From the NCBI GenBank assembly GCA_030682135.1, contig JAUXQT010000107.1, forward strand, positions 1-64,000: 64,000 nucleotides of DNA. The letters are read 5' to 3'. The notes beneath the pieces are model-generated. The model did no database searches. It had not been told where the DNA came from and saw nothing but the letters and a program-made list of their open reading frames with translations. This document shows positions 1-64,000 of this stretch, piece after piece. The position numbers were made by a program, and so were the translations under genes. Position 1 is the first letter of the stretch. Each line of letters starts with the position of its first letter. The stretch is from Nitrospirota bacterium (GTDB lineage: Bacteria; Nitrospirota; Nitrospiria; Nitrospirales; Nitrospiraceae).

Positions 1-228
1 CATTTTTGCGATGGTCATCGCCCCCGACAGCGTCAACACGACGAAGCAGTCGGGATCCTCGATCATCGCCCAAAGCACTTCGTAGGCTTCGCCCAAGCGG
101 CGGCCCCCGAAGGCGGTCTTTCGCATGGCGGTCAGCAGGCCATCGAACGACCCGATCTGTTCCGGGTCGAGAGGCTCAAGCGCTTCGAGTCCATCTTGCG
201 CCCCATCACGGAATTCGCGTGCACCCAT
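1..228 (-). CDS. Deoxyhypusine synthase-like protein, N-terminal part
   Basis: The gene runs off the left edge and only its first 76 residues are visible, starting MGAREFRDG. The segment DPDCFVVLTLSGAMTIAKM resembles the first NAD-binding strand region of deoxyhypusine synthase family proteins. In eukaryotes and archaea this family moves an aminobutyl group from spermidine to a lysine of eIF5A. Many bacterial members are thought to make homospermidine or related polyamines instead. The catalytic lysine lies outside the window, so activity cannot be judged. The ATG at 228 follows a good sigma-70-type promoter by about 40 nt, which supports this start. The gene lies just outside the tRNA-Glu island. 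Confidence 0.7.
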   Translation of the reverse strand, partial: MGAREFRDGAQDGLEALEPLDPEQIGSFDGLLTAMRKTAFGGRRLGEAYEVLWAMIEDPDCFVVLTLSGAMTIAKM

Positions 229-274
229 AGGAGAGTCTACCTACCATAGAGATGAATAGAGGAAAGGCGCATTC

Positions 275-304
275 TTTATACACAACCGGCGATAGAGGCG
301 TCAA
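275..304 (-). promoter_or_regulatory. Sigma-70-type promoter of the deoxyhypusine synthase-like gene
   Basis: Read on the minus strand there is TTGACG (299-304), an 18-nt spacer and TATAAA (275-280). Transcription would start near 268 and leave a leader of about 40 nt before the ATG at 228. The rest of the 229-533 gap shows no convincing gene on either strand. Confidence 0.55.
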
Positions 305-533
305 CGAAGTTGCGGCGCGGGAAGCCATTCGCGCATTCCACTGCATGAATCCATCGCCCCTCACTCAGCGATCCACGAGACGCGATACGAGGGTCTGTCG
401 AACGCGATGATCTTGGAGCATGAATCAGTCCAACGACTCCGGAGCACGCAACCGAAGAAGAGGATCGTTCCGTCTTGATCGATATGCCGCATTCAGTCCG
501 GCATGCGGCAGACGCGACAGGAGGGGTGTGGGT

Positions 534-565
534 TGGTGGTCCCAACGGGATTTGAACCCGTGTTT
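534..565. repeat. Left attachment repeat (tRNA-Glu 3' fragment)
   Basis: This 32-bp direct repeat is identical to 5612-5643. It contains the T-arm and acceptor 3' strand of tRNA-Glu (minus strand) but is followed by unrelated sequence, so no tRNA can be formed here. It is the distal junction of the island. Confidence 0.85.
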
Positions 566-790
566 TAACCCGACTACGACTTCGCCCTTATTTTACAGTG
601 CATTCGAGCAGTTACTTCAAGCCAGAAAGGGGCACGACTTAAACACCATGGCTTAAAACGTATGCTGGAAGAGGCTCGTTCCTGTCCGGTATACGTCGCA
701 GTCTCTCAGAACGCCTCAAGCCGATAATAGAGATTAAAGCGATAAATATGGGACTGGTGCCCCTCGGCATCTCCGACGCTCCCGTAAACC

Positions 791-819
791 TTGACACCTC
801 CCTTCGGACGGCCTAGCCT
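791..819 (+). promoter_or_regulatory. Promoter of the GreA-C membrane protein gene (copy 1 of a duplicated unit)
   Basis: A consensus TTGACA (791-796), a 17-nt spacer and TAGCCT (814-819). The unit around it (CTTGACACCTC, then CGGACGGCCTAGC) recurs almost unchanged at 1396-1424. The predicted start point near 826 leaves only about 9 nt to the ATG at 835, so the later ATG at 865 may be the true start. Confidence 0.6.
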
Positions 820-834
820 TTTTGTCACGTTGGG

Positions 835-1251
835 ATGCATGGTTCGCTGAATCTCTCGGTCGTCATGGAAACCATGAGAACCATTGATTGGATATTTCTG
901 TTAGCGCTCATCGTTCTTCTCGCATTCTCTGGAACGAGTGGCGAACGATTACGAAATGCCGGGAGGAAGATTCCTGAAACAAAAGCAGAGCCCAAGCCGG
1001 ACACCTCGAACATCATTGAGGTTGGTGATCTTGTTCAGTTTGTATTTACCGACACGCCTAACGAACTGCGCACCGTCACAATAACAGACGATAAGAGCGA
1101 TCCAGCCAATGGTTTCATTACCAAACGGTCCCCACTCGGATACTGGCTCCTCGGCCTGCAGAAGGACCAAGAAGCGATCGTAGGATTGCCAACAGGGGGG
1201 CGATCTGTTCTGATCCGTGAAATTAAAAAGGCTTCTCTGTACAGTCTGTAA
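835..1251 (+). CDS. Membrane-anchored GreA/GreB C-terminal-domain protein
   Basis: A 138-residue protein with a hydrophobic segment at about residues 18-33 (IDWIFLLALIVLLAFSG), a polar linker, and a C-terminal domain at about 62-131. That domain resembles the C-terminal FKBP-like domain of GreA/GreB: VGDLVQF, then SPLGYWLLGLQKDQEAIVGL (99-118), where Gre proteins carry SPLGxALLG...GD. The Gre N-terminal coiled coil that enters the RNA polymerase channel is absent, so transcript cleavage is not expected. The domain may act as a protein-binding module at the membrane. ATG 835 is used, but ATG 865 (METMRT) would still keep the membrane segment. It is island cargo with its own promoter. The domain assignment is by eye. 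Confidence 0.6.
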   Translation: MHGSLNLSVVMETMRTIDWIFLLALIVLLAFSGTSGERLRNAGRKIPETKAEPKPDTSNIIEVGDLVQFVFTDTPNELRTVTITDDKSDPANGFITKRSPLGYWLLGLQKDQEAIVGLPTGGRSVLIREIKKASLYSL

Positions 1252-1395
1252 GTTTTCATGAGCTGTTCTATTGGAGCAAGCCTTGTGGCCTGCACAATGA
1301 GTCCTCAAGAAGAGTTGGACGACATCATTTCGTAAGGGTTAGTGATCGACATCCTCTAAGCGGAGGAAGCCGTCGCAGGCTGCGACTTTCTCGCC

Positions 1396-1424
1396 TTGAC
1401 ACCTCGACACGGACAGCCTAGCGT
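1396..1424 (+). promoter_or_regulatory. Promoter of the UDG-like gene (copy 2 of the duplicated unit)
   Basis: TTGACA (1396-1401), a 17-nt spacer and TAGCGT (1419-1424), with flanking and spacer sequence close to the 791-819 promoter. The predicted start near 1431 gives a leader of about 50 nt before the ATG at 1484. Confidence 0.6.
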
Positions 1425-1483
1425 TTACACAACTCTTGAGAACGCTCCTCAGCGTCGAATAGCCAATAATCAAGATCTTGAAT

Positions 1484-2149
1484 ATGGACGATCGACTGAG
1501 CTGCTGGCGTGAAATTCAGAGTCAAATTGCTCGCTGCGGCGAGTGTTGCAAGAAATGGCCTAATGACGTAATTCGTCCCCTAAACACTTCGGAGATGCCC
1601 GATCCTCCCGAAATGGTCAACATTCTATTTGTAGGCGTTGCTCCAACCCGTCAGGAAGGGAAAAACAAGGGAACACATTTTTATTCCTCACCCCAGGACC
1701 CCCTGCGACGAGAGCTATTCCGTCTTCTTGCGGAAAAACCATTCTCACTTCCCCTGGCAGAACACAACGGTGAAGATAATATTCGGGCTTTTCACGAATC
1801 AAAGTGCTTTTTTGTTCATGCTGCTAAGGTACGCCCCATAGCCACAGATGCTCCGCCTGAGGCGGTCATTGCATTCTGTGCGACACGGCACTTACTCGAA
1901 GAAATTCAATTCATCCGCCCGCGAGCTGTATGCATTCTCAGCAAAACAAAAGTCGGTCCTGCCACTGCGGCAATCTTTGGGCGGCCTATTTTAGATGAAC
2001 CCCTCACTGTCACTGTTGGCGATTGGACAGGACTAGTGGTCACAGCTCCGCAACCGGTCAGGGGTGGAGCTTCACGGACTAAAGAGATCCTATCTAAGCT
2101 GTGGCCGTTTTCTCAAACAATGGAATCGGGGGCAAGGCCCACGCTGTGA
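1484..2149 (+). CDS. Uracil-DNA glycosylase superfamily-like protein
   Basis: A 221-residue protein from ATG 1484; a TTG six bases upstream is a less likely start. It has a cysteine group near the N terminus (RCGECC, C18, C21, C22), then ILFVGVAPTRQEG (48-60). This resembles the first motif of family 4/5 uracil-DNA glycosylases (FVGEAPGxxED), which cut uracil from DNA and hold a 4Fe-4S cluster. A second stretch, RPRAVCILSKTKVGPATAAI, sits where these enzymes have a PRVIVALG-like strand. The usual acidic and proline residues of motif 1 are changed, and other cluster cysteines are not obvious. It may therefore be a divergent nucleic-acid-binding member rather than an active glycosylase. It is second in the island and has a promoter matching the first gene's. 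Confidence 0.5.
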   Translation: MDDRLSCWREIQSQIARCGECCKKWPNDVIRPLNTSEMPDPPEMVNILFVGVAPTRQEGKNKGTHFYSSPQDPLRRELFRLLAEKPFSLPLAEHNGEDNIRAFHESKCFFVHAAKVRPIATDAPPEAVIAFCATRHLLEEIQFIRPRAVCILSKTKVGPATAAIFGRPILDEPLTVTVGDWTGLVVTAPQPVRGGASRTKEILSKLWPFSQTMESGARPTL

Positions 2150-2329
2150 AGATCACCGTCCTTGAGACCCCCACGGACTGACTGAAAGTTCCCAGTCAGA
2201 AGCCGTTACAGTCTAAAATAACCTCAGTTGCCCGCTCACCTCTTGGGCGAGAATCGGCGTCATTCTGCATTTCCGACGAGTCGCTGCGGACGTGAGGTCA
2301 TGTGAGAGGATACGGGAACCACTTGCTCA

Positions 2330-2431
2330 TCATAGGGCCTCTCGTCCCATAGGTCGACCGAAGACCAGCTCTTTGTGAACGTTGCGCGGAGTGATACGCT
2401 TGGTCAGGCTCTCCAGTTGATCGAGCTGGCG
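2330..2431 (-). pseudogene. Relic of a MazE-type antitoxin (C-terminal end)
   Basis: In one minus-strand frame 33 codons read RQLDQLESLTKRITPRNVHK and then ELVFGRPMGREAL before TGA. This resembles the C-terminal, toxin-binding tail of MazE antitoxins (LxxITPENxHxExDxGxPVGxE). No N-terminal DNA-binding half precedes it; an in-frame stop lies two codons upstream. An ATGATG overlaps its stop (2333-2328) and could have started the toxin gene, but that frame closes after 11 codons (MMSKWFPYPLT). A deletion has apparently left the tail of the antitoxin and the first codons of the toxin. The rest of 2150-2462 shows nothing recognisable. Confidence 0.5.
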
Positions 2432-2462
2432 TCAGCATCGTCTCCTGCCGAAGGTCAGTGGG

Positions 2463-2801
2463 TTATCCCAAAATGGCGCTGAGGGCCTGTCGAAGGGCTG
2501 CTTGATCGATCGGCGTGAGTCGTCCAAGCTTTTTAAGCACAAGAGCTGGATCAATGGTGGTGAGAACCGGTTTGAGGACGGAGGGTTTGAGTAGCCCCGC
2601 ACCCTGCCAGTCCTGGACCTGAGCCTCACCCACTGAGAGGGTCGATGGCTGTTGACTTGTCACGGCCATGATGAGGAGATCCGGGCGCGCCTGATGGTAT
2701 GCAGGGCTGCTGATCACCACGGCAGGCCGACGTTTGATGGCTGATTGATCCGTGAAGGGAAAGGGAACTAATACGAGATCCCCGAACTTATAGACGGTCA
2801 T
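2463..2801 (-). CDS. PemK/MazF-family toxin
   Basis: A 112-residue protein beginning MTVYKFGDLVLVPFPFTD, followed by RRPAVVISS, the signature of the PemK/MazF endoribonuclease fold. Active members cut mRNA and stop growth unless bound by their antitoxin. The start at ATG 2801 overlaps the last 14 nt of the upstream antitoxin gene (2788-2994), which argues for translational coupling and against the longer reading frame from 2867. Length matches the family. It is on the minus strand inside the tRNA-Glu island, next to a relic of another MazE-type system. Target sequence cannot be predicted. Confidence 0.8.
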   Translation of the reverse strand: MTVYKFGDLVLVPFPFTDQSAIKRRPAVVISSPAYHQARPDLLIMAVTSQQPSTLSVGEAQVQDWQGAGLLKPSVLKPVLTTIDPALVLKKLGRLTPIDQAALRQALSAILG

Positions 2802-2994
2802 AGTCAGCGTCGGCAGGGTTGTCCCAGACTCGCGTGAAGGCGGTTGTGGCAAGTTGTCCGGCGGCATGGGTCAGACCACGCTCATCCGCCTCACGGTGCG
2901 CCAGAAAATCAACGAAATCTTCGACTTCGGCTAGCCGTTCCTGGGGCAGCTGCCGAAGTTTCTCTAAAATCGTTTGCTCATATACCTTGGTCAT
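2788..2994 (-). CDS. Antitoxin of the PemK/MazF pair (DUF2281-like)
   Basis: A 68-residue acidic protein, MTKVYEQTILEKLRQLP..., with the EKLRQLPQERLAEVEDFVDFL helix typical of small DUF2281-type antitoxins. A variable tail rich in D and N follows and would wrap the toxin. The start at ATG 2994 has GAGG just upstream. Its stop codon lies inside the start of the toxin gene (14-nt overlap), so both should be made from one transcript. A candidate promoter on the minus strand is TTGGTT (3033-3038), 16 nt, TATGAT (3011-3016). No clear DNA-binding domain is seen, so any autoregulation would differ from MazE-type control. Confidence 0.7.
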   Translation of the reverse strand: MTKVYEQTILEKLRQLPQERLAEVEDFVDFLAHREADERGLTHAAGQLATTAFTRVWDNPADADYDRL

Positions 2995-3083
2995 GTGGGC
3001 CTCTGCGATTATCATAAGCCTACATGCCTCCGAACCAAAGATCAATTATTTCTCCACGGCTAACCTGCATAGCACCAACCACG

Positions 3084-3272
3084 CTACCGCAGCCCCTGAT
3101 CACTTGGGCACATCATGCCCTTGAGTGATGTGAGCGGGACTTCCGGCACCAGAGTGATGACGCCACCCTTCTCCACGACGTGAAGATGCTGCCCCGGCCT
3201 CAGGTGCAGTTTCTCCCGCACTGCTTTGGGAATTACAATTTGGAATTTCGATGAAATCGTCGCAGTGACCAT
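3084..3272 (-). CDS. AbrB/SpoVT-type antitoxin without a toxin partner
   Basis: A 62-residue protein starting MVTATISSKFQIVIPKAVRE. The swapped-hairpin AbrB fold is clear in IPKAVREKLHLRPGQHLHVV (14-33). Such proteins usually pair with a PIN-domain (VapC) toxin encoded directly downstream. Here the reading frame ends shortly after TSLKGMM, and the next gene is an unrelated antitoxin, so no partner remains. The start at ATG 3272 is backed by GGAG about 8 nt upstream. It may be a leftover antitoxin or an independent regulator within the island. Confidence 0.65.
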   Translation of the reverse strand: MVTATISSKFQIVIPKAVREKLHLRPGQHLHVVEKGGVITLVPEVPLTSLKGMMCPSDQGLR

Positions 3273-3395
3273 GGCAGGACTCCTTACCAATTCGTGAGCG
3301 ATCATCGTCTGGTCATACGTTGCGAGTCAAGGCAACTTTGTCCACACGCCATCTGGCAGAAGCAACTGTCGGTCAATCGAGACCGTCTTAGCCGT

Positions 3396-3435
3396 AACTG
3401 CCTCAAACTGCCCTAATCTGCCCACATCTGCCTAA
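3396..3435 (+). repeat. Four tandem 10-bp repeats upstream of the excisionase-like gene
   Basis: Four direct repeats of exactly 10 bp, consensus A(A/T)CTGCCnnn, with CTGCC at 3398, 3408, 3418 and 3428. One repeat per helical turn places all sites on one DNA face. They end 60 nt before the HTH gene at 3496. This arrangement resembles binding arrays of recombination directionality factors or an autoregulatory operator. The binding protein is inferred, most simply the adjacent HTH protein. Confidence 0.6.
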
Positions 3436-3495
3436 TTCCCAGGACAGGCTCTCCGGCGTTATCGTAGGGGCAAGCTCTACACATGAGGAGCCCGT

Positions 3496-3744
3496 ATGAA
3501 GACATCAGATCTGTTGATCAAGGAACTCGCGGCCATCATTGGTGTGAGCACGGATACCATTCGTCGGGCAGCTCGCAGGGGGAAGATCCCCTCAACACGT
3601 GTTGGCACGGCCTATCGGTTCGATCTACGTCAGGTTCGGCACCGGATGGAACGGAACGCCGTTGTCTCCCTACAGAGGAAATCAGCGGGCGCGCCGGGCG
3701 GCGCGAGCCGGCCGCGCGCCACGCAGAACGCCCCCGATTGGTAA
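3496..3744 (+). CDS. Excisionase-like helix-turn-helix protein
   Basis: An 82-residue protein with a MerR/excisionase-type winged helix near the N terminus: LLIKELAAIIGVSTDTIRRA, then RRGKIPSTRVGTAYRFDLRQV. This is the pattern of small DNA-binding proteins that control direction of site-specific recombination (Xis) or repress island genes. The remaining C-terminal 30 residues are basic and low in complexity. ATG 3496 follows a strong GAGGAG (3485-3490). The gene is read towards the integrase, and four 10-bp direct repeats lie just upstream, likely its binding site. Whether it is a true directionality factor or a repressor cannot be told from sequence. Confidence 0.65.
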   Translation: MKTSDLLIKELAAIIGVSTDTIRRAARRGKIPSTRVGTAYRFDLRQVRHRMERNAVVSLQRKSAGAPGGASRPRATQNAPDW

Positions 3745-3794
3745 TACGGGGGCTCGTATCGCAAAGAGCCCTCAACGAGAGGTGAGCCGTTCCC

Positions 3795-4232
3795 ATGAAA
3801 GAACCAGCAGTTACGATGACAATCCCTGCCCCCATAGGGACACCTGACGGCATGGCCGGTTCGGATCGCAGCGGGGCCCTGCATAAGAGCACCCTTCGAG
3901 AGCGACAGTGTCCGCGTTGTACACATCGTTGGTGGCCCCGCAGTCCGACCCGGACGCTCCGGTGCCCGAGGTGTAAGAGTCCCTATTGGGATCGCCCACG
4001 GCGGACGGATCTCCTGGCGGGGAACAATCCCCATGTGGAGAGGAGACCGGTCATCGCCGTATCACCCGATATGGTCACCGGAACAGCTGAGCCCCTGTCC
4101 TTCGCGAACGCGTTGGAGATGCTTCGAGGGCTGAAGGCTAAGGGACGGAGTTGGGCGGAGATGGGGCACGAACTCCAACGGCAGTGTGGGGTGCACTTGG
4201 ACAAAGACCAACTGAAGGCCTTAGTCCGATAA
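3795..4232 (+). CDS. Zinc-ribbon protein of unknown function
   Basis: A 145-residue protein with a probable zinc ribbon: CPRC (C39, C42) and CPRC (C57, C60) separated by a basic WWPRSPTRTLR stretch. A polar linker follows, then a C-terminal helical part (SFANALEMLRGLKAKGRSWA, then MGHELQRQCGVHLDKDQLKA). The C-terminal part looks like a small DNA-binding or interaction unit, but no family was recognised. The gene follows the HTH gene by 50 nt in the same direction and ends before a strong hairpin, so the two may share a transcript. The first seven codons may be extra; a second ATG is at codon 8. Confidence 0.5.
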   Translation: MKEPAVTMTIPAPIGTPDGMAGSDRSGALHKSTLRERQCPRCTHRWWPRSPTRTLRCPRCKSPYWDRPRRTDLLAGNNPHVERRPVIAVSPDMVTGTAEPLSFANALEMLRGLKAKGRSWAEMGHELQRQCGVHLDKDQLKALVR

Positions 4233-4241
4233 CGATAATAG

Positions 4242-4274
4242 GTCCCTGCCCCCCACCAAGTCCGGGGCAGGGAC
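4242..4274 (+). terminator. Perfect 11-bp hairpin after the zinc-ribbon gene
   Basis: GTCCCTGCCCC (4242-4252) pairs with GGGGCAGGGAC (4264-4274) around an 11-nt loop, directly after the stop codon at 4232. There is no T run after it, so it may pause or protect RNA rather than end transcription on its own. The rest of 4275-4591 is G-rich with no supported gene. Confidence 0.45.
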
Positions 4275-4591
4275 GAATCCGAGTCGCGGGGCGGGGCGGG
4301 GCGAGTTGCAGCGAGCAGGCCTGGAGGACTGTGGGAAGGCCGGCTCGATGCTCCCTCGCACCCGCGCCGCTACCCAAGGGATGCTGGCGGGCTGACGTGA
4401 GCACAGAGGAGAACTGGGGGTGTCGGAAGACTCCCCCGATTCGTGCTGTATTGAGTGAACTCATGGATGCCGAATTGATGGCCACAGAACGCTCCCAGGG
4501 GCTCCCTGCCACGCTTGACGGGTGGGTGGTTCCTCCGCATACTCTTCCCCGGCGAAGTCGTGGTCGTGGCAGGGACCGGAGAGGCAATGCC

Positions 4592-5532
4592 ATGACGCAA
4601 CAGTTAGTGGATCTCGTGGAGCAGTTTTGTCAGTACCAGCTCAAGCAGCGTGGCAAAACGGAAGGAGGGGTGCAAAGCTATCGCTGGATGCTCGAACAGT
4701 TTCTGATTTTCGTCAGATCCCGACATGGACGGTTGGCCCGCGCCACTGACGTCACGCTGTCCTCGATTCAGATGTGGATGGACGACATGGCTAGCTGTGA
4801 TCTTGCCCTGAGTACGATGCGTTTGCGCCAATCGACGCTGTCGAGCTTCTGTAGCTGGCTCGTGAAGCGGGGCGTGCTTCAGGCGAATCCCGTCGCGGCG
4901 ATGGACCGGCCACGCACCGAATGGAACCACCGCGACAAGTGCCGACACCGGCCCTCATGGATGCGCTGATCGCAGCGGCCCAGCATCGCCAGCGGCCTCG
5001 TGATATCGCGATCTTTCTCATCATGCGGTATACGGGGATGCGGCGCGAGTCGGTCGCCACGCTTCAAGTCCGTCACCTTGATGGCACCTGGGGCTTACGA
5101 CGGGTGCGGGTCAAAGGCGGACAGACGCGGGACATTCCGTTGCCGGAGAGCGTGATGGCGTATCTCCATGCGTACGTCGAAGGGTTGGCTCACACGGTGG
5201 ATCAGATCGGCCCGGAGACGCCACTTTTCTGGTCTCACTGGGGACAGCGGGCCATCGGGAAGAGTCGCGAACCGATGCAGGGGAAAAACATCTGGCGGCT
5301 CTGCAAAACCTATGGGCGGCTCATTGGGTACCCGATGCTGAAGCCCCATGATCTGCGTCATGGGGTCGCGATGGAGGTGCTAGAGCAACAGCATGACCTA
5401 GAACAAGTTCGGGCGTTGCTCGGACATGCGCGCATCGACACGACACAAATCTACACGATGATTCGGCCCTCGCGGCTGAAGCAAGTGGTGTCGTTTTATG
5501 AAGAGCCGGCAAGACGGATGCTGACGAGTTAG
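4592..5532 (+). pseudogene. Tyrosine recombinase/integrase with a frameshift
   Basis: Two overlapping reading frames together give a normal integrase of about 310 residues. The first begins at ATG 4592 (GGAGAGG upstream) and encodes the SAM-like core-binding domain, up to about NPVAAMDRPRT. The catalytic domain continues in another frame from about 4918-4921 (MEPPRQVPTPALMDALI...) to 5532. All catalytic residues are present in the second part: R in TGMRRES, K in VKGG, HDLR (H and R), H in LLGHA and the nucleophile Y in TTQIYT. No slippery heptamer is visible at the junction, so a frameshift mutation or a sequencing error is more likely than programmed shifting. The position beside tRNA-Glu fits an integrase that uses this tRNA as attachment site. 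Confidence 0.8.
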
Positions 5533-5547
5533 AGCAGCGGTGCCATT

Positions 5548-5585
5548 CCATGTTTAAGGACCAACCCAATGGTCCTCAAACATGG
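5548..5585. repeat. 16-bp inverted repeat between integrase and attachment site
   Basis: Arms 5548-5563 and 5570-5585 pair over 16 positions with one A-C mismatch and a 6-nt loop. They sit between the integrase stop and the right attachment repeat. No T run follows on either strand. It could end integrase transcription or be an integrase/accessory-factor site next to the crossover. Confidence 0.5.
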
Positions 5586-5611
5586 AGGCAAAATACTTAA
5601 CAAAAACAATG

Positions 5612-5643
5612 TGGTGGTCCCAACGGGATTTGAACCCGTGTTT
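5612..5643. repeat. Right attachment repeat within tRNA-Glu
   Basis: This is the second copy of the 32-bp direct repeat also found at 534-565. It is the last 32 nt of the tRNA-Glu gene including the encoded CCA, and would be the integrase crossover region. Confidence 0.85.
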
Positions 5644-5689
5644 AAGCCTTGAGAGGGCTCCGTCCTAGGCCAGGCTAGACGATGGGACC
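5612..5689 (-). tRNA. tRNA-Glu (CTC)
   Basis: A full cloverleaf with acceptor GGTCCCA/TGGGACC, D arm, anticodon loop CTCTCAA (anticodon CTC), a standard T arm with GTTCAAATC, and an encoded CCA. It is charged with glutamate and reads GAG codons. Its 3' end is the attachment site of the adjoining island. glnS and gltX lie a few kilobases downstream. Confidence 0.93.
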
Positions 5690-5918
5690 AGATACCAATG
5701 ACGTAAGATCGAGTTGGCACAGTAGCACAGAGGCTTTTGACTTTTCAATTCCTCATGATTTGGAGCAGTATTCAGACTGCTCCAACGTGGCTTTACCTGC
5801 GACTTGACAGAGACGATGGCATAGCCTACCTTGCGGAAAATACGTGCGGCGGGCCTCTGGGGAAGGGGATTCTTCGATCGTCGGCCCCTTCTTCCTCTCG
5901 ACAGACTCATGGTGGAAC

Positions 5919-6461
5919 ATGAACAACCCGCTCCAAGCCAAAACAAAATCTATCGGCATCACAGACTCACCTGAGCTGATCGACCTTGAGAAGCCTGAAC
6001 AGGGACTTGAGCTCCACCTCGGCTCGAACGTGTTTCGAAACACGAACGGCGTCATCAAACTCCAAGGCAAGGAGCAGGTGGTGCTGGAGCTGCAGCCCGA
6101 TCCCTTCACTCTGCTCCTGACCATGGACTTCTACGATGACCAGGGGACTCGAATCGGTCACATCCGACGGAATACCTTGTCGGCCCATAGCGCAGCCCGC
6201 TTCACCGTTACCGTAAAGGTCGGCGACGAGACCGCCCTGGACAGCCCCCCTTCAGTCACCGTCACAGACCGGACGCCTGAACGCACAGTGTTCGAGGCCT
6301 GCCTCATCCAAAAAAGAAAGATCCGCATTACCGTGGGTCACTTCAATGCCCATACCGGCGAATTAGTGACCGTCAGCCCGCACTACTGCCGCATCGGCGC
6401 CGGCCTCACCTTATTTGGCAATGTCGCGGAAAGCCGTGGCGGCGCAGCGACAATCGGATAG
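5919..6461 (+). CDS. Hypothetical protein
   Basis: A 180-residue protein taken from ATG 5919 (MNNPLQAKTKSIGIT); GGTGG precedes it closely. A longer frame opens at 5844, but its extra 25 residues look non-coding. No family was recognised. The sequence has no signal peptide or membrane segment and alternates hydrophobic and polar residues as in beta-rich proteins (QVVLELQPDPFTLLLTMDFY). Two of its three cysteines lie in the C-terminal half (FEACLI, HYCRIG). It stands alone between tRNA-Glu and the DUF6941-like gene. Confidence 0.5.
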   Translation: MNNPLQAKTKSIGITDSPELIDLEKPEQGLELHLGSNVFRNTNGVIKLQGKEQVVLELQPDPFTLLLTMDFYDDQGTRIGHIRRNTLSAHSAARFTVTVKVGDETALDSPPSVTVTDRTPERTVFEACLIQKRKIRITVGHFNAHTGELVTVSPHYCRIGAGLTLFGNVAESRGGAATIG

Positions 6462-6601
6462 TCCATTCCCCGAACACGACAGCCGCGACTCACACGTTAT
6501 CGCCCCCATCGATCAAGAACTGGACCACCCACACCACCTTCATCGCGTGATGAAACAGACATCCTTTTTGACAAGCGGAAAAACTTCCGTACAATCAAGA
6601 C

Positions 6602-7015
6602 ATGTCGGATATCATGAAACCGAGCGTGCAAGCCTTTCTGGTCTGCGATCAGGTCATTGAGGACAGCGTCACCAGAAAAAAGAGCCTCATCGGCCTCTTC
6701 ACCCACCTTCAGGCGGTGAGTTTTCCATTCCAACATTCACAAATGGGGCTGTATTTCTGCCTCACCGACGCCGAAGGGACCTATCACTTCGACATCGATT
6801 TGATTTACCTCAATAACGAACAACTCGTCTGCCGGGCAGCCCTCCCGAATATCGTGATCGCTGGCCGCCTTCAAATTTCAGACTTTGGAATCAATATTCC
6901 ATCCCTGGTCTTCCCTGCCCCTGGGCGTTATGAATTTCGCCTACGTATGGAAGGGCACCTCATCGCACAGAAAGACTTCAGTGTGATGCAGATGCCCTCT
7001 CACCAAACCGCATAG
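6602..7015 (+). CDS. DUF6941-like conserved protein
   Basis: A 137-residue protein beginning MSDIMKPSVQAFLVCDQVIEDSVTRKKSLIGLF. The opening pattern (F-L-x-C-D-x-V, then a short polar stretch and KxSLIGIF) is shared by DUF6941-type proteins, whose function is unknown. The rest reads as a compact beta-sandwich (YHFDIDLIYL, GRYEFRLRMEG). No signal peptide is present. It lies 125 nt upstream of glnS on the same strand; the gap may hold a glnS promoter. The family name is from memory of the motif and should be treated as likely. Confidence 0.55.
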   Translation: MSDIMKPSVQAFLVCDQVIEDSVTRKKSLIGLFTHLQAVSFPFQHSQMGLYFCLTDAEGTYHFDIDLIYLNNEQLVCRAALPNIVIAGRLQISDFGINIPSLVFPAPGRYEFRLRMEGHLIAQKDFSVMQMPSHQTA

Positions 7016-7140
7016 AGCACTCCCCACCCGCACCCCTTTCTTCCTGTTCGGGCGCGTGAGGCCTTCTCCCCTGTGCCGTTCTTGTGATAGAACAGCCACG
7101 ATGATTTGTGCTCATATCTCCCAGGAGTCAATGACCTCGC

Positions 7141-8835
7141 ATGTCTGATCAGACTGGTGCTTCGAACTTTATTCGCGAGATCGTGACCGCCGACCTCGCT
7201 GCCGGCAAACATGGCAACCGAGTGGTTACGCGTTTCCCACCTGAGCCGAACGGCTATCTCCATATCGGCCATGCGAAATCTATCTGTCTGAACTTCGGCT
7301 TAGCACAGGATACCCCGGACGGCGTCTGCCACCTGCGATTCGACGATACCAACCCGACCACCGAAGACCCTGAGTATGTCCAGGCCATTCAGGACGACGT
7401 CCGATGGCTGGGGTTCGACTGGCACGAGAAAATGTTTTTCGCCTCAGATTACTTCGAGCGACTCTACGAATTTGCCGTGAAACTGATCCAGAAAAACCTC
7501 GCATATGTCGACACGTTGACGGCTGAAGACATGCGTGGCTATCGCGGCACACTCACAGAGCCTGGCAAAAATAGCCCTTCTCGCACCCGCGCCGCCGAGG
7601 AAAACCTTGACCTCTTTCGACGTATGCGAGCAGGAGAATTCGCCGACGGAACCCATACCCTCCGAGCCAAAATCGACATGGCCTCGCCCAATATCAACCT
7701 GCGCGACCCGGTCCTCTATCGCATCAGACATGCGACGCATTATCGAACCGGAAGCGCCTGGTGCCTGTACCCGGCCTACGACTATGCACATCCCCTCTCG
7801 GACGCACTTGAAGGAATCACGCACTCCATCTGCACCTTGGAGTTCGAAGATCACCGGCCCCTCTACAATTGGGTCGTCGAACAGGCTGAGGCGCCGTGCC
7901 GGCCACAGCAGATCGAGTTTGCCCGTTTGAACTTGACCTATACCGTCATGAGTAAACGGAAGCTGCTTGAGTTGGTCAGCAAGAAACTCGTGACCGGATG
8001 GGACGATCCACGATTGCCGACGATTAAAGGCCTCCGTCGCCGCGGCTATACACCGGAAGCGATTCGGGCATTCTGTGACCATATCGGCGTCGCCAAGCGC
8101 GAAGCCACCGTCGAGATGCAGCTACTCGAACACTTCGTTCGCGAAGACCTGAATAGACGCTCGCCGAGAGTCATGGCGGTCTTGCGGCCGCTTAAGATCA
8201 TCCTCGACAACTATCCCAAGGACCAGGCCGAAGAGCTGGAGGCCATCAATAATCCGGAAGATCCCGCAGCAGGAACGAGAAGGGTTCCCTTTTCACGCGT
8301 CCTCTATATTGAGCAGGACGATTTCCGTGAAGATCCGCCCAAGCAATTTTTCCGGCTCGCGCCAGGACGCGAAGTACGGCTCCGCTACGCCTACATCATC
8401 AAATGCGTCGGGGTGACGAAAGATCCGCAGACCGGCGAGATCACTGAACTCCATTGCACCTACGACCCCGCCACCATGAGCGGCGCCTCCCAGGAACAGC
8501 GTAAAGTCAAAGCTACCATCCATTGGGTCTCCGCAGACCATGCCGTGAAAGCCGAAGTCCGTCTCTATAATTCTTTGTTAGTGACCGACCTGGCAAAAGT
8601 GCCGCCAGATCATGATTGGACGACCTATCTGAACCCCGCTTCATTGGAGCGAATCACAAACTGCCTCGTCGAACCTAGCTTGCAACAGACAACACCGGGC
8701 ACTCGATACCAATTCGAGCGTCTTGGTTACTTCTGTACCGACCTAGATTCAACGGCTGATGCACCGGTCTTTAATCGCACGGTGTCGCTGAAAGATGCCT
8801 GGGCCAAGATCGAAAAGGCGCAACCTTCCCGGTAA
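7141..8835 (+). CDS. glnS: Glutaminyl-tRNA synthetase
   Basis: A 564-residue class I synthetase that charges tRNA-Gln with glutamine. The HIGH motif is at 41-44 within [20 protein letters not shown], and the second signature is VMSKRKL at about 269-275. Fold segments [14 protein letters not shown] and [20 protein letters not shown] are typical of GlnRS and distinguish it from GluRS. The C-terminal half has the two beta-barrel anticodon-binding domains. Length matches the bacterial enzyme (about 555). Presence of GlnRS means the cell need not make Gln-tRNA only by transamidation. Two tRNA-Gln genes lie 2 kb downstream and gltX follows them, an unusual grouping of Glu/Gln decoding genes. Confidence 0.97.
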
Positions 8836-8988
8836 CAAGCAAGAAGTCCCCCTTCGTGTGAGTCCTCTCTCCGACCATCTGCCATCACATTTCCATGATT
8901 TGCTTTACCACGGGTCTGGGCTTGCTACACTAGCCAGAGTCCATCCTCGCATCCGCAATGAGAAACCACAGACCGGAAGGAGGCCCGC

Positions 8989-9324
8989 ATGATTGAGTGC
9001 CGCGAATATCCACGAGTCCCCGTCGACATGCAGGTCTTCTTCTCCAGCACGAACAAGACAGAAATCCGAGAAGGCACGATGTTCGATCTATCTGCCAGAG
9101 GATGCGCCGTCACCAGCATGTCGTCGGTTCAGCGCGGAATAGCCGTGCGAATCCTCATCAGAGCCACCGATCTAGGCTCACCGATCACGATCGAGTCCGC
9201 CGCAGTGCGTTGGAGTGAAGGCGGAGAGTTTGGCGTCGAATTTCTCGGCCTCTCGGAAATCGATCAGCGCCGCTTGCATCGATTACTGCAAATCACCACC
9301 CCGCCCCAGATCCAGCCGAATTAA
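8989..9324 (+). CDS. PilZ-domain protein
   Basis: A 111-residue single-domain protein with the two c-di-GMP-binding signatures of PilZ: RxxxR in REYPR (5-9) and DxSxxG in DLSARG (33-38). A GVEFLGLSEID strand near the C terminus completes the barrel. Proteins of this kind bind cyclic di-GMP and adjust motility, exopolysaccharide or transcription through partners. AAGGAGG lies directly before the ATG at 8989. No diguanylate cyclase or effector gene is next to it, so the process it controls is unknown. Confidence 0.85.
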   Translation: MIECREYPRVPVDMQVFFSSTNKTEIREGTMFDLSARGCAVTSMSSVQRGIAVRILIRATDLGSPITIESAAVRWSEGGEFGVEFLGLSEIDQRRLHRLLQITTPPQIQPN

Positions 9325-9366
9325 CCGCTGGCCGATTCTCAGATTCGGCATGATATACTGCCGGAT

Positions 9367-9561
9367 ATGACCTGCCCCCTCTGTCACCAACCCACCACGT
9401 GGGAAGGCAATACCTGGCGCCCCTTCTGCTCTGAACGATGCCAATTGACCGACCTCGGCGCCTGGGCAACCGACCGCTATCGCATACCAGGTCCCGACCT
9501 CACAATGGACAGCTCGCTGCCCGACTCGTTGGAAGAAGACAAGGACCTCGAAACACCGTAA
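9367..9561 (+). CDS. yacG: DNA gyrase inhibitor YacG-type zinc protein
   Basis: A 64-residue protein with the four zinc-binding cysteines of YacG: CPLC (C3, C6) and CSERC (C21, C25), followed by [16 protein letters not shown], the conserved helix and tail. In E. coli YacG binds GyrB and blocks gyrase from DNA. The acidic C terminus ([10 protein letters not shown]) is also typical. It follows the PilZ gene by 42 nt on the same strand and may be co-transcribed with it. Confidence 0.9.
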
Positions 9562-9757
9562 AACCGTGGCCGGGCCATAGTCCCGCGAAAAGTCGCTCCT
9601 CTTCCCGCAGCACCCATTCGGCAATCCCACCCCGATAGCTTCACTGACTGCGAGACACTGATTAAGGCCGCGCTCGTTCACCCATGCATAGTTGGCAAGC
9701 CCACGGTATCTTGCTATGTTCGCGATCGAACGAGGCCTCTCACAAGGAGCACAAACT

Positions 9758-10801
9758 ATGTTGCCGACTACAGGCTATGCCGCCTTGACCGCCAAAGCTG
9801 CCCTGCAACCCTTCTCTTTTACGCGACGAGATGTAGGCCCCCATGACGTACTCATCGCAATCACCCATTGCGGCATCTGCCATTCAGACATCCATCAAAC
9901 TCGCGACGAATGGGGCGGCTCGCTTTTCCCGATGGTTCCAGGGCACGAAATTGTCGGCACCATCACACAAGTTGGAAGCGCTGTTGCACGATTCCGTGTG
10001 GGTGAGACAGCTGGCGTCGGTTGTTTTGTAAATTCCTGCCGTACCTGTGGCCCCTGTCGTGAGGGATCGGAGCAATATTGCGAAGCCGGCATGCTCCTCA
10101 CCTATAGCGGCCGCGACAAAGATGGCCAAGTGACGCAAGGAGGCTACTCAACCCAGATCGTCGTAAACGAGAACTACGTGCTGCGGATTCCGGCGACTCT
10201 GTCTCCTGCTGGAGCAGCCCCGCTCTTATGTGCTGGCATTACCACATACTCTCCCCTGCGGCATTGGGGCGTCGGTAAGTATCACAAGCTTGCAGTGGTA
10301 GGATTAGGTGGATTAGGTCATATGGCGGTGAAGATCGGCAAGGCGCTCGGAACCGACGTCACTGTGTTGAGCACCTCTGAACGAAAGCGAAACGATGCCG
10401 CACGGTTAGGCGCGACAGACTTTGCTCGTACATCAGATCCCAATACCTTCACACGGCTACAGCGGCGCTTTGATTTTATCCTTGATACCGTATCTGCCCC
10501 GCACAACTACAACGACTATGTGAACTTGCTCAAGACCGACGGGACCATGATTCTCGTGGGAGCGCCGGATAAACCGACGCCTCTAGAGCCCTTTCCCCTG
10601 ATTCTGCATCGCCGCCGGATCGCCGGATCGGTGATCGGAGGCATCCGAGAAACCCAGGAGATGCTCGATTTCTGTGCCATGCACGGCATCGAATCTGATG
10701 TTGAATTGATTCCGATCCAACAAGTGAACGAAGCCTATGAGCGAGTACTCAAGGGGGATGTCAGATACAGATTCGTGATCGATCTGGCATCGCTGAAATA
10801 G
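9758..10801 (+). CDS. Zinc-dependent alcohol dehydrogenase, cinnamyl-alcohol-dehydrogenase type
   Basis: A 347-residue medium-chain dehydrogenase that would oxidise alcohols or reduce aldehydes with NAD(P)H. Catalytic zinc ligands are C38 (CGICHSD) and H63 (PGHE). The structural zinc site is C94, C97, C100 and C108 (CRTCGPCREGSEQYC). The Rossmann motif is VVGLGGLGHMAV. The GICHSD and GYS(T) motifs place it in the CAD/YahK group, often acting on aldehydes. ATG 9758 follows AAGGAG by 8 nt and is preferred to the frame opening at 9692. The two tRNA-Gln genes follow on the opposite strand. Confidence 0.9.
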   Translation: MLPTTGYAALTAKAALQPFSFTRRDVGPHDVLIAITHCGICHSDIHQTRDEWGGSLFPMVPGHEIVGTITQVGSAVARFRVGETAGVGCFVNSCRTCGPCREGSEQYCEAGMLLTYSGRDKDGQVTQGGYSTQIVVNENYVLRIPATLSPAGAAPLLCAGITTYSPLRHWGVGKYHKLAVVGLGGLGHMAVKIGKALGTDVTVLSTSERKRNDAARLGATDFARTSDPNTFTRLQRRFDFILDTVSAPHNYNDYVNLLKTDGTMILVGAPDKPTPLEPFPLILHRRRIAGSVIGGIRETQEMLDFCAMHGIESDVELIPIQQVNEAYERVLKGDVRYRFVIDLASLK

Positions 10802-10823
10802 ATGTCGAGGTGATCAAAGAAAA

Positions 10824-10897
10824 TGGCTGGGGGACTAGGAATCGAACCTAGGTAGCCGGCTCCAAAGGCCGGCGTCCTACCGCTAGACGATCCCCCA
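10824..10897 (-). tRNA. tRNA-Gln (TTG)
   Basis: A 74-nt cloverleaf with acceptor TGGGGGA/TCCCCCA, anticodon loop CTTTGGA (anticodon TTG), T loop TTCGATT and an encoded CCA. It reads CAA. It lies 53 nt from the second tRNA-Gln, with identical acceptor, D and T arms, so the pair arose by duplication. Confidence 0.95.
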
Positions 10898-10950
10898 GCG
10901 CGGTACGGAACCGAGTCATGGATCTGAAAGTGCGGGGCGGGAAAGATTAT

Positions 10951-11024
10951 TGGCTGGGGGACTAGGAATCGAACCTAGGTAGTCAGATCCAGAAACTGAC
11001 GTCCTACCGCTAGACGATCCCCCA
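10951..11024 (-). tRNA. tRNA-Gln (CTG)
   Basis: A 74-nt cloverleaf with anticodon loop TTCTGGA (anticodon CTG) and encoded CCA. It reads CAG. It matches the neighbouring tRNA-Gln(TTG) everywhere except the anticodon arm, whose last pair next to the loop is a U-U mismatch. It lies directly downstream of gltX on the same strand. Confidence 0.95.
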
Positions 11025-11095
11025 ACCTGCGCTCACAATAATATAAGGCTCTTGGCTTCGTCAAGATCGAGGCTAATTTAGAGGCAGGAACGACC

Positions 11096-12511
11096 TCAGG
11101 CGCGGGATGCCCGGTCGATCCCCTGGCGGAGCCGAAACAACGTCCGGTCTCGTCCCAATACTTCCATCACCTCGAAAAGACCAGGACTGGCCGTACGACC
11201 GGTCAGGGCCACACGAACCGGCTGGGCCAGCTGCCCCATCTTCATCCCCTCCGCTTCGACCAGCTGCTTGAAGGCTTCTTCCCATTGCTGCTTCGAAAAG
11301 GCAGGAAAGGCCTCGAAACGAGCGAGCAATTTACCGAGGACTGGCGCGATGGCCGGGGTTAAAAATTTCTTCGCGGCCTCTTCATCGAATGCCACAGCCT
11401 GCCCGAAATAGGGCCTCACCCACTCGACCATCTCCACTAGCGTTTTCGCCCGTTCCTTTACGAGGATGACGAGTTGCGCGAGCCAACCGGCCGAGACAGC
11501 CTTGGCTTCGGCGGCAAGTCCCGCTGATTCCAAGAGGGGCACCAGCGCCTGAGCGACCTGATCCGGCGGGCTGATCTTGATATATTCCGCGTTGACCCAG
11601 ATGAGTTTCTCGGGATTAAACACCGCTGGGGACGTTTGCACGTTCTTCCAGGCAAACTTCTCGATCAGCTCCTGGCGGGTGAACAGTTCCTGGTCTCCAT
11701 GCGACCAGCCCAAGCGAACGAGATAGTTCACCATGGCATCCGGCAGATAGCCCATGTCTTTATAGGCCATAATCGAGGTGGCCCCATGCCGCTTCGATAG
11801 ACGAGCTTTGTCCGAACCCAGGATCATCGGCAGATGCCCGAACTGGGGGACGGGAAATCCGAGGGCTTGAAAAATCGGCACCTGCCGCGGCGTGTTGGTC
11901 AGATGATCGTCGCCACGTATGACGTGGGTAATGTTCATCAGCGCATCATCGACCACGACTGAAAAATTATACGTCGGATAACCGTTCGACCGGAGGATGA
12001 TCAGATCGTCCTGCACATTGTTATCGAAGACGATCTTGCCCTTGATCAAGTCGTCAACCACCGTCTCACCCTCTAGCGGAGCCTTAAAGCGCAATGCTGC
12101 GTCGCCGGCCAAATTGGCCAAGCCACGGTCGCGGCACCGGCTGTCATATTTCGGTGATAATCCCTTGGCCTCGGCTTCCTTCCGCCGCGCCTCGAGTTCT
12201 TCCGCCTTGCAGGAGCACCAATAGGCCTGCCCCTTCTCAAGCAACTGCATGGCGTAGCTGCGATAGAGGTCGATCCGCTCGGTCTGACGGAACGGGCCCT
12301 CGTCCCAATCGAGCCCCACCCACTTCAACCCCTCAAGAATGGCCTGAATCGACTCATCGGTCGAACGGTCCTGATCCGTGTCTTCGATGCGAAGGACGAA
12401 CACACCCTTCTGCTGGCGGGCAAACAACCAATTGAACAACGCCGTACGAACACCACCGATGTGGAGAAAGCCCGTTGGGCTTGGCGCAAACCTGACTCTG
12501 ACCTGACTCAT
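11096..12511 (-). CDS. gltX: Glutamyl-tRNA synthetase
   Basis: A 471-residue class I synthetase that charges tRNA-Glu. It starts MSQVRVRFAPSPTGFLHIGG with the HIGH-type motif at 17-20; the KMSKS equivalent is KARLSKRHG at about 236-244. Motifs VLRIEDTDQDRS and IRGDDHLTNTPRQ are diagnostic for GluRS. CxC and C ligands of a zinc site may be CSC (AYWCSCKAEE) and the C in YDSRCRDRG. Length is normal. The two tRNA-Gln genes lie just downstream on the same strand, and tRNA-Glu and glnS are within 7 kb. Confidence 0.97.
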   Translation of the reverse strand: MSQVRVRFAPSPTGFLHIGGVRTALFNWLFARQQKGVFVLRIEDTDQDRSTDESIQAILEGLKWVGLDWDEGPFRQTERIDLYRSYAMQLLEKGQAYWCSCKAEELEARRKEAEAKGLSPKYDSRCRDRGLANLAGDAALRFKAPLEGETVVDDLIKGKIVFDNNVQDDLIILRSNGYPTYNFSVVVDDALMNITHVIRGDDHLTNTPRQVPIFQALGFPVPQFGHLPMILGSDKARLSKRHGATSIMAYKDMGYLPDAMVNYLVRLGWSHGDQELFTRQELIEKFAWKNVQTSPAVFNPEKLIWVNAEYIKISPPDQVAQALVPLLESAGLAAEAKAVSAGWLAQLVILVKERAKTLVEMVEWVRPYFGQAVAFDEEAAKKFLTPAIAPVLGKLLARFEAFPAFSKQQWEEAFKQLVEAEGMKMGQLAQPVRVALTGRTASPGLFEVMEVLGRDRTLFRLRQGIDRASRA

Positions 12512-12643
12512 GGGGATGAACCTCTGTCGTAGGATGAACGGCCGGTATCTATAACACGTGAGGAAAAGTGTTGTACAGAATCGTGGGTTATAACCCTTTC
12601 ATCTCTGCTGGCCTTCTGATATGAGAGGGATACGGAGATCGTG

Positions 12644-13348
12644 ATGGCGGAACTCACACAACCGGCGACGGTCCTCTCGATCATGGATCTTACGCCCCAC
12701 GTTCGCCAGCTCATACTCCTCCCGACTGTTCAGCACATCGCCTTTCGACCCGGTCAATGGGTCTCACTTAAATTGCCAGTCGGCGCCAAACCACCGCTGA
12801 ATCGAGCCTACTCGATGGCGGCACCTGGCACTGCATCAGGCGAGCTGACGCTTGTCTTCGACCGCATACCTGGCGGCACGGGCTCCAACTACCTCTACCA
12901 CCTCAAACCTGGCGATCAGACGGAACTCTCGGGCCCCTATGGAAACTTCGCCCTTCCTGTCTCTCTCGATCGGGAAATGATTCTGATCGCCCGTTACACC
13001 GGCCTCGTCCCGATCCGCTGCATGCTGAAACATCTCTATGCACAACGACAGACGGCAGCGATCCTCCTGATCGCCGTCGCTCCGGCGGAGGAAGAACTAC
13101 TCTTTCATCAGGAATTGCTCACGTTGGCCGTCACCCATCCCAGGTTTCGCTACCTACCCCTGGTGGCCGCCGGAGGGGAGCAGCAAGGCGTCGACCTCAC
13201 GCTCTCTATGCTGAGGCCCTTAATTGAAGGGGCCACGAAAGTCACGCCCATGCTATGCGGCACGAAAGGATTTGTGCGGCCCCTGCGAGCCTACTTTGTC
13301 GAGGCAGGTTATGACCGGAAGGATGTGAAAATGGAAACCTACGATTAG
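12644..13348 (+). CDS. Ferredoxin-NAD(P) reductase-type FAD protein
   Basis: A 234-residue protein with an FNR-like FAD-binding barrel: RAYSMA (54-59), and GGTGSNYLYHLKPGDQTELS containing the second flavin segment. The NAD(P) domain follows. The expected AGGTGIAP turn reads ARYTGLVPIR (116-125), so the glycine pair is replaced by Arg-Tyr, which may change nucleotide affinity. The C terminus has the usual CG-type motif MLCGTKGFV. It would move electrons between a pyridine nucleotide and an iron-sulfur protein. Its stop codon overlaps the stop of the convergent ferredoxin gene by 4 nt, and that ferredoxin is the obvious partner. ATG 12644 follows GGAG; a GTG three bases earlier is also possible. 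Confidence 0.8.
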   Translation: MAELTQPATVLSIMDLTPHVRQLILLPTVQHIAFRPGQWVSLKLPVGAKPPLNRAYSMAAPGTASGELTLVFDRIPGGTGSNYLYHLKPGDQTELSGPYGNFALPVSLDREMILIARYTGLVPIRCMLKHLYAQRQTAAILLIAVAPAEEELLFHQELLTLAVTHPRFRYLPLVAAGGEQQGVDLTLSMLRPLIEGATKVTPMLCGTKGFVRPLRAYFVEAGYDRKDVKMETYD

Positions 13349-13761
13349 TGCCCTTCCCGCACGAGGTTCTTGTTCACGGACGGGATTTCGACCACAATGT
13401 CCTTCGTCCCATTCGGCACACATTGGCAACCGAGTCGGGACTGCAACGTCGTAACCGGCGCTTGCTCCAACTCATCGAACTCATCGTCCGTCCCTTCACT
13501 GCAGCTCTCAAGCCCCTGTTTCACGATGACGTGACAGGTCGAGCAGGCGCAGACCCCCCCACAGACATGTTCCAACGCAACCCCACTGCCCATCGCCACG
13601 TCCAGGAGACTCCCTGGAAGCCCGGTCGGACCATAGGGAATTTTAGCTGGATCGACCTCAACCTTCGTCACCACACCATCAGGGGCAATAAAGGTGACGG
13701 TGTAGGCTCGCTGAGGTAGCTCATACTCAGCCTTTTCAATATAGGGATTGGTCCCGCCCAT
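13345..13761 (-). CDS. fdx: [2Fe-2S] ferredoxin of the ISC type
   Basis: A 138-residue ferredoxin with cluster ligands C67, C73, C76 (CGGVCACSTC) and C112 (RLGCQC), the adrenodoxin/Fdx pattern used to feed electrons to IscS/IscU in cluster assembly. It has about 15 more N-terminal residues than E. coli Fdx. Extra cysteines C71 and C87 are present. It is divergent from iscR across a 135-nt gap holding the likely Isc operators, so both sides may share control. It is convergent with the reductase gene, with a 4-nt overlap of stop codons (TTAG). Confidence 0.92.
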   Translation of the reverse strand: MGGTNPYIEKAEYELPQRAYTVTFIAPDGVVTKVEVDPAKIPYGPTGLPGSLLDVAMGSGVALEHVCGGVCACSTCHVIVKQGLESCSEGTDDEFDELEQAPVTTLQSRLGCQCVPNGTKDIVVEIPSVNKNLVREGH

Positions 13762-13805
13762 ATGCTCGTTCCTTTCTCAGCCCAATTCAGCTTCATGTTC
13801 CGCTG

Positions 13806-13835
13806 TTGACAGCTCTGAAACCTGCATGCTACTGT
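13806..13835 (+). promoter_or_regulatory. Probable promoter of the isc operon
   Basis: TTGACA (13806-13811), 18 nt, then TACTGT (13830-13835). The predicted start point falls at about 13842, inside the first operator-like repeat. This is the expected geometry for repression by a bound regulator. Confidence 0.45.
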
Positions 13836-13839
13836 TAGT

Positions 13840-13888
13840 CCGACCTTATTGATCGGAGATCATTATAGTCTCCGACCTAGAAGATCGG
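13840..13888 (+). promoter_or_regulatory. Two operator-like repeats upstream of iscR
   Basis: The motif CCGACC-N5-GATCGG occurs at 13840-13856 and again at 13872-13888, 32 bp apart (about three helical turns). Each is an imperfect inverted repeat, as expected for a dimeric Rrf2 regulator. The second copy ends 8 nt before the iscR start. Binding by IscR is inferred from position and autoregulation in other bacteria. Confidence 0.55.
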
Positions 13889-13896
13889 CAATAACA

Positions 13897-14370
13897 ATGT
13901 TGAAGATTTCAAAAAAAGCAGATTATGCCCTTATGGCACTTCAGCACATCGCTGCAGCCCAGTTCGGTGACGTCACGCCTGGGCGCGTGGTGAATACGAA
14001 GGAAATTGCGGAGGAATATAACATCCCCCTCGAGCTCCTGGCCAAAGTACTCCAGACTCTTTCCAAGAATGCCTTGATCGAGAGTCACAATGGTCCCAAA
14101 GGCGGCTACGTCCTGGCCCGTCACGCGCACCAGATTACGATCGCGCAAATTCTGGAAAGCATCGAAGGCCCATTGGGTATCACCGATTGTTCCCATGAAA
14201 AAGATGGCGAGTTCTGCATGCAGCGGGGAAATTGCAACATCCGCACTCCGCTCCTGAAAGTCCAGGACAGCATCGCTCAATTGCTCAACAACATGACCCT
14301 GCATGACATGATGGGTGGCACACCCCTCATTACGATTCAGTCTCCCTCGGCACAAGGAGTCGAACGATGA
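13897..14370 (+). CDS. iscR: Rrf2-family iron-sulfur regulator IscR
   Basis: A 157-residue Rrf2-type regulator. The N-terminal winged helix covers about residues 1-75 ([43 protein letters not shown]). Three cysteines, C98, C107 and C113, can hold a [2Fe-2S] cluster as in IscR; the first spacing (9) is wider than in E. coli (6). With a cluster, IscR usually represses the isc operon and so matches supply to demand. ATG 13897 is chosen because translation begins with the conserved [12 protein letters not shown]; the frame continues open upstream. Two operator-like repeats lie before it. Its stop overlaps the iscS start by 4 nt. Confidence 0.9.
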
Positions 14371-15584
14371 AACTTCCCATATTCCTAGACAACCATTCCA
14401 CCACACCGATGGATCCACGCGTCTTGGAGACCATGCTCCCGTACTTCGTCGAAAAATTCGGGAACGCCGCCAGCCGCAACCATGCCTTCGGGTGGGCCGC
14501 AGAAGAAGCCGTCGAGAATGCCCGAAAGCAGATCGCGAAGCTGATCAAGGCTGATCCGAAAGAAATCGTCTTCACGAGCGGCGCCACTGAATCGGATAAC
14601 CTTGCGATCAAGGGCGCACTGGAGATGTATGGGGAAAAAGGCAACCATATCATTACGTCCGCCACCGAGCACCGCGCCGTGCTCGACACCGTCAAGGTGT
14701 TAGAGGGCAAGGGCAAAGCAACCGCGACCTATCTCCCTGTTGATAAATGTGGAATGGTCAGCCCCGAGGATGTGCGGAATGCGATCACGGAGAAGACGAT
14801 CCTCATCTCCGTCATGATGGCGAACAATGAAATCGGCACGATCAACCCCATCAAAGAGATCGGCAAAATCGCCAAGGAGAAGGGCATCCTCTTCCACTGC
14901 GATGCCACCCAGGGCGTTGGCAAGATCCCAGTCGATGTCCAGGATATGGGCATCGACCTGATGTCCTTCACCAGCCACAAGATGTACGGACCCAAGGGGG
15001 TTGGAGCGCTCTATGTGAGAAAGAAGAATCCTCGCGTTCGCATCGTCGCCCAGATAGACGGCGGTGGACACGAGCGAGGCATGCGCTCCGGGACACTTCC
15101 GGTGCCCCTCATCGTGGGATTCGGCAAGGCCTGCGAACTCTGCGAGCAAGAGATGACCAAGGAGACGGCACGGTTGATTGCGATGCGCGACCGGCTCGAG
15201 GCCAGTATCATGAAGGCCCTCGAAGAAAGTTATCTGAACGGTCATCCGACCAACCGGCTTCCCGGCAACCTCAATATCTCCTTTGCCTATGTGGAAGGCG
15301 AATCCTTGCTGATGGGCATGAAAGACATTGCCCTTTCATCCGGCTCGGCCTGCACGTCGGCGACGTTAGAACCCTCCTACGTACTCCGCGCATTGGGAGT
15401 TGGAACAGAACTGGCGCATTCCTCGATCCGTTTCGGCCTGGGCCGCTTCAACACGGATGACGAGATCGACTATACGATCAAAAAAGTGGTCGAGATTGTC
15501 ACGAAGCTGCGCGAAATGTCCCCGCTCTATGAGATGGCAAAAGAAGGCGTCGATCTGAAATCAGTTCAATGGGCTGCCCACTGA
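14367..15584 (+). CDS. iscS: Cysteine desulfurase IscS
   Basis: A 405-residue PLP enzyme that takes sulfur from cysteine and passes it to IscU and other acceptors. It starts [19 protein letters not shown]. The PLP lysine is K205 in [12 protein letters not shown], the persulfide cysteine is C329 in [17 protein letters not shown], and H-rich segment TEHRAVLD holds the stacking histidine. Length and the long catalytic loop match IscS rather than SufS. It is the second gene of the isc operon, overlapping iscR by 4 nt and followed by iscU after 27 nt. Confidence 0.97.
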
Positions 15585-15611
15585 CCAGGATAGTTAAGAG
15601 GAGGATGAACC

Positions 15612-16010
15612 ATGGCCTACAGTGACAAAGTCGTCGATCATTTCAATAACCCCCGCAACATGGGGTCTTTCAAGAAAGACGAAGAAGGGGTCGGCACCGG
15701 TATGGTCGGAGCCCCGGAGTGCGGTGACGTGATGAAGCTCCAGATCAAGGTGCAGAACGACATGATCGTGGATGCAAAGTTCAAGACTTTCGGCTGCGGA
15801 TCCGCGATCGCCAGTTCAAGCCTCGCCACCGAGTGGCTCAAGGGCAAGACGATCGAGGAAGCGCAGAAAATCAAGAACACCGACATCGTGCAGGAGCTGA
15901 ACTTGCCGCCCGTGAAGATCCATTGTTCCGTGCTGGCTGAGGACGCCATTAAGGCCGCCCTCGCGGACTACCAAAAGAAAGCCGACGGCACCCCAACTGC
16001 CGCGAAGTAA
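15612..16010 (+). CDS. iscU: Iron-sulfur scaffold IscU
   Basis: A 132-residue scaffold on which new [2Fe-2S] clusters are built. The three ligand cysteines are C37 (PECGD), C62 (FGCGS) and C105 (HCSVLAED), with D39 next to the first, exactly the IscU pattern. The chaperone recognition motif LPPVK lies at about 98-102 and would be bound by HscA, encoded downstream. GAGGAGG precedes the start. It lies between iscS and iscA. Confidence 0.97.
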   Translation: MAYSDKVVDHFNNPRNMGSFKKDEEGVGTGMVGAPECGDVMKLQIKVQNDMIVDAKFKTFGCGSAIASSSLATEWLKGKTIEEAQKIKNTDIVQELNLPPVKIHCSVLAEDAIKAALADYQKKADGTPTAAK

Positions 16011-16030
16011 CGCCACAAAGGGAGCACGCC

Positions 16031-16387
16031 ATGGACACCACGAATACAGAGACCCAGGCTCCGGTGATTACGCTCAGCGAGGCGGCCATGAAGGAAGTCA
16101 AACGCCTCATCAACGTGCAAGGCCTCACGGAAGGCGGGCTCCGCCTCGGTGTAAAGGGCGGCGGCTGCTCAGGCCTGAGCTACACGATCAACTTCGACGA
16201 AAAGATCGGCCCGCATGACCAAGTCCATGACATTGATGGCGTAAAAGTGATTATTGACGCCAAGAGCGCCATTTATCTTCAAGGCTCGCAGCTGGACTTC
16301 CAGAAAGACTTGCTGGGCGGAAACTTTAAATTCGTCAATCCGAACGCCGATAAAACTTGCGGCTGTGGAGAGTCCTTCTCCGCATAA
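16031..16387 (+). CDS. iscA: A-type iron-sulfur carrier IscA
   Basis: A 118-residue A-type carrier with the invariant cysteines C46 (GGGCSGLSY) and C110/C112 (CGCGESFSA at the C terminus). Such proteins take clusters from IscU or help form [4Fe-4S] clusters for target enzymes. The N-terminal extension of about 10 residues is rich in T. It is followed by a strong 11-bp hairpin before hscB. Confidence 0.95.
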   Translation: MDTTNTETQAPVITLSEAAMKEVKRLINVQGLTEGGLRLGVKGGGCSGLSYTINFDEKIGPHDQVHDIDGVKVIIDAKSAIYLQGSQLDFQKDLLGGNFKFVNPNADKTCGCGESFSA

Positions 16388-16418
16388 CGTCTGCGATAGC
16401 CGGCGGGAAGCATCTTAC

Positions 16419-16445
16419 ACAGGCATGGCAAACCGCCATGCCTGT
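16419..16445 (+). terminator. Perfect hairpin between iscA and hscB
   Basis: An 11-bp stem, ACAGGCATGGC (16419-16429) and GCCATGCCTGT (16435-16445), closes a 5-nt loop, followed by CTTGTC. It sits inside the isc operon, so it may reduce read-through to the chaperone genes or protect the upstream mRNA. It lacks the long T run of a full terminator. Confidence 0.5.
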
Positions 16446-16465
16446 CTTGTCAGAAGAGGTCGCGG

Positions 16466-17182
16466 ATGGACCATCAACAAACCCACAGCTCAAACCCTCG
16501 AGAGCTCCAGATGGCCAGGAGCATGTGTTGGCACTGTCAGTCCGAAGTGTCCGGTGAATACTTCTGCGATCGCTGCGTCAAAGTCCAGCCGGTGTCGAAA
16601 GAGACCGATTACTTCACCTGCTTCGGATTCCCGAGGCGGCTGACCATCGACCCGGGTAAATTGGAAGCGAAGTTCTACGAACTCAGCCGTGCGTTTCACC
16701 CTGACTTCTATCAGAATAAAAGCGAAACGGAGCAGAGCATCAGCCTCGGCAATGCCGCGACGCTCAATTCAGCCTACCGTACGCTCCGCGATCCGATTCA
16801 GCGTGTCGAATATCTGCTCGACCTGGAAGCTGGCTCTGTAAAGGAGATCAGAAATTCTCCTCCTGCCGATCTCTTCGAGGAGATCCTTGAGCTGCAGGAT
16901 ACGCTCGACGAGTATCGGGCTTCCGATCGCACATCGGATGCGGGCCAGCAGCTCCGCACACAACTCCAAGCAGAACAAGTCACCCTGGAACAGCGCAAAC
17001 GGGATATGGAGACCCAACTCCAACAGCTCTTCACCGACTGGGATCTTCTTCAAGATCGGGGTGAAGCGACCAGCCAGGCCCGCTCGGAACGAGACCGTCT
17101 ACTGAAGCAGATGCGGGAGATTCTCTCCAACCGGACCTACGTTAAAAGCATCGTCAACGACCTCGTTGCAACCATCGGATAA
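16466..17182 (+). CDS. hscB: Co-chaperone HscB with N-terminal zinc finger
   Basis: A 238-residue J-type co-chaperone that brings IscU to HscA. The N terminus has a CxxC pair of pairs (CWHC at 21-24 and CDRC at 34-37), a zinc-finger-like extension also known in eukaryotic HSCB but missing from E. coli HscB. The J domain carries HPD at 78-80 within YELSRAFHPDFYQ, and the C-terminal three-helix bundle binds IscU. GAGG lies 8 nt before ATG 16466; ATG 16511 would also keep the finger. It lies 5 nt from hscA. Confidence 0.92.
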   Translation: MDHQQTHSSNPRELQMARSMCWHCQSEVSGEYFCDRCVKVQPVSKETDYFTCFGFPRRLTIDPGKLEAKFYELSRAFHPDFYQNKSETEQSISLGNAATLNSAYRTLRDPIQRVEYLLDLEAGSVKEIRNSPPADLFEEILELQDTLDEYRASDRTSDAGQQLRTQLQAEQVTLEQRKRDMETQLQQLFTDWDLLQDRGEATSQARSERDRLLKQMREILSNRTYVKSIVNDLVATIG

Positions 17183-17187
17183 CCATC

Positions 17188-19008
17188 ATGGCACGCATCG
17201 TCGGCATCGATCTCGGCACTACAAACTCGCTCGTTGCCTATATGGATAACGGACGCCCGCGCGTCATCCCTGGACGGAACGAGCGCGCGATCGTGCCCTC
17301 CGTCGTGGCCATGACCGACAACGGGCTCATCGTCGGCGACGCCGCGAAGGAACACCTGACGCGCAATCCTGAGCGGACGGTCTACTCCGTGAAACGGTTC
17401 ATGGGAAAAGGACTCGCGGACGTACAAAGCGAGCTGGCCTACTTCCCCTACTCGCTCACCGAACAAGGCGGGGTCATCCGCATCAAGCTCGGCGAGAAGA
17501 CCTATTCGCCCCCGCAAATCTCCGCAATGATTTTGAAAGAACTGAAACAGCGGGCCGAAGCGCATCTCGGCGAAAGCATCACCAAAGCCGTCATCACGGT
17601 CCCTGCGTATTTCAACGATAGCCAGCGGCAAGCCACGAAAGACGCCGGCATGATCGCCGGGCTGGACGTCCTGCGAATCATCAACGAACCAACCGCCGCC
17701 TCGCTTGCCTACGGACTCCAAGAGAAGACGCAAGGCACGATCGCGGTGTACGATTTCGGCGGAGGCACCTTCGACATCTCCATCCTCAAGCTCAAAAATG
17801 GCATCTTCGAAGTGTTGGCCACCAACGGCGACACTCACTTGGGCGGAGACGATATCGACCGCCGAATTGCCGACCTCTTCCTGACAGACATCAGCAGCCG
17901 GCATGGCATCGATCTCAGTAGTCACCCGGACCACATGCAAACGATCCGGCTCGAAGCAGAACGGGCCAAGATCGGTCTGTCCGACGCACTCAAGATACAG
18001 GTGTCGGTCGAGCTTCCTGACAACAATGGACGCTTCACGCGAGAGCTGACGCGGGACCAGCTCGAAGCACTGATCATGGAGATCATCGAACGGACCCTGA
18101 CTCCCTGCCGGATGGCCTTGAAAGACGCAGGGCTCTCCCCGGACGCGATCGACGAAGTCGTGCTGGTCGGTGGTTCTACCCGCATGCCGATCGTCCGGCA
18201 ACGTGTTCAGGAACTGTTCGGAAAGACCCCGCACTGCGAGATCAATCCCGACGAAGTCGTGGCGCTCGGCGCAGCCGTGCAAGCGGACATCCTCAGCGGC
18301 GGCACGACGGATATGCTGTTGCTCGACGTCACGCCGCTCTCTCTGGGCATCGAAACCATGGGCGGAGTCATGAGCAGCCTGATTCGACGAAACACGACGA
18401 TCCCCGCCAGTGCCAAGGAGATGTTCACCACCTATGTCGACGGGCAGACCGGCGTGGATATCCACATCCTCCAGGGCGAACGCGAACTGGCGAAAGACAA
18501 TCGCAGCCTGGCGAAATTTCGGCTGAAAGTTCCTCCACTCCCGGCGGGCGTCCCTCGCATCGAAGTGACGTTCCTCATCGACGCCAATGGGATCTTGAGC
18601 GTGAAGGCCAGCGACATGCGAACCGGACTGAGCCAGTCCATCGAGGTAAAGCCGTCGTACGGGTTATCCGACCATGAAGTGGAACAGATGATCGAGGACT
18701 CATTCAAGTTCGCGAAAGATGACGTCAACGCCAGAAAGCTGATTGAGACGAGGCTCGACGCCGGCGCCTTGATCACGACGACGGAGAAATCCCTGGGGGA
18801 CGGCCTTCACCTGATCGCCGAAGAAGATGCCTCAGCCATTCGAGCGGCGCTGTCGGCCCTGGCAACCGCGCAGGAGGGCAACGACCCGCGTGCCATCCGC
18901 GCGCGCATCGCCGACCTCGAACAATCGGCGCAACGACTGACCGTCGCGATGCTGAACGACTCGCTCAAGCGAGGGCTCCAAGGCAAGAAGGTCTCAGACA
19001 TCACCTGA
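17188..19008 (+). CDS. hscA: Hsp70-type chaperone HscA
   Basis: A 606-residue Hsp70 specialised for iron-sulfur transfer. ATPase motifs are GIDLGTTNSLVAY (phosphate 1), VYDFGGGTFDIS (phosphate 2) and VVLVGGSTRMPIVRQ (adenosine). The linker DVTPLSLGIETMGG leads to the peptide-binding domain. It releases assembled clusters from IscU with HscB as ATPase stimulator. Length matches HscA and is shorter than DnaK because the C-terminal lid tail is reduced. The gene context (hscB before, iscX after) separates it from DnaK. Confidence 0.96.
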   Translation: MARIVGIDLGTTNSLVAYMDNGRPRVIPGRNERAIVPSVVAMTDNGLIVGDAAKEHLTRNPERTVYSVKRFMGKGLADVQSELAYFPYSLTEQGGVIRIKLGEKTYSPPQISAMILKELKQRAEAHLGESITKAVITVPAYFNDSQRQATKDAGMIAGLDVLRIINEPTAASLAYGLQEKTQGTIAVYDFGGGTFDISILKLKNGIFEVLATNGDTHLGGDDIDRRIADLFLTDISSRHGIDLSSHPDHMQTIRLEAERAKIGLSDALKIQVSVELPDNNGRFTRELTRDQLEALIMEIIERTLTPCRMALKDAGLSPDAIDEVVLVGGSTRMPIVRQRVQELFGKTPHCEINPDEVVALGAAVQADILSGGTTDMLLLDVTPLSLGIETMGGVMSSLIRRNTTIPASAKEMFTTYVDGQTGVDIHILQGERELAKDNRSLAKFRLKVPPLPAGVPRIEVTFLIDANGILSVKASDMRTGLSQSIEVKPSYGLSDHEVEQMIEDSFKFAKDDVNARKLIETRLDAGALITTTEKSLGDGLHLIAEEDASAIRAALSALATAQEGNDPRAIRARIADLEQSAQRLTVAMLNDSLKRGLQGKKVSDIT

Positions 19009-19092
19009 ACAGGCTAGCGGCAAGAGGCGAGGGGCAAGGGGATGAGCATGCCCCTCTAGCCACGTGCCTCTGGCCTCGAGCCAGGGAGAATC
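19009..19092. repeat. GC-rich repeat with hairpin between hscA and iscX
   Basis: A G-rich run of GGCAAGAGG/GAGGGGCAAGGGG units, with a GAGGGGCA (19029-19036) and TGCCCCTC (19049-19056) stem around a 12-nt loop. Very similar GGGGCAAGGGG sequence occurs at about 58155-58185 and 58955-59030. It lies inside the isc operon, just ahead of the iscX ribosome-binding site. Confidence 0.5.
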
Positions 19093-19094
19093 CC

Positions 19095-19307
19095 ATGGAT
19101 TTGAAGTGGAACAACACTGAAGATATCGCGATTCGTCTGGCAGAAGAACATCCGGGAATAGACCCTCTCACCGTTCGATTCACCGATATGCATGCCTGGA
19201 TCGTGGCACTCCCGGATTTCAAAGACGATGTGAAGAAGTCGAACGAAAAGATTTTGGAAGCGATTCAGATGGCCTGGCACGAAGAATATCAGGACTCGAA
19301 GTCCTAA
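19095..19307 (+). CDS. iscX: Iron-sulfur assembly protein IscX
   Basis: A 70-residue acidic protein of the IscX (YfhJ) family, with LKWNNTEDIAIRLAEEHPGI and FTDMHAWIVALPDF, the conserved winged-helix core. IscX binds IscS and iron and tunes cluster assembly. It closes the isc operon, 86 nt after hscA. The intervening repeat suggests the spacing was enlarged by insertion. Confidence 0.93.
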   Translation: MDLKWNNTEDIAIRLAEEHPGIDPLTVRFTDMHAWIVALPDFKDDVKKSNEKILEAIQMAWHEEYQDSKS

Positions 19308-19337
19308 TCCGTTGAGCAACCCACAAACGCCGTCGAC

Positions 19338-19502
19338 TAGCAGGATGCTCAAAAAGGCCGTCCAGCAAGACCGCAGGCGAGTCGAAACCGGAGGCGTACC
19401 CTCAGGGGTACGTTGAGGCTTTCGATGAGCCGACCTGCCTACGCGAAGCCGCTTCGGCGAAGGCAGGGAACGAAGCTGGCGGGCTTTTTCAGCATCCTGC
19501 TA
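19338..19502. repeat. Long palindromic repeat element, copy 1
   Basis: A 165-bp element with 12-bp perfect ends (TAGCAGGATGCT / AGCATCCTGCTA) and inner inverted segments (GTACCCT/AGGGTAC around 19397). The whole could fold into a long hairpin. Related copies are at 54070, 54806 and 57971. The last three bases (19500-19502) are the TAG stop codon of the penicillin-binding protein gene. No coding capacity is visible, so it is a non-autonomous element. Confidence 0.75.
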
Positions 19503-21887
19503 CAGAGCCCCCTCGGGAATTTGATCCAGCTTATAGAAATCAATCGGGTCCAATCGGCGCTGAGGCGCTTGGGTTGGCTCGCTGCCCTTAATAAAGATAT
19601 CGACCGTGCCGGCCTGCCCCTCCTGCTCGCCATCGAGTAATCCCGTGGCTGGATCGACATTCACGAAGGTCACGCCTTCCGGAATGCTGAAGAACGCCAC
19701 CGGTAGCGGCTTGAGCGCCTCCTTCATGAAATTGATCCAAATAGGCAGCGCGGCATGCGCCCCAGATTCTGTCTCGCCGAGCGAACGGCGATCGTCGAAG
19801 CCCACATAGATGCCGGCCACCAAGTTCGGAGCGCCACCGATAAACCATGCGTTGATGAAATCATTCGTCGTTCCGGTCTTCCCGGCAAGCGGCCGACCAA
19901 TACCTTTGGCGGCCTGCCCGGTCCCCTTCTGAATCACATCTTCCATCATATTGGTGATCCCGTAGGCGGTTTCCTTGGAGATCACCGTCAAGGCTTGCGG
20001 CGCTGCCAACTCAAGCACCTTTCCTGCACTATCCTCCACCGACACAATCGCGTAAGGCTCCTGCCTGCTCCCCTCATTGAGTAACACTGCATATACAGCA
20101 GTCAATTCCATAAGCCCGACAGAAGACGATCCTAATCCGAGCGATAAATCTGCGGCGAGTGGACTGGTAACTCCGACCGTTTTGGCAAACTCGATAACAT
20201 TCCTGATCCCCACCTTGTCCAACAACCGGACTGTCGCGAGATTGTATGAATGGGCCAGCGCATCCCGCAAACTCACCATGCCATGGAACTTCTTCCCATA
20301 GTTCTCAGGCTTCCAGGTTTTCTCCTCCAGCTCCTGCTCGTAGACAACCGGTGCGTCGAGAATGACCGACGCAGGGCTCATCCCGTGATTTAAGGCCGCC
20401 GCATAGATAATCGGCTTAAAGGCCGACCCCGGCTGACGATGGGCTTGGACGGCACGATTATATTCACTGCGCCCAAAGTCGTACCCACCGACCATCACCC
20501 GAATGGCACCCTTCGCCGGATCAAGCGCTATCAACCCTCCCTCGACCAGAGGCGTCTGCTCCAGCTGGACGTAGGCGAGGTCCCGCTCCAACTTCCGCAC
20601 CATCACCTCGATGACGTCGCCGGGCTTCAAGACCTGCTTGAGATTTGGACTGACGACGACATCTTTCGCCGTATCCGGTCCGGTCAGACGGCGCTTTGCC
20701 CAGGCCATATCGTCGAACAGGAGCCTCGCCACCGTTGATCCGACCTGTACCACGAAATGATCCTTCGCCACTTTCGTGACGAACCCCTCGCGATAGTCCC
20801 CTGCCTTGAGAATCTGCCCGGCGGTCGCAACAGCAGCGGGTGTAACCGGCGCCTCCACGTCCACCGTCCGAAGCGGACCCCGCCACCCCTGCCGCTTATC
20901 CAGTTCACGCAAGCCGGCCGCAAACGCCACTTCTGCAGCCTTCTGCATCTCCAGGTTCAAAGTCGTAAAGACTTTCAGCCCGCCCTTATACACCAGCGCC
21001 TCACCGTACTTGGCGATCAGCAACTGCCGGACATATTCCACAAAGTAGGGTGCAGCCTGTTCACCGCCAGGACGCCTGAAATTGAGCGTTTCGGCCACCG
21101 CCGCTTCACGTTCTGCCGCGGTGAGGAACCCGGCCTCTTCCATCCGTGACAGTACATGTTCCTGGCGCTTTTTGGCCCGGTCGTAGGCCTTAAATGGCGA
21201 ATAATGGTTGGGTGACTTCGGAAGACCGGCCAGGAAGGCTGTTTCCGCAATCGTCAAGGACGAGAGATCTTTTCCGAAATAGGTTTGGGCCGCCGAGGCA
21301 ATACCGTAAGCGCCTTGCCCGAAGTAAATCTGATTCAGATACAGTTCGAGAATTTTATCCTTCGTCAGGACCAACTCCATCTTGTACGCCAGAATCAACT
21401 CACGGACTTTGCGATCGAAGGTGCGCTCGGATGAAAGAAACAAGGAGCGCGCCAACTGCTGAGTAATCGTGCTGGCCCCCTCGACCTTGCTTCCCCGACG
21501 AAGGTTCGTCCAGGCCGCACGGAGCATGCCGATATAGTCGAGTCCCGGATGTTCAAAGAACCGGACATCCTCGACAGCAATGACGGCATGACGAAACCCT
21601 TCTGGAATTCCCGCCAGAGGAGTCTGGATTCGGCGCTCAATGAAAAATTGACCGATACGCTGCTGGTCGCTCGAATAGACCTGCGTGACCAAGCTGGGTT
21701 GATAGGTCTCCAGCTGGTCCAATGGGGGAAGGTCATTCGCAAGGTGCCATACAAAACCAACGACGGCTAAGCCCCCCATCAAGGCCAGCGCCCCTAAGCC
21801 GAGAAGTGTGATCTGCCACCACCGCCATGACCGACGTGGCGCTTGGTGACGGGGCTCATACTGACTAGGAACCTGACGATCCATCAT
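19500..21887 (-). CDS. mrcA: Class A penicillin-binding protein 1A
   Basis: A 795-residue bifunctional cell-wall enzyme. A basic N-terminal tail and one membrane segment (about 25-48) are followed by the glycosyltransferase 51 domain with catalytic glutamate E106 (VEDVRFFEHPG) and GASTITQQLARSLFL. A transpeptidase domain follows, with SxxK at S488-K491 (GSAFKPII), SYN (AHSYNLAT) and KTG at 670-672 (GKTGTTNDF). It polymerises and cross-links peptidoglycan in the periplasm. The OB-type insert between the domains is normal for PBP1A. The stop codon is TAG inside the palindromic repeat, so the C-terminal end (IPEGAL) may have been set by the insertion. typA is divergent. Confidence 0.95.
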   Translation of the reverse strand: MMDRQVPSQYEPRHQAPRRSWRWWQITLLGLGALALMGGLAVVGFVWHLANDLPPLDQLETYQPSLVTQVYSSDQQRIGQFFIERRIQTPLAGIPEGFRHAVIAVEDVRFFEHPGLDYIGMLRAAWTNLRRGSKVEGASTITQQLARSLFLSSERTFDRKVRELILAYKMELVLTKDKILELYLNQIYFGQGAYGIASAAQTYFGKDLSSLTIAETAFLAGLPKSPNHYSPFKAYDRAKKRQEHVLSRMEEAGFLTAAEREAAVAETLNFRRPGGEQAAPYFVEYVRQLLIAKYGEALVYKGGLKVFTTLNLEMQKAAEVAFAAGLRELDKRQGWRGPLRTVDVEAPVTPAAVATAGQILKAGDYREGFVTKVAKDHFVVQVGSTVARLLFDDMAWAKRRLTGPDTAKDVVVSPNLKQVLKPGDVIEVMVRKLERDLAYVQLEQTPLVEGGLIALDPAKGAIRVMVGGYDFGRSEYNRAVQAHRQPGSAFKPIIYAAALNHGMSPASVILDAPVVYEQELEEKTWKPENYGKKFHGMVSLRDALAHSYNLATVRLLDKVGIRNVIEFAKTVGVTSPLAADLSLGLGSSSVGLMELTAVYAVLLNEGSRQEPYAIVSVEDSAGKVLELAAPQALTVISKETAYGITNMMEDVIQKGTGQAAKGIGRPLAGKTGTTNDFINAWFIGGAPNLVAGIYVGFDDRRSLGETESGAHAALPIWINFMKEALKPLPVAFFSIPEGVTFVNVDPATGLLDGEQEGQAGTVDIFIKGSEPTQAPQRRLDPIDFYKLDQIPEGAL

Positions 21888-22107
21888 AATTACGCGGGTT
21901 TATCTTGTGGAAACACTCGCCTCCCTGGGAAGGAGACCGAAGTCACCATACCGTGGGGCCCCTCAAAACTCAAGCCTGCGCCGGCTCCCCATCTCTCCCA
22001 CACATCTTCTTCCCTGCATCGCTTGTACCGGACAGCATGCTTCGGGTATACTGTCCCACGGCGCCTGGATTCCCGGGCGCTTTTTTTTGGAGCATGCAGC
22101 AATATCT

Positions 22108-23994
22108 ATGGATCAGACAGCCCCAACAGAGTCTCCAGTCGCAGCCGATATCGCTCCTAAAGGGCGTCGTAGCGACATTCGAAATATCGCCATCATTGCC
22201 CACGTCGACCATGGCAAAACGACCTTGGTTGACGCGGTGCTCCGACAGACCCACGTCCATCGCAAGATCGACGACATGGGCGAGCGGATCATGGACTCGA
22301 TGGACCAGGAGCGTGAACGCGGGATCACCATCCGAGCCAAAAACGCCAGCGTCATCTACAAGGGCGTAAAAATCAATATCGTCGACACTCCGGGCCATGC
22401 CGACTTCGGCGGCGAAGTCGAGCGGACCCTTCGCATGGTGGACGGCGTCCTCATCTTGATCGATGCAAAAGAAGGCCCCATGCCGCAAACGACCTTCGTA
22501 TTGCGGAAAGCACTCGCGCTCGGACACAAAGCCATCGTCGTCATCAACAAGATCGACCGCCCGGATGCCGTCATCGACGATGTGGTGAATCGAACCTTCG
22601 ACTTGTTTGTCCATCTCGGTGCAACCGACGATCAGCTGGATTTCCCGATTGTCTACACCGCCGCGATCAAGGGCACTGCGACCAACGACCTTGCGAAGCC
22701 AGGCACAGACATTTCGCCCCTCCTCGACACCGTCCTGGAGAAGATTCCCGCACCGGCGATCAACGCCGAGGCGCCATTGCAGATCCTGATTCTTTCCCTG
22801 ATCCAGGATCTCTACAAAGGCAAGATGGGAGTGGGAAAGATTCAATCCGGCTCAATTGCCCGCAGACAGAATGTAGTCGTACTTGGCAAAGATGGCGCCA
22901 AATTCCCAGGAAAAGTGTCAGACCTCGCGGTCTACTCCGGCCTTGACCGGACGGATGTCGAACGAGCTGAAGCGGGAGAAATCGTCGCGGTAGCAGGGCT
23001 GGACGAGGTGAGCATCGGCGATACGATCGCCGATGCGGAGAACCCCGTCGCTTTGACCCGCGTGACGGTCGACGAGCCAACCGTCCAAATGACCTTTTCC
23101 GTGAACAATAGCCCGTTCGCCGGACGGGAAGGGAAGTACCTGACCTCGCGGCACTTGCGCGATAGACTCTTCAGAGAACTCGAAACCAACGTGTCCTTAC
23201 GCGTCCAGGAAACGGATAGTGCGGATAAGTTCCTCGTGGCAGGCCGCGGCGAACTGCATCTCGGCGTCCTGATCGAAGCGATGCGCCGGGAAGGCTACGA
23301 ACTGCAGGTCTCGCAACCGGAAGTCATCGTCCATCGGGACGGGGACAAGGTCCTTGAGCCCTATGAGGAACTGACGATCCAGGTGCCGGAGACCTATCAA
23401 GGCGCCGTGATCGAAGAGCTGGGCAAGCGCCGTGGCGAGTTACGCCATATGCGGCTCATCCATTCCGACGTCGGGACAAGCGAAATGCATCTGGAATACC
23501 ACATTCCCACCCGTGGCATCATGGGGCTCAAAAATCTCCTGGTCGCCAAGACGCGCGGCACCATCATCATGCACCATGTCTTTGTCGCCTACGAACCGCT
23601 GGAGCAGCGCGACCTCGCGGTAGCGACACATGGATCGCTCGTCGCCTGCGAAGACGGCACGAGCTCAGGGTATGCCATCTTCATGACCCAAGATCGAGGG
23701 ACCATGTTCATCGGCCCTGTCGTGGATGTCTATCGCGGAATGGTCGTCGGCGAAAACAGCCGTGACGAAGACATGGACGTGAACGTCTGTAAAGAAAAAC
23801 AGCTGTCCAACATGCGTGCGTCGGGAACCGATGAGGCCTTGGTCCTCACGCCGCCACGGGAAATGGGCTTGGAGTTTGCACTCGAATATATCGGCCCGGA
23901 CGAACTGATTGAAGTGACGCCGAAGAGCCTGCGTATTCGCAAAAAAATCCTCAATTCGGATGAACGCCGTCGGGCTAAGAAGTCCAGCAAATAG
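22108..23994 (+). CDS. typA: Translational GTPase TypA/BipA
   Basis: A 628-residue ribosome-binding GTPase used under stress and low temperature. G1 is AHVDHGKT (31-38), G2 RGIT, G3 DTPGH and G4 NKID, then EF-G-like domains and the BipA-specific C-terminal domain (GTSSGYAIFMTQDRG). Length matches TypA (about 610). ATG 22108 is used because the conserved body begins soon after; a longer frame opens at 21907 but has no family similarity. A GGAG at 22089-22092 is rather far, so initiation may be weak. A TATACT (22047-22052) could be the -10 of its promoter. Confidence 0.95.
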   Translation: MDQTAPTESPVAADIAPKGRRSDIRNIAIIAHVDHGKTTLVDAVLRQTHVHRKIDDMGERIMDSMDQERERGITIRAKNASVIYKGVKINIVDTPGHADFGGEVERTLRMVDGVLILIDAKEGPMPQTTFVLRKALALGHKAIVVINKIDRPDAVIDDVVNRTFDLFVHLGATDDQLDFPIVYTAAIKGTATNDLAKPGTDISPLLDTVLEKIPAPAINAEAPLQILILSLIQDLYKGKMGVGKIQSGSIARRQNVVVLGKDGAKFPGKVSDLAVYSGLDRTDVERAEAGEIVAVAGLDEVSIGDTIADAENPVALTRVTVDEPTVQMTFSVNNSPFAGREGKYLTSRHLRDRLFRELETNVSLRVQETDSADKFLVAGRGELHLGVLIEAMRREGYELQVSQPEVIVHRDGDKVLEPYEELTIQVPETYQGAVIEELGKRRGELRHMRLIHSDVGTSEMHLEYHIPTRGIMGLKNLLVAKTRGTIIMHHVFVAYEPLEQRDLAVATHGSLVACEDGTSSGYAIFMTQDRGTMFIGPVVDVYRGMVVGENSRDEDMDVNVCKEKQLSNMRASGTDEALVLTPPREMGLEFALEYIGPDELIEVTPKSLRIRKKILNSDERRRAKKSSK

Positions 23995-24007
23995 CCGCAG
24001 CGCCACG

Positions 24008-24763
24008 ATGAGGATCAAGAAGAAAATACCCAAACCCTCTGCTCGCCGCCCTCCGCTCTACTTCATCGGCTATCGGGGAACGGCGCCGGCTACAGACGAA
24101 CTGAAGATCTGGTACGACCGGGAATATGGTGGACCGCTGACCATTCGCCATGAGGCGGGCTCAGCAGAATCCTGGCATGCGACTCACGGCCCCTGGTCGG
24201 CCCATGTCGTAATGCCGCTGCCGATGAGCCACGTAGCCGACGTGATGAAACAGCTGGCCTGGGAACACGACGTGATGGGTGCCGTCGCGCCCTCCCTCGC
24301 ACCGCCGCGAGACATGCCGGACATGATTCTCTTTGCCGCGCGATTGGCTAGGGGTCTCACGCTCCTCACGCAAGGCACAGCCCATGACATCACCACGAAC
24401 CAGTATGTGAACCCGTCTGACTGGCAAAATCGGCCCCTCACCCACTTCGACGTGAACGATCACATCCCGGTCTTTCAGGAAGACCATGAACCGAGCCATC
24501 GGAGCCGGTGTTATACCCTCGGCCTCAGCAAGTTCGGGGTGGATGAACTTGAGATGTTTCTCTCCCCTGGTCTCCCGGACCAGCCTATCCGTGACCTCCT
24601 CCGGGAAACGGCAAACGAATTGACCAGGACCGGACAGTCTCCAAAAGTCGGAAGCCGCATCCCTATAGGGCCATCGGGTCAGAATATTGAAATTGCCAAC
24701 CACCGCACCGCCGCACCAGCCGGTCGTATGCTCAGCTTTCGAGAAATCAGAACTTCGTTGTAG
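24008..24763 (+). CDS. Hypothetical protein, possibly DUF4261-like
   Basis: A 251-residue soluble protein (MRIKKKIPKPSARRPPLYFI...) 13 nt after typA. Visible features are a basic N-terminal tail, the stretch TLLTQGTAHDITTNQYVNPSDW, and the C-terminal YTLGLSKFGVDELEMFLSPG, which recalls DUF4261 proteins of unknown function. No membrane segment or signal peptide is present. ATG 24008 is taken over the frame from 23960, which overlaps typA. It probably shares a transcript with typA. Confidence 0.5.
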   Translation: MRIKKKIPKPSARRPPLYFIGYRGTAPATDELKIWYDREYGGPLTIRHEAGSAESWHATHGPWSAHVVMPLPMSHVADVMKQLAWEHDVMGAVAPSLAPPRDMPDMILFAARLARGLTLLTQGTAHDITTNQYVNPSDWQNRPLTHFDVNDHIPVFQEDHEPSHRSRCYTLGLSKFGVDELEMFLSPGLPDQPIRDLLRETANELTRTGQSPKVGSRIPIGPSGQNIEIANHRTAAPAGRMLSFREIRTSL

Positions 24764-24907
24764 TTTCTCCGTTTTATCGGGCACTTATAGATCGTCCTGG
24801 CCAGCCATAGGCCTTCAGGACCGTTGACAAGGTTTCAAGCCGCACGGTACAAAAATACAGACGAATGTGTCAGAGGCCGGACTAAACCCAGTGAAGGAGG
24901 CATCCAG

Positions 24908-25378
24908 ATGAGCGACGTAGCAGCAGAAATTAAAGTTGGCGATACCGCACCGGATTTTGACTTAAAGGATCAGGACCAGAAGGACGTGAAGCTGAGCGAC
25001 TACCGCGGCAAGAAGAATGTCGTGCTCTGTTTCTATCCTCTGGATTGGAGCCCGGTCTGTCAGGGCGAGAACAAGTGTCTAACCGACGACTTCCCCAAGT
25101 TCCAATCGGCCAACGCGGAATTGTTCGGCGTCAGCTGCGACAGCTTCTTTTCGCACAAGGCCTGGGCTGATTCCATGGACCTCAAGCACCGCCTCTTGTC
25201 GGACGTGCACCGGACCACGGCCAAGGCCTACGGCCTCTACTTTGAGCCGTTGAACTGCTCAAAGCGTGCAACCGTCATCGTGGACAAGAACGGCAAGGTC
25301 GCCTACGCAAAGGTGCAGGAGATCAAAGTGGCTCGGGAAGACAAGGATATCCTCGCGGCTCTCGCGAAGCTGAGCTAG
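24908..25378 (+). CDS. Peroxiredoxin (AhpC/TSA family)
   Basis: A 156-residue thioredoxin-fold peroxidase that reduces hydrogen peroxide and organic peroxides. The peroxidatic cysteine is C51 in [13 protein letters not shown], which departs from the usual TxxCPxE; C57 is six residues later and may resolve the sulfenate as in PrxQ-type enzymes. Additional cysteines are C77 (GVSCDSF) and one in [16 protein letters not shown] lies 8 nt before ATG 24908. A strong terminator follows at 25389, so it is probably transcribed alone. A thioredoxin-like gene comes next. Confidence 0.88.
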
Positions 25379-25388
25379 TTTCCTTCAC

Positions 25389-25430
25389 AAAAGGGGAGGC
25401 GCTTCTAAATGGCCTCCCCTTTTGTTTCTT
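25389..25430 (+). terminator. Rho-independent terminator after the peroxiredoxin gene
   Basis: A 12-bp perfect stem, AAAAGGGGAGGC (25389-25400) and GCCTCCCCTTTT (25412-25423), with an 11-nt loop, followed by GTTTCTTTTC. It ends the peroxiredoxin transcript. Confidence 0.85.
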
Positions 25431-25449
25431 TTCAGACGGGGGTGGACTC

Positions 25450-25782
25450 GTGGCAGGAACAGTCGAAGACGTCAGAGACGAAAACTATAAGGAATTCACC
25501 GATGCCCCCGCCGCGGTCGTCGCCTATGGACTCGCAACCTGTGAGCCCTGCAAGACCTACGACCCAATTCTGGAAGAAACCGCCGCCAAGTTTCCCGGGG
25601 TAAAAGTCGGCAAAGCGAAGATGCATGTCCCTGGCCGATGCCGAGAGATTAAAAAGAGCCATACCTTCGAAACCTACCCCACCACGCACTTCTTTGCTCA
25701 GGGCAAACTGCTCCTTACCCGCGAAGGTGTCGTCGAGCCAGCAGAACTCGCCTCATTGATTTCAGACCACCTGCTTAAATAA
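25450..25782 (+). CDS. Thioredoxin-like protein
   Basis: A 110-residue thioredoxin-fold protein with the redox pair C31-E-P-C34 (GLATCEPCKTYDPIL) and a cis-proline region TYPTTHFF. A further cysteine is in PGRCREI. It could reduce the upstream peroxiredoxin, though the terminator between them implies separate transcription. The start is GTG 25450, preceded by a G-rich GGGGGTGG; no ATG fits. The GCAAC/CPPC active site of standard thioredoxin (CGPC) is replaced by CEPC, so potential and partners may differ. Confidence 0.78.
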   Translation: MAGTVEDVRDENYKEFTDAPAAVVAYGLATCEPCKTYDPILEETAAKFPGVKVGKAKMHVPGRCREIKKSHTFETYPTTHFFAQGKLLLTREGVVEPAELASLISDHLLK

Positions 25783-25929
25783 CCGGATCGCTCCTTCATC
25801 GAATTCAGCGCACATCTTCCAAAAATCGTCGATCTTCTTGACTCACTCAGGACTTGTAGTAAGGTCGAGAGGCCGTGGTGACATGAGGCAGGGATCGCCT
25901 GCACCACCGCCTGCTTTGAGGTCGCGCGT

Positions 25930-27447
25930 ATGGCATCTTCATCTCAGACGACCGATCGTCCGCGTTACGACCCGCAAGTTCTGTTGAACTCACAACCGGT
26001 GATCGTCACGGTCATCGACCCCTCGAATCACCAGATCCAGTTCCAGAATGACACGGGCCTCAAGAAGTACGGCGATCTCGCCGGAGCTTCCTGCCATGAC
26101 AAACTGATCGGCTGCCCCTCCCCTTGCTCCTTCTGCCGCATGCCGGAAGCCCTGACCTCGAACACCGTCATTTCCAGCGAAATCCCGCTCCCGGGGGATA
26201 AGTTTCTCCTCGTCCATTGGTCTAAAGCCTCCACTGCCGCCGGACAGCCCCACGTGATCGAAACGATCGTCGATATCACCGAACACAAACGAACAGCCGC
26301 GGCACTGCACCAATCGCAGAAGATGGAAGCGGTGGGACGATTGGCGGGCGGCATTGCACATGACTTCAACAACCTGATGACGGTCGTGATCGGACATGCC
26401 CAACGGTTGCTGCAGCAACTGGGGACCCACCCGGCCCGTCAGGAGCTAGAAATGATCAGCCAGGCCGGATTACGGGCGGCAGCCCTGACCAAGAAGCTGC
26501 TGACGTTTAGCAGGAGACAAGTGTTCGAGCCGAAAGAATTGCCTGTCAATCAGGCCATTCGCGAATTGGAGGATATTCTTCAGCGACTGATCGGAGAGCA
26601 GATTCAGATGGTCATCGTGCTCCATCCCCAGACCGGTCATGCACTGGTCGATCCCGTACAGCTCGAGCAAGTGATCATGAACCTCGTCTTAAATGCCCGC
26701 GACGCCATGCCGGACGGTGGCCTCATCAATATCGAGACGGATAATATCGACTTGGACGAGCACTTCTCGAACTCGCACCCTGGCTCCACACCTGGACCCT
26801 ACGTCAAGATTATGGTGCGGGATGCGGGATGCGGGATGGATAGGGAAACATTGACCCACATTTTCGAACCATTTTTCACGACAAAAGGCCCGGGGAAAGG
26901 CACCGGGCTCGGGCTAGCCACCGTCTATGGCATCGTCAAGCAAAGCCAGGGCTATATCGAGGTCGCCAGTGAACCGGGGCGAGGCTCGCGCTTTACCGTA
27001 TACCTCCCGCGTGTAGGACAGGCGACCGTCGAGCCTGAGACGTCCCGGATAGGAAAAGCAACTGTCGCACCACAAGATACGATTCTCGTTGTAGAGGATG
27101 AGGAGGGCATCAGGAATTTGATTACGACAGTCCTGCAAGATCAAGGCTACCAGGTGCTGGCAGCAGGCGATGGGATTCAAGCCTTACAGGGCCTGCAAAT
27201 GCTCAAAGGACAATGTTCCCTCGTCATTACCGACGTCATCATGCCTCGGATGAAAAGCTCCACGTTTATAGAAGGTGTCCATGCGATGCGGCCAGAGGCC
27301 AAGGTGCTCTACATGTCCGGCTACGCAGGCGACACCCTTCAGGCCAACGGAGTACAGGACGACATGCCCTTCCTGCCAAAGCCCTTCCTCCCCACCACGC
27401 TCATCGAAAAAGTTCGAGAACTCCTGCAAACAGCTCAGCCTCGCTGA
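25930..27447 (+). CDS. Hybrid histidine kinase with cysteine-rich PAS-like sensor and C-terminal receiver
   Basis: A 505-residue soluble kinase. Domains: PAS-like sensor (about 15-118) with four cysteines C55, C62, C66, C69 (CHDKLIGCPSPCSFC) that could bind metal or a cluster or respond to redox state; HisKA with H144 (GGIAHDFNNLM); HATPase_c (NLVLNARDAMPDGG, DAGCGMDRETL, KGTGLGLATVYGIVKQ); and a receiver with D435 (VITDVIMPRM). No membrane segment is present, so the signal is cytoplasmic. The family (NtrB-like kinases ending in a receiver) often lacks a dedicated output domain and passes phosphate onward. No response regulator gene is adjacent. ATG 25930 begins the frame. Confidence 0.88.
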   Translation: MASSSQTTDRPRYDPQVLLNSQPVIVTVIDPSNHQIQFQNDTGLKKYGDLAGASCHDKLIGCPSPCSFCRMPEALTSNTVISSEIPLPGDKFLLVHWSKASTAAGQPHVIETIVDITEHKRTAAALHQSQKMEAVGRLAGGIAHDFNNLMTVVIGHAQRLLQQLGTHPARQELEMISQAGLRAAALTKKLLTFSRRQVFEPKELPVNQAIRELEDILQRLIGEQIQMVIVLHPQTGHALVDPVQLEQVIMNLVLNARDAMPDGGLINIETDNIDLDEHFSNSHPGSTPGPYVKIMVRDAGCGMDRETLTHIFEPFFTTKGPGKGTGLGLATVYGIVKQSQGYIEVASEPGRGSRFTVYLPRVGQATVEPETSRIGKATVAPQDTILVVEDEEGIRNLITTVLQDQGYQVLAAGDGIQALQGLQMLKGQCSLVITDVIMPRMKSSTFIEGVHAMRPEAKVLYMSGYAGDTLQANGVQDDMPFLPKPFLPTTLIEKVRELLQTAQPR

Positions 27448-27503
27448 TCGCCTGGCGACACCATTACACTTGAACGCAAGTCCCTCCCCTGCGCGCCGTC
27501 TCA

Positions 27504-27986
27504 TTACTTCTCGAACCCGGACCGTGTCTTCGAGCAATGCTCGTGGAAGATGAGCCAATGAGGGCCATCCTTGCGCAAGAGGGCGGTGCATTGTCCTGAG
27601 TCCTGTGCCTCGAATTCGCCTTTCCTGATTGCCTGAAACACATAGTCATACGTCGCCCAGGCGGTCGAGCCGGTCAATCGAACGTTTAAATTCGACAAGG
27701 CACCGATAAACCGCAGGGTACTGCCTTTGTCGAGTTCAGCCTCATAGTCCGACAGCCACTTTTCGATGGAGTCTCGTCCTTCCGTCTCGCCATCCTGAAT
27801 ACCGACGTAGTCCTTGGTATAGAGCTTCAAGACGGATTGCTTGTCTCTGGTTTCCGAGAAAGTTGCCGCAGCCATGGCGGCATCCTTGACGGTCCTCTCG
27901 ATCCCCTCCCCGTCTTCGGCAGACCTGGCGACCGCAGGCCACGAGAGGCACAGCATCAACAGCCCAAAGATCAGACCTGTCTTCAT
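27504..27986 (-). CDS. Secreted SnoaL/DUF4440-like protein
   Basis: A 160-residue protein with a clear signal peptide (MKTGLIFGLLMLCLSWPAVARSA, cleaved near residue 23). The mature part resembles the NTF2-like SnoaL/DUF4440 fold: ATFSETRDKQSVLKLYTKDY near the start, GRDSIEKWLSDYE, and WATYDYVFQ with a final WLIFHEHCS. Such proteins have diverse roles and no function can be assigned here. ATG 27986 is used because it begins the signal peptide; an upstream in-frame start at 28067 would overlap the next gene. It follows the pterin-synthase-like gene in the same direction. Confidence 0.65.
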   Translation of the reverse strand: MKTGLIFGLLMLCLSWPAVARSAEDGEGIERTVKDAAMAAATFSETRDKQSVLKLYTKDYVGIQDGETEGRDSIEKWLSDYEAELDKGSTLRFIGALSNLNVRLTGSTAWATYDYVFQAIRKGEFEAQDSGQCTALLRKDGPHWLIFHEHCSKTRSGFEK

Positions 27987-28017
27987 AGAACACCCCAACC
28001 GCACGAACGCAGTCCGG

Positions 28018-28770
28018 TCAGCCTGCAAATTCGAAGAATAAGTCCCGAGACTGCACGAGCCGCACATTCGAGAGTCTGCCCGCTGAAAGAGAAGAGGCCA
28101 GTTGTTTCCAGATATACTCGATCAGCTGCTCGCCGGTCACGACCTGAGTCCCGAGGATCTGACGAAGGTCCTGATGGTCAATGGCCTGCACAACTTTCCC
28201 TTGGACCAAACGGTTGAGCGCTCCGATGTCGGTGACCATGCCGGTCACGGCATCGATGGCGCCATGGACCGTCACGAAGCAGTCCCACTCGCGGCCCTGG
28301 TTGCCATCCTGCACCGATGTAAACGAATAGCGCCTGGTCACACTGGCGGCGTCGAGCCCGGCCACGGCAGTCACCTCGGCATAGAGGTCTTCGTCCTCGT
28401 ATAATCGAATCGTGTGAAGTGTACCGATGTCCTTCTGTAGCTCCAATTTGGTCCAAAGAAGGCGTGCCAGGTTTTCTGACGTGGGAATCCTGTCCGTAAA
28501 ATACGACATGTCAAGATTCAGGTTCTTATGATCGAACTCCTCCAGCACATCGAGCAAGACCCGCTTCAAGTCGAAGAGATTCACCACCATGCCGGTCTTC
28601 GGGTCCACCTCACCCAAGACCGTCACCTCAACCATGTAGTTATGTCCATGCGCAGGCGGGTTGTAACAAAGTCCGAACACCGCACGGTTCTTGGCCTCAT
28701 CCCACTCAGGCTTGATATAGCGATGCGCCGCCGCAAATTCGATGCGTTTCGTCAATAAGACAGATGCCAT
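28018..28770 (-). CDS. Tandem 6-pyruvoyl-tetrahydropterin synthase/QueD-family protein with degenerate second half
   Basis: A 250-residue protein made of two domains of the PTPS/QueD fold. The first (1-about 130) has the zinc histidines H16 (AAHRY), H41 and H43 (AHGHNY), the catalytic-type C35 (GLCYNPP), EFDHKNLN and PTSENLARLLW, so it should bind a pterin or make 6-carboxytetrahydropterin for queuosine. The second (about 140-250) keeps the fold (DAVTGMVTDIGALNRL, AIDHQDL, VTGEQLIEYIW) but has lost the zinc histidines (TRRYSF, CFVTVHG). QueD is normally about 120 residues. Its neighbours are DUF3501, an Fe-S oxidoreductase and rubrerythrin rather than queC/queE. It begins 1 nt after DUF3501 ends, suggesting one transcript. 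Confidence 0.8.
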   Translation of the reverse strand: MASVLLTKRIEFAAAHRYIKPEWDEAKNRAVFGLCYNPPAHGHNYMVEVTVLGEVDPKTGMVVNLFDLKRVLLDVLEEFDHKNLNLDMSYFTDRIPTSENLARLLWTKLELQKDIGTLHTIRLYEDEDLYAEVTAVAGLDAASVTRRYSFTSVQDGNQGREWDCFVTVHGAIDAVTGMVTDIGALNRLVQGKVVQAIDHQDLRQILGTQVVTGEQLIEYIWKQLASSLSAGRLSNVRLVQSRDLFFEFAG

Positions 28771-28771
28771 A

Positions 28772-29353
28772 TTACCTCAGATCCTTCAGCCACTCTTCGC
28801 GCAGGCTCCCGGGAGCAGCGACCTCGGCATGATATTCACGATGATGCACCGTCATGGTGACCGGCTCATGTAGATCGGCAAACGACGCGATCATCGATGC
28901 GGTCGGCCTAAACCTCACGAAATGCACGGCACTGATTTTCGTTTCATGACTATGCCCCCCCTCGAACTCCCCGAAGACATGCTCAGTTCCAGCGCGAATC
29001 GCGACTTTCTCACCGTGATCGAGCCCCATGAACATGTCGAGCCATTCCTTCATCCGATCCGGCTCCGTAATTTCGATCATTAAGGTGGCGCTTAACTCGC
29101 CGGCTCCCGGCATGAGGGCATTATAGACGTCCAATTCTTCTTGAACTTTGTGGGGATCGAGGATCTGTTCGACTCGAATCATTTCCTGAGTCTGAAACCG
29201 TAAGGTCTCGCGATTCTCAAAGACGAGTGTGATGAGCGGCCCGACAGAGATCCTGCGCCGCTGCTTGAGCGCGATGATCTGCGAGCGAAAGGGCTCCCGC
29301 TGCTGCTCATAGGCCGCGGCAGGCAAGAGATCTTGGGACGTTAAGAGGTTCAT
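28772..29353 (-). CDS. DUF3501 family protein
   Basis: A 193-residue cytoplasmic protein with the DUF3501 pattern: IALKQRRRISVGPLITLVFE, TLRFQTQEMIRVEQI, EELDVYNALMPGAGELSATL. Family function is unknown, but its genes are found beside rubrerythrin and (Fe-S)-binding oxidoreductases in many anaerobes and microaerophiles, as here. The start at ATG 29353 overlaps the stop of the Fe-S protein by 4 nt, so the two are translationally coupled. Confidence 0.82.
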   Translation of the reverse strand: MNLLTSQDLLPAAAYEQQREPFRSQIIALKQRRRISVGPLITLVFENRETLRFQTQEMIRVEQILDPHKVQEELDVYNALMPGAGELSATLMIEITEPDRMKEWLDMFMGLDHGEKVAIRAGTEHVFGEFEGGHSHETKISAVHFVRFRPTASMIASFADLHEPVTMTVHHREYHAEVAAPGSLREEWLKDLR

Positions 29354-30624
29354 GATTTCAACCCATAGGCATCGCGCACGATTTGGATCGGATGTTTGGT
29401 CGACCTGCCGCCGGCATGAGCCTTCGCGCCTGCTTGATCCAGCTGCAATCCCGCCAGCGGGCAATCGGTCGCGACCAGATCTGCTGGAGCCTCCTCAATG
29501 ACGCGAACAGCCTTCCGCGCAATCAGCATCGACAGGGGAAAGAACTCCGTCTTGGCGGACCAGGAGCCATCGTGGCCGGAACATTTCTCAATCACTTCGA
29601 CCTGCGCACCGGCGCACTCCATCAATTCCTTGGATTTGAATCCGATATTTTGATCCCGCAGATGGCACGGTATTTGGTAGGCGACTCGCCCTGGCTTCTG
29701 CTGAAAGTCGGTGGCCAATGCGCCCTCCCGCTTCATCTTCATGAGGTATTCGCAGACATCGAACGTCCGTTCCGCCACAAGCCGCACGTCAGGGCCACCG
29801 ACGATCTCCGGATATTCCCGCTTCCACATCAGACTGCAACTGGGCACCGGCACGACAATCTCGTACCCTTTCTCAACCCATGGCAGGAACGACGCGACAT
29901 TCGCCGAGGCGGCCTGCTGAATCGCAGCCGTATCGCCAATATCGAACGAGGGCATGCCGCAACAACGCTGTTCTGGAATCACGACATGGACACCGTTTTT
30001 TTCGAGGACTTGAATCGTCGCTTTCCCGACGTCGGTCGCTTGATAGTTGACCAGACAGCTCCCGAAAAGCGCGACCTTCCGCGGCGCAGAGGCAGGAACC
30101 TGTGCCGCCCCCCGGCGCTCCCACCAATGGGTAAAGGTCTCCGCAGCAAAGGGCAGGACCTGCCGATCCCGATGCACACCGACCATCGGCTCCGTGACTT
30201 TTCGAAACAATCGAAGACCCAACAGCCAATTGGCAATCGGCGCCAGCAGACTCCCAATGCTGCCGATGAGATCCGTCTTGATCAAGAACCAATCGCGCCA
30301 GCTCACCCCGCGCGTCGCAGCCAGATGCTTTTTCCAGGCAATCATCAAGCGGGGAAAGTCCAGTCCGTACTGATGCGGCGGCGTATAGGGACAGTGGTTG
30401 TAACAGAGCTTACAGTAATAACATTCGTCGACAATCCGGTGATGATCCGTGGACGTCAGCTTGGCGACGTCGCCCTCATACCGGTCGATGCCGTCCAGCA
30501 GCGTGTTGAAGGAAGGGCAGAGATTGAAACAGCGCCGGCAGCCATCGCAGACTTCGTAAATGCGCTGCGTGTCTTTCTGGAGCTGTGCGGGGTCGATAGG
30601 ATTGAGCAGGCTCAGACCATTCAC
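29350..30624 (-). CDS. (Fe-S)-binding oxidoreductase, GlpC/heterodisulfide-reductase type
   Basis: A 424-residue protein with two [4Fe-4S] ferredoxin motifs near the N terminus (C26, C29, C32, C36 and C68, C71, C74, C78). Two CCG-type domains follow (GSCLVNYQATD to RCCGMPSFDIGD; QIPCHLRDQ to EKCSGHDGSWS). This architecture occurs in GlpC, glycolate oxidase GlcF and HdrB-type subunits that pass electrons to quinones or disulfides. No partner flavoprotein is adjacent, so the electron source and sink are unknown. Its start is 105 nt from the rubrerythrin stop. It overlaps DUF3501 by 4 nt. Rubrerythrin, this protein and DUF3501 form a recurrent set probably dealing with peroxide or oxygen stress. 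Confidence 0.85.
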   Translation of the reverse strand: MNGLSLLNPIDPAQLQKDTQRIYEVCDGCRRCFNLCPSFNTLLDGIDRYEGDVAKLTSTDHHRIVDECYYCKLCYNHCPYTPPHQYGLDFPRLMIAWKKHLAATRGVSWRDWFLIKTDLIGSIGSLLAPIANWLLGLRLFRKVTEPMVGVHRDRQVLPFAAETFTHWWERRGAAQVPASAPRKVALFGSCLVNYQATDVGKATIQVLEKNGVHVVIPEQRCCGMPSFDIGDTAAIQQAASANVASFLPWVEKGYEIVVPVPSCSLMWKREYPEIVGGPDVRLVAERTFDVCEYLMKMKREGALATDFQQKPGRVAYQIPCHLRDQNIGFKSKELMECAGAQVEVIEKCSGHDGSWSAKTEFFPLSMLIARKAVRVIEEAPADLVATDCPLAGLQLDQAGAKAHAGGRSTKHPIQIVRDAYGLKS

Positions 30625-30673
30625 GCGTCCATTGTCTCCTGTGGCGTCTTTGAATTACAAGATCAGAAAACAC

Positions 30674-30705
30674 AAAGGGTGAGCTGGAATATTTCCAGCC
30701 CACCC
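30674..30705 (-). terminator. Terminator downstream of the rubrerythrin gene
   Basis: On the minus strand a GGGTGGGCTGGAA / TTCCAGCTCACCC stem (30677-30705) with one mismatch and a TAT loop is followed by TTTGTGTTTTC. It lies between rubrerythrin and the Fe-S gene. It would end or attenuate transcription from the rubrerythrin promoter. Confidence 0.65.
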
Positions 30706-30729
30706 CCCTGTGTCGCACATCGAAAAGCT

Positions 30730-31158
30730 CTAGAGCTGCTTCAGACTTTCGAGGCCCTTCGTGAAACGATTCGCATGGGACCGCTCCGCCTTGGCGAGTG
30801 TCTCGAACCATTCGGCCAGTTCAGGGAATCCCTCGTCCCGAGCCGTTTTGGCCATACCGGGATACATCTGGGTATACTCGTAGGTTTCGCCCTCGATCGC
30901 CGACTTCAGATTGGCTTCGGTATTACCGATCGGCACCCCGGTCGCCGGATCTCCGACTTCCTTCAAAAAGTCCAGATGCCCAAAGGCATGGCCGGTCTCC
31001 GCCTCTGACGTATCGCGGAACAGACCTCCGATATCAGGAAAGCCCTCAATGTCCGCCCGCCTGGCGAAATAGAGATAGCGTCGATTGGCCTGCGATTCAC
31101 CGGCAAAGGCTCCCTTGAGATTGTCGTGGCTCTTCGTTCCCTTCAAACTTTTCCCCAT
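30730..31158 (-). CDS. Rubrerythrin, ferritin-like domain only
   Basis: A 142-residue four-helix diiron protein that would reduce hydrogen peroxide to water. The iron ligands appear as E21 (GESQANRRY), E54 and H57 ([10 protein letters not shown]), and acidic residues in AIEGETYEY and [12 protein letters not shown]. The rubredoxin-like FeS4 domain that many rubrerythrins carry at the C terminus is missing, so it must receive electrons from another protein, perhaps the adjacent Fe-S oxidoreductase. GAGGAGG precedes ATG 31158. Confidence 0.92.
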
Positions 31159-31268
31159 CGCGTCCTCCTCTATATTCTATGAAATCGAACCGTCGCCGCA
31201 ATCGTACCACTCTCTCCTCGCTGAATAACATAGCGATCCTCGCGGGATCAATGGGCCACAGCAGTTTC

Positions 31269-31829
31269 TCATCCGACCGATTGAAACCGTGGCAAGGCCG
31301 ACTCCATCTCGGCGAAGGACTTATACGCCTGATCCTTGGCAGACAAGATCGGGGAGGTTACCGGCCAGGGAATCGCGAGCGCTGGATCGTTCCAGATGAT
31401 GCCTCGCTCGTCGCCCGGCGCATAATAGTCCGTGCACTTATAGAGAAACGAGGCACGGTCGCTGCTCACGCAGAACCCATGCGCGCAACCTGGCGGCACG
31501 TAGACTTGGCGCCGATTTTCCGCCGAAAGCTCGACCCCATACCAGCGACCAAAGCTCGGCGACCCCTTTCGGATGTCCACGACAACATCGTAAACAGATC
31601 CTTCTGTCACCATCACAAGCTTGCCCTGAGCATGGGGCTCTTGATAGTGGAGCCCGCGCAATGTGCCCCGCATAGACTGTGAATAGTTATCCTGGACAAA
31701 GGGGCCTGGAATGCCGATTTCTGCGTACCGACGTGCATGGTACGTTTCAAGAAAAAGCCCGCGAGAATCGCGGAAAACATCCGGTTCAATGAGCAATACG
31801 CCAGAAAGATCCGTTTTTGTGACCCGCAC
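31269..31829 (-). CDS. rfbC: dTDP-4-dehydrorhamnose 3,5-epimerase
   Basis: A 186-residue cupin-fold enzyme that epimerises dTDP-4-keto-6-deoxyglucose in dTDP-rhamnose synthesis for surface polysaccharide. Visible motifs are DSRGLFLETYH, the catalytic H61 in MRGTLRGLHYQEP, YVPPGCAHGFCV and the tyrosine region TDYYAPGDERGI. The start is GTG 31829 with AAGAGG upstream; this gives the usual family length (about 185), whereas the frame extends to 31862. No other rml genes are next to it. Confidence 0.93.
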   Translation of the reverse strand: MRVTKTDLSGVLLIEPDVFRDSRGLFLETYHARRYAEIGIPGPFVQDNYSQSMRGTLRGLHYQEPHAQGKLVMVTEGSVYDVVVDIRKGSPSFGRWYGVELSAENRRQVYVPPGCAHGFCVSSDRASFLYKCTDYYAPGDERGIIWNDPALAIPWPVTSPILSAKDQAYKSFAEMESALPRFQSVG

Positions 31830-31909
31830 GATATTCCTCTTCTCCCTCGCACATGTGCGCAACGCGCAAGCCTTGCCCCCGCCAATCTTACCTTACCCGC
31901 CTCGCCCGG

Positions 31910-32317
31910 CTAACCAGACGCCGGATTTTCGGGATCGACGATCTCAGGAGGATCAGGGTACAATCGACCGAGACGATCGATGAGCGGCTTCGCGGCTGGC
32001 GTGCTCTCGCGGGTCGGCTCACTCACCGGATGATCCCAGGTAAGGGTACGAATCCCGGCATCCGCCAGTAATGAACGGATCGTAGACAGGCAGGCTTCCA
32101 GCGTTAACTCTGTGCCTCCGCGGAGATCGAGCACACGCTCCTTACGATCGGTGGGTGGCGCCTCCGTATGGATGAGCGACCAACAACGGTCGAAAATCTC
32201 GGCCCGAAGGTCAGCGGGCACATTCACCGTCGTGAGATCAGCCGTACAGAGGGCCGATACAAACAGGACGAATTGCAAATCCGGCATCCCGGGATTATGG
32301 ATATCCAACGATGGCAT
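31910..32317 (-). CDS. Hypothetical protein
   Basis: A 135-residue protein of unknown family: MPSLDIHNPGMPDLQFVLFV..., with a tail rich in E, T and P (SEPTRESTPAAKPLIDRLG). A second ATG (codon 11, 32287) has a GGG just upstream and may be the real start. No membrane segment or known motif was found. It lies upstream of rfbC on the same strand. Confidence 0.4.
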   Translation of the reverse strand: MPSLDIHNPGMPDLQFVLFVSALCTADLTTVNVPADLRAEIFDRCWSLIHTEAPPTDRKERVLDLRGGTELTLEACLSTIRSLLADAGIRTLTWDHPVSEPTRESTPAAKPLIDRLGRLYPDPPEIVDPENPASG

Positions 32318-32414
32318 CGCGCAGCATTATCGATGGCAGCCGGCATGGAGTCAACGGGCACAAGCCTCCATCATATAGACAGTTGTCACGACTGAAGATG
32401 AGGAGTATCCGACC

Positions 32415-32687
32415 ATGATTACGATTTCACTGATGGGGCAGCTACAGACCGCCGATGGAGAACGGGACCTCGCCTGTGAAGTGCCATCACCGATGTCTGT
32501 CCGCCAGGTGATCCAGCGACAGGGCATTCAATTGCGGCATCTCCTCCAGCTCATTCGCGAGAAGAAAGTACTGGTGACCATCAATAAAAAAATAGCGAGC
32601 GACGACTCACTCGTTCAGGACGGCGACGCGATCAGGCTGGTGGGACACGATGGGATGGGTGGGACCGGGCTCGGCCCCTCGCTCTAG
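32415..32687 (+). CDS. MoaD/ThiS-like beta-grasp protein
   Basis: A 90-residue protein with the ubiquitin-like fold of sulfur carriers: MITISLMGQL, a middle helix (SVRQVIQRQGIQL), LVTINKKIASDDSLVQDGD and IRLVGHDGMGGTGLGPSL. Active sulfur carriers end in Gly-Gly; here a Gly-Gly is followed by seven residues (TGLGPSL), so either the tail is clipped or the protein is not a sulfur carrier. No thiamine or molybdopterin genes are nearby. It ends in a good terminator. Confidence 0.62.
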   Translation: MITISLMGQLQTADGERDLACEVPSPMSVRQVIQRQGIQLRHLLQLIREKKVLVTINKKIASDDSLVQDGDAIRLVGHDGMGGTGLGPSL

Positions 32688-32702
32688 CGAGGCCACAAAC
32701 TA

Positions 32703-32742
32703 CAGGGCCGACGCCCCTCACGGGGAGTCGGCCCTGCGATTC
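32703..32742 (+). terminator. Terminator after the MoaD/ThiS-like gene
   Basis: A 10-bp perfect stem, CAGGGCCGAC (32703-32712) and GTCGGCCCTG (32727-32736), with CCCCT/GGGGA pairing inside, followed by CGATTCTTT. It ends the plus-strand transcript. Confidence 0.75.
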
Positions 32743-32807
32743 TTTATGCAGCACGAAAGAAGCTGACAGAAGGCGCGGACATCCGATCTACACCGGACAG
32801 TCTCCGC

Positions 32808-33095
32808 TTACTTCTTGCCGAGGATCGCGTCCTTGGCGGCCTTGGCCACGCGGAACTTGACCACACGCTTGGCCGGAATCTTGATCGGCTCGCCGGTCTG
32901 CGGATTCCGTCCCATGCGGGCCTTGCGGTTCGCCAACACGAGCTTCCCGATCCCAGGAATCACGAATATGTTCTTCGCTTCCTTGTACGCCAAGGCGGCA
33001 AAGTCATCCATGAGCTGGACGGACGCCTTCTTGGTCAGCCCGGTCTTCTGGGCCATATGTTCGGCAATCTGCGACTTGGTCATTGATTTAGCCAT
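32808..33095 (-). CDS. HU-family DNA-binding protein
   Basis: A 95-residue nucleoid protein with the HU fold: TKSQIAEHMAQKTGLTKKAS helix pair, IPGIGKLVLANRKARMGRNP (the DNA-binding arm), PQTGEPIKIPAKRVVKFRV and a lysine-rich end. It would bend and coat DNA as a dimer. AAGGAGG lies just before ATG 33095. The 287-nt region between it and the next plus-strand gene presumably carries its promoter. There are likely other HU genes in the genome. Confidence 0.93.
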   Translation of the reverse strand: MAKSMTKSQIAEHMAQKTGLTKKASVQLMDDFAALAYKEAKNIFVIPGIGKLVLANRKARMGRNPQTGEPIKIPAKRVVKFRVAKAAKDAILGKK

Positions 33096-33383
33096 GCAAC
33101 CAACCTCCTTAAAAAAACAAGATGGTGAACAACAACAAACTCGCCCCTATCTTGACCCCACTCAGACTCGATACACATTCGTAAACAAACAGTCGTGGTA
33201 TGCGCTGCAACGAAAACCAGCGGGAGTCTATCCAAGCGCTCGGAAGCTGTCAACCGGAAAAACACAGGCCAGACGTAGGGAAACACCTCTACCGCCTCTT
33301 GCAGTTTCAAGACCAGCCAGCGTAAAGTGGAAAATTGGACAGCATTTTCATCTCAATAATGCCGCACCCTCGGAGTTGCTAGC

Positions 33384-33941
33384 ATGGCAAAAGAACTACC
33401 TATTCTGCCTTCAACTGCCCAACCGGCGGACGAGGCACAGGCAGAGTCGTTCCAGTATTCCCGCGTGTTTTGTCAAAAGGAAAACTCCCCCCCTCTTCGT
33501 TTGCTCCTGGAATTTCTCAAGTCTCGTGGTCAAACGCCGATTGCTCCGCCGGACATGGACGACACCATGTTGGATGAATGGGCCTGGGTTCAAGTAACGC
33601 TCGGATACGATCGCGACCGCAAACCGATTCAAGTACTCTGCGTCAGGGATCGAGGCACCTATCAAGACGTCTTCGACAAAGAGAAAGCCCAGTTCCTGGA
33701 CCTCGTCTCCGCTCACGACGATATCGAGGCAGGCCTCGTACGCGAATACATCGAGCGCGCGCGATTCATCCTCACCACTCGATTTGTTCAAAACGACATC
33801 ACCGACGAGGGCTATGACTTCAACGGCTGGATTTTAGAGTTCTACCAAGAGCAATGTAACGGCATCGTCCAGATCGATAACCAAGGCTTCTACTCCCCCA
33901 AAGGCGACCTGATCCTCGATCTCTCCGTTAAAGTGGAATAA
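33384..33941 (+). CDS. Hypothetical protein
   Basis: A 185-residue acidic protein, MAKELPILPSTAQPADEAQA..., with a repeated pattern of aromatic and acidic residues (DEWAWVQVTLGYDRDRKPIQ, QVLCVRDRGTYQDVF). The C terminus (IVQIDNQGFYSPKGDLILDL) reads as beta structure. No family was recognised and no membrane segment is seen. It ends 6 nt before a YkgJ-type gene on the same strand and is probably co-transcribed with it. Confidence 0.5.
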   Translation: MAKELPILPSTAQPADEAQAESFQYSRVFCQKENSPPLRLLLEFLKSRGQTPIAPPDMDDTMLDEWAWVQVTLGYDRDRKPIQVLCVRDRGTYQDVFDKEKAQFLDLVSAHDDIEAGLVREYIERARFILTTRFVQNDITDEGYDFNGWILEFYQEQCNGIVQIDNQGFYSPKGDLILDLSVKVE

Positions 33942-33947
33942 GTCGCC

Positions 33948-34577
33948 GTGGCAAGTCCAACTCCGCTTACCCCTGCTCCCCTCTACGAACACACGGCCCA
34001 TTGGTTCGACCGGGCCACTGCCTCCCTGCTCGGTGAAGTGCCCTGCCGACTCGGCTGCACCAATTGTTGCATCGGTCCATTTCCCATTACCCTCCTCGAC
34101 GTCCAAACCATCCAACAGGGACTGCCTAACCTCTCGCAGGATCAGCGCCTGCGTATCGAGCAGCGAGCCATCGAACAGACTGCCGCCATGGAGGCCTCCT
34201 TCCCACAACTGACCAATAGCGAGCTACTCGACAATTGGTCCGACCTGGAAATCGACCGACTGGTCGCAGAGTTTCACCACTATCCCTGTCCGGCACTCGA
34301 ACCGGACGGTCGTTGTGGCGTCTATCAACACCGCCCCCTGGTTTGCCGATCCATGGGCATCCCGGCAGAAAATTGCGGTCTAACCCAGGGCGCCTGCGAA
34401 GTCCAAACATTCATCCCGATTGTGCGACTCCCTTCCTCATTCAGGGAGGAAGAGAATCGCTTGCTACAGGAGGAAACCCTCGCGCTGGACGCCCTTCGTC
34501 TCACCACAGGGTTAACAGGGGAAGAAGTACTCCTGCCCTACGGATTCTTAGCCGGACATAGACAAGACGGTTCGTAA
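33948..34577 (+). CDS. YkgJ-family cysteine-cluster protein
   Basis: A 209-residue protein with the conserved eight-cysteine pattern of the YkgJ (UPF0153) family: CRLGCTNCC (C33, C37, C40, C41) and CPALEPDGRCGVYQHRPLVC, presumed to bind zinc or iron. The start is GTG 33948. A second member occurs at 58189-59022, so the genome has at least two. Biochemical function of the family is not established. tRNA-Arg and tRNA-Lys follow 60 nt downstream. Confidence 0.75.
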   Translation: MASPTPLTPAPLYEHTAHWFDRATASLLGEVPCRLGCTNCCIGPFPITLLDVQTIQQGLPNLSQDQRLRIEQRAIEQTAAMEASFPQLTNSELLDNWSDLEIDRLVAEFHHYPCPALEPDGRCGVYQHRPLVCRSMGIPAENCGLTQGACEVQTFIPIVRLPSSFREEENRLLQEETLALDALRLTTGLTGEEVLLPYGFLAGHRQDGS

Positions 34578-34636
34578 GACTACTGCTAGACAGAGGATAA
34601 AACCCTGTGCTAATGTCTCAAACCTTGGTTGCGGGA

Positions 34637-34713
34637 GCGCCTGTAGCTCAGCTGGATAGAGCATCAGCCTCCGGAGCTGAGGGCCACAGGTTCAAATCCT
34701 GTCAGGCGCACCA
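34637..34713 (+). tRNA. tRNA-Arg (CCG)
   Basis: A 77-nt cloverleaf: acceptor GCGCCTG/CAGGCGC, D arm GCTCAGCTGGATAGAGC, anticodon loop CTCCGGA (anticodon CCG), T loop TTCAAAT, and an encoded CCA. It reads CGG. It is 56 nt before tRNA-Lys. Confidence 0.94.
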
Positions 34714-34769
34714 GCAAACAGGCAAGGGACAGTCGCCGCACATAGATATCCGCCACGTACATACCCGGT

Positions 34770-34845
<76 letters not shown>

Positions 34846-34989
34846 AAATTTCCAACCACTTTCCCTTCCGTATCTCTTACCACCTGAGCCGATGGTGCGA
34901 CAGCATCGAATTCTATGTCCCGCTCTGGCAGGAACGAGTGAGCCGGCTTGTCTTACTTCGCGCCTCTCGCTCAATGCCTTTTGCATAAC

Positions 34990-36177
34990 TCATGGTCGCT
35001 CCACAATTATCGCCAACGCTTCTCCTCCCCCGATACAGAGACTGGCGAGACCTCGTCGGACATCACGAACCTCCATGGCATGGAGCAGAGTCGTGAGAAT
35101 TCGTGCGCCGGTGGCGCCGATTGGATGACCCAGCGCAATGGCCCCACCGTTGACGTTGACTCTCTCGGGGTCAAGCCCTAATTCCCGATTGATTGCGAGG
35201 GAGACGGCTGAGAAAGCTTCATTGATCTCAAACAGGTCGATGTCGCCAAGCGAAAGAGCTGCCCTCTTGAGCACCAGCTTGATCGCCTCGACTGGTGCCA
35301 TCGTAAACCACTCAGGCGCGAGCGCCGCGCCTGCATAGCCGATGATGCGCGCCATCGGCGTGAGGCCGAGGTGCGCGGCTTCCTCTTCCGCCATGACGAC
35401 CAACGCTGCCGCTCCGTCGTTACAGGATGGAGAGTTGCCCACGGTCAGGACACCGTCTTCCCGGAATGCCGGCTTGAGGTCACGCAGCTTGCTCAGATCG
35501 ACGCGGCCCGGCTCTTCATCATCTGTCACGGTTAATGGCGCACCTTTCCGTTGCGGCACATCAACCGGCACGATTTCACGCGTAAAGATCCCCGTCGCAA
35601 TGGCCTCCTGGGCGCGGCGGTAACTCTCCAAAGCGAAGTCGTCAACCTCTCCTCTTGTGAGCCCGTACTTTGCCGCACAGAGCTCGCCCCCGTCACCCAT
35701 ATGAAAATTGTTATAGACGTCCCAGAGGCCGTCTTTGACCAGACTGTCCACCAGCTCCGCATGTCCCAGCCGATAGCCTTGCCGCGCTTTCTCCAACAAG
35801 TAGGGCGCACGAGTCATGTTTTCCATGCCGCCCGCCACAACAATCCTCGCATCGCCGAGCGCAATGGCCTGAGCAGCCATGATCACGGTCATAAGGCTCG
35901 AGCCGCAGACCTTGTTGACCGTCGTCGCACCGACAGAGTGGGGAATCCCGGCTCCGATCGCAGCTTGTCTGGCCGGTGCCTGCCCGAGTCCGGCACTCAA
36001 GACGCAGCCCATATAGACGTCGTCTACGCGCTCGGGAGAAACACCACTGCGCTTTAGTGTTTCCGCGATGGCAATGCTGCCTAACTTCGTTGCGGGTAGT
36101 GAGCCGAACAGCCCGTTGAAGCTCCCTATCGGTGTTCGCACTGCGCTGATGATGACCGCTTGTTGTTTCTTGTTCAC
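34990..36177 (-). CDS. Acetyl-CoA acetyltransferase (thiolase)
   Basis: A 395-residue thiolase with nucleophile C91 (NKVCGSS), the GGAIALGHPIGATGAR histidine motif near 343-358 and the second cysteine in LCIGGGEALAI near the C terminus. The enzyme splits acetoacetyl-CoA or condenses two acetyl-CoA. It is minus-strand, 67 nt upstream of the acyl-CoA dehydrogenase gene's end, and belongs to the fatty-acid-degradation locus at 35-46.7 kb. ATG 36177 begins MNKKQQAVIISAVRTP. Confidence 0.95.
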   Translation of the reverse strand: MNKKQQAVIISAVRTPIGSFNGLFGSLPATKLGSIAIAETLKRSGVSPERVDDVYMGCVLSAGLGQAPARQAAIGAGIPHSVGATTVNKVCGSSLMTVIMAAQAIALGDARIVVAGGMENMTRAPYLLEKARQGYRLGHAELVDSLVKDGLWDVYNNFHMGDGGELCAAKYGLTRGEVDDFALESYRRAQEAIATGIFTREIVPVDVPQRKGAPLTVTDDEEPGRVDLSKLRDLKPAFREDGVLTVGNSPSCNDGAAALVVMAEEEAAHLGLTPMARIIGYAGAALAPEWFTMAPVEAIKLVLKRAALSLGDIDLFEINEAFSAVSLAINRELGLDPERVNVNGGAIALGHPIGATGARILTTLLHAMEVRDVRRGLASLCIGGGEALAIIVERP

Positions 36178-36244
36178 GAGATTTGTCCCGGCGACTCCGT
36201 TCGAGATCGCCCTTGACCTTCACTATTCCCCACGCGCCACTCAG

Positions 36245-38119
36245 TCATTTCTCTACCAACGGCACAATCCCCTCCTCAAGCCACGCATACTCGCCACGCA
36301 TAATGGCCTTCGACAGTTGATAGACGATGCTGTCCTTTTTGTGCCTATGGATTCTTCTCGCCAGAGAGGAGGGAGGACTTAGACGATCTGCCATTTCCTC
36401 GCAGAAATAGGTGACAAGCTCAGAGAGGCCTGGCTTCGTCCGCATCTCCGGTTGAGAGGCATACCAAATGATCGCTGCCATCGGAAAGAGCGCTAGGCTG
36501 TCATCGACAACACCTTTGAGGAGAAGCTGCTTATTGTGCAAACCCTGGCGATGGCGGAGCGTTGCCACGAGCGTCGATCGTGTCAGGCTGCGAGAGAATG
36601 CTTCGATACAACGAACCCACCGGGCATAGTCTTGTCCGAACATCGCCGAAGTGGTCACTGGGCTCGAAATAGGGAGACAAGAGCGACGCGCCATGCGCGC
36701 ATAGTACAGCGGTGCCGCGATCTTGTCCGACGGCGAACCTTGAAGAAACGCGATCCCCTGCTCGATATAGGGCGCGAGGGCCTCCCGCGCCATCCAGATG
36801 CGCAAAATTTCGCTCGTTCCCTCCCACACCAGATTAATGCGGGCGTCGCGAAGCATGCGCATGACGGGAATACCGGGCTCGCCACTCTGACGCTGCGATT
36901 CAACGGTCATGAATCCACGCCCCCCGCGCACCTGGAACAGATCGTTGACCACTTCCCAATACCACTCGCTTCCGATAATTTTGGCTGCGGCCGACTCCAG
37001 CCGAAGATCGCCTTGCTTCTTGGCCCAGGCGCCGCAGAAAGCCATGACGGCGTCGAGCGCCAGCGTATAGGCCGCGGCACGACAGACTTTTTCGCCGATG
37101 AGAGTGTGTTCGCCGATCGGTTTGTTCCACTGGACGCGCGTGCGTCCCCACCAGCGCATCACGGACAGGCACTGCTTGAGCCCCCCCAAACAGGCTGCAG
37201 GAAGTGTCAGTCGACCGACGGTGAGCGTGGCCAGCGCGATCCTCAAGCCATCCTCTTCGGTCCCCAGGCGATTCTCAATCGGGACGTAGACGTTGTGAAA
37301 CATCGGGATGCCGTTGTAAATCCCCCTCACGCCCTCGAAATGCAGACGAGTGACGGAGCACCCAGGCCAATGGGTTTCAACGATGAAGGCCCCATATCGC
37401 TTCTGGGCCCGGGGGTCGTGGAGTTCCTCCGTCCGATCGACGATTCGTGCGATGACGACCAGCATGGAGGCGAGAAACTCGCCGTCCTGCTTCGCAGAAT
37501 TTGTAATGAAGAATTTTTCCCCCGTCAGACGATAGGCGATGGTCTTCCCGTTTTCTGCAACGCGGACAGCGCAGGTCTCTACTTTGGAGATGTCACAGCC
37601 GACGTTTCGTTCCGTGAGCGCAAACCCTGAAATTTCTCCCTGGGCGAGCCGCGGAAGATACTTGGCCTTCTGGGCTTCTGTCCCGAACAGGCGCAACGGT
37701 TCTGGAACGCCAATCGATTGCGCAGCCGACAACAGCACCGTCAGCGACGTGTCAACACTGCCACAGAGGGTGGCGACTTTCTGGTACTCAGATTGGGTCA
37801 ACTCCAGCCCGCCGAAGCGATGGGGAATCTTGATCCCGAACGCGCCGATCTCTGCCAGTCTTTTCAAGACCGGCTCAGGCAGTTCCCCCTCACTGTCAAC
37901 CCGCTCAGGGTCCAGTGGTATCAGGGCGATCTTAAATTGTTCGAGGAAATTGAGGGCAGCCGGACTCGGCTGTGGAATGCTGATCGAAGTAAAGAGGTCC
38001 CACCTGACGTCGGCTTCAAACAGCCCGGCAAGAAACCCGGAATAGGCAGCCGTATCGCGAGCAGTCTCCGCCACCACCTCAGACCCTTGAAATACATTCT
38101 GGTCTTTCATGTGCGGCAC
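36245..38119 (-). CDS. Acyl-CoA dehydrogenase family protein, extended form
   Basis: A 624-residue FAD enzyme that would make the first double bond in acyl-CoA oxidation. The N-terminal two thirds has acyl-CoA-dehydrogenase segments (LKRLAEIGAFGIKIPHRFGG, LAQGEISGFALTERNVGCDI, ITNSAKQDG and RGGRGFM). A C-terminal extension of about 200 residues is found in some long-chain members. The catalytic glutamate may be in NLVWEGTSEILRIW. The gene is divergent from the thiolase-FadJ-FadD operon with 240 nt between, where shared promoters would lie. Confidence 0.88.
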   Translation of the reverse strand: MPHMKDQNVFQGSEVVAETARDTAAYSGFLAGLFEADVRWDLFTSISIPQPSPAALNFLEQFKIALIPLDPERVDSEGELPEPVLKRLAEIGAFGIKIPHRFGGLELTQSEYQKVATLCGSVDTSLTVLLSAAQSIGVPEPLRLFGTEAQKAKYLPRLAQGEISGFALTERNVGCDISKVETCAVRVAENGKTIAYRLTGEKFFITNSAKQDGEFLASMLVVIARIVDRTEELHDPRAQKRYGAFIVETHWPGCSVTRLHFEGVRGIYNGIPMFHNVYVPIENRLGTEEDGLRIALATLTVGRLTLPAACLGGLKQCLSVMRWWGRTRVQWNKPIGEHTLIGEKVCRAAAYTLALDAVMAFCGAWAKKQGDLRLESAAAKIIGSEWYWEVVNDLFQVRGGRGFMTVESQRQSGEPGIPVMRMLRDARINLVWEGTSEILRIWMAREALAPYIEQGIAFLQGSPSDKIAAPLYYARMARRSCLPISSPVTTSAMFGQDYARWVRCIEAFSRSLTRSTLVATLRHRQGLHNKQLLLKGVVDDSLALFPMAAIIWYASQPEMRTKPGLSELVTYFCEEMADRLSPPSSLARRIHRHKKDSIVYQLSKAIMRGEYAWLEEGIVPLVEK

Positions 38120-38359
38120 GTCCAGGCCTAGCGAATTAGGGGGCTGTCGCTCGTCTCATGGCCTAACCTTACCACTCCCTGCTCCATCTTTGTCCTGGAA
38201 TCAGCCTGCCCAGACCCCCCTCTTATGTAGTAGTCCTACGCCGGGTACGAGGCGAGCCGGTGACGCCGTAGCGTGGTAGGATGTAGCCGAGCTCAGTGGC
38301 GTCCGAGTGCATCGGCGCGGGAGGGTTCTTCACTCCGGATTTCGGACGGAGCATGCACC

Positions 38360-39685
38360 ATGCGTAATGTCGTCATCGTTGACGGATTCCGCACCCCACT
38401 CTGTAAGGAAGGAACAGACTTTCGCGAGACGGATGCGGAGGTGCTTGGCGCCTGGGTCGTCCGCGAAATGATTACGCGCTGCCACCGCTGGAATCTCCCG
38501 CTTGAGACGATCGATTCCGTCTTGGGCAGCAATGTGGCGACTCCGATGCATGCGGTGAATCCGACGCGGGTCGCAGCCGTTACCGGAGGCCTTCCCGCAA
38601 CCATCCCCGCCGATACGGTAGCCGGGAAAAACTGCGGATCCGGAGTGACGGCACTCTACTATGCGGGACTGCGGATCAGGAGCGGTGACGACGACACCGT
38701 GCTGGTGATCGGCATGGAGGCGATGAGCCGAATCCCGATCGTGTACAACCAGACCGTCGCCAATCTTTTCCTGCAATACGGCAAAGCCAGAAGTCTCCGA
38801 GAGCGCACTGCCTTGGCTCTGGCCCTCATTCCCAAGCTCCTGCATCTCAAGAAATATCCGCCGCAAGTCGGGTTGATGATGGGTCTCACGGACCCGATGT
38901 GTGACCTCATCATGGGACAGACGGCGGAGAATATCGCAAAAGATCCTTCCCTAGATATCTCGCGGCAAGATCAGGACGAATTTTCCATCCGATCGCACAG
39001 GCTCGCGTCGCAGGCATGGAAGGATGGGCTCTTTGCGGACGAGGTCGTACCCATGTACGTCCCCGAGTGGAGCGCCTACGTCGCGCGAGACAATGGCATT
39101 CGTGAAGATGCCGGTCAGGACACGTTTCGCGAGGTCAAGCCCGCGTTCGACAGGCGCCACGGTTCGGTGACACCGGCCAACTCCTCCCAAATAACCGATG
39201 CAGCCGCAGCGATGCTGCTGATGGAAGAAGAGAAGGCCAAGGCCCTTGGGTTGCCGATCCTCGGATACCTGAAAGACTACGCCGATTTTGGCTATGAACC
39301 CTCGTGCATGGGACTGGCCCCCGTCGGGGCCATCGCCAAAGTGTTGGCCAAAGCTCGCCTGAACATGAAGGACTTCTCCGTCTGGGAGATTAACGAAGCC
39401 TTTGCATCCGTCGTATTGGGGATCAGCCGCATTCTTGACTCGTCATCGCTCATGGAACGCAAGTTCGGCCGTTATGGATGGACCGAACGTCTCGGTGAAA
39501 TCCCACCCGACGATCTCAACCCGCACGGAGGCGCGATCGCGCTCGGTCATCCAGTGGGCGTCTCCGGTCTACGCTTGGCCATGACCTCCCTGTTCGAACT
39601 CAGGCGCCGGAATGCCGAGCGGGCCCTGATCAGCGCCTGCGTCGGCGGTGGACAGGGCGTGGCGATGATCTTGGAGAGGAAATAG
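38360..39685 (+). CDS. Acetyl-CoA acyltransferase (FadI-type thiolase)
   Basis: A 441-residue thiolase. Nucleophile C92 lies in AGKNCGSGVTALY, the NPHGGAIALGHPVGVSG histidine motif and the final CVGGGQGVAM cysteine are present. The sequence FxVWEINEAFASV is typical of the long FadI/FadA-type. It would release acetyl-CoA in the last step of beta-oxidation. ATG 38360 follows GGAG; a frame open from 38273 is not needed. It is the first gene of the thiolase-FadJ-FadD set, with 2 nt to the next start. Confidence 0.93.
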   Translation: MRNVVIVDGFRTPLCKEGTDFRETDAEVLGAWVVREMITRCHRWNLPLETIDSVLGSNVATPMHAVNPTRVAAVTGGLPATIPADTVAGKNCGSGVTALYYAGLRIRSGDDDTVLVIGMEAMSRIPIVYNQTVANLFLQYGKARSLRERTALALALIPKLLHLKKYPPQVGLMMGLTDPMCDLIMGQTAENIAKDPSLDISRQDQDEFSIRSHRLASQAWKDGLFADEVVPMYVPEWSAYVARDNGIREDAGQDTFREVKPAFDRRHGSVTPANSSQITDAAAAMLLMEEEKAKALGLPILGYLKDYADFGYEPSCMGLAPVGAIAKVLAKARLNMKDFSVWEINEAFASVVLGISRILDSSSLMERKFGRYGWTERLGEIPPDDLNPHGGAIALGHPVGVSGLRLAMTSLFELRRRNAERALISACVGGGQGVAMILERK

Positions 39686-39687
39686 GC

Positions 39688-41868
39688 ATGTCACAGGATC
39701 ACACCATTTCTCCCGGCTTGTTCACACACTTCAAGACCACAATCCTGGACGATGGCATCTTGCTGGCAGGGTTTGATTATTCAGGCAAGCCGGTCAATGT
39801 GCTCAATGTGGAGAGCATGTCGGAGTGGCAGAAGATCGTGCAGTATGCCGAGCAATCCGCTGCCATCACAGGCGTCCTACTGGTGAGCGTGAAAGAGGGA
39901 AATTTCTGTGCGGGGGCCGACCTGGAGCAGATGCACGACGCGCAACGGCAAGGTTCCTTTCAGGACATGGAGCAGCTCGTGATCACCGCGCACCAGCTCT
40001 TCGACAGAATGGACCGATCGCCGAAACCATTCGTCGCGGCGGTGGAAGGCGCCTGTCTGGGCGGTGGACTCGAGCTGGTGCTGGCCTGCCGCGCGCGCAT
40101 CGCCAGCACCCATCCGAAGACCTGCTTCGCGCTGCCGGAGGTCAAACTGGGCATTCTTCCAGGATTCGGCGGGACCCAACGTCTCCCGCGTCTGATCGGC
40201 GTCCCGGCGGCATTGACCATGATCACGACGGGAAAATCGGTCTTTCCCAGGCAGGCTCTGCGGATGGGCCTTGTGAGCGGGATGGTGACCTCGATGCCTT
40301 CGCCGGTCAGGACCCTGGAGAGGATTCAGAAAGAAACGCTGATGCAGGCTGCCATCGCAGAGGTGCGCCGTCTCTGTTCATCTCCTGCCAAACGGCAGCA
40401 GCCGCTTCGGGCCAGCCAAAGATTCTTGAGTGCTCCTGTCATTCGCTCGCTCGTCTGCCGCTATGCCCGGCATCAAGTCACCAGACGCGTCGGGCATTTC
40501 TATCCCGCTCCGCTCCGGGCCATCGATGCCGTGGAGAGAGGACTACGGTTGACTATTCAGGAGGGGTCGCTCACGGTCGAGCGACCGCTCCTGATGGAAC
40601 TCATGGCCAGCCAGACGTCCTCACATCTCGTCGGTCTGTTCCTGGCCGGCGAACAAGTGAAACGGAGCGTGGCGATCGTTCCGATGGCGTCTACCAGGGT
40701 GGGTGTGCTGGGAGCCGGATTGATGGGCTCACAGATCGCCGGCCAGCTCGCTGAAAAAGGCTACCCAGTGGTGTTACGGGACCTGTCTTCAGAGATTCTC
40801 GCGAAGGCGATCGGAAGGATCCAGACCGCTCAAACCGCCCAGGTGCGTAAGCGGACTATTCTCCCGTCCGACTTGCGCTATCGCATGATGCGGATTGCAC
40901 CGACCACCAGCACCAGGGATGTGAGCGCCGCGTCCCTGGTCATCGAAGCCGTATCGGAGAAACTCGACGTGAAACGAGCGGTGCTCGCGGAATTTGAATC
41001 GGAGGCCCGTCCCGATGCGATCTTCGCGACGAACACGTCGTCATACACCTTGGCCGACATCGCCGCGAACGCCATCCATCCGGAACGGTGTGTGGGCCTC
41101 CACTTTTTCAACCCTGTGACCAGAATGCAGTTGGTCGAAGTAGTCCGTGCACCCTTCACCTCCGACATCGCCCTCGCGCAGGCCGGCAGTCTCGCCAAGC
41201 GGCTGGGCAAGTTTCCACTCGTGGTGCATGACGGACCGGGATTCCTCGTGAACAGAATTCTGTCGCGCTATCTGGCAGAGGCCGTCATCATGGTGGGGGA
41301 AGGCATTTCTTTTCGGCGCATCGACGCCGTCGCCAAGAATTTCGGCATGGCAGTCGATAGCGGACATCCGATGGGTCCGCTGGAACTCATCGACCTGATC
41401 GGACTTCCGGTTGCCATACACGTGTTGACCTCGCTCGCCGTGCTGGGACCTCGAATCGAGTCCCGCGATGCACTGCTGCAGAACCTCCTTCCCAAGCAGC
41501 AGCCACCGCTGACATTTTGGAAGTCAGGGAAAGAACATGCGGCGGCGCTCGACGCGGTCGCACACTACCGTCGCGCATATCCGTCAGATGCCGGCCCCAC
41601 CTCCGATGAGAGCCTTCACCGGAGACTGTTTCTCCCGATGGTCGACGAGGCGGTGCGCTGTCTGCACGACAAGATCGTGGAGCATCCCTGGCAGCTCGAT
41701 TTCGCCCTGACCTATGGGATCGGGTTCCCCGCGTTCCGCGGAGGGCTCCTCACCTGGGCGCGCCAGACCATGACGCCCGGGCAGATAACCCGAGAACTGG
41801 AGTCGCTGGCAACCACGTATGGTAAACGTTTTGAGCCCTGTCAGTGGCTCTCCGACGGAGGCTGGTAA
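39688..41868 (+). CDS. 3-hydroxyacyl-CoA dehydrogenase/enoyl-CoA hydratase (FadJ/FadB type)
   Basis: A 726-residue multifunctional enzyme. The N-terminal crotonase domain has EGACLGGGLELVLACR and LPEVKLGILPGFGGTQRLPR (catalytic glutamates). The Rossmann motif VGVLGAGLMGSQIAGQL starts near residue 338. The HAD domain has the catalytic-type histidine in GLHFFNPVTRMQLVEVV, then FPLVVHDGPGFLVNRILSRY. Together they hydrate enoyl-CoA and oxidise the product with NAD. Length matches the family. The start is 2 nt after the thiolase, indicating translational coupling. ATG 39688 follows GAGAGGAAATAGG. Confidence 0.95.
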   Translation: MSQDHTISPGLFTHFKTTILDDGILLAGFDYSGKPVNVLNVESMSEWQKIVQYAEQSAAITGVLLVSVKEGNFCAGADLEQMHDAQRQGSFQDMEQLVITAHQLFDRMDRSPKPFVAAVEGACLGGGLELVLACRARIASTHPKTCFALPEVKLGILPGFGGTQRLPRLIGVPAALTMITTGKSVFPRQALRMGLVSGMVTSMPSPVRTLERIQKETLMQAAIAEVRRLCSSPAKRQQPLRASQRFLSAPVIRSLVCRYARHQVTRRVGHFYPAPLRAIDAVERGLRLTIQEGSLTVERPLLMELMASQTSSHLVGLFLAGEQVKRSVAIVPMASTRVGVLGAGLMGSQIAGQLAEKGYPVVLRDLSSEILAKAIGRIQTAQTAQVRKRTILPSDLRYRMMRIAPTTSTRDVSAASLVIEAVSEKLDVKRAVLAEFESEARPDAIFATNTSSYTLADIAANAIHPERCVGLHFFNPVTRMQLVEVVRAPFTSDIALAQAGSLAKRLGKFPLVVHDGPGFLVNRILSRYLAEAVIMVGEGISFRRIDAVAKNFGMAVDSGHPMGPLELIDLIGLPVAIHVLTSLAVLGPRIESRDALLQNLLPKQQPPLTFWKSGKEHAAALDAVAHYRRAYPSDAGPTSDESLHRRLFLPMVDEAVRCLHDKIVEHPWQLDFALTYGIGFPAFRGGLLTWARQTMTPGQITRELESLATTYGKRFEPCQWLSDGGW

Positions 41869-41912
41869 TGCCGGACATTTCTTGAACCGACCGGCACGAA
41901 AGGGAGGGCCTT

Positions 41913-43577
41913 ATGCCCGAACAACCCTGGTTCCCCCATTACCCCGAGGGAGTTCCCCACGAACTCTCCATTTCTCCCGAGACGCTCGTGGAGATGTTCT
42001 CACGGAGCGCGCAGCGGTTTGCCCACAGACCGGCACTCTATTTCTTTGGGAAGACCCTGTCGTACCGGGAATGTCATTCCCTCGTGAAGCGATTCGCCTG
42101 CGGTCTCGCAGCGTTGGGAATTCGCAAAGGCGATCGCGTCGCTCTCTGTCTGCCGAATTCTCCCCAAGCGGTCATCGCCTACTTCGGCATTTTGAAGGCC
42201 GGGGGTATCGTCGTCGCCTGCAACCCGACCTACACGGAACACGAACTGTCCCACCAGCTTCAAAACGCGGGAGCGCGTGCAATTGTGGTGCTCGACCAGA
42301 TGTATGGGAAAATACAGCATCTCGACCTCGAGCTGATCATCGTCACGCGGATCACCGATTTCATGACGACGATCGCGAAATATATGTATCAACTTCGCAA
42401 CGACCGACCTCCTATCGAGATACCGCGCAGCGAACCAATACTATTCTTTCACGACGTGCTGGACACTGTGACTCCGGTTGCGCCGGAGGAACTTCCGATC
42501 ACGACGCCGGACGATATCGCCGTTCTCCAATACACGGGAGGCACCACCGGGGTGTCCAAAGGAGCGGAACTGCGCCATCGCAACCTGACGGCCAACATTC
42601 AACAACTCATCAGCTGGTTTTCTCCCGCCGAACGAGTGGAAACATTTTTCGCCGCACTTCCGCTCTTTCACATATTTGGCATGACCGTCACCCAAAATAT
42701 CTGTCTGACCGTTGGAGGGTGCATGGTGCTGATCCCCGACCCTCGAAACATGCCCCTGTTGCTGACGGTGCTTCGCAAGAAGAAGCCCACCGTGGTGACG
42801 CTCGTTCCGGCCCTCGCAAGGAAACTGCTCGATCACTGTGATGAGAAGGACTTTTCGGCGACAAGATTTGTGATCTGCGGCGGGTCGGCCCTCCCCTATG
42901 AACTCCTCAAGAAATTTAAAGAGCGGACCGGCCACCTGATCATCGAGGGGTACGGTCTGTCCGAAGCGTCCCCGGTCACGCATTGCAACCTTCCGCACGG
43001 ACTCTCGGTCAAACGATCCATCGGATTGCCCATTGCGAACACCGAGGCCAAAATCGTCGATGAAAAGGGCCAGGAGGTGCCCATGGGGGACATCGGCGAA
43101 CTCTGGGTGCGCGGTCCGCAAGTGATGCAGGGATATTGGAACAACCCGGCAGAAACGGCGACTGCGCTGAAACCAGATGGGTGGCTTGCGACCGGCGACA
43201 TCGCGCGCGCGGATCAAGACGGGTTCTTCTACATCGTCGATCGGAAGAAGGACATGATCCTCTCGACATCAGGATTTAATGTATACCCCTCCGAGGTCGA
43301 GCAGGTGCTCATGCTTCATCGACATGTCATTGAGGCTGCGGTCATCGGCGTCCAGCTCAGGGACGGGAGTGAATCGATCAAGGCCTTTGTTGTCGTCGCC
43401 GCCGACTCTGTTTCTGCGGACGACCTCCTCACACATTGCCGGCGCTACCTGGCATCGTACAAAATGCCCAGGAAAGTTGAGTTCCGCACCGAACTGCCCA
43501 AAACTCTTCTTGGGAAAACCCTGCACCGGGTCTTGCGTGTGGAAGAACGTACCGGCGCGCCTCTCCGACGTTCCTAG
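41913..43577 (+). CDS. fadD: Long-chain acyl-CoA ligase
   Basis: A 554-residue AMP-forming ligase that activates fatty acids with CoA. The ATP/AMP signature YTGGTTGVSKGA is at about 207-218; later motifs are GYGLSEASPVTH, GWLATGDIARADQDGFFYIV and DRKKDMILSTSGFNVYPSEV. It follows the FadJ-type gene by 44 nt in the same direction. The length and motif order fit FadD. Its stop TAG overlaps the convergent LhgO-like gene's stop in CTAG (43574-43577). Confidence 0.93.
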   Translation: MPEQPWFPHYPEGVPHELSISPETLVEMFSRSAQRFAHRPALYFFGKTLSYRECHSLVKRFACGLAALGIRKGDRVALCLPNSPQAVIAYFGILKAGGIVVACNPTYTEHELSHQLQNAGARAIVVLDQMYGKIQHLDLELIIVTRITDFMTTIAKYMYQLRNDRPPIEIPRSEPILFFHDVLDTVTPVAPEELPITTPDDIAVLQYTGGTTGVSKGAELRHRNLTANIQQLISWFSPAERVETFFAALPLFHIFGMTVTQNICLTVGGCMVLIPDPRNMPLLLTVLRKKKPTVVTLVPALARKLLDHCDEKDFSATRFVICGGSALPYELLKKFKERTGHLIIEGYGLSEASPVTHCNLPHGLSVKRSIGLPIANTEAKIVDEKGQEVPMGDIGELWVRGPQVMQGYWNNPAETATALKPDGWLATGDIARADQDGFFYIVDRKKDMILSTSGFNVYPSEVEQVLMLHRHVIEAAVIGVQLRDGSESIKAFVVVAADSVSADDLLTHCRRYLASYKMPRKVEFRTELPKTLLGKTLHRVLRVEERTGAPLRRS

Positions 43578-44749
43578 GCTCGCCGGGATGGAGACGATAC
43601 ACCCGACGGGCTGAACCGTTGCTGAATGCATGGCAGCTCAGCCACATGCCTGGCAAGCGCCAGCGAGGCGGAGAGCCCGGGCGACTCAATGCCGATCAGA
43701 TTGATGAGAAGCGGATCTTCCCTATCTACCGAAACGATAAAGTCGCTCTTGTGTCCGTCCGAAACGACCACACGAGGCCTGATTCCTGAATAGGCCCAGC
43801 GAAGATCGCGTTCGTCCAGAGTTGGAAGAAACTTCTGCAAGGCTTCGACGAACAGGCTCGGCGGTGTCTTGTGCGACAGGTAGTCTGTCTTGTCTTGGAT
43901 TGGTATCTCATTCGGCCCGATGAACAGCTGTCCGTTCGGACGGGGGCTGAAGTGTATCCCCTTGCCGGTCGCGTGAGGAGGCAGCGCAGTATACACCAAG
44001 CGTCGGATGAGGCCTCGCTTCTCTGGAGTGATCAGCTCGTAATACTCACCCCGCAACGGGCTGATGGTATACTTCTTGTGGTGCAAGGCAAAGGCCGCGA
44101 CATCGTCGGCGTGAAGTCCCGCGGCATTAATCACGCACGCCGCGCGGACCCTCTGGCGATCGGTGGTGACGATATAGTCATTGGCGTCTTCATCGATGCC
44201 AATGACTCGGTTCTTGAATACAAACTCGGCCCCGGTCGCTTCCGAGTCGGTCTGCAGCGATTGCACGAAGACCAGGGAATCTATGACCGAAACGCTTGGA
44301 ATGATGATCCCGCAGCAGGCGTGGAGATTCGGTTCCCACGCGTGCAAACCCCTGGGAGTCACAAACAACAGCGGGGTGTTCGTCTTCCACGCATTGACCC
44401 ATAGTCGCCGCAGCATGGAGATCTCACGCCACAGGCCCCGCCGGACATCCTCACACGAAATAGCAATGACCATCCCCGTTCTGAGCAACGGGATCCCTTT
44501 GGCTACAGCATACGAGACCGCCATGGCGCTTCCCTCTCGCGCCAGCGTTCCCTTCAGCGAACGGGCATGTTCGTGGATCCCGCTGTGGAGCACCCCGCTG
44601 TTGCGGCTGCTGGTTTCTGCTCCCACCCGATCGTGTTGTTCGAGGACAACGATGCGGAGGGGCCGGTCCCAGGATCGGCGCAGCAACTCCCTGGCGATGG
44701 CGCATCCGACCACCCCTGCCCCGACAATGCAGACATCATACGTATTCAT
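43574..44749 (-). CDS. LhgO-like FAD-dependent oxidoreductase
   Basis: A 391-residue flavoprotein with GAGVVGCAIAREL (FAD Rossmann) and the LhgO-type stretch SSRNSGVLHSGIHEHARSLK, ending in LINLIGIESPGLSASLALA. These are the family marks of L-2-hydroxyglutarate oxidase and related DAO-family enzymes, which feed electrons to the quinone pool. ATG 44749 is used (MNTYDVCIVGAG); a frame open from 44788 adds 13 doubtful residues. It is convergent with fadD with a 4-nt overlap and divergent from the patatin gene. Substrate in this cell is inferred only. Confidence 0.82.
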   Translation of the reverse strand: MNTYDVCIVGAGVVGCAIARELLRRSWDRPLRIVVLEQHDRVGAETSSRNSGVLHSGIHEHARSLKGTLAREGSAMAVSYAVAKGIPLLRTGMVIAISCEDVRRGLWREISMLRRLWVNAWKTNTPLLFVTPRGLHAWEPNLHACCGIIIPSVSVIDSLVFVQSLQTDSEATGAEFVFKNRVIGIDEDANDYIVTTDRQRVRAACVINAAGLHADDVAAFALHHKKYTISPLRGEYYELITPEKRGLIRRLVYTALPPHATGKGIHFSPRPNGQLFIGPNEIPIQDKTDYLSHKTPPSLFVEALQKFLPTLDERDLRWAYSGIRPRVVVSDGHKSDFIVSVDREDPLLINLIGIESPGLSASLALARHVAELPCIQQRFSPSGVSSPSRRA

Positions 44750-44802
44750 CGGATCTGGTCCTTCGCAACCGGACACAGGACACACCAAGGCGGAGAATGC
44801 TC

Positions 44803-46020
44803 ATGTCCAATCCGCGCACGAATAAAAACGGGAACATTCTGTTCGTCTTTTGTGGAGGCGGATGCAAGGCCGTGTCCCAGGCGGCGGCAGCCGCAGAATT
44901 GGTTCATGCCGGTTTCTGCCCAACCCATATCGTGAGTGCCTCAGCCGGAACCTGCAATGCGATCGGATTTGTCGAACATCCCGGGGAAGCCGGAGCCGAG
45001 AAAACGCTCCGTATCTGGGAAGACTATATCACCTCCCCCGAAGCAATCTACGAGGTGCACCCATTCATCCGGGAGAAAGTTGCGCGTCTCTTAGGGGTAT
45101 TCCCACAAGTCGCTCAAGGCTGGGGACCGAGCGGGTCGATTGTCCATGATCTGAGGCGGGCCATCAAGTTTTTGCCGCTGGTGATATCCTTTTGTGCGCG
45201 CATGCCGTTTCGCGCCGCAGGCCGCACGGTGAGCTTCGTGTTTCGTCTCATGGATGCCTTTGCGTCCCCGAGCAAGTCGTTCCGACGAGTCGTGCAGGCG
45301 CCTGAAGTCCAAGAAGCGTTCAATGAGGTGGATAAGTATTTTGAGCTCAAGAGGATGAAATCATTTCTGGATCCATTCCCGCTCTTGGCCAGACTCGGTG
45401 AGGAGTTCGATCTGCAGAAGGTGCTCACAAGCCCCATCGTGTGGCACATCCTCGCTGAGCGATACGAAGATGGTGCGACCGTGGTCTTTTCCAACAAAGA
45501 TCCCGATCTGGCAATGGACGGGAGCGAGGACGCGCGAACCCGGAAGGCCAAATACGACCTCTTCTTCAGACGCATTCGCGCATCCATGGCCCTCTACCCG
45601 TTATTCGAAATGGTCGAAATGGACGGCTATCGGTACCTCGATGCCGATCTCGCAAACCCCCTTCCCGTCGAGGAAGCCTTCAGTGTGGGATGCGATACGA
45701 TCTTCCTGTTTCTCAATGTTCCCAAGCAGACTGTTCGTATCGAGCCACATCCGCTGCGAAACTTGCTGGAATTGAACGACCTCTCACGCTTGAACGAACG
45801 GTACATCCACCACCGCGTCAAAGAAGCGCAGGTGAAGGCCAAGGAGCAGGGAGTGAACCTGTTTATCATCCGTCCAGACGATATCCCTCCCGGACTCGGA
45901 TTACTGGAGATTGATCGCAAGGTGATCGAACAGGTGAAAACTCGAGAACGAACCAGGATGAAAGCCTATCTCGAGAATCTGGATGCAAACAATCTTCGGT
46001 TTGCGCCACTGATCCAGTAG
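44803..46020 (+). CDS. Patatin-like phospholipase with non-canonical serine motif
   Basis: A 405-residue protein with the patatin oxyanion motif CGGGCKAVSQA (17-27) and a nucleophile box SASAG (45-49) in place of GxSxG, with S47 the expected catalytic serine. The aspartate of the dyad may be in YRYLDADLANPLPVEEA. If active it would release fatty acids from phospholipid or triacylglycerol. The changed boxes may affect activity. Its start lies 53 nt from the divergent LhgO-like gene, and its neighbours are fadD and a glycerophosphodiesterase, suggesting lipid turnover. Confidence 0.7.
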   Translation: MSNPRTNKNGNILFVFCGGGCKAVSQAAAAAELVHAGFCPTHIVSASAGTCNAIGFVEHPGEAGAEKTLRIWEDYITSPEAIYEVHPFIREKVARLLGVFPQVAQGWGPSGSIVHDLRRAIKFLPLVISFCARMPFRAAGRTVSFVFRLMDAFASPSKSFRRVVQAPEVQEAFNEVDKYFELKRMKSFLDPFPLLARLGEEFDLQKVLTSPIVWHILAERYEDGATVVFSNKDPDLAMDGSEDARTRKAKYDLFFRRIRASMALYPLFEMVEMDGYRYLDADLANPLPVEEAFSVGCDTIFLFLNVPKQTVRIEPHPLRNLLELNDLSRLNERYIHHRVKEAQVKAKEQGVNLFIIRPDDIPPGLGLLEIDRKVIEQVKTRERTRMKAYLENLDANNLRFAPLIQ

Positions 46021-46062
46021 CCTCAGCGGGATGTTCCGTTTGGCGTAATTTCAGGAGCCCCC

Positions 46063-46743
46063 ATGCAAAGGGTATTGAGAATCGGCCATCGTGGGGCCGC
46101 AGGCCATGCCCCTGAAAACACCTTGGCTGCGATTCACAAAGGAATCGCCCTCGGAGTCGATTTCGTGGAGATCGACGTACGTCGCACTGCGGACGGCGTA
46201 CTCGTGATCCTCCATGATGAGTCAGTGAGCCGCACGACCAACGGAACAGGACGGGTCGATCGCTTGTCGCTTCATGAGGTCAAGACGTTCGACGCGGGCA
46301 ACGGCGAACAGATTCCGACGCTTGAGGAAGTGCTGACAGAGACCGATGGACGAGTGGGGCTGATGCTGGAACTCAAGATAGAAGGAATCGCTCAGCAGGT
46401 TGTCGAAGCGGTCCACAGGGTGGAGTTTACAAACGCTGTCATCTATGCGTCTTTTTTACACGATGAACTAACGCATATTCGGGCGGCCGACCCGAAAGCC
46501 TCTCTCATGGTGCTCTTCGACCATGTGCCACAGTCTCCCGTCTCCCGCGCGATCGCATATGGACCTTCACATGTCGGTCTCCGGCATGACACAGCCACGC
46601 GCCGTCTCGTCGATGCATTCCACCAAGTGGGCCTGGTCGTATGTGTCTACACGGCAAACTGCCCCGGTGACATCCAGCATGCACTTTCCGTCGGTGTCGA
46701 TGGCGTGATATCGAATTTTCCCGAACGCATTACCTGCCAGTAA
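46063..46743 (+). CDS. Glycerophosphodiester phosphodiesterase
   Basis: A 226-residue TIM-barrel enzyme that splits glycerophosphodiesters into glycerol-3-phosphate and an alcohol. Catalytic residues are visible as H9 (GHRG), E36/D38 (VEIDVR) and H51 (LHDESV), with LMLELKI later. No signal peptide is present, so it works inside. It follows the patatin-like gene by 42 nt and would process the deacylated head groups. Length fits cytoplasmic UgpQ-type enzymes. Confidence 0.93.
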   Translation: MQRVLRIGHRGAAGHAPENTLAAIHKGIALGVDFVEIDVRRTADGVLVILHDESVSRTTNGTGRVDRLSLHEVKTFDAGNGEQIPTLEEVLTETDGRVGLMLELKIEGIAQQVVEAVHRVEFTNAVIYASFLHDELTHIRAADPKASLMVLFDHVPQSPVSRAIAYGPSHVGLRHDTATRRLVDAFHQVGLVVCVYTANCPGDIQHALSVGVDGVISNFPERITCQ

Positions 46744-46794
46744 TTCCTCACGTCACTTCCCGTGGCCAGACGTGTCTCGATGCCTGGCAGACTC

Positions 46795-47856
46795 CTAAAA
46801 GCGATACTGAAGACTGAGGGACGTATTCGTATTGAAAAAATCGCGCGTGGAGGCATTCGATGATCGCTGGCTCCGCTGAACTCCCAGCGTCATCGCTGTG
46901 GCCTGACTCACCTCATAACGCAGTTCCGCAGACCCCTGATGCGTCGTATCGATCACCCCTCGATTCGAATCCCCGACAATCTCGCTGGTAAAGACTTTCC
47001 GTCTGTAGGCATAGCCGAGGGTGACGGACAGGGACCTGCTCACCTGAGCCGTGACCCCGAGCGACGCAAAATGCTGGCGATAGGAGACATCGTCCTTGAA
47101 TTGGACGTCCTGTTGCCCGTCTGCTAATCCTCGTTCGTAAAGATAAGCCGTCGCGAGCGTGAGCCACGAGTTTAGGCTCCACTCCAGTTGTGATCCCGAC
47201 GTCCAGAATATCGTGTCCCGCTCAGCAAACACGTCATTGAATTGGCGAAGTCCGTAGCGGCCGACCAAAGTGGCCGTAAGATGCTCGTTCAGACGGCGCT
47301 CCAGTTGTAGCCGCCAGATATGGGAGGTCACCCGCTCTTCTTCATCCAAACGTTGTCCCGTACGCCGTTCATGGTTCGGGCCCAGGAAGAGGTTCGGCAC
47401 ATAGCGATAGCGAAGAAGAAGAGACGTCTCAGAATCGAGCGCCTGTTTCACTTGAATCCGGTAATTTCCATGATTGAAGATGGGATTGTCGGTGAAGATG
47501 AAACCATGTGCTTTGAGCGAGACTTCGGTCTGACCGAGATGCGTGGGATGCGAGGTATGTCGGACATCGAGAGACGGCTCCCAGACAACGTCGCTGGGCT
47601 TCTGCACCGGCACAATGGCCGGCTGGCTGGGATCTTCACTCAAACTCAGCCGTCGGGACGACGACAGTTCGAACACGTTGTCGGTATAGAGAACCTTGGC
47701 CTCCGCTAGGGCAGACCAGTCGGCCGCTGCATCACGAGGCGCAAAAAGATGCGCAGTACATAGGAACAAAGAAAGCCCGCCCAGAATCAGGCTGCACGAA
47801 CGCAGGCCATGTTTCTGAGACGGCCAAAAGACCGAAGGTAGAGCAATTTCTGCCAC
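46795..47856 (-). CDS. Outer-membrane beta-barrel protein
   Basis: A 353-residue protein with a hydrophobic N-terminal segment (about 18-42) that looks like a signal peptide, followed by a regular run of amphipathic strands (ATLVGRYGLRQF, LTLATAYLYERG, LSVTLGYAYRRKVF, LRYEVSQATAMTLGV) and a C-terminal Tyr-Arg-Phe, the usual end of porin-type barrels. No specific family was recognised. It is on the minus strand, facing the glycerophosphodiesterase gene. Confidence 0.72.
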   Translation of the reverse strand: MAEIALPSVFWPSQKHGLRSCSLILGGLSLFLCTAHLFAPRDAAADWSALAEAKVLYTDNVFELSSSRRLSLSEDPSQPAIVPVQKPSDVVWEPSLDVRHTSHPTHLGQTEVSLKAHGFIFTDNPIFNHGNYRIQVKQALDSETSLLLRYRYVPNLFLGPNHERRTGQRLDEEERVTSHIWRLQLERRLNEHLTATLVGRYGLRQFNDVFAERDTIFWTSGSQLEWSLNSWLTLATAYLYERGLADGQQDVQFKDDVSYRQHFASLGVTAQVSRSLSVTLGYAYRRKVFTSEIVGDSNRGVIDTTHQGSAELRYEVSQATAMTLGVQRSQRSSNASTRDFFNTNTSLSLQYRF

Positions 47857-47928
47857 GCGTCTTCTTCAGTGAGGACCAGAGAAATACATGAGGTCATGCC
47901 TATAACGAGGCTACCGAATGGACAGCAT

Positions 47929-48288
47929 CTAGGCCGCGCGCTTCGAGACGTCCATCATCACTCTGGTCAGCGCACCGCTCGCGTCTGTGAAGGTGCCACC
48001 CAGCGCCAACGCTTTCTCAGCGCCGGCGACGTCGCCAGCTTTTTTCATGGTGATGACGGAGGCGGCCTTACTGTGGAACTCCGTGTGAAGGCGATGAATC
48101 TGCTGATAGTCGCCAACAACCAAGGCCTGCTTCCCCTCACCTTCGAGCCATTTGCCGAAATCGCAGACATTGTTTTTCTGCACGGTGGCGACATCGAGCT
48201 CTAGCTTCCCATCCATAAACTCACGAAACTTCGTTTTCCACTTGCCGTGCGCCCCAATCGCCGCCGTAATCGCCTCTTTGAGCGTCAT
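47929..48288 (-). CDS. Free-standing CZB (zinc-binding chemoreceptor-type) domain protein
   Basis: A 119-residue protein that is almost only a CZB domain: H14 (AIGAHGKWK), C42-D-F-G-x-W (NNVCDFGKWLEG), and the His group H65, H68, H72 (YQQIHRLHTEFH). In chemoreceptors and diguanylate cyclases this domain holds zinc and reports oxidants or pH. Here there is no signalling domain. GGAGGG precedes ATG 48288. A helical C terminus (AGDVAGAEKALALGGTF) follows. A partner protein is expected but not adjacent. Confidence 0.75.
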   Translation of the reverse strand: MTLKEAITAAIGAHGKWKTKFREFMDGKLELDVATVQKNNVCDFGKWLEGEGKQALVVGDYQQIHRLHTEFHSKAASVITMKKAGDVAGAEKALALGGTFTDASGALTRVMMDVSKRAA

Positions 48289-48395
48289 CGTATTCCCTCC
48301 GTTCAACATGGACCGATATCGTAACGCTAACGATATCGGTTACTCACGAAGAGAACTTGAGGTGCAATCAGCGGTATGAAGTGGGTCAAGGTGTC

Positions 48396-48842
48396 TTACT
48401 TAACACCAGCGAAGGAACGCACGTAGAGCAGCACGTGCCAGGCTTCCTCTTCAGTGAGGACCAGGGGGATGAACGAGGCCATATCGGTTCCCGGACTCCC
48501 GTTTTTCAGGATCCAAATCAGTTCGCCATCCGTCCTCGCCGCTTGCCACACTTTGTCGGTGAAATTGCGCGGCAGCTTGCCGACTAGGCCGGGAATATCC
48601 CCGAATCCCTTCCCGTCTTTGCCGTGGCAGGTGGCGCAGAAGGCCTTGCCGTGAAAAATGGCCTTCCCTTTTTCAACATTCTCGGGCGTTGCCTCGAAGG
48701 GGTTTGTCCAGGTCCTGGCTTCCTCGATCTTGTCGATCGGCACTCGTGGCTTAAGCACGGCTTGATCAGCCCCAAAGGCTGGAGCGCCCCACCAGCCGAC
48801 CGGAGTTGTCGCAACCACCATAACCAGGAAGTACCGATACAT
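48396..48842 (-). CDS. Monohaem cytochrome c
   Basis: A 148-residue exported cytochrome. A signal peptide (MYRYFLVMVVATTPVGWWGA, cleaved near PAFGA) precedes one haem site C69-A-T-C72-H73 (FHGKAFCATCHGKDGKG). The likely axial methionine is in SPGTDMASFIP, near 115-120. It is a periplasmic electron carrier of the class I type. A DUF1264 lipoprotein gene and a dihaem peroxidase lie upstream on the same strand, so it may donate electrons to the peroxidase. Confidence 0.85.
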   Translation of the reverse strand: MYRYFLVMVVATTPVGWWGAPAFGADQAVLKPRVPIDKIEEARTWTNPFEATPENVEKGKAIFHGKAFCATCHGKDGKGFGDIPGLVGKLPRNFTDKVWQAARTDGELIWILKNGSPGTDMASFIPLVLTEEEAWHVLLYVRSFAGVK

Positions 48843-48892
48843 TCGCTTACCCTCACACTTCGCAGCCCATCATCGCTAGTGGACAATCGACA

Positions 48893-48929
48893 GGGACCAG
48901 CCTCATCCACAGAAGACAAAGCTGGTCCC
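48893..48929 (-). terminator. Hairpin between the DUF1264 and cytochrome genes
   Basis: GGGACCAGC (48893-48901) pairs with GCTGGTCCC (48921-48929) around a 19-nt loop. It lies in the 98-nt gap between the two minus-strand genes. There is no T run, so termination is uncertain. Confidence 0.4.
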
Positions 48930-48940
48930 CTCTATCGATC

Positions 48941-49459
48941 CTACTTGTCTGAATGACCTGGGAACTTATGCCCAAGGGATTGCGGGAAAGTCACGGTACC
49001 ATCCGGGAATTCCTGCCCATGCTGCCACAAGTGATAAATCACCCCGTCTGTTCCTGCAGCAATTTCTGCCACCTTGGCCGCCTGGTCGGCCGGCATATCG
49101 AGGATCTGGACGCGGCCCGTGGCGATCTCGACTTTATGGTCATGGAAATGGCGATGCCACTGGATCGCGGGCAGCTTTCGCGTAAGATCCTTCGCGACGA
49201 AATATTCGATGGCCACTAATTTGGCTTTGGGATCGGTGGAATCGAACAGCAAACATTGGAGAATCTGGTCTGAAACCCCCTTACAGTAGTGATGGAACGG
49301 CCCACCAGGGGTCCCGTCGGCCATCATGTGCGGGGCTTGCACGTGGATATCGAATCCTTCGACCGGAGATTTCGGCTCCCCGCTGACAGCCTTCTGCGGA
49401 GCCACTCCGGCACATCCGATCGCCGCAATCGCGACCATGGCAAGCAGACCTTTTCTCAT
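48941..49459 (-). CDS. DUF1264-family lipoprotein
   Basis: A 172-residue protein with a lipobox at C16 (MRKGLLAMVAIAAIGC) and the DUF1264/OBAP-like body: GFDIHVQAPHMMADG, HHYCKGVSDQILQCLLFDST, KLVAIEYFVAKDL and HRHFHDHKVEIATGRVQIL. DUF1264 proteins have unknown roles, some being linked to oil bodies in plants. Many histidines and two cysteines could bind metal. GGAGG precedes ATG 49459. It lies between the two cytochrome genes. Confidence 0.8.
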   Translation of the reverse strand: MRKGLLAMVAIAAIGCAGVAPQKAVSGEPKSPVEGFDIHVQAPHMMADGTPGGPFHHYCKGVSDQILQCLLFDSTDPKAKLVAIEYFVAKDLTRKLPAIQWHRHFHDHKVEIATGRVQILDMPADQAAKVAEIAAGTDGVIYHLWQHGQEFPDGTVTFPQSLGHKFPGHSDK

Positions 49460-49642
49460 CACAATAGACCTCCTGAGGTTGGGGTTGGTTGACCGAACTG
49501 AATTGACCTGTTCATCTAAACCCATCTGTCGGCTTCAACATGGTGAGAGCCAAGCACACACGAATGGATTCATGTATCTCTGTCATTTCACGATTATTTT
49601 CTCCCGTCACCACTCAGCTGAGACCAAACCATTACTTCTCAA

Positions 49643-50722
49643 CTACTTAAGCAGCTTTGGCATCTCAAACTTTATCGGCTCCCCAGTTAACGACTTGAGA
49701 AATGCCACCACATCAGATTGTTCATCTGGCGTGAGGCCCAAGGGCTTCACATGGGAACTCAGATTCGAATTTGGGCCACCTCCGCTATTAAGGAACGCGA
49801 CCACCTCATCAAGCGTCTTGAAGGCTCCGTCATGCATGTAGGGCGCCGTCTCGACAATGCTCCGCAGCGTCGGCGTCTTGAACGCGCCTTTGTCTTTATC
49901 CGCTTTTGTCACATAGTAGCGCCCCAGATCCTCTTTCAGCGGACCGACCTGAGGGACACCGAGATTATGGAATTGGTTATCGGTGAAGTTCGGTCCGTTG
50001 TGGCAGAGGATGCAGCGGGCCTTGCCTTTGAAGAGGGCCAGACCTCGCACAGCTGATTCATCCATGGCTTTCACGTCGCCGGCGACATACTTATCGAAGG
50101 CGGAATTCGTGGAAATGACGGTCCGTTCATAGGCAGCGATAGCCTCGGCAATCCCTTGCAGGTTGACCTCGGTCCCGAAGACGGCCCGGAACTGCTGCTG
50201 ATAGCCCTTGACCTTGCTCAGCTTGCTGACGACGTGCTCATGCGTCTCTCCCATCTCGATCGGGTTCTGGATCGGCCCGATGGCCTGCTCTTCCAGCGAG
50301 CGGGCTCGGCCATCCCAAAACTGAACGTGATTGAAGGCCGTATTATAGACTGTGGGCGACTGCCGTCCTCCCACACCGCCGTCGATCCCGATGGAGGTCT
50401 GGCGAGGATCGGCAAATCCGGTCCCAGGGTTATGGCAGAAGGCACAGGAGATCGCGCCACTCTTCGACAGGCGGCCATCGAAGTAGAGTTGCTTGCCGAG
50501 GTCGACTTTCGCCTTGTAGTTCAGATTCGTGGAGGGAGTCGGAATCGATGTCGGGAGTGGGCCGATATCAGGAACCGTCACCCCATCGACCGTTACCGTT
50601 CCATGCGGCGCGGAGCCGGACGGCGAGGCATCAGCCGACGGCGGGCCATCGAACAGGGATACCGCTGTTGCAGAAATCACCAGCCCAACCAGGCTGACAG
50701 CCAACGCTCGCTTCGTCGTCAT
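49643..50722 (-). CDS. Dihaem cytochrome c peroxidase
   Basis: A 359-residue periplasmic CcpA/MauG-family protein. The N terminus is a signal or anchor segment (MTTKRALAVSLVGLVISATA). Two haem sites are C93-A-F-C96-H97 (SCAFCHNPG) and ARCILCHNGPNF at about 234-245. The YMHDGAF motif and the stretch TGFADPRQTSIGIDG are typical of bacterial peroxidases that reduce hydrogen peroxide with electrons from small cytochromes. The ATG at 50722 has GGAGG eight bases upstream; another ATG at 50728 is too close to it. The cytochrome c at 48396 is a candidate donor. Confidence 0.88.
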   Translation of the reverse strand: MTTKRALAVSLVGLVISATAVSLFDGPPSADASPSGSAPHGTVTVDGVTVPDIGPLPTSIPTPSTNLNYKAKVDLGKQLYFDGRLSKSGAISCAFCHNPGTGFADPRQTSIGIDGGVGGRQSPTVYNTAFNHVQFWDGRARSLEEQAIGPIQNPIEMGETHEHVVSKLSKVKGYQQQFRAVFGTEVNLQGIAEAIAAYERTVISTNSAFDKYVAGDVKAMDESAVRGLALFKGKARCILCHNGPNFTDNQFHNLGVPQVGPLKEDLGRYYVTKADKDKGAFKTPTLRSIVETAPYMHDGAFKTLDEVVAFLNSGGGPNSNLSSHVKPLGLTPDEQSDVVAFLKSLTGEPIKFEMPKLLK

Positions 50723-50811
50723 ACTCATTCCTCCAGGGTTCAGACCCATCACAATCTCACCAGTTCTACTGCGCCCGAACATACCATGGACCGACTCGTT
50801 TGGACACAGAA

Positions 50812-51408
50812 CTACCGAACCAGGGTGGATTTCATTAAACTATCTGCCTGAGGAGGCGAGAATCCCTGATACCCTCGGTGGCGTTCTGCGAGTTCCAATA
50901 CAGAGAACGGCTGACCGTCCACCACTTCCGGCACTGTGAAGATTTGCCGCAACTGCCCACCACGGGCCCCGACAATCTGGCCGGTAAAGGCCACCCCTTT
51001 GGCTTTCAACCGCTCCATCGCCAACTCGATATCTTCGACTCGCACCGCGACATGATGAAAGACCTGGTCGCCGAACGTATTCACCCAAGCAGGGATGATG
51101 CTGGTGCGGCCCCGTTCGTCGGAATAGGCCTGATCCACGAAGAGCGCGGGATACCCGACCTTCCGATAGACCTTCGCGTACCAGTCTTCATACTCGATCG
51201 TTTCACTGTACCCATAACCCAGCCTCGTGAACTCCTCCGCACGCCGGTCGATGTCCAGCGTCCTCAGCGTGAGATGGTCCGCGACCGGATAGAAGCCAAC
51301 CCCCGCTTCCTCCAGCAAGGCGCGTAGCACCTTGGCAGCCCGATTACTTGATACATACTTCTCGATCATCCTCTCGATGAGCCCATCCAACTCCACCGCG
51401 TGATCCAT
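50812..51408 (-). CDS. VOC/DUF1338-like protein of the lysine-degradation operon
   Basis: A 198-residue protein starting MDHAVELDGLIERMIEKYVS. It has putative metal ligands H45 (VADHLTLRT), a histidine in FHHVAVRVED and a glutamate in SVLELAERH, fitting a vicinal-oxygen-chelate fold. DUF1338/HglS enzymes with related architecture convert 2-oxoadipate to 2-hydroxyglutarate, but they are about twice this length, so the match is partial. The gene comes last, 28 nt after an aldehyde dehydrogenase in a likely lysine-catabolic operon. The HglS-like role is inference from position. ATG 51408 is used; the frame is open to 51735, but that overlaps the aldehyde dehydrogenase gene. Confidence 0.6.
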   Translation of the reverse strand: MDHAVELDGLIERMIEKYVSSNRAAKVLRALLEEAGVGFYPVADHLTLRTLDIDRRAEEFTRLGYGYSETIEYEDWYAKVYRKVGYPALFVDQAYSDERGRTSIIPAWVNTFGDQVFHHVAVRVEDIELAMERLKAKGVAFTGQIVGARGGQLRQIFTVPEVVDGQPFSVLELAERHRGYQGFSPPQADSLMKSTLVR

Positions 51409-51436
51409 GTTGGCGACTCCTTTCCCTGATATCCCG

Positions 51437-52966
51437 TTACTCTCCGAATGTGATGCCCTGGGCCAACGGCATGTCGCCGCCCCAGTTGATCGTGTTCGTC
51501 TGCCGCCGCATGTAGGATTTCCAGGCATCCGAACCGGCCTCCCGTCCTCCGCCGGTTGTTTTCTCTCCGCCGAACGCGCCGCCGATTTCAGCACCGGAGG
51601 TTCCCAGATTGATATTGGCGATCCCGCAATCGCTGCCGGCTGCAGACAGAAACTGCTCGCTCTGTCTGAGGTGGTTGGTGAACAAGGCCGACGAGAGGCC
51701 TTGCGGCACATCGTTCTGCATCGCAATCGCGTCATCGATGGTCTTATAGGTCATGAGGTAGAGAATCGGAGCAAAGGTTTCCCGCTGCACGATCGGCCAA
51801 CGGTTTTGCGCCAACACAATCGTCGGCTCGACAAAATTTCCTGGCCCGGGAAGCACCTGCCCACCACAGAGAATCTCTCCCCCTTCCTTCTTGATCTCCT
51901 CGATGGCCTCTTGATATGCGTGCACGGCGGCCTGATCGATCAGAGGCCCCATCAGCACGCCGGACTTGAGCGGATCTCCGATCTGTACCTGTTTGTAGGC
52001 CGATACCAGACGGGACACCACGTCACCATATTGTGTCTCCTGCACAAACAGTCGTCGCGTAGTCGTACAGCGCTGGCCTGCTGTGCCGACTGCGCCGAAG
52101 AGGATGGCCCGAATCGCCAGGTCCAGATCGGCAGTTTCATCGACGATGACGGCATTGTTTCCGCTCAGTTCCAACAGCACCCGTCCAAGCCGTTCTCCCA
52201 CCGCTTGCGCGACCTGCCGACCGACTGGAACAGACCCGGTAAATGAGATTAAGGGCAGCCTGCCGTCCCGCACCATCGTCTCGGCCAGATCGGTACGATC
52301 CGTAACGACAAGCGAAAATATTCCCGATACTCCCTGTTGCTTCATGACCTGATTGCAGATCCGCTGAACGGCAATCGCGCAGAGCGGCGCTTTCGGCGAG
52401 GGCTTCCAGACCACGGTGTCCCCGGCGATGGCCGCTATGAAGGCATTCCAGGCCCAGACTGCCATGGGAAAGTTGAAGGCCGTCAGGACGCCGATCGGCC
52501 CAAGCGGATGCCACTGTTCGTACATGCGATGGCTGGGCCGTTCAGAATGCATGGTCTGCCCATACAGCATGCGCGATTGGCCGACCGCGAAATCGGCCAT
52601 GTCGATCATCTCTTGCACCTCGCCATCCCCCTCAGCCTTGATCTTGCCGACCTCCAACGAGACGAGGCTACCCAACGCATCTTTCTTCTCCCGGAGGGCC
52701 TGGCCGATCAACCGGACCACCTCGCCTCGCTTCGGTGCCGGCACCAGGCGCCATTGTGCGAATGCCTGCTGCGCCTCCCCTACCACCCGCTCGTAATCGG
52801 CTGCCGTAGCCGGAACCACCCTGGCAATCACCTCTCCCGTCGCGGGATTCCTAGATTCAAGCCTCTCCGAGCCGGACGATGCCGACCACCAGCCTGCTCC
52901 AGCACAGGCCCCTGGATTCACGTCACTGAGCCCCAGCTCCGTCATAATCTCCAGTGGCTGCTTCAT
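51437..52966 (-). CDS. Aldehyde dehydrogenase of the ALDH7 (aminoadipate semialdehyde) type
   Basis: A 509-residue aldehyde dehydrogenase. Catalytic C300 is in [13 protein letters not shown], the general base E in [11 protein letters not shown], and the NAD fold [12 protein letters not shown] is present. The C terminus [20 protein letters not shown] and RRQTNTINW are hallmarks of ALDH7 (antiquitin/AmaB), which oxidises alpha-aminoadipate semialdehyde. The ATG at 52966 overlaps the upstream gene's stop by 4 nt. The neighbour resembles a lysine/saccharopine dehydrogenase, consistent with lysine breakdown. Confidence 0.9.
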
Positions 52967-54051
52967 CGGTATGAGGCTCCAAACCGGTTTTCGAGAAAAT
53001 CGTGCAGCGGGAACGATTCCTGAGTCACGAACCCCTTGTACCGTTCAGGAGTTTGGAGCACGAGGTCAGCGACGGCACAGAGGCTGGAAGCGGTTGTCAC
53101 TTGAATGGCGGACCAGAGCTTCCCCTTAATACATTGGGGATAGATTTTCTTCACATAGTTCTCCTCAAACAACGCGCCGTCTCTCATTCCAGTCACGGAG
53201 GCATAGATCAGCACGACATCTTGCAATGTCTGCGGGATCGCTCGTTCGAGGATGCGTTTGAGCGTCTCACGATCCTCGTTCAGCTTCAGATCGTTCATCA
53301 ATAGGTGAATTTTCTCGCAATGGCCCGGATACCGGAGCGTCTTGTAATTCATGGTCCGGACTTTTCCCGCATAGGTATCCGCCAACGTACCCAGTCCTCC
53401 AGATGTGTTGAACGCTTCGTAGAGAAGTCCATCCACCTCGATCGTCTCATAACCTTCAAGGGGCTGTAGAGATACCTTCTCGCCTCCCTCAATGCCATAA
53501 CAGATATTGCCGTATTCATTGATGAGCCCATCGGTCGACCAGGTCAGCGAATACTTGAGGGCATTACTGGGATGCACCGGCAGGGCTCCGACCCGCATTT
53601 TGACCGTATCCACCCGATCGAAATGGGTGATCAGGTCCTGCGTCACAACGCTGATGAATCCGGGAGCCAGACCGCATTGCGGCACAAAGGCCTGCGGTGA
53701 GTCGGTGCTCAGGACCTTGACCTGATTGGTGACCTCGACGTCCTCGGTCAGATCAAAATAATGCAGCCGATGTTCCCGGGCCAATCCAGCGACAATGGGA
53801 TTGCAGAAATAGGGGAGGCTCGACAGGACCGCATCGAATCGATGCGCCGTCAGGTAGGCGCTGATGCTGTCGGGATGCCGGACATCAAGAAGCAGGGGCG
53901 TGACTCGCGAGAGACCGAGTTCACGAACGAACCGCGTAGAGGCATCGAGGCTGATATCCCCAAGCGTGACCTCATAATCACCGTTCTCCGATAAGAGACA
54001 AGCGACCAGCGATCCAATCTTTCCAGCACCGAGGATCAGCACGCGATGCAT
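52963..54051 (-). CDS. Saccharopine/lysine 6-dehydrogenase-like protein
   Basis: A 362-residue NAD(P) protein starting [20 protein letters not shown]. It resembles saccharopine dehydrogenase and lysine 6-dehydrogenase (LysDH): Rossmann domain, then [29 protein letters not shown] and [14 protein letters not shown]. LysDH would turn lysine into aminoadipate semialdehyde for the next enzyme. ATG 54051 has GAGG upstream; a GTG at 54063 is the alternative. It is first in a three-gene operon read to 50812. A palindromic repeat lies 6 nt beyond this start region. Confidence 0.8.
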
Positions 54052-54069
54052 GGGAGACCTCACATGTTC

Positions 54070-54195
54070 TAACAGGATGCTGAAAAAGTCCGCCAGCGGC
54101 GTTCTCGCTTCACGAAGAGGCTCAACGTGCCAACTAGTACGCCTCGCCTCTTCGCTCGCTGCGGCCTTGCTGGACGGCCTTTTTGAGCATCCTGT
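54070..54195. repeat. Long palindromic repeat element, copy 2
   Basis: A 126-bp element beginning TAACAGGATGCTGAAAAAG and ending GCCTTTTTGAGCATCCTGT, with inner inverted repeats. It has related ends and internal phrases (GTCCGCC, GCTGCGGCCTTGCTGGACGG) to the copies at 54806 and 57971. A second end-like sequence, GAGTTTTTCCGCAGCCTGCT, lies at 54253-54272, as if part of another copy is nested downstream. Confidence 0.7.
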
Positions 54196-54559
54196 GGTTG
54201 TTCGGGCCGCGGTGCCACTCGGAGTATTGTGGCCGTTTTTTTCGCATACACCGAGTTTTTCCGCAGCCTGCTAAGTATACTCCTGACTGAGCGCTCAATG
54301 AACATCTCGTGAGCGGTTCCTTTGACGGTACCATTGCTCCTACTCGATATCCTCCCTCGGCGAGGAACAGTCAATATCCAGAGAACAATTGAGACCATGG
54401 CCCATGGAGACAGTCTGTCCATACCGGCAGAACAAGACCGGTGCCGGCACGAGTCTGGGCCAGAAGCAACGGTCTAATTCGTTGATTTCACTGATGGTAT
54501 GAGCTGTGAACGGGAAAAGGAGTTTGTGATAGGCTGATACACCACCAGGAGCGGCGATT
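54196..54559. other. Intergenic region with relic repeat end
   Basis: 364 nt between the LysDH-side repeat and the ImmA/IrrE-like gene. It contains an extra element end at 54253-54272 and otherwise no supported gene. Promoters for the ImmA/IrrE-like gene should lie in its right part. Confidence 0.5.
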
Positions 54560-54808
54560 ATGTTGCGCATGCCTTCCCGAGTCGTGCTCCCCTTCGGCTA
54601 CCGGATATCAGTGCGGCAACTGTCCGATACGGAGATGGACCGTCGTGACCCCGATGCCGACGGTATCTGGGACGATGCGACTAAAACCATTTTTCTTCGC
54701 AAGCGCTTGCCCGTGACCAGACGGCGCTACATTCTAGCCCACGAATTGGGCCATGCCTGGCTCGACTGGCAGCACCGGTATTTAGACACCGGCAAAGCCA
54801 AAAACTAG
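54560..54808 (+). CDS. Small ImmA/IrrE-like metallopeptidase
   Basis: An 82-residue protein with HELGH at 61-65 (ILAHELGHAWLDW), the zinc motif of ImmA/IrrE peptidases that cleave repressors. Family members are usually longer; this one has only the core (FGYRISVRQLSD, DGIWDDATKTIFLRKRLP). The stop codon is the TAG that begins the next palindromic repeat, so the insertion may have shortened the gene. No helix-turn-helix partner is adjacent. GGAG lies about 11 nt before ATG 54560. Whether it is active is not clear. Confidence 0.65.
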   Translation: MLRMPSRVVLPFGYRISVRQLSDTEMDRRDPDADGIWDDATKTIFLRKRLPVTRRRYILAHELGHAWLDWQHRYLDTGKAKN

Positions 54809-54937
54809 CGGGATGCTGAAAAAGTCCGCCCGCTTCGTTCTCCCCTCGAAAGCATCCTCAACGTAGCCAGGGGCTACGCCTCCGGTGCTTCCATCGGCTG
54901 CGGCCTTGCTGGACGGACTTTTGGAGCAGCCTGCGTA
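54806..54937. repeat. Long palindromic repeat element, copy 3
   Basis: A 132-bp element starting with the TAG stop codon of the upstream gene (TAGCGGGATGCTGAAAAAG) and ending GGACTTTTGGAGCAGCCTGCGTA. The interior has the same inverted phrases as copies 2 and 4, including a GTAGCC / GGCTAC palindrome. The 42-nt remainder to 54979 is without a gene. Confidence 0.72.
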
Positions 54938-54978
54938 AACGCTCACCCTTGTGCCACATATTCTTTTCTTCACACGAC

Positions 54979-55455
54979 CTACTTCGCCCCGGCAAGTTTC
55001 AGCACGACAGCCCATTCCATTTCCGTCACCGGCTGGACCGAGAGGCGAGAGCCCTTTCGCAGTAACACCATGTCCTTCAGCTTGGGCTCCTGCCTCAGTC
55101 GGTCGAGCGACAGACTCGCCTTCAATGTCTGGCGATACCGAATATCCACCATATCCCACCGAGGGGCAGAGGGATCGCTGGCTGGGTCATAGTGATGGTG
55201 CGTCTTGTCAAACTGCGTCTTGTCGGGGTAGGCCGTCCGCACCACCTCTGCAATCCCCACCACAGCCGGCGGTTCCGCATTACTATGGTAGAACAGCACC
55301 TGGTCGCCGACCTTCATCGCGCGCATGAAATTACGTGCTTGGTAATTCCGCACCCCATCCCAACTAGTCATCTGCTTGGGAGACTGGGCAAGATCCTCGA
55401 TCGAAAACACACGCGGCTCCGATTTCATCAGCCAATAGCGGCGCCCTTCTGTCAT
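54979..55455 (-). CDS. EVE domain-containing protein
   Basis: A 158-residue protein of the EVE/PUA-like fold, starting MTEGRRYWLMKSEPRVFSIE. Family marks are YWLMKSEP, WDGVRNYQARNFMRAMKVGD, VLFYHSNAEPPAVVGIAEVV and the final strand EWAVVLKLA. EVE domains bind modified bases in DNA or RNA and occur in restriction systems and alone. Here it stands alone beside repeats. ATG 55455 is used with GAGGGG upstream; the frame opens at 55518. Confidence 0.92.
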   Translation of the reverse strand: MTEGRRYWLMKSEPRVFSIEDLAQSPKQMTSWDGVRNYQARNFMRAMKVGDQVLFYHSNAEPPAVVGIAEVVRTAYPDKTQFDKTHHHYDPASDPSAPRWDMVDIRYRQTLKASLSLDRLRQEPKLKDMVLLRKGSRLSVQPVTEMEWAVVLKLAGAK

Positions 55456-55536
55456 TGCGTCCCCTCTTCCTGCTTGGTCATTCCGCTCACTCCATGTATG
55501 CTGTCGCCGACATCCCATCTCAATTGAGGTTCGTCG

Positions 55537-56349
55537 ATGGAACTGACTCCATTCTTCTTCGGTCTGTATAAGTTCGTCAAGTACGGCCTCTACCCGCTGA
55601 CTTGGGTAGTACTGCTCCTCGGCGCGGCAGCGGTCCTGGCCCTCTTTCCGTTTTCGCCAAAACGCCTGCGATGGGTGCGTCTGCTCATCGTTTCATCCCT
55701 CCTCCTCCTCGTGACGATATCCAATCCGCTGGTTGCCACCTTCCTGATGGGGTCGCTGGAATCCTGGTACCAGCCAGCGCAGCTCTCGCCGTCCGATCGT
55801 TTCGATGCCATCGTCGTCTTGGGGGGAGGCATCAACGAGAAGGGGTCCCTTCGACCGGCCGCTGAGCCTACGTCCTATTCCAGAAATCGCACGACCTGCG
55901 GCGTAGATCTATTCCAACAGGGTCATGCTCCAACCGTCGTCCTGACAGGAGGAGATGCCAGAGTCTTCGGTACGGGGCCCAAAGAAGCGGTAGAAATGCA
56001 ACGTTGGGCGGTCCGTCTCGGTGTTCCAGAATCGGCCACGATGGTCGATACCGACGCGCGAAACACCTATGAGAATGCGACAGGGACCAAACGGCTCATC
56101 GGACCGGCCTCGATTCTGCTCGTCAGCTCAGCCGGCCATCTCCCGCGCGCCGTCCCGGTATTCACCAAGCAAGGCTTCCGCGTCACACCGGCCCCCTGCG
56201 ACTATGCGTCTCAAGACCTTCCGCAGGAAAGCTGGAAGGACATCGACCTCTTCGATTTCATGCCGAGCGATGGGGCGATACAACACAACAGAGAAGTGGT
56301 CACGGAGTTGGCAGGTATCGTAATTTATTGGCTGGCAGGAAAACTCTAG
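55537..56349 (+). CDS. YdcF/ElyC-family membrane protein (DUF218)
   Basis: A 270-residue protein with two N-terminal membrane segments (about 15-37 and 46-70) and a DUF218 domain: DAIVVLGGGINEKGS, HAPTVVLTGGDARV, GVPESATMVDTDARNTYENA, and ILLVSSAGHLPRAVPVF. Related ElyC/YdcF proteins influence peptidoglycan or lipid-carrier metabolism at low temperature, though activity is unclear. It starts 82 nt after the EVE gene's start, divergent from it. ATG 55537 begins MELTPFFFGLYKFV. Confidence 0.85.
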   Translation: MELTPFFFGLYKFVKYGLYPLTWVVLLLGAAAVLALFPFSPKRLRWVRLLIVSSLLLLVTISNPLVATFLMGSLESWYQPAQLSPSDRFDAIVVLGGGINEKGSLRPAAEPTSYSRNRTTCGVDLFQQGHAPTVVLTGGDARVFGTGPKEAVEMQRWAVRLGVPESATMVDTDARNTYENATGTKRLIGPASILLVSSAGHLPRAVPVFTKQGFRVTPAPCDYASQDLPQESWKDIDLFDFMPSDGAIQHNREVVTELAGIVIYWLAGKL

Positions 56350-56356
56350 AGTCCTA

Positions 56357-57526
56357 TCAACGAGGGATCAACCGGTAAATGCCGCCGCCGTGATCCAGCA
56401 GATAGATCTCGCCTTCTTCGTCCTGCCCGAATGAAGAAATTCGAAACCCCGTCTTAAGCAACACCGTGGGGGACGCGTCCTTCCCCCCTTCGTCCGATTG
56501 CCTGAAGACGAACACTTCACCGCTACAGTAGTCGCCAAACAGATAGGCCCCGCGAAGCGCGGGCATCGCGAGACCACGATAGACATACCCGCCGATAATC
56601 GAGCAACGCCCTTCCTCGTGACGATATTCCATGACGGGCAAAGCGAGCCCCTCAGTCGGGCACGAGGTCGCGGGATTGTAACAATGAGATCCCTCCATCA
56701 CGCGCCACCCGTAGTTTCCTCCGCGCGTGACGAGATCGACCTCTTCCCACTTCTTCTGCCCCACATCGGCAACCCACAGTTCTGCACTGTTGAAGTCGAA
56801 GGAGAAACGCCAGGGATTCCGCAGCCCGACGGCATAAATCTCCGGACGACCGCCCTCTCTGGCAAACGGGTTATCCTCCGGGATCGCATAGGGATCGCCA
56901 TGATCGACATCGATCCGTAAAACTTTCCCCAACAGTTCATTGAGGTTTTGGGCGCGATTGCCAGGATCACCCCAAGCACCTCCGTCTCCAAGACCGATGT
57001 ACAGATACCCGTCCGGTCCGAACGCCAACATCCCGCCATTGTGATTGGACTCAGGCTGCATGACGACCATGAGCACGCGCTCATCCCGCGAGGCCGCATC
57101 CGGGGCGCCACCACGCCGATACTCCGCCACGACCGTGGCGCCATCCGGTCGTCTCGTGTAATTCACAAAGAATCGCCCGTTGCGGCGATAGTCCGGATGA
57201 AACGCCAACCCCAAGAGTCCCCGCTCAGTATCGTCCGTTAACACACGGTCGCGTAAGTCCAAAAATAGCGCCTCTCGCCGAACGCCTTGGCTAATGATTC
57301 GTATCGCCCCCGGCTGCTCGACGACAAACAGGCGTCGAGACCCATCGCCGGCATGCGTAAGAAACAGCGGGCGTTCGAGCCCCGCGGTCACAAGAGGTGC
57401 GAGGTGGATCGACGGGGATTGAGTTGGAACTTCAGCTCCGGCCTTCGCAGGTAGGGACATCGGCAGCGCAAGCATGAGCGCGATGCCCACGGTTGCACAG
57501 AGTCGAAGAGACAGGTCTTGCATCAT
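56357..57526 (-). CDS. PQQ-dependent sugar dehydrogenase-like protein (YliI type)
   Basis: A 389-residue exported beta-propeller of the soluble aldose dehydrogenase family. A signal peptide (MMQDLSLRLCATVGIALMLA..., to about 30) is followed by propeller motifs: LFVVEQPGAIRII, LLGLAFHPDYRRNGRFFVNY, SNHNGGMLAFGPDGYLYIGL, VYRGLAMPALRGAYLFGDYC. The histidine in SNHNGG and nearby Arg/Lys are expected PQQ or calcium residues. The enzyme oxidises sugars in the periplasm with PQQ. It overlaps the upstream hypothetical gene at its ATG and is probably translated with it. Confidence 0.88.
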   Translation of the reverse strand: MMQDLSLRLCATVGIALMLALPMSLPAKAGAEVPTQSPSIHLAPLVTAGLERPLFLTHAGDGSRRLFVVEQPGAIRIISQGVRREALFLDLRDRVLTDDTERGLLGLAFHPDYRRNGRFFVNYTRRPDGATVVAEYRRGGAPDAASRDERVLMVVMQPESNHNGGMLAFGPDGYLYIGLGDGGAWGDPGNRAQNLNELLGKVLRIDVDHGDPYAIPEDNPFAREGGRPEIYAVGLRNPWRFSFDFNSAELWVADVGQKKWEEVDLVTRGGNYGWRVMEGSHCYNPATSCPTEGLALPVMEYRHEEGRCSIIGGYVYRGLAMPALRGAYLFGDYCSGEVFVFRQSDEGGKDASPTVLLKTGFRISSFGQDEEGEIYLLDHGGGIYRLIPR

Positions 57527-57900
57527 CAGTGAATCTCCCGATCACGCATTTCAATGTATTGAATCAGCGCCCGGTAGGTCAATTCTCTGATCCTCGACTT
57601 ACTGGCAGCCTGACTTCCGATGTTCCCTTCGATCCACACCCGGTCGGATACCTGCGCCGTCGCGTCATTACAGAGACTCCACATCTGGTGGAGAAAACCT
57701 TCTGGCAGGCCCACTTGCATCCCTTCAGATTCAATACGGTCATCCAACAAGGCCAGGAGATCGGAAATCGCCTGATCCGGACGATAGGGCGTCACCGAAA
57801 ATCCAAACCGCTCCTGTGCCGATGTGTCCTGCTTCGCCTGCTCGACCAGATCCAACATATACTCTTTGAGCAAGCCCACCACATGACCGGACAGAGCCAT
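57526..57900 (-). CDS. Hypothetical protein
   Basis: A 124-residue soluble protein, MALSGHVVGLLKEYMLDLVE..., rich in helix formers; no family was recognised. Its stop codon overlaps the ATG of the sugar dehydrogenase. AAGGAG lies 9 nt before ATG 57900, which is chosen over the frame from 57948. It likely forms an operon with the dehydrogenase. Confidence 0.55.
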   Translation of the reverse strand: MALSGHVVGLLKEYMLDLVEQAKQDTSAQERFGFSVTPYRPDQAISDLLALLDDRIESEGMQVGLPEGFLHQMWSLCNDATAQVSDRVWIEGNIGSQAASKSRIRELTYRALIQYIEMRDREIH

Positions 57901-57970
57901 TCCGTTCTCCTTTGCCCGCATTATGCATCGCGATGAGATCGCGAACAAGAACCCGATGTGCTCATCACTC

Positions 57971-58099
57971 GCAGGCTAATCAAAATGGCCTTCCAGCAAG
58001 GCCGCAGCCGATGAAAGCACCGGAGGCGTAGCCCCTGGCTACGTTGAGGATGCTTTCGAGGCGAGAACGATGCTGGCGGACATTTTCAGCAGCCTGCTA
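57971..58099. repeat. Long palindromic repeat element, copy 4
   Basis: A 129-bp element, GCAGGCTAATCAAAATGGCC to TTTTCAGCAGCCTGCTA, in reverse orientation to copies 2 and 3. Its interior contains a perfect GTAGCC-CCTG-GGCTAC palindrome and CTTCCAGCAAGGCCGCAGCC. It lies between the hypothetical gene and the YkgJ paralog. Confidence 0.72.
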
Positions 58100-58188
58100 C
58101 GACTCGCGGTTGACCAGCCAATCAATCCTTCTCTATGATGCCGACGTGAAAATGGCACGGGGCCAGAGGTACGGGGCAAGGGGATTGT

Positions 58189-59022
58189 ATGGTCGAACGA
58201 TTTGAAGTGGCGCTGAACACTCCTGCGGGACGGCTGACCACGGCTATCGACGTGCCGACGGGATTGATCCCCATCACGGCGATTGTCCCGGTCACGCGCC
58301 GCCTGGGGGAAGAAGCCGCAGGGCTGGAAGTCCAGCAGGCCATCGCAGCAGGCCAGACCATCTCCTGCCAGATGGGCTGCGCCGCCTGTTGCCGCATGTT
58401 GGTTCCGTTGTCCGCACCGGAGGCATTCGCCCTACGCGAGTATGTAGAGCAGTTGCCGACCGATCGACGGACCCAACTGCGACAGCGCATGAGCGCTACG
58501 AAAGATCGCTTGACGCGTGAGGCTGTGTGGGATCGGCTGAACGATGTCGCAGAGGCTTCCAGGCCGATACCGGACGAAGAACTCGACCCGATCAACCGTG
58601 CCTACTATGCGCTGAGAATCCCCTGTCCCTATTTAGAGGATGAGATGTGCTCGATCTACGAGGCACGACCGGCCGCCTGCCGTGAACTCCTCGTCACCTC
58701 ACCGGCGGAACTCTGTCAGGATCTGGTGCAGAATCCAGTGACCCCTCTGCCGGTCTCGATGCGCATTGGGTCCATCCTGGGGCTGGTCTGGGGAACATTG
58801 ACCAATTCTCCGCCTCGACTCATCCCGCTCCCGATGGCCTTGGAATGGGCCGAGCGGCACGAAGAAGAATCCCGACGGACCTGGCCGGGCTCGTCCCTCC
58901 TGGATCAGGTCCTCGACAACATGTGGCGATTTCTCAGCCAGGCGTTTACGAACAGGCGCGGGGCGAGCGGCAAGGGGCAAGGGGGACCGGGCAAAGACAC
59001 GGATCCTCGTTCCCACCTCTAG
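58189..59022 (+). CDS. YkgJ-family cysteine-cluster protein, second copy
   Basis: A 277-residue protein with the cysteine pattern SCQMGCAACC (C60, C64, C67, C68) and CPYLEDEMCSIYEARPAACR, as in the YkgJ-type gene at 33948. Extra N-terminal (about 55) and C-terminal (about 120) parts surround the cysteine core. The C-terminal last 20 residues (RRGASGKGQGGPGKDTDPRS) are coded by the GGGGCAAGGGG repeat; similar repeat sequence lies before the start. Such a tail is probably recent. ATG 58189 has a G-rich GGCAAGGGG upstream instead of a clear Shine-Dalgarno. Confidence 0.7.
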   Translation: MVERFEVALNTPAGRLTTAIDVPTGLIPITAIVPVTRRLGEEAAGLEVQQAIAAGQTISCQMGCAACCRMLVPLSAPEAFALREYVEQLPTDRRTQLRQRMSATKDRLTREAVWDRLNDVAEASRPIPDEELDPINRAYYALRIPCPYLEDEMCSIYEARPAACRELLVTSPAELCQDLVQNPVTPLPVSMRIGSILGLVWGTLTNSPPRLIPLPMALEWAERHEEESRRTWPGSSLLDQVLDNMWRFLSQAFTNRRGASGKGQGGPGKDTDPRSHL

Positions 59023-59078
59023 CCCCCTCGCACAAGCCTGATGTCAATTCAACACACACAGAACAAGAGGAAAAAGAA

Positions 59079-59696
59079 ATGCAAAAACCAGTCATCGTCT
59101 GCTTAGATTTGGAAGGCGTGTTGGTGCCGGAGATCTGGATCAACGTCGCCATCAAGACCGGCATCGACGAATTGAAGATGACGACCCGCGAGATGCCGGA
59201 TTACGACGCCTTGATGAAACGGCGCCTGGCCATTCTCGATCAGCACAAACTCACCATCCACGACATCCAAAGCGTCATCGATAAGATGGGGCCGCTGGAA
59301 GGAGCCAACGATTTTGTCGCCTGGATTCGCGAGCGCTGCCAGGTGATCATCCTGTCCGATACGTTCTACCAGTTTGCCCAGCCGCTGATGCGCCAACTGG
59401 GATTTCCGACCCTCTTTTGCAACCAGCTAGAGATCGATCCAGCCGGCCGCATCGTCAATTTCCACATGCGGATGCCGAACCAGAAAAAACATTCGGTGGC
59501 CGCGTTCAAATCGCTGAACTTCTTCACCATGGCTGCGGGCGATGCCTACAACGACACGGCCATGTTAGGAGAGGCCGATGCGGGCTTCTTCTTCTGTCCG
59601 CCGGATCATCTGCCCAAGGAGTTCCCACAGTTTCCGGTGACCAAGACTTACGGAGAGCTCCAAGCGCGTTTCAAGGAGGCGGGGAATCTGAAATAG
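59079..59696 (+). CDS. thrH: ThrH-type phosphoserine phosphatase/homoserine phosphotransferase
   Basis: A 205-residue HAD hydrolase with D10-L-E12-G as the first motif (CLDLEGVLVPEIW), a mark of ThrH. The middle motif LSDTFYQF and the last motif AAGDAYNDTAML are complete. ThrH can dephosphorylate phosphoserine (serine synthesis) and transfer the phosphate to homoserine. The C terminus FPQFPVTKTYGELQARF agrees with ThrH. GAGG precedes ATG 59079. It is 57 nt after the YkgJ gene and may share its transcript. Confidence 0.92.
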   Translation: MQKPVIVCLDLEGVLVPEIWINVAIKTGIDELKMTTREMPDYDALMKRRLAILDQHKLTIHDIQSVIDKMGPLEGANDFVAWIRERCQVIILSDTFYQFAQPLMRQLGFPTLFCNQLEIDPAGRIVNFHMRMPNQKKHSVAAFKSLNFFTMAAGDAYNDTAMLGEADAGFFFCPPDHLPKEFPQFPVTKTYGELQARFKEAGNLK

Positions 59697-59745
59697 CTCT
59701 CAGCCGTCAGCGATCAGCTTTCAGCCTCAGAGGTAACCAAACACG

Positions 59746-60105
59746 ATGCGGGACTTCAGGCAGCTTAAAGTTTGGGAGAAAGCTCACAAGCTGACCTTGG
59801 CGGTCTATCACGCGACAGCGACGTTCCCCCAACAGGAACTGTTTGGGCTCACCAGCCAGATAAGACGAGCCGCAGTGTCTGTACCTGCGAACATTGCGGA
59901 GGGTTGTGGAAGGAGCGGCGAGCCAGAGTTGGCCAGATTTTTAAGAATTTCGCTCGGATCGGCGAGTGAGCTTGAATATCATATTATTCTCTCAACCGAC
60001 CTGTGTTATCTGAACAAAACGGCCAGCCAACAGCTCTTCAAGCAAGTCACCGAGATAAAACGCATGCTGACGTCTCTCATTCAAAAGCTGACAGCTGAGC
60101 GCTGA
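59746..60105 (+). CDS. Four-helix-bundle protein (23S rRNA IVS type)
   Basis: A 119-residue protein with the four-helix pattern: MRDFRQLKVWEKAHKLTLAV, ELFGLTSQIRRAAVSVPANI, EGCGRSGEPELARFLRISLG, SASELEYHIILSTDL. The family is also found inside 23S rRNA intervening sequences and as scattered copies in genomes; function is unknown. Low-complexity heptamer repeats of the CAGCTGA/CTGATGG kind lie on both sides (59699-59735 and 60086-60112), so it may have moved as a unit. Confidence 0.85.
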   Translation: MRDFRQLKVWEKAHKLTLAVYHATATFPQQELFGLTSQIRRAAVSVPANIAEGCGRSGEPELARFLRISLGSASELEYHIILSTDLCYLNKTASQQLFKQVTEIKRMLTSLIQKLTAER

Positions 60106-60115
60106 TGGCTGAATG

Positions 60116-62059
60116 CTATATATCCCCATTCACCGCGGCCAACACGCGCCGGCCATAACGCTCCGCCTTCAGATCGCCGATGCCTGGAACCTCCAACAGC
60201 GCGGCCGGCGTCGCAGGCTTGTAGCTGGCAATCGCTTTCAATGTCTTGTCATGAAAAATGATGAAGGGCGCGACGTTCTCTTCTTCGGCCAGCTCCGTGC
60301 GGAGCTGCCGGAGCCGTTCAAAGATCTGTTGATCTGCCGGCGAGGCTCCCAGTGCCACGATCGGCACAGATGTATCGCGTGACGGCTTCTTCAACGGCGA
60401 CTCTCGCGGGCGCTCCTCCACACCCTTCAAGAGCACAACACCGGTCCCTCGCAGAATCTCCTGCCCCCGGCCAGTCAGATCGATGGTGGGGTACTCCGCG
60501 CCTTCAACCTGGAGATAGCCGGAATCAATCAGACCCTTCACAAGCCCGGTCACGGATGGCTTCGAGAGCGCACGACAAGTCCCGTACGTTGGGCAGGCTT
60601 CCCCTCCAAATGCCAACAGCGCTTTCGAGCGGCTGCCACGGAGGATCTCGACGATACGGCTCACCCCGAACCGGCCCCCGCACCAGGACACCGTTTCCAG
60701 AACGGCCTTCGCGGAATCGGCATCGTCGCGTGAAATCACGCGACAAACCTGCTGCACCGGCGCGGCACAACGATCGCAGAGGCCGCAGGGACCCAAGGCC
60801 CGCTCGGCTTCATCGCTGAAATAGTCGAGAATCGCGAGTTGCCGGCAGGTCGGCACAGACACATAACCCAGCATTTCTTGAAGTAACGTTCTCATCCGCG
60901 CGGCTCGGTCCGAACCTTCAGGATCCTTGGCCGCCAGCTGAATAAAATATTCCTGCGTGGCCAGATCCCGTTCATGGAACAGCAGCACGCAGGCAGCGGG
61001 CTGTCCGTCGCGGCCGGCCCGCCCGACCTCTTGATAATAGGCCTCCACACTTCCCGGAATGTCGAAATGGACAACCAGCCGGACATCCGACTTGTCGATG
61101 CCCATACCGAAGGCATTCGTCGCAGCGAGAATCCTGACGGTTCCCCGGCGAAAGTCGTCATGCACAAGCCGCCGCTCCTCGTCAGAAAGACCGGCATGGT
61201 AGTAGGCTACCGATTGGTTTGAATGTCCTAGCCATTCCGCCACTTCCTCGACGGCCCGGCGCGTGGCGCAATAGACTAGGATCGTGCCTTTCTCCCTCTC
61301 GCGAACCAGACGCTCCAAGGTTGCCAGCTTCTCTTGGCGCGACTGACAGGGACGGACCGACAGGGCGAGATTGGGACGCCGAAAGCCGGAGACCAATCGG
61401 AGCGGATCGCGAAGCGACAGCCGTTTGCACAGATCGACTTGCACGCGGGTGGTGGCCGTCGCCGTCAAGGCGAGGCAGGGAGGATTCGTGAGTTCCTGAC
61501 GGAGGCGGCCGATTTTCAGATAGTCGGGCCTGAAGTCGTGGCCCCACTGAGAGATGCAATGCGCTTCGTCGACCACCAGCAACGAGACCCAGAGGGTACG
61601 CAAGAGCTGGAGAAAACCCTCATGCTGCATCCGTTCGGGCGCCAGATAGAGCAACTGCAGCCGCTTCTGATTGAGGTCTTGAATCACGCGGTGCTTTTCA
61701 GATCCGGTGAGTCCCGAGTGAAACGCCGCCGCCTTGATCCCTCGCTGCTTTAAGCTCGCCACCTGATCTTGCATGAGGGCGATCAGTGGAGAAATTACCA
61801 GGGTCAATCCTGGCAAGAGGGTCGCGGGCAATTGATAACAGAGCGATTTCCCCTGCCCCGTCGGCATAACCGTCATCGCATCGCGCCCGGCCAATACAGC
61901 GCGAATGACCTCCTCCTGGCCTGGACGAAAGGTGGCAAAGCCAAACTGTTCGCTGAGCTGTCGAGTCAGATCATCCACGGCAAGGTTTTTCAAAAAAATT
62001 GGAGGTGGCGATGAGTGAGATAGAGACTGAGTATAGAGGACTGGACTGACGGTGGGCAA
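60116..62059 (-). CDS. recQ: ATP-dependent DNA helicase RecQ
   Basis: A 647-residue 3'-5' helicase. Walker A is TGQGKS at 67-72, and DEAH is in VVDEAHCISQWGHDFR (about 160). Motif VI is QEVGRAGRDGQ. The zinc-binding RQC region is seen in LDYFSDEAERALGPCGLCDRC, and an HRDC domain ends the protein (FHDKTLKAIASYKPATPAAL, EVPGIGDLKAERYG). It unwinds forks and recombination intermediates. The first 25 residues may not be translated if a later start is used. It is minus-strand with the four-helix gene at its 3' end and a palindromic repeat at its 5' side. Confidence 0.95.
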   Translation of the reverse strand: MPTVSPVLYTQSLSHSSPPPIFLKNLAVDDLTRQLSEQFGFATFRPGQEEVIRAVLAGRDAMTVMPTGQGKSLCYQLPATLLPGLTLVISPLIALMQDQVASLKQRGIKAAAFHSGLTGSEKHRVIQDLNQKRLQLLYLAPERMQHEGFLQLLRTLWVSLLVVDEAHCISQWGHDFRPDYLKIGRLRQELTNPPCLALTATATTRVQVDLCKRLSLRDPLRLVSGFRRPNLALSVRPCQSRQEKLATLERLVREREKGTILVYCATRRAVEEVAEWLGHSNQSVAYYHAGLSDEERRLVHDDFRRGTVRILAATNAFGMGIDKSDVRLVVHFDIPGSVEAYYQEVGRAGRDGQPAACVLLFHERDLATQEYFIQLAAKDPEGSDRAARMRTLLQEMLGYVSVPTCRQLAILDYFSDEAERALGPCGLCDRCAAPVQQVCRVISRDDADSAKAVLETVSWCGGRFGVSRIVEILRGSRSKALLAFGGEACPTYGTCRALSKPSVTGLVKGLIDSGYLQVEGAEYPTIDLTGRGQEILRGTGVVLLKGVEERPRESPLKKPSRDTSVPIVALGASPADQQIFERLRQLRTELAEEENVAPFIIFHDKTLKAIASYKPATPAALLEVPGIGDLKAERYGRRVLAAVNGDI

Positions 62060-62103
62060 GCCGTGGATAGGCTGAAGACTGAAGGCCGAAGGCTATTAAG
62101 CAA

Positions 62104-62226
62104 TTCCTCCCCTTTGTAAGGGGAGGGTAGGAGGGGTAGAGCCTCCTCTGGCCACGATCACATGTCGGTCGAGACAGCTGCATGAGAAGCGACCTCCCCT
62201 GGCCCCTCCTTACGAAGGAGGGGAAG
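62104..62226. repeat. CCTCCCC palindromic repeat, copy A
   Basis: A 123-bp element with two palindromic arms: TTCCTCCCCTTTGTAAGGGG on the left and its approximate inverse CCTCCTTACGAAGGAGGGG on the right, about 60 bp of unrelated spacer between. Copy B (63032-63152) has the same plan; copy C (63190-63228) is the left arm only. The VapBC genes lie between A and B. Confidence 0.75.
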
Positions 62227-62297
62227 AAGACAGCTGTCAGCTTCTGCAGGAATAGATTTCGGAGGATGAGAGGAAGAGCAACGAGTGGCGAAATACC

Positions 62298-62693
62298 TTA
62301 TCGCGCGGCCAGCGTGGAGAACTGGTCCGAGTGCAGGAACCGCTCATCGGCTGTCAAGAGCGTCAATCCGTACACAGCGGCAGTCGCTGCAAGAAACCGG
62401 TCGGCTGGATCTTGATGGGACAGATCGATGTGCCGACTCATCAATGCCACGGCATGGGTAAGAGGAGCTTCCAGAAATGGAATCGTATCCAGCAGACGCT
62501 GAATCCATGCAGCCGGGTCGGGCTGAAGTTGAATACGCTTCTTCTCCGCCAACAGATGCACTTCCCAGAGCGTGATGGGGGACAACCAGAGCTCGTTGTG
62601 GAGGTTCTCCAACTCGGTTCTTATCGCTGGTGAAAGTTGATCCGGGTCAAGCACGCTCCAGAGCAGAACGTGGGTATCGAGCAGGAGCTTCAC
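62298..62693 (-). CDS. vapC: PIN-domain toxin VapC
   Basis: A 131-residue PIN ribonuclease. Acidic active-site residues appear as D6 (KLLLDTHVLLW), E in TLWEVHLLAEKK, D in HQDPADRFLAAT and D in LTADERF. It cleaves RNA, often tRNA, unless bound by its antitoxin. The start is GTG 62693, overlapping the antitoxin stop by 4 nt (GTGA). This removes the six extra residues of the frame opening at 62711. The pair lies between repeat copies A and B. Confidence 0.88.
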   Translation of the reverse strand: MKLLLDTHVLLWSVLDPDQLSPAIRTELENLHNELWLSPITLWEVHLLAEKKRIQLQPDPAAWIQRLLDTIPFLEAPLTHAVALMSRHIDLSHQDPADRFLAATAAVYGLTLLTADERFLHSDQFSTLAAR

Positions 62694-62932
62694 GCGCGCA
62701 GGGCTTCCCATTCCTCAGAACTGGAGATGGGATCGATAATGTCACCAGTGATGGCGCCGGAACTGGCGAACGAGCCCAGCCATGACTGTGGCATTGATGA
62801 GGGAGGCGGCGGCCCCACCTGCGCGATAGGCTCACCCTTGCGAAGAACCAGAATAGGTTTTTTCGTTCGGTTGACCTTGGCAAGAATAGCCAAACAGGTC
62901 GCCTTGAAATGAGAAATGGAGACTTCTTCCAT
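62690..62932 (-). CDS. Phd/YefM-type antitoxin of the VapBC pair
   Basis: An 80-residue antitoxin: MEEVSISHFKATCLAILAKV, TKKPILVLRKGEPIAQVGPP and a variable tail ending LRA. The N terminus has the Phd/YefM fold that binds its own promoter. The frame also opens nine codons earlier (62959), but the -10 box at 62966-62971 puts the start of transcription at about 62959, so ATG 62932 is preferred. It overlaps the toxin start by 4 nt. Confidence 0.82.
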   Translation of the reverse strand: MEEVSISHFKATCLAILAKVNRTKKPILVLRKGEPIAQVGPPPPSSMPQSWLGSFASSGAITGDIIDPISSSEEWEALRA

Positions 62933-62965
62933 CTCAGTCTGTTTGCGCACTTTGCTCATGCCGAA

Positions 62966-62994
62966 ACCATACCATGGTCAATGACTATGGTCAA
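62966..62994 (-). promoter_or_regulatory. Promoter/operator of the VapBC-type pair
   Basis: On the minus strand TTGACC (62989-62994), a 17-nt spacer and TATGGT (62966-62971). It overlaps two 8-bp direct repeats ATGGTCAA (62974-62981 and 62987-62994, plus-strand reading), 13 bp apart, suitable for autoregulation by the antitoxin. Confidence 0.6.
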
Positions 62995-63031
62995 CGATAC
63001 GAGTGATCGGCTTTCGGCTGATGGCTCATTA

Positions 63032-63152
63032 TTCCTCCCCTTTGTAAGGGGAGGCTGGGAGGGGTAGCATTTCCGTTCTCGATCATACGCTGATCGTGGC
63101 CGTCGAATGAGGAGCGACCTCCCCTGGCCCCTCCTTACGAAGGAGGGGAAGG
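63032..63152. repeat. CCTCCCC palindromic repeat, copy B
   Basis: About 121 bp, with left arm TTCCTCCCCTTTGTAAGGGG and right arm CCTCCTTACGAAGGAGGGG, same orientation as copy A. Together with A it brackets the vapBC genes. Confidence 0.75.
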
Positions 63153-63189
63153 AACTGAGCTTGAGATTACAGGCCGAAGGCATTTGAGC

Positions 63190-63228
63190 CTTCCTCCCCT
63201 TTGTAAGGGGAGGTTAGGAGGGGTAGCG
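63190..63228. repeat. CCTCCCC palindromic repeat, copy C (left arm only)
   Basis: A 39-bp left arm (CTTCCTCCCCTTTGTAAGGG...) identical in its core to copies A and B, with the right arm missing. It follows copy B by 37 nt. Confidence 0.7.
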
Positions 63229-63286
63229 TTTTGGTTCTTGCACGAAGGCTCGGTCATTGCAATCTAATCTGCCTCAGGGCAAAAAG

Positions 63287-63325
63287 AAGCCCCGCTGGGG
63301 ATCTCCCAGCGGGGCTTTCTTTCTT
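63287..63325. terminator. Bidirectional terminator near the alginate-export gene
   Basis: A 13-bp stem, AAGCCCCGCTGGG (63287-63299) and CCCAGCGGGGCTT (63305-63317), with a 5-nt loop. T-rich tails are present on both strands (TTCTTTCTT to the right; CTTCTTTTTG on the minus strand). It would end the alginate-export transcript. Confidence 0.82.
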
Positions 63326-63377
63326 GACAGAAACGAGAGATCTTCTCGCCCCTTGCCTTATGCCTCGTAACTTCTTC

Positions 63378-64000
63378 TTAGAAATTCAGCCAAAGCTGCA
63401 TATAGGCCCAATCCTGGTTGCTGCTTTGCCCCAAGTTCTCCTGGATATAGCCGCCGGCAAACAGGTGGCCATAGGCCGCCTGGAAGGCCAGCTTGCCATC
63501 CATGAACATGTGGGTCCAGGCCACATCCAATTCGTCTCCGATGTGCTTCTTGGTATTGTTGGCTGCCGAGAAGACATAGACGCCCTGTGAACCACGGTAC
63601 CAGTTGTCCTTGCTGTTCGCCAAGTTCAAGCTGGTGGCCCAGAATTCAATGTGGTCGTCCTTGGTCGGTCTTGCTTGGAAGTTGATGGACGGGCTCATCA
63701 TGTTCTTCCAGGCCTGGACATCCATGTAACCCATGTGGATGTGGTTGGTCGGGAACATGTTTTCAAAGGTATTGGCCGTCTTACAGCCAGTCGCACCCGC
63801 CGCACCACCGAGGGTACAGTTCGCACGACCATCACCGGTGGCATAGTCGAAGTTGAAGGCCAACCGTGGCTTCCAGGATGACTGGTAATGGGTATAGCCA
63901 ATCCAGTTTCTGGTCGCAAATGCGCTGATATGCAGGTTCTGCTGATTGCCATATCCTGCGCCAGCACCAGCCTGATTGGCATCGGCCATCGAGCCGAACT
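63378..64000 (-). CDS. Alginate-export-family outer-membrane porin, C-terminal part
   Basis: The gene runs off the right edge; about 207 C-terminal residues are visible, ending YMQLWLNF with a terminal aromatic residue as in barrels. Segments IGYTHYQSSWKPRLAFNFDY, NMFPTNHIHMGYMDVQAWKN, NFQARPTKDDHIEFWATSLN and GDELDVAWTHMFMDGKLAF resemble alginate_exp proteins. In Pseudomonas the family exports alginate; in other bacteria related barrels are abundant porins of uncertain cargo. Cysteines in the GRANCTLGGAAGATGCK loop may form a disulfide. Confidence 0.85.
   Translation of the reverse strand, partial: FGSMADANQAGAGAGYGNQQNLHISAFATRNWIGYTHYQSSWKPRLAFNFDYATGDGRANCTLGGAAGATGCKTANTFENMFPTNHIHMGYMDVQAWKNMMSPSINFQARPTKDDHIEFWATSLNLANSKDNWYRGSQGVYVFSAANNTKKHIGDELDVAWTHMFMDGKLAFQAAYGHLFAGGYIQENLGQSSNQDWAYMQLWLNF

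Follow-up and report, generated by a model that had tools for sequence, protein, structure and literature searches.

Within the 64,000-nucleotide stretch of Nitrospirota DNA analysed here (the window), positions 13840–13888 probably constitute a three-core operator of the Rrf2-family regulator encoded downstream, whose holo form would repress both the isc genes and a divergent ferredoxin gene (fdx), with cluster loss releasing both. Taken by itself, the assignment of the array as an operator of the isc-linked regulator is very likely, judging from sequence comparison. The features concerned are as follows.

13345–13761, minus strand: divergent 2Fe-2S ferredoxin gene (best model TIGR02007 fdx_isc, 80.4 bits, below the cut-off of 132.1)
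13806–13835, plus strand: isc promoter (TTGACA at 13806–13811, N18, TACTGT at 13830–13835, preceded by TG; assigned by consensus match only)
13842–13854, no strand: operator core 1, GACCTTATTGATC, inside the repeat at 13840–13856
13858–13870, no strand: operator core 2 (middle), GATCATTATAGTC, with the best-conserved N7 of the array
13874–13886, no strand: operator core 3, GACCTAGAAGATC, inside the repeat at 13872–13888
13862–13891, minus strand: candidate ferredoxin promoter within the array, found by scan (TTGCCG at 13891–13886, N18, TATAAT at 13867–13862)
13897–14370, plus strand: Rrf2-family regulator, first gene of the isc cluster (ATG at 13897; rrf2_super 107.4 bits, cut-off 73.3)
14367–15584, plus strand: iscS (this and the following are open frames named by inspection)
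15612–16010, plus strand: iscU
16031–16387, plus strand: iscA-like
16466–17182, plus strand: hscB-like
17188–19008, plus strand: hscA-like

A sequence-only reading of this DNA had described two CCGACC-N5-GATCGG repeats at a distance of 32 bp, with the expected isc start covered by the first. Both are present as exact copies (13840–13856 and 13872–13888, 32 bp from start to start), although the two-site picture is incomplete, as a third core lies between them at 13858–13870. The outer repeats are both inverted and have a 5-N7-5 layout (CCGAC-N7-ATCGG), and the unit of the array is GAY-N7-RTC, present in three copies that start at 13842, 13858 and 13874. The period is thus 16 bp, or 1.52 helical turns, and 32 bp corresponds to 3.05 turns. 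Cores 1 and 3 have CC/GG flanks, and the linkers are GGA and TCC. Site 1 covers the expected isc start because its first base falls 5 bases past the -10 element. The -35/-10 region is conserved in relatives, and this plus-strand promoter, with 3/6 matches in its -10, scored under the threshold of a sigma-70-like scan. Searching the 64-kb window for CCGAY-N7-RTCGG without mismatches returned only these two sites, while allowing one mismatch gave 21 against 13.8 expected, which is near chance, so a single site is uninformative. What places the array above chance is conservation: the sites are kept in relatives, and the bases between half-sites drift. The earlier reading had overlooked both the core at 13858–13870 and the minus-strand promoter within the array.

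To assess conservation within the order, the regulator was searched for in 120 genomes and the 106 loci with E < 1e-40 were read; 105 of 108 loci were counted, after dropping two copies of the window locus (L008 and L009) and one where the contig starts inside the gene (L096). One genome (G004) contributes two loci, L022 and L071. At least two cores at 16 bp precede the orthologous regulator gene in 89 of the 105 order loci (family f1, 63/63; f2, 6/6; f3, 18/33; f4, 2/3), and 16/105 are without such a pair. At least three cores are found in 58/63, 6/6, 7/33 and 0/3 loci of these families, respectively. Other distances from 8 to 39 bp, except 32, were each seen in at most 14/105 loci. Many f3 loci have the array on the ferredoxin side, ahead of the -35 of the regulator gene, with a lone CCGAT-N7-GTCGG-type site over the isc start. 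A whole-genome scan for the three-core pattern matched 72 of the 120 genomes (the adjoining gene was unread in G079), compared with 0/120 for a backward-read control. Matches in G092, G104 and G111 lie away from the regulator locus, and the single occurrence in the window's genome is at the isc locus. The motif is hence present upstream of other isc operons of the group, and the absence that would have spoken against the earlier reading did not occur. The two G004 loci are array-bearing regulator copies whose identities to the regulator in the window are 94% and about 70%, and the second may be contamination.

A promoter scan of the region identified one sigma-70-like site, the minus-strand TTGCCG-N18-TATAAT. 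Because TATAAT sits in the middle core, with TTGCCG 18 bp upstream, the array in the window's genome probably also spans the divergent ferredoxin promoter. The proposal in the earlier reading that the regulator may also control the ferredoxin gene is supported by this embedded promoter, although the promoter is missing in part of the relatives' loci. Both hexamers occur together in 43 of 63 f1 loci, which are kin and do not represent 43 independent events, while a plus-strand control gave 0 matches. The embedded promoter is missing from 20/63 f1, 16/33 f3 and 9/9 f2/f4 loci; hence, joint control of isc and fdx is not universal. Its presence varies with the length of the fdx gap: where this is 128–154 bp, all 37 of 37 f1 loci have the promoter, compared with 6/26 where it is longer. 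The idea that TATAAT is found only where fdx is divergent failed, as all counted loci of f1 and f3 have fdx as a divergent neighbor.

These data bear on the possibility that only isc is controlled, and that the middle-core TATAAT serves the regulator rather than a promoter. The 20 f1 loci that keep the array without the embedded promoter, some of them with a candidate fdx -10 elsewhere (by inspection), would fit such an arrangement, as would the match of TTGCCG to TTGACA at only 4/6 positions. Nonetheless, the middle N7 in the 43 f1 loci is near invariant (1.95 bits per column), whereas the outer N7s are variable (1.26 and 0.64 bits), and the TTGCCG box accompanies the TATAAT middle N7 in 43/43. 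In the sister family f3, moreover, another core carries an fdx-facing -10 (mostly TAAAAT) in 17/33 loci, 18 bp after a TTGACC-like box. We consider control of isc alone unlikely, though not negligibly so, and favor an array that covers both promoters. Upstream of the regulator in f3 loci such as L097, L098, L099, L102 and L103, the isc and fdx promoters face each other with overlapping -35 boxes (TTGAC...GTCAA), giving a compact two-way promoter. The regulator gene in the window has no evident Shine-Dalgarno sequence at 13889–13896, where CAATAACA stands as part of a conserved CGGCAATA stretch; GGAG is frequent at this place in relatives that lack the embedded promoter.

Compared with characterized systems, the array has a core spacing known from IscR type 1 sites and from RisR, while its outer bases and 16-bp phasing differ. 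IscR type 1 sites in Escherichia coli and Pseudomonas aeruginosa have the same 5-N7-5 layout (YYGAC/GTCRR), with multiple sites at the isc promoter and autoregulation, as described in PMC6599224. The spacing in the window is identical to that of the type 1 core YYGAC-N7-GTCRR, with RTC replacing GTC. The AT ends of type 1 sites are not retained, and against the full 25-bp consensus the three cores match at 15, 16 and 15 of 25 positions, scores that are also reached at hundreds of positions across the window. The claim that the recognition sequence differs from type 1 therefore holds for the outer bases (15–16/25) and the phasing, but not for core length, spacing or GAY...RTC, which are common to both. 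In placement, the P. aeruginosa sites lie upstream of the -35 and between the -35 and -10, whereas the window array lies over +1 and beyond (PMC6599224).

It is also conceivable, if improbable, that the locus comprises two independent ordinary IscR type 1 sites and a non-functional middle core. Two type 1 sites are indeed present at the isc promoters of E. coli and P. aeruginosa (PMC6599224), and in f1 the GGA/TCC linkers favor the outer cores, which have the CC/GG flanks that the middle core lacks in most loci. However, the E. coli and P. aeruginosa pairs are 25 bp apart (2.4 turns; PMC6599224) rather than 16, three 16-bp cores are kept in f1 and f2, and all three cores in f2 have CC flanks or nearly so. 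A three-core operator is more consistent with these patterns.

The regulator itself is an Rrf2 protein, as its family is clear from sequence. It passes the superfamily model TIGR00738 and misses the IscR models widely (TIGR02010, 69.3 vs 207.55; NF008110, 51.9 vs 275), both of which E. coli IscR passes. After the superfamily model, the next best equivalog is TIGR02944 suf_reg_Xantho (89.9 bits, under the cut-off of 110.65), and identity to E. coli IscR is 23%. A quick tree of 95 rows, with long branches flagged, placed the regulator in a 58-row clade (support 84, not starred) containing 42 of the 43 array loci on that tree; the IscR clade (starred, 99) and a RisR-like clade (starred, mostly Myxococcota) are separate. 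Calling the protein IscR, as was done earlier, is thus not upheld, since curated IscR cut-offs are missed and the protein falls outside the E. coli IscR clade, and the name would import an ill-fitting recognition code and cluster ligation.

The regulator has three cysteines (C98, C107 and C113) at steps of +9 and +6, in agreement with the earlier observation of a first step of 9 rather than 6. R116 aligns with His107 of IscR, so the His of the three-Cys-plus-His set is missing. D9, in contrast, aligns with the Asp ligand of NsrR, and Asp is found there in 10/11 aligned rows; the ligand roles of the NsrR Asp and IscR His107 are taken from PMC5411485 and PMC6599224, respectively. At the positions of IscR S40, E43 and Q44, the regulator has E46, A49 and K50, which are invariant in 11/11 rows, and E46 may contact the CC of CCGAY. 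According to PMC5411485, E. coli IscR with the E43A substitution binds type 1 sites as the apo protein. Cluster dependence is therefore not directly transferable from IscR to a regulator with A49 at this position.

Similarities to two other regulators are also apparent. According to PMC5411485, NsrR of Streptomyces coelicolor has Asp8 (the equivalent of D9), no His at the IscR His107 position, and Ala and Lys in the recognition helix; however, it responds to NO and has a different operator, whereas the window's gene heads an isc operon. RisR of Myxococcus xanthus (Rrf2 group IS6) likewise regulates Fe-S genes without belonging to the IscR group. Its cysteines (C92, C102 and C108) have a wider first step, as in the window's regulator, its holo form represses, and its GAC-N7-GTC core has a spacing equal to that of the array cores (PMC9973013). 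The IS6 group is described as including Nitrospirae and Chthonomonas (PMC9973013). Nevertheless, RisR half-sites are T(T/G)GAC...GTCC(T/A), as opposed to CCGAC-N7-ATCGG in the window (PMC9973013), and the window sites do not fit a GGAC-N7-GTCC-type operator. Such sites occur upstream in 15/29 loci of Myxococcota relatives, in agreement with the published RisR site (PMC9973013), and a 16-bp pair occurs in 0/29 (among the matches listed). These RisR relatives have single sites or 25-bp pairs, in contrast to the 16-bp period of the window array, and PxVVSK-like recognition helices, where the window's regulator has PxELLAK. In two RisR-like Myxococcota loci (L382 and L383), two GGAC-N7-GTCC sites are 25 bp apart, as are the paired type 1 sites of E. 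coli and P. aeruginosa.

A strict three-core scan of public genomes returned 77 stretches, 16 of which adjoin an Rrf2 gene based on tblastn. These 16 belong to Nitrospirota, Rokubacteria, Chthonomonadales, Zixibacteria and one further MAG. Examples include Manganitrophus (L234), where a strict three-core array stands beside an Rrf2 gene, Rokubacteria L195, where the array is followed by iscS, iscU, hscB-like and hscA-like frames (by inspection), and Chthonomonadales L221, where it is followed by sufB-like and sufC-like frames. The Zixibacteria protein (L247/L276) has three cores, yet its long branch lies apart from the main clade. The remaining 61/77 stretches, for which tblastn showed no adjoining Rrf2 gene, were set aside as a group. 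L211, L213, L223, L230, L249, L253 and L269 carry overlapping matches at 16-bp steps in unrelated genomes, as coding tandem repeats would give.

A follow-up covered the phylum or order of three array-bearing lineages, two of these searches being read as the matches listed (at most 30 each). Among the matches listed, 55 of 68 loci with an ELLAK-helix regulator outside the order have at least two cores at 16 bp and 13/68 are without a pair, while other distances from 8 to 39 bp, except 16 and 32, each occur in at most 3/68. Other Rrf2 loci in those groups have a 16-bp array in 3/38 cases (among the matches listed; shuffles, 0). The ELLAK label is a motif match, and those three (L356, L360 and L373) are close relatives with arrays but without the motif. 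By tblastn, the first group comprised SUF loci (13 with the array, 4 without), ISC loci (1 with, 10 without) and loci with neither (1 with, 1 without), and the second ISC (25 with, 1 without), SUF (0 with, 2 without) and neither (2 with), both among the matches listed; the third comprised ISC (14 with, 1 without). Array loci have iscS/iscU downstream in 14/14 cases in the third group and 25/27 in the second, and sufB/sufC in 13/15 in the first (the latter two among the matches listed). Because the array persists before both ISC and SUF genes, it tracks the regulator and not one operon type.

This linkage argues against binding of the array by a regulator other than the adjoining Rrf2 protein, an explanation we regard as very improbable. 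While the operator role is predicted from sequence and the window's genome encodes two further Rrf2 proteins, neither of their genes is preceded by an array, nor are the 29 Myxococcota relatives (among the matches listed). The array instead follows the regulator subfamily across phyla and across isc and suf operons, and its presence clusters on the tree (9 changes vs a shuffled mean of 31.4, with 0/500 shuffles as low). Slightly more remote still is an RNA leader element, in which the inverted repeats would form hairpins in the leader transcript of isc and control it after initiation: the array does lie within the first ~50 transcribed bases of isc, and the 13838–13910 RNA fold reaches -19.9 kcal/mol (z -2.84; 1/200 shuffles as good), but any DNA palindrome folds as RNA too, the commonest core ending in the order, GAC...ATC (66/146 distinct 13-mers; 17/102 elsewhere), sets C opposite A in the stem, and f3 loci have the array before the regulator's -35 and a lone site over +1.

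For the preferred three-core operator, we infer binding, repression, cluster dependence and an order of occupation as follows. The loci that lack a 16-bp pair and the 61 three-core stretches away from Rrf2 genes count against it. Each GAY-N7-RTC core would be the site of one dimer. As 16 bp is about 1.5 turns, neighboring dimers would sit on opposite faces of the DNA, with the outer two on one face. The holo-regulator would fill the array and block RNA polymerase at isc +1, a step modeled on RisR and on the action of IscR at its type 1 sites. As the regulator gene heads the cluster, its product would thereby regulate its own synthesis. In the window's genome, the same bound array would cover the embedded fdx -35/-10 and silence fdx. 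Since the predicted isc and fdx starts are ~15 bases apart, with promoters facing, one bound array could shut both, and cluster loss through iron shortage or oxidants would release both. We also put forward, tentatively and as less probable than otherwise, that these loci represent a distinct Rrf2 operator class, used by a multi-phylum subfamily, in which a multi-dimer complex forms at 1.5-turn steps on alternating faces, the Nitrospira-type middle core doubles as the fdx -10, and occupancy of the outer pair competes with that of the middle core. Such competition could arise because the GGA/TCC linkers provide the outer CC/GG flanks at the middle core's expense, and, if real, it could make isc and fdx respond jointly to cluster supply in a graded or switch-like way.

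A search for the motif upstream of other iron-sulfur genes, also called for by the earlier reading, revealed no convincing second target or wider regulon in the window's genome by either exact-site or two-core searches. Exact CCGAY-N7-RTCGG occurs at 44 sites in the genome, 41 of them inside open frames of at least 100 codons, a crude test of frames; one of these 41 is isc site 2, which lies within a TTG-extended frame of the regulator. The three sites outside frames are isc site 1, L005 and L125, and the latter two have no evident Fe-S gene by inspection. The two-core pattern gave 10 rows: two at the isc locus, six inside frames and two (L186 and L187, one place) outside frames, where neither CC/GG flanks nor an evident Fe-S gene was seen. 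SufB reached at best 51.9 bits in the window's genome, far under the cut-off of 346.4, so SUF is probably absent; with no SufB above the cut-off, isc is probably the sole de novo Fe-S system of this genome.

A literature search found no description of such an array or of an isc operator tested in Nitrospirota, with most subscription papers outside its reach. In Leptospirillum (Nitrospirae), oxidants and iron starvation induce iscS, and the available portion of that report leaves open whether the isc regulator is a repressor or an activator (PMC9628965). The array's position over +1 predicts repression for the window's order, Leptospirillum being outside the loci examined. More generally, CCGAY-N7-RTC cores every 16 bp together with an ELLAK helix provide a sequence rule that predicts the operator of an Fe-S regulator, and its reach extends to Nitrospirota, Rokubacteria, Chthonomonadales and relatives, for isc and suf alike. 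On the far side of the ferredoxin gene in the window, a plus-strand frame at 12641–13348, ferredoxin-NADP reductase-like by inspection, abuts that gene in convergent orientation.
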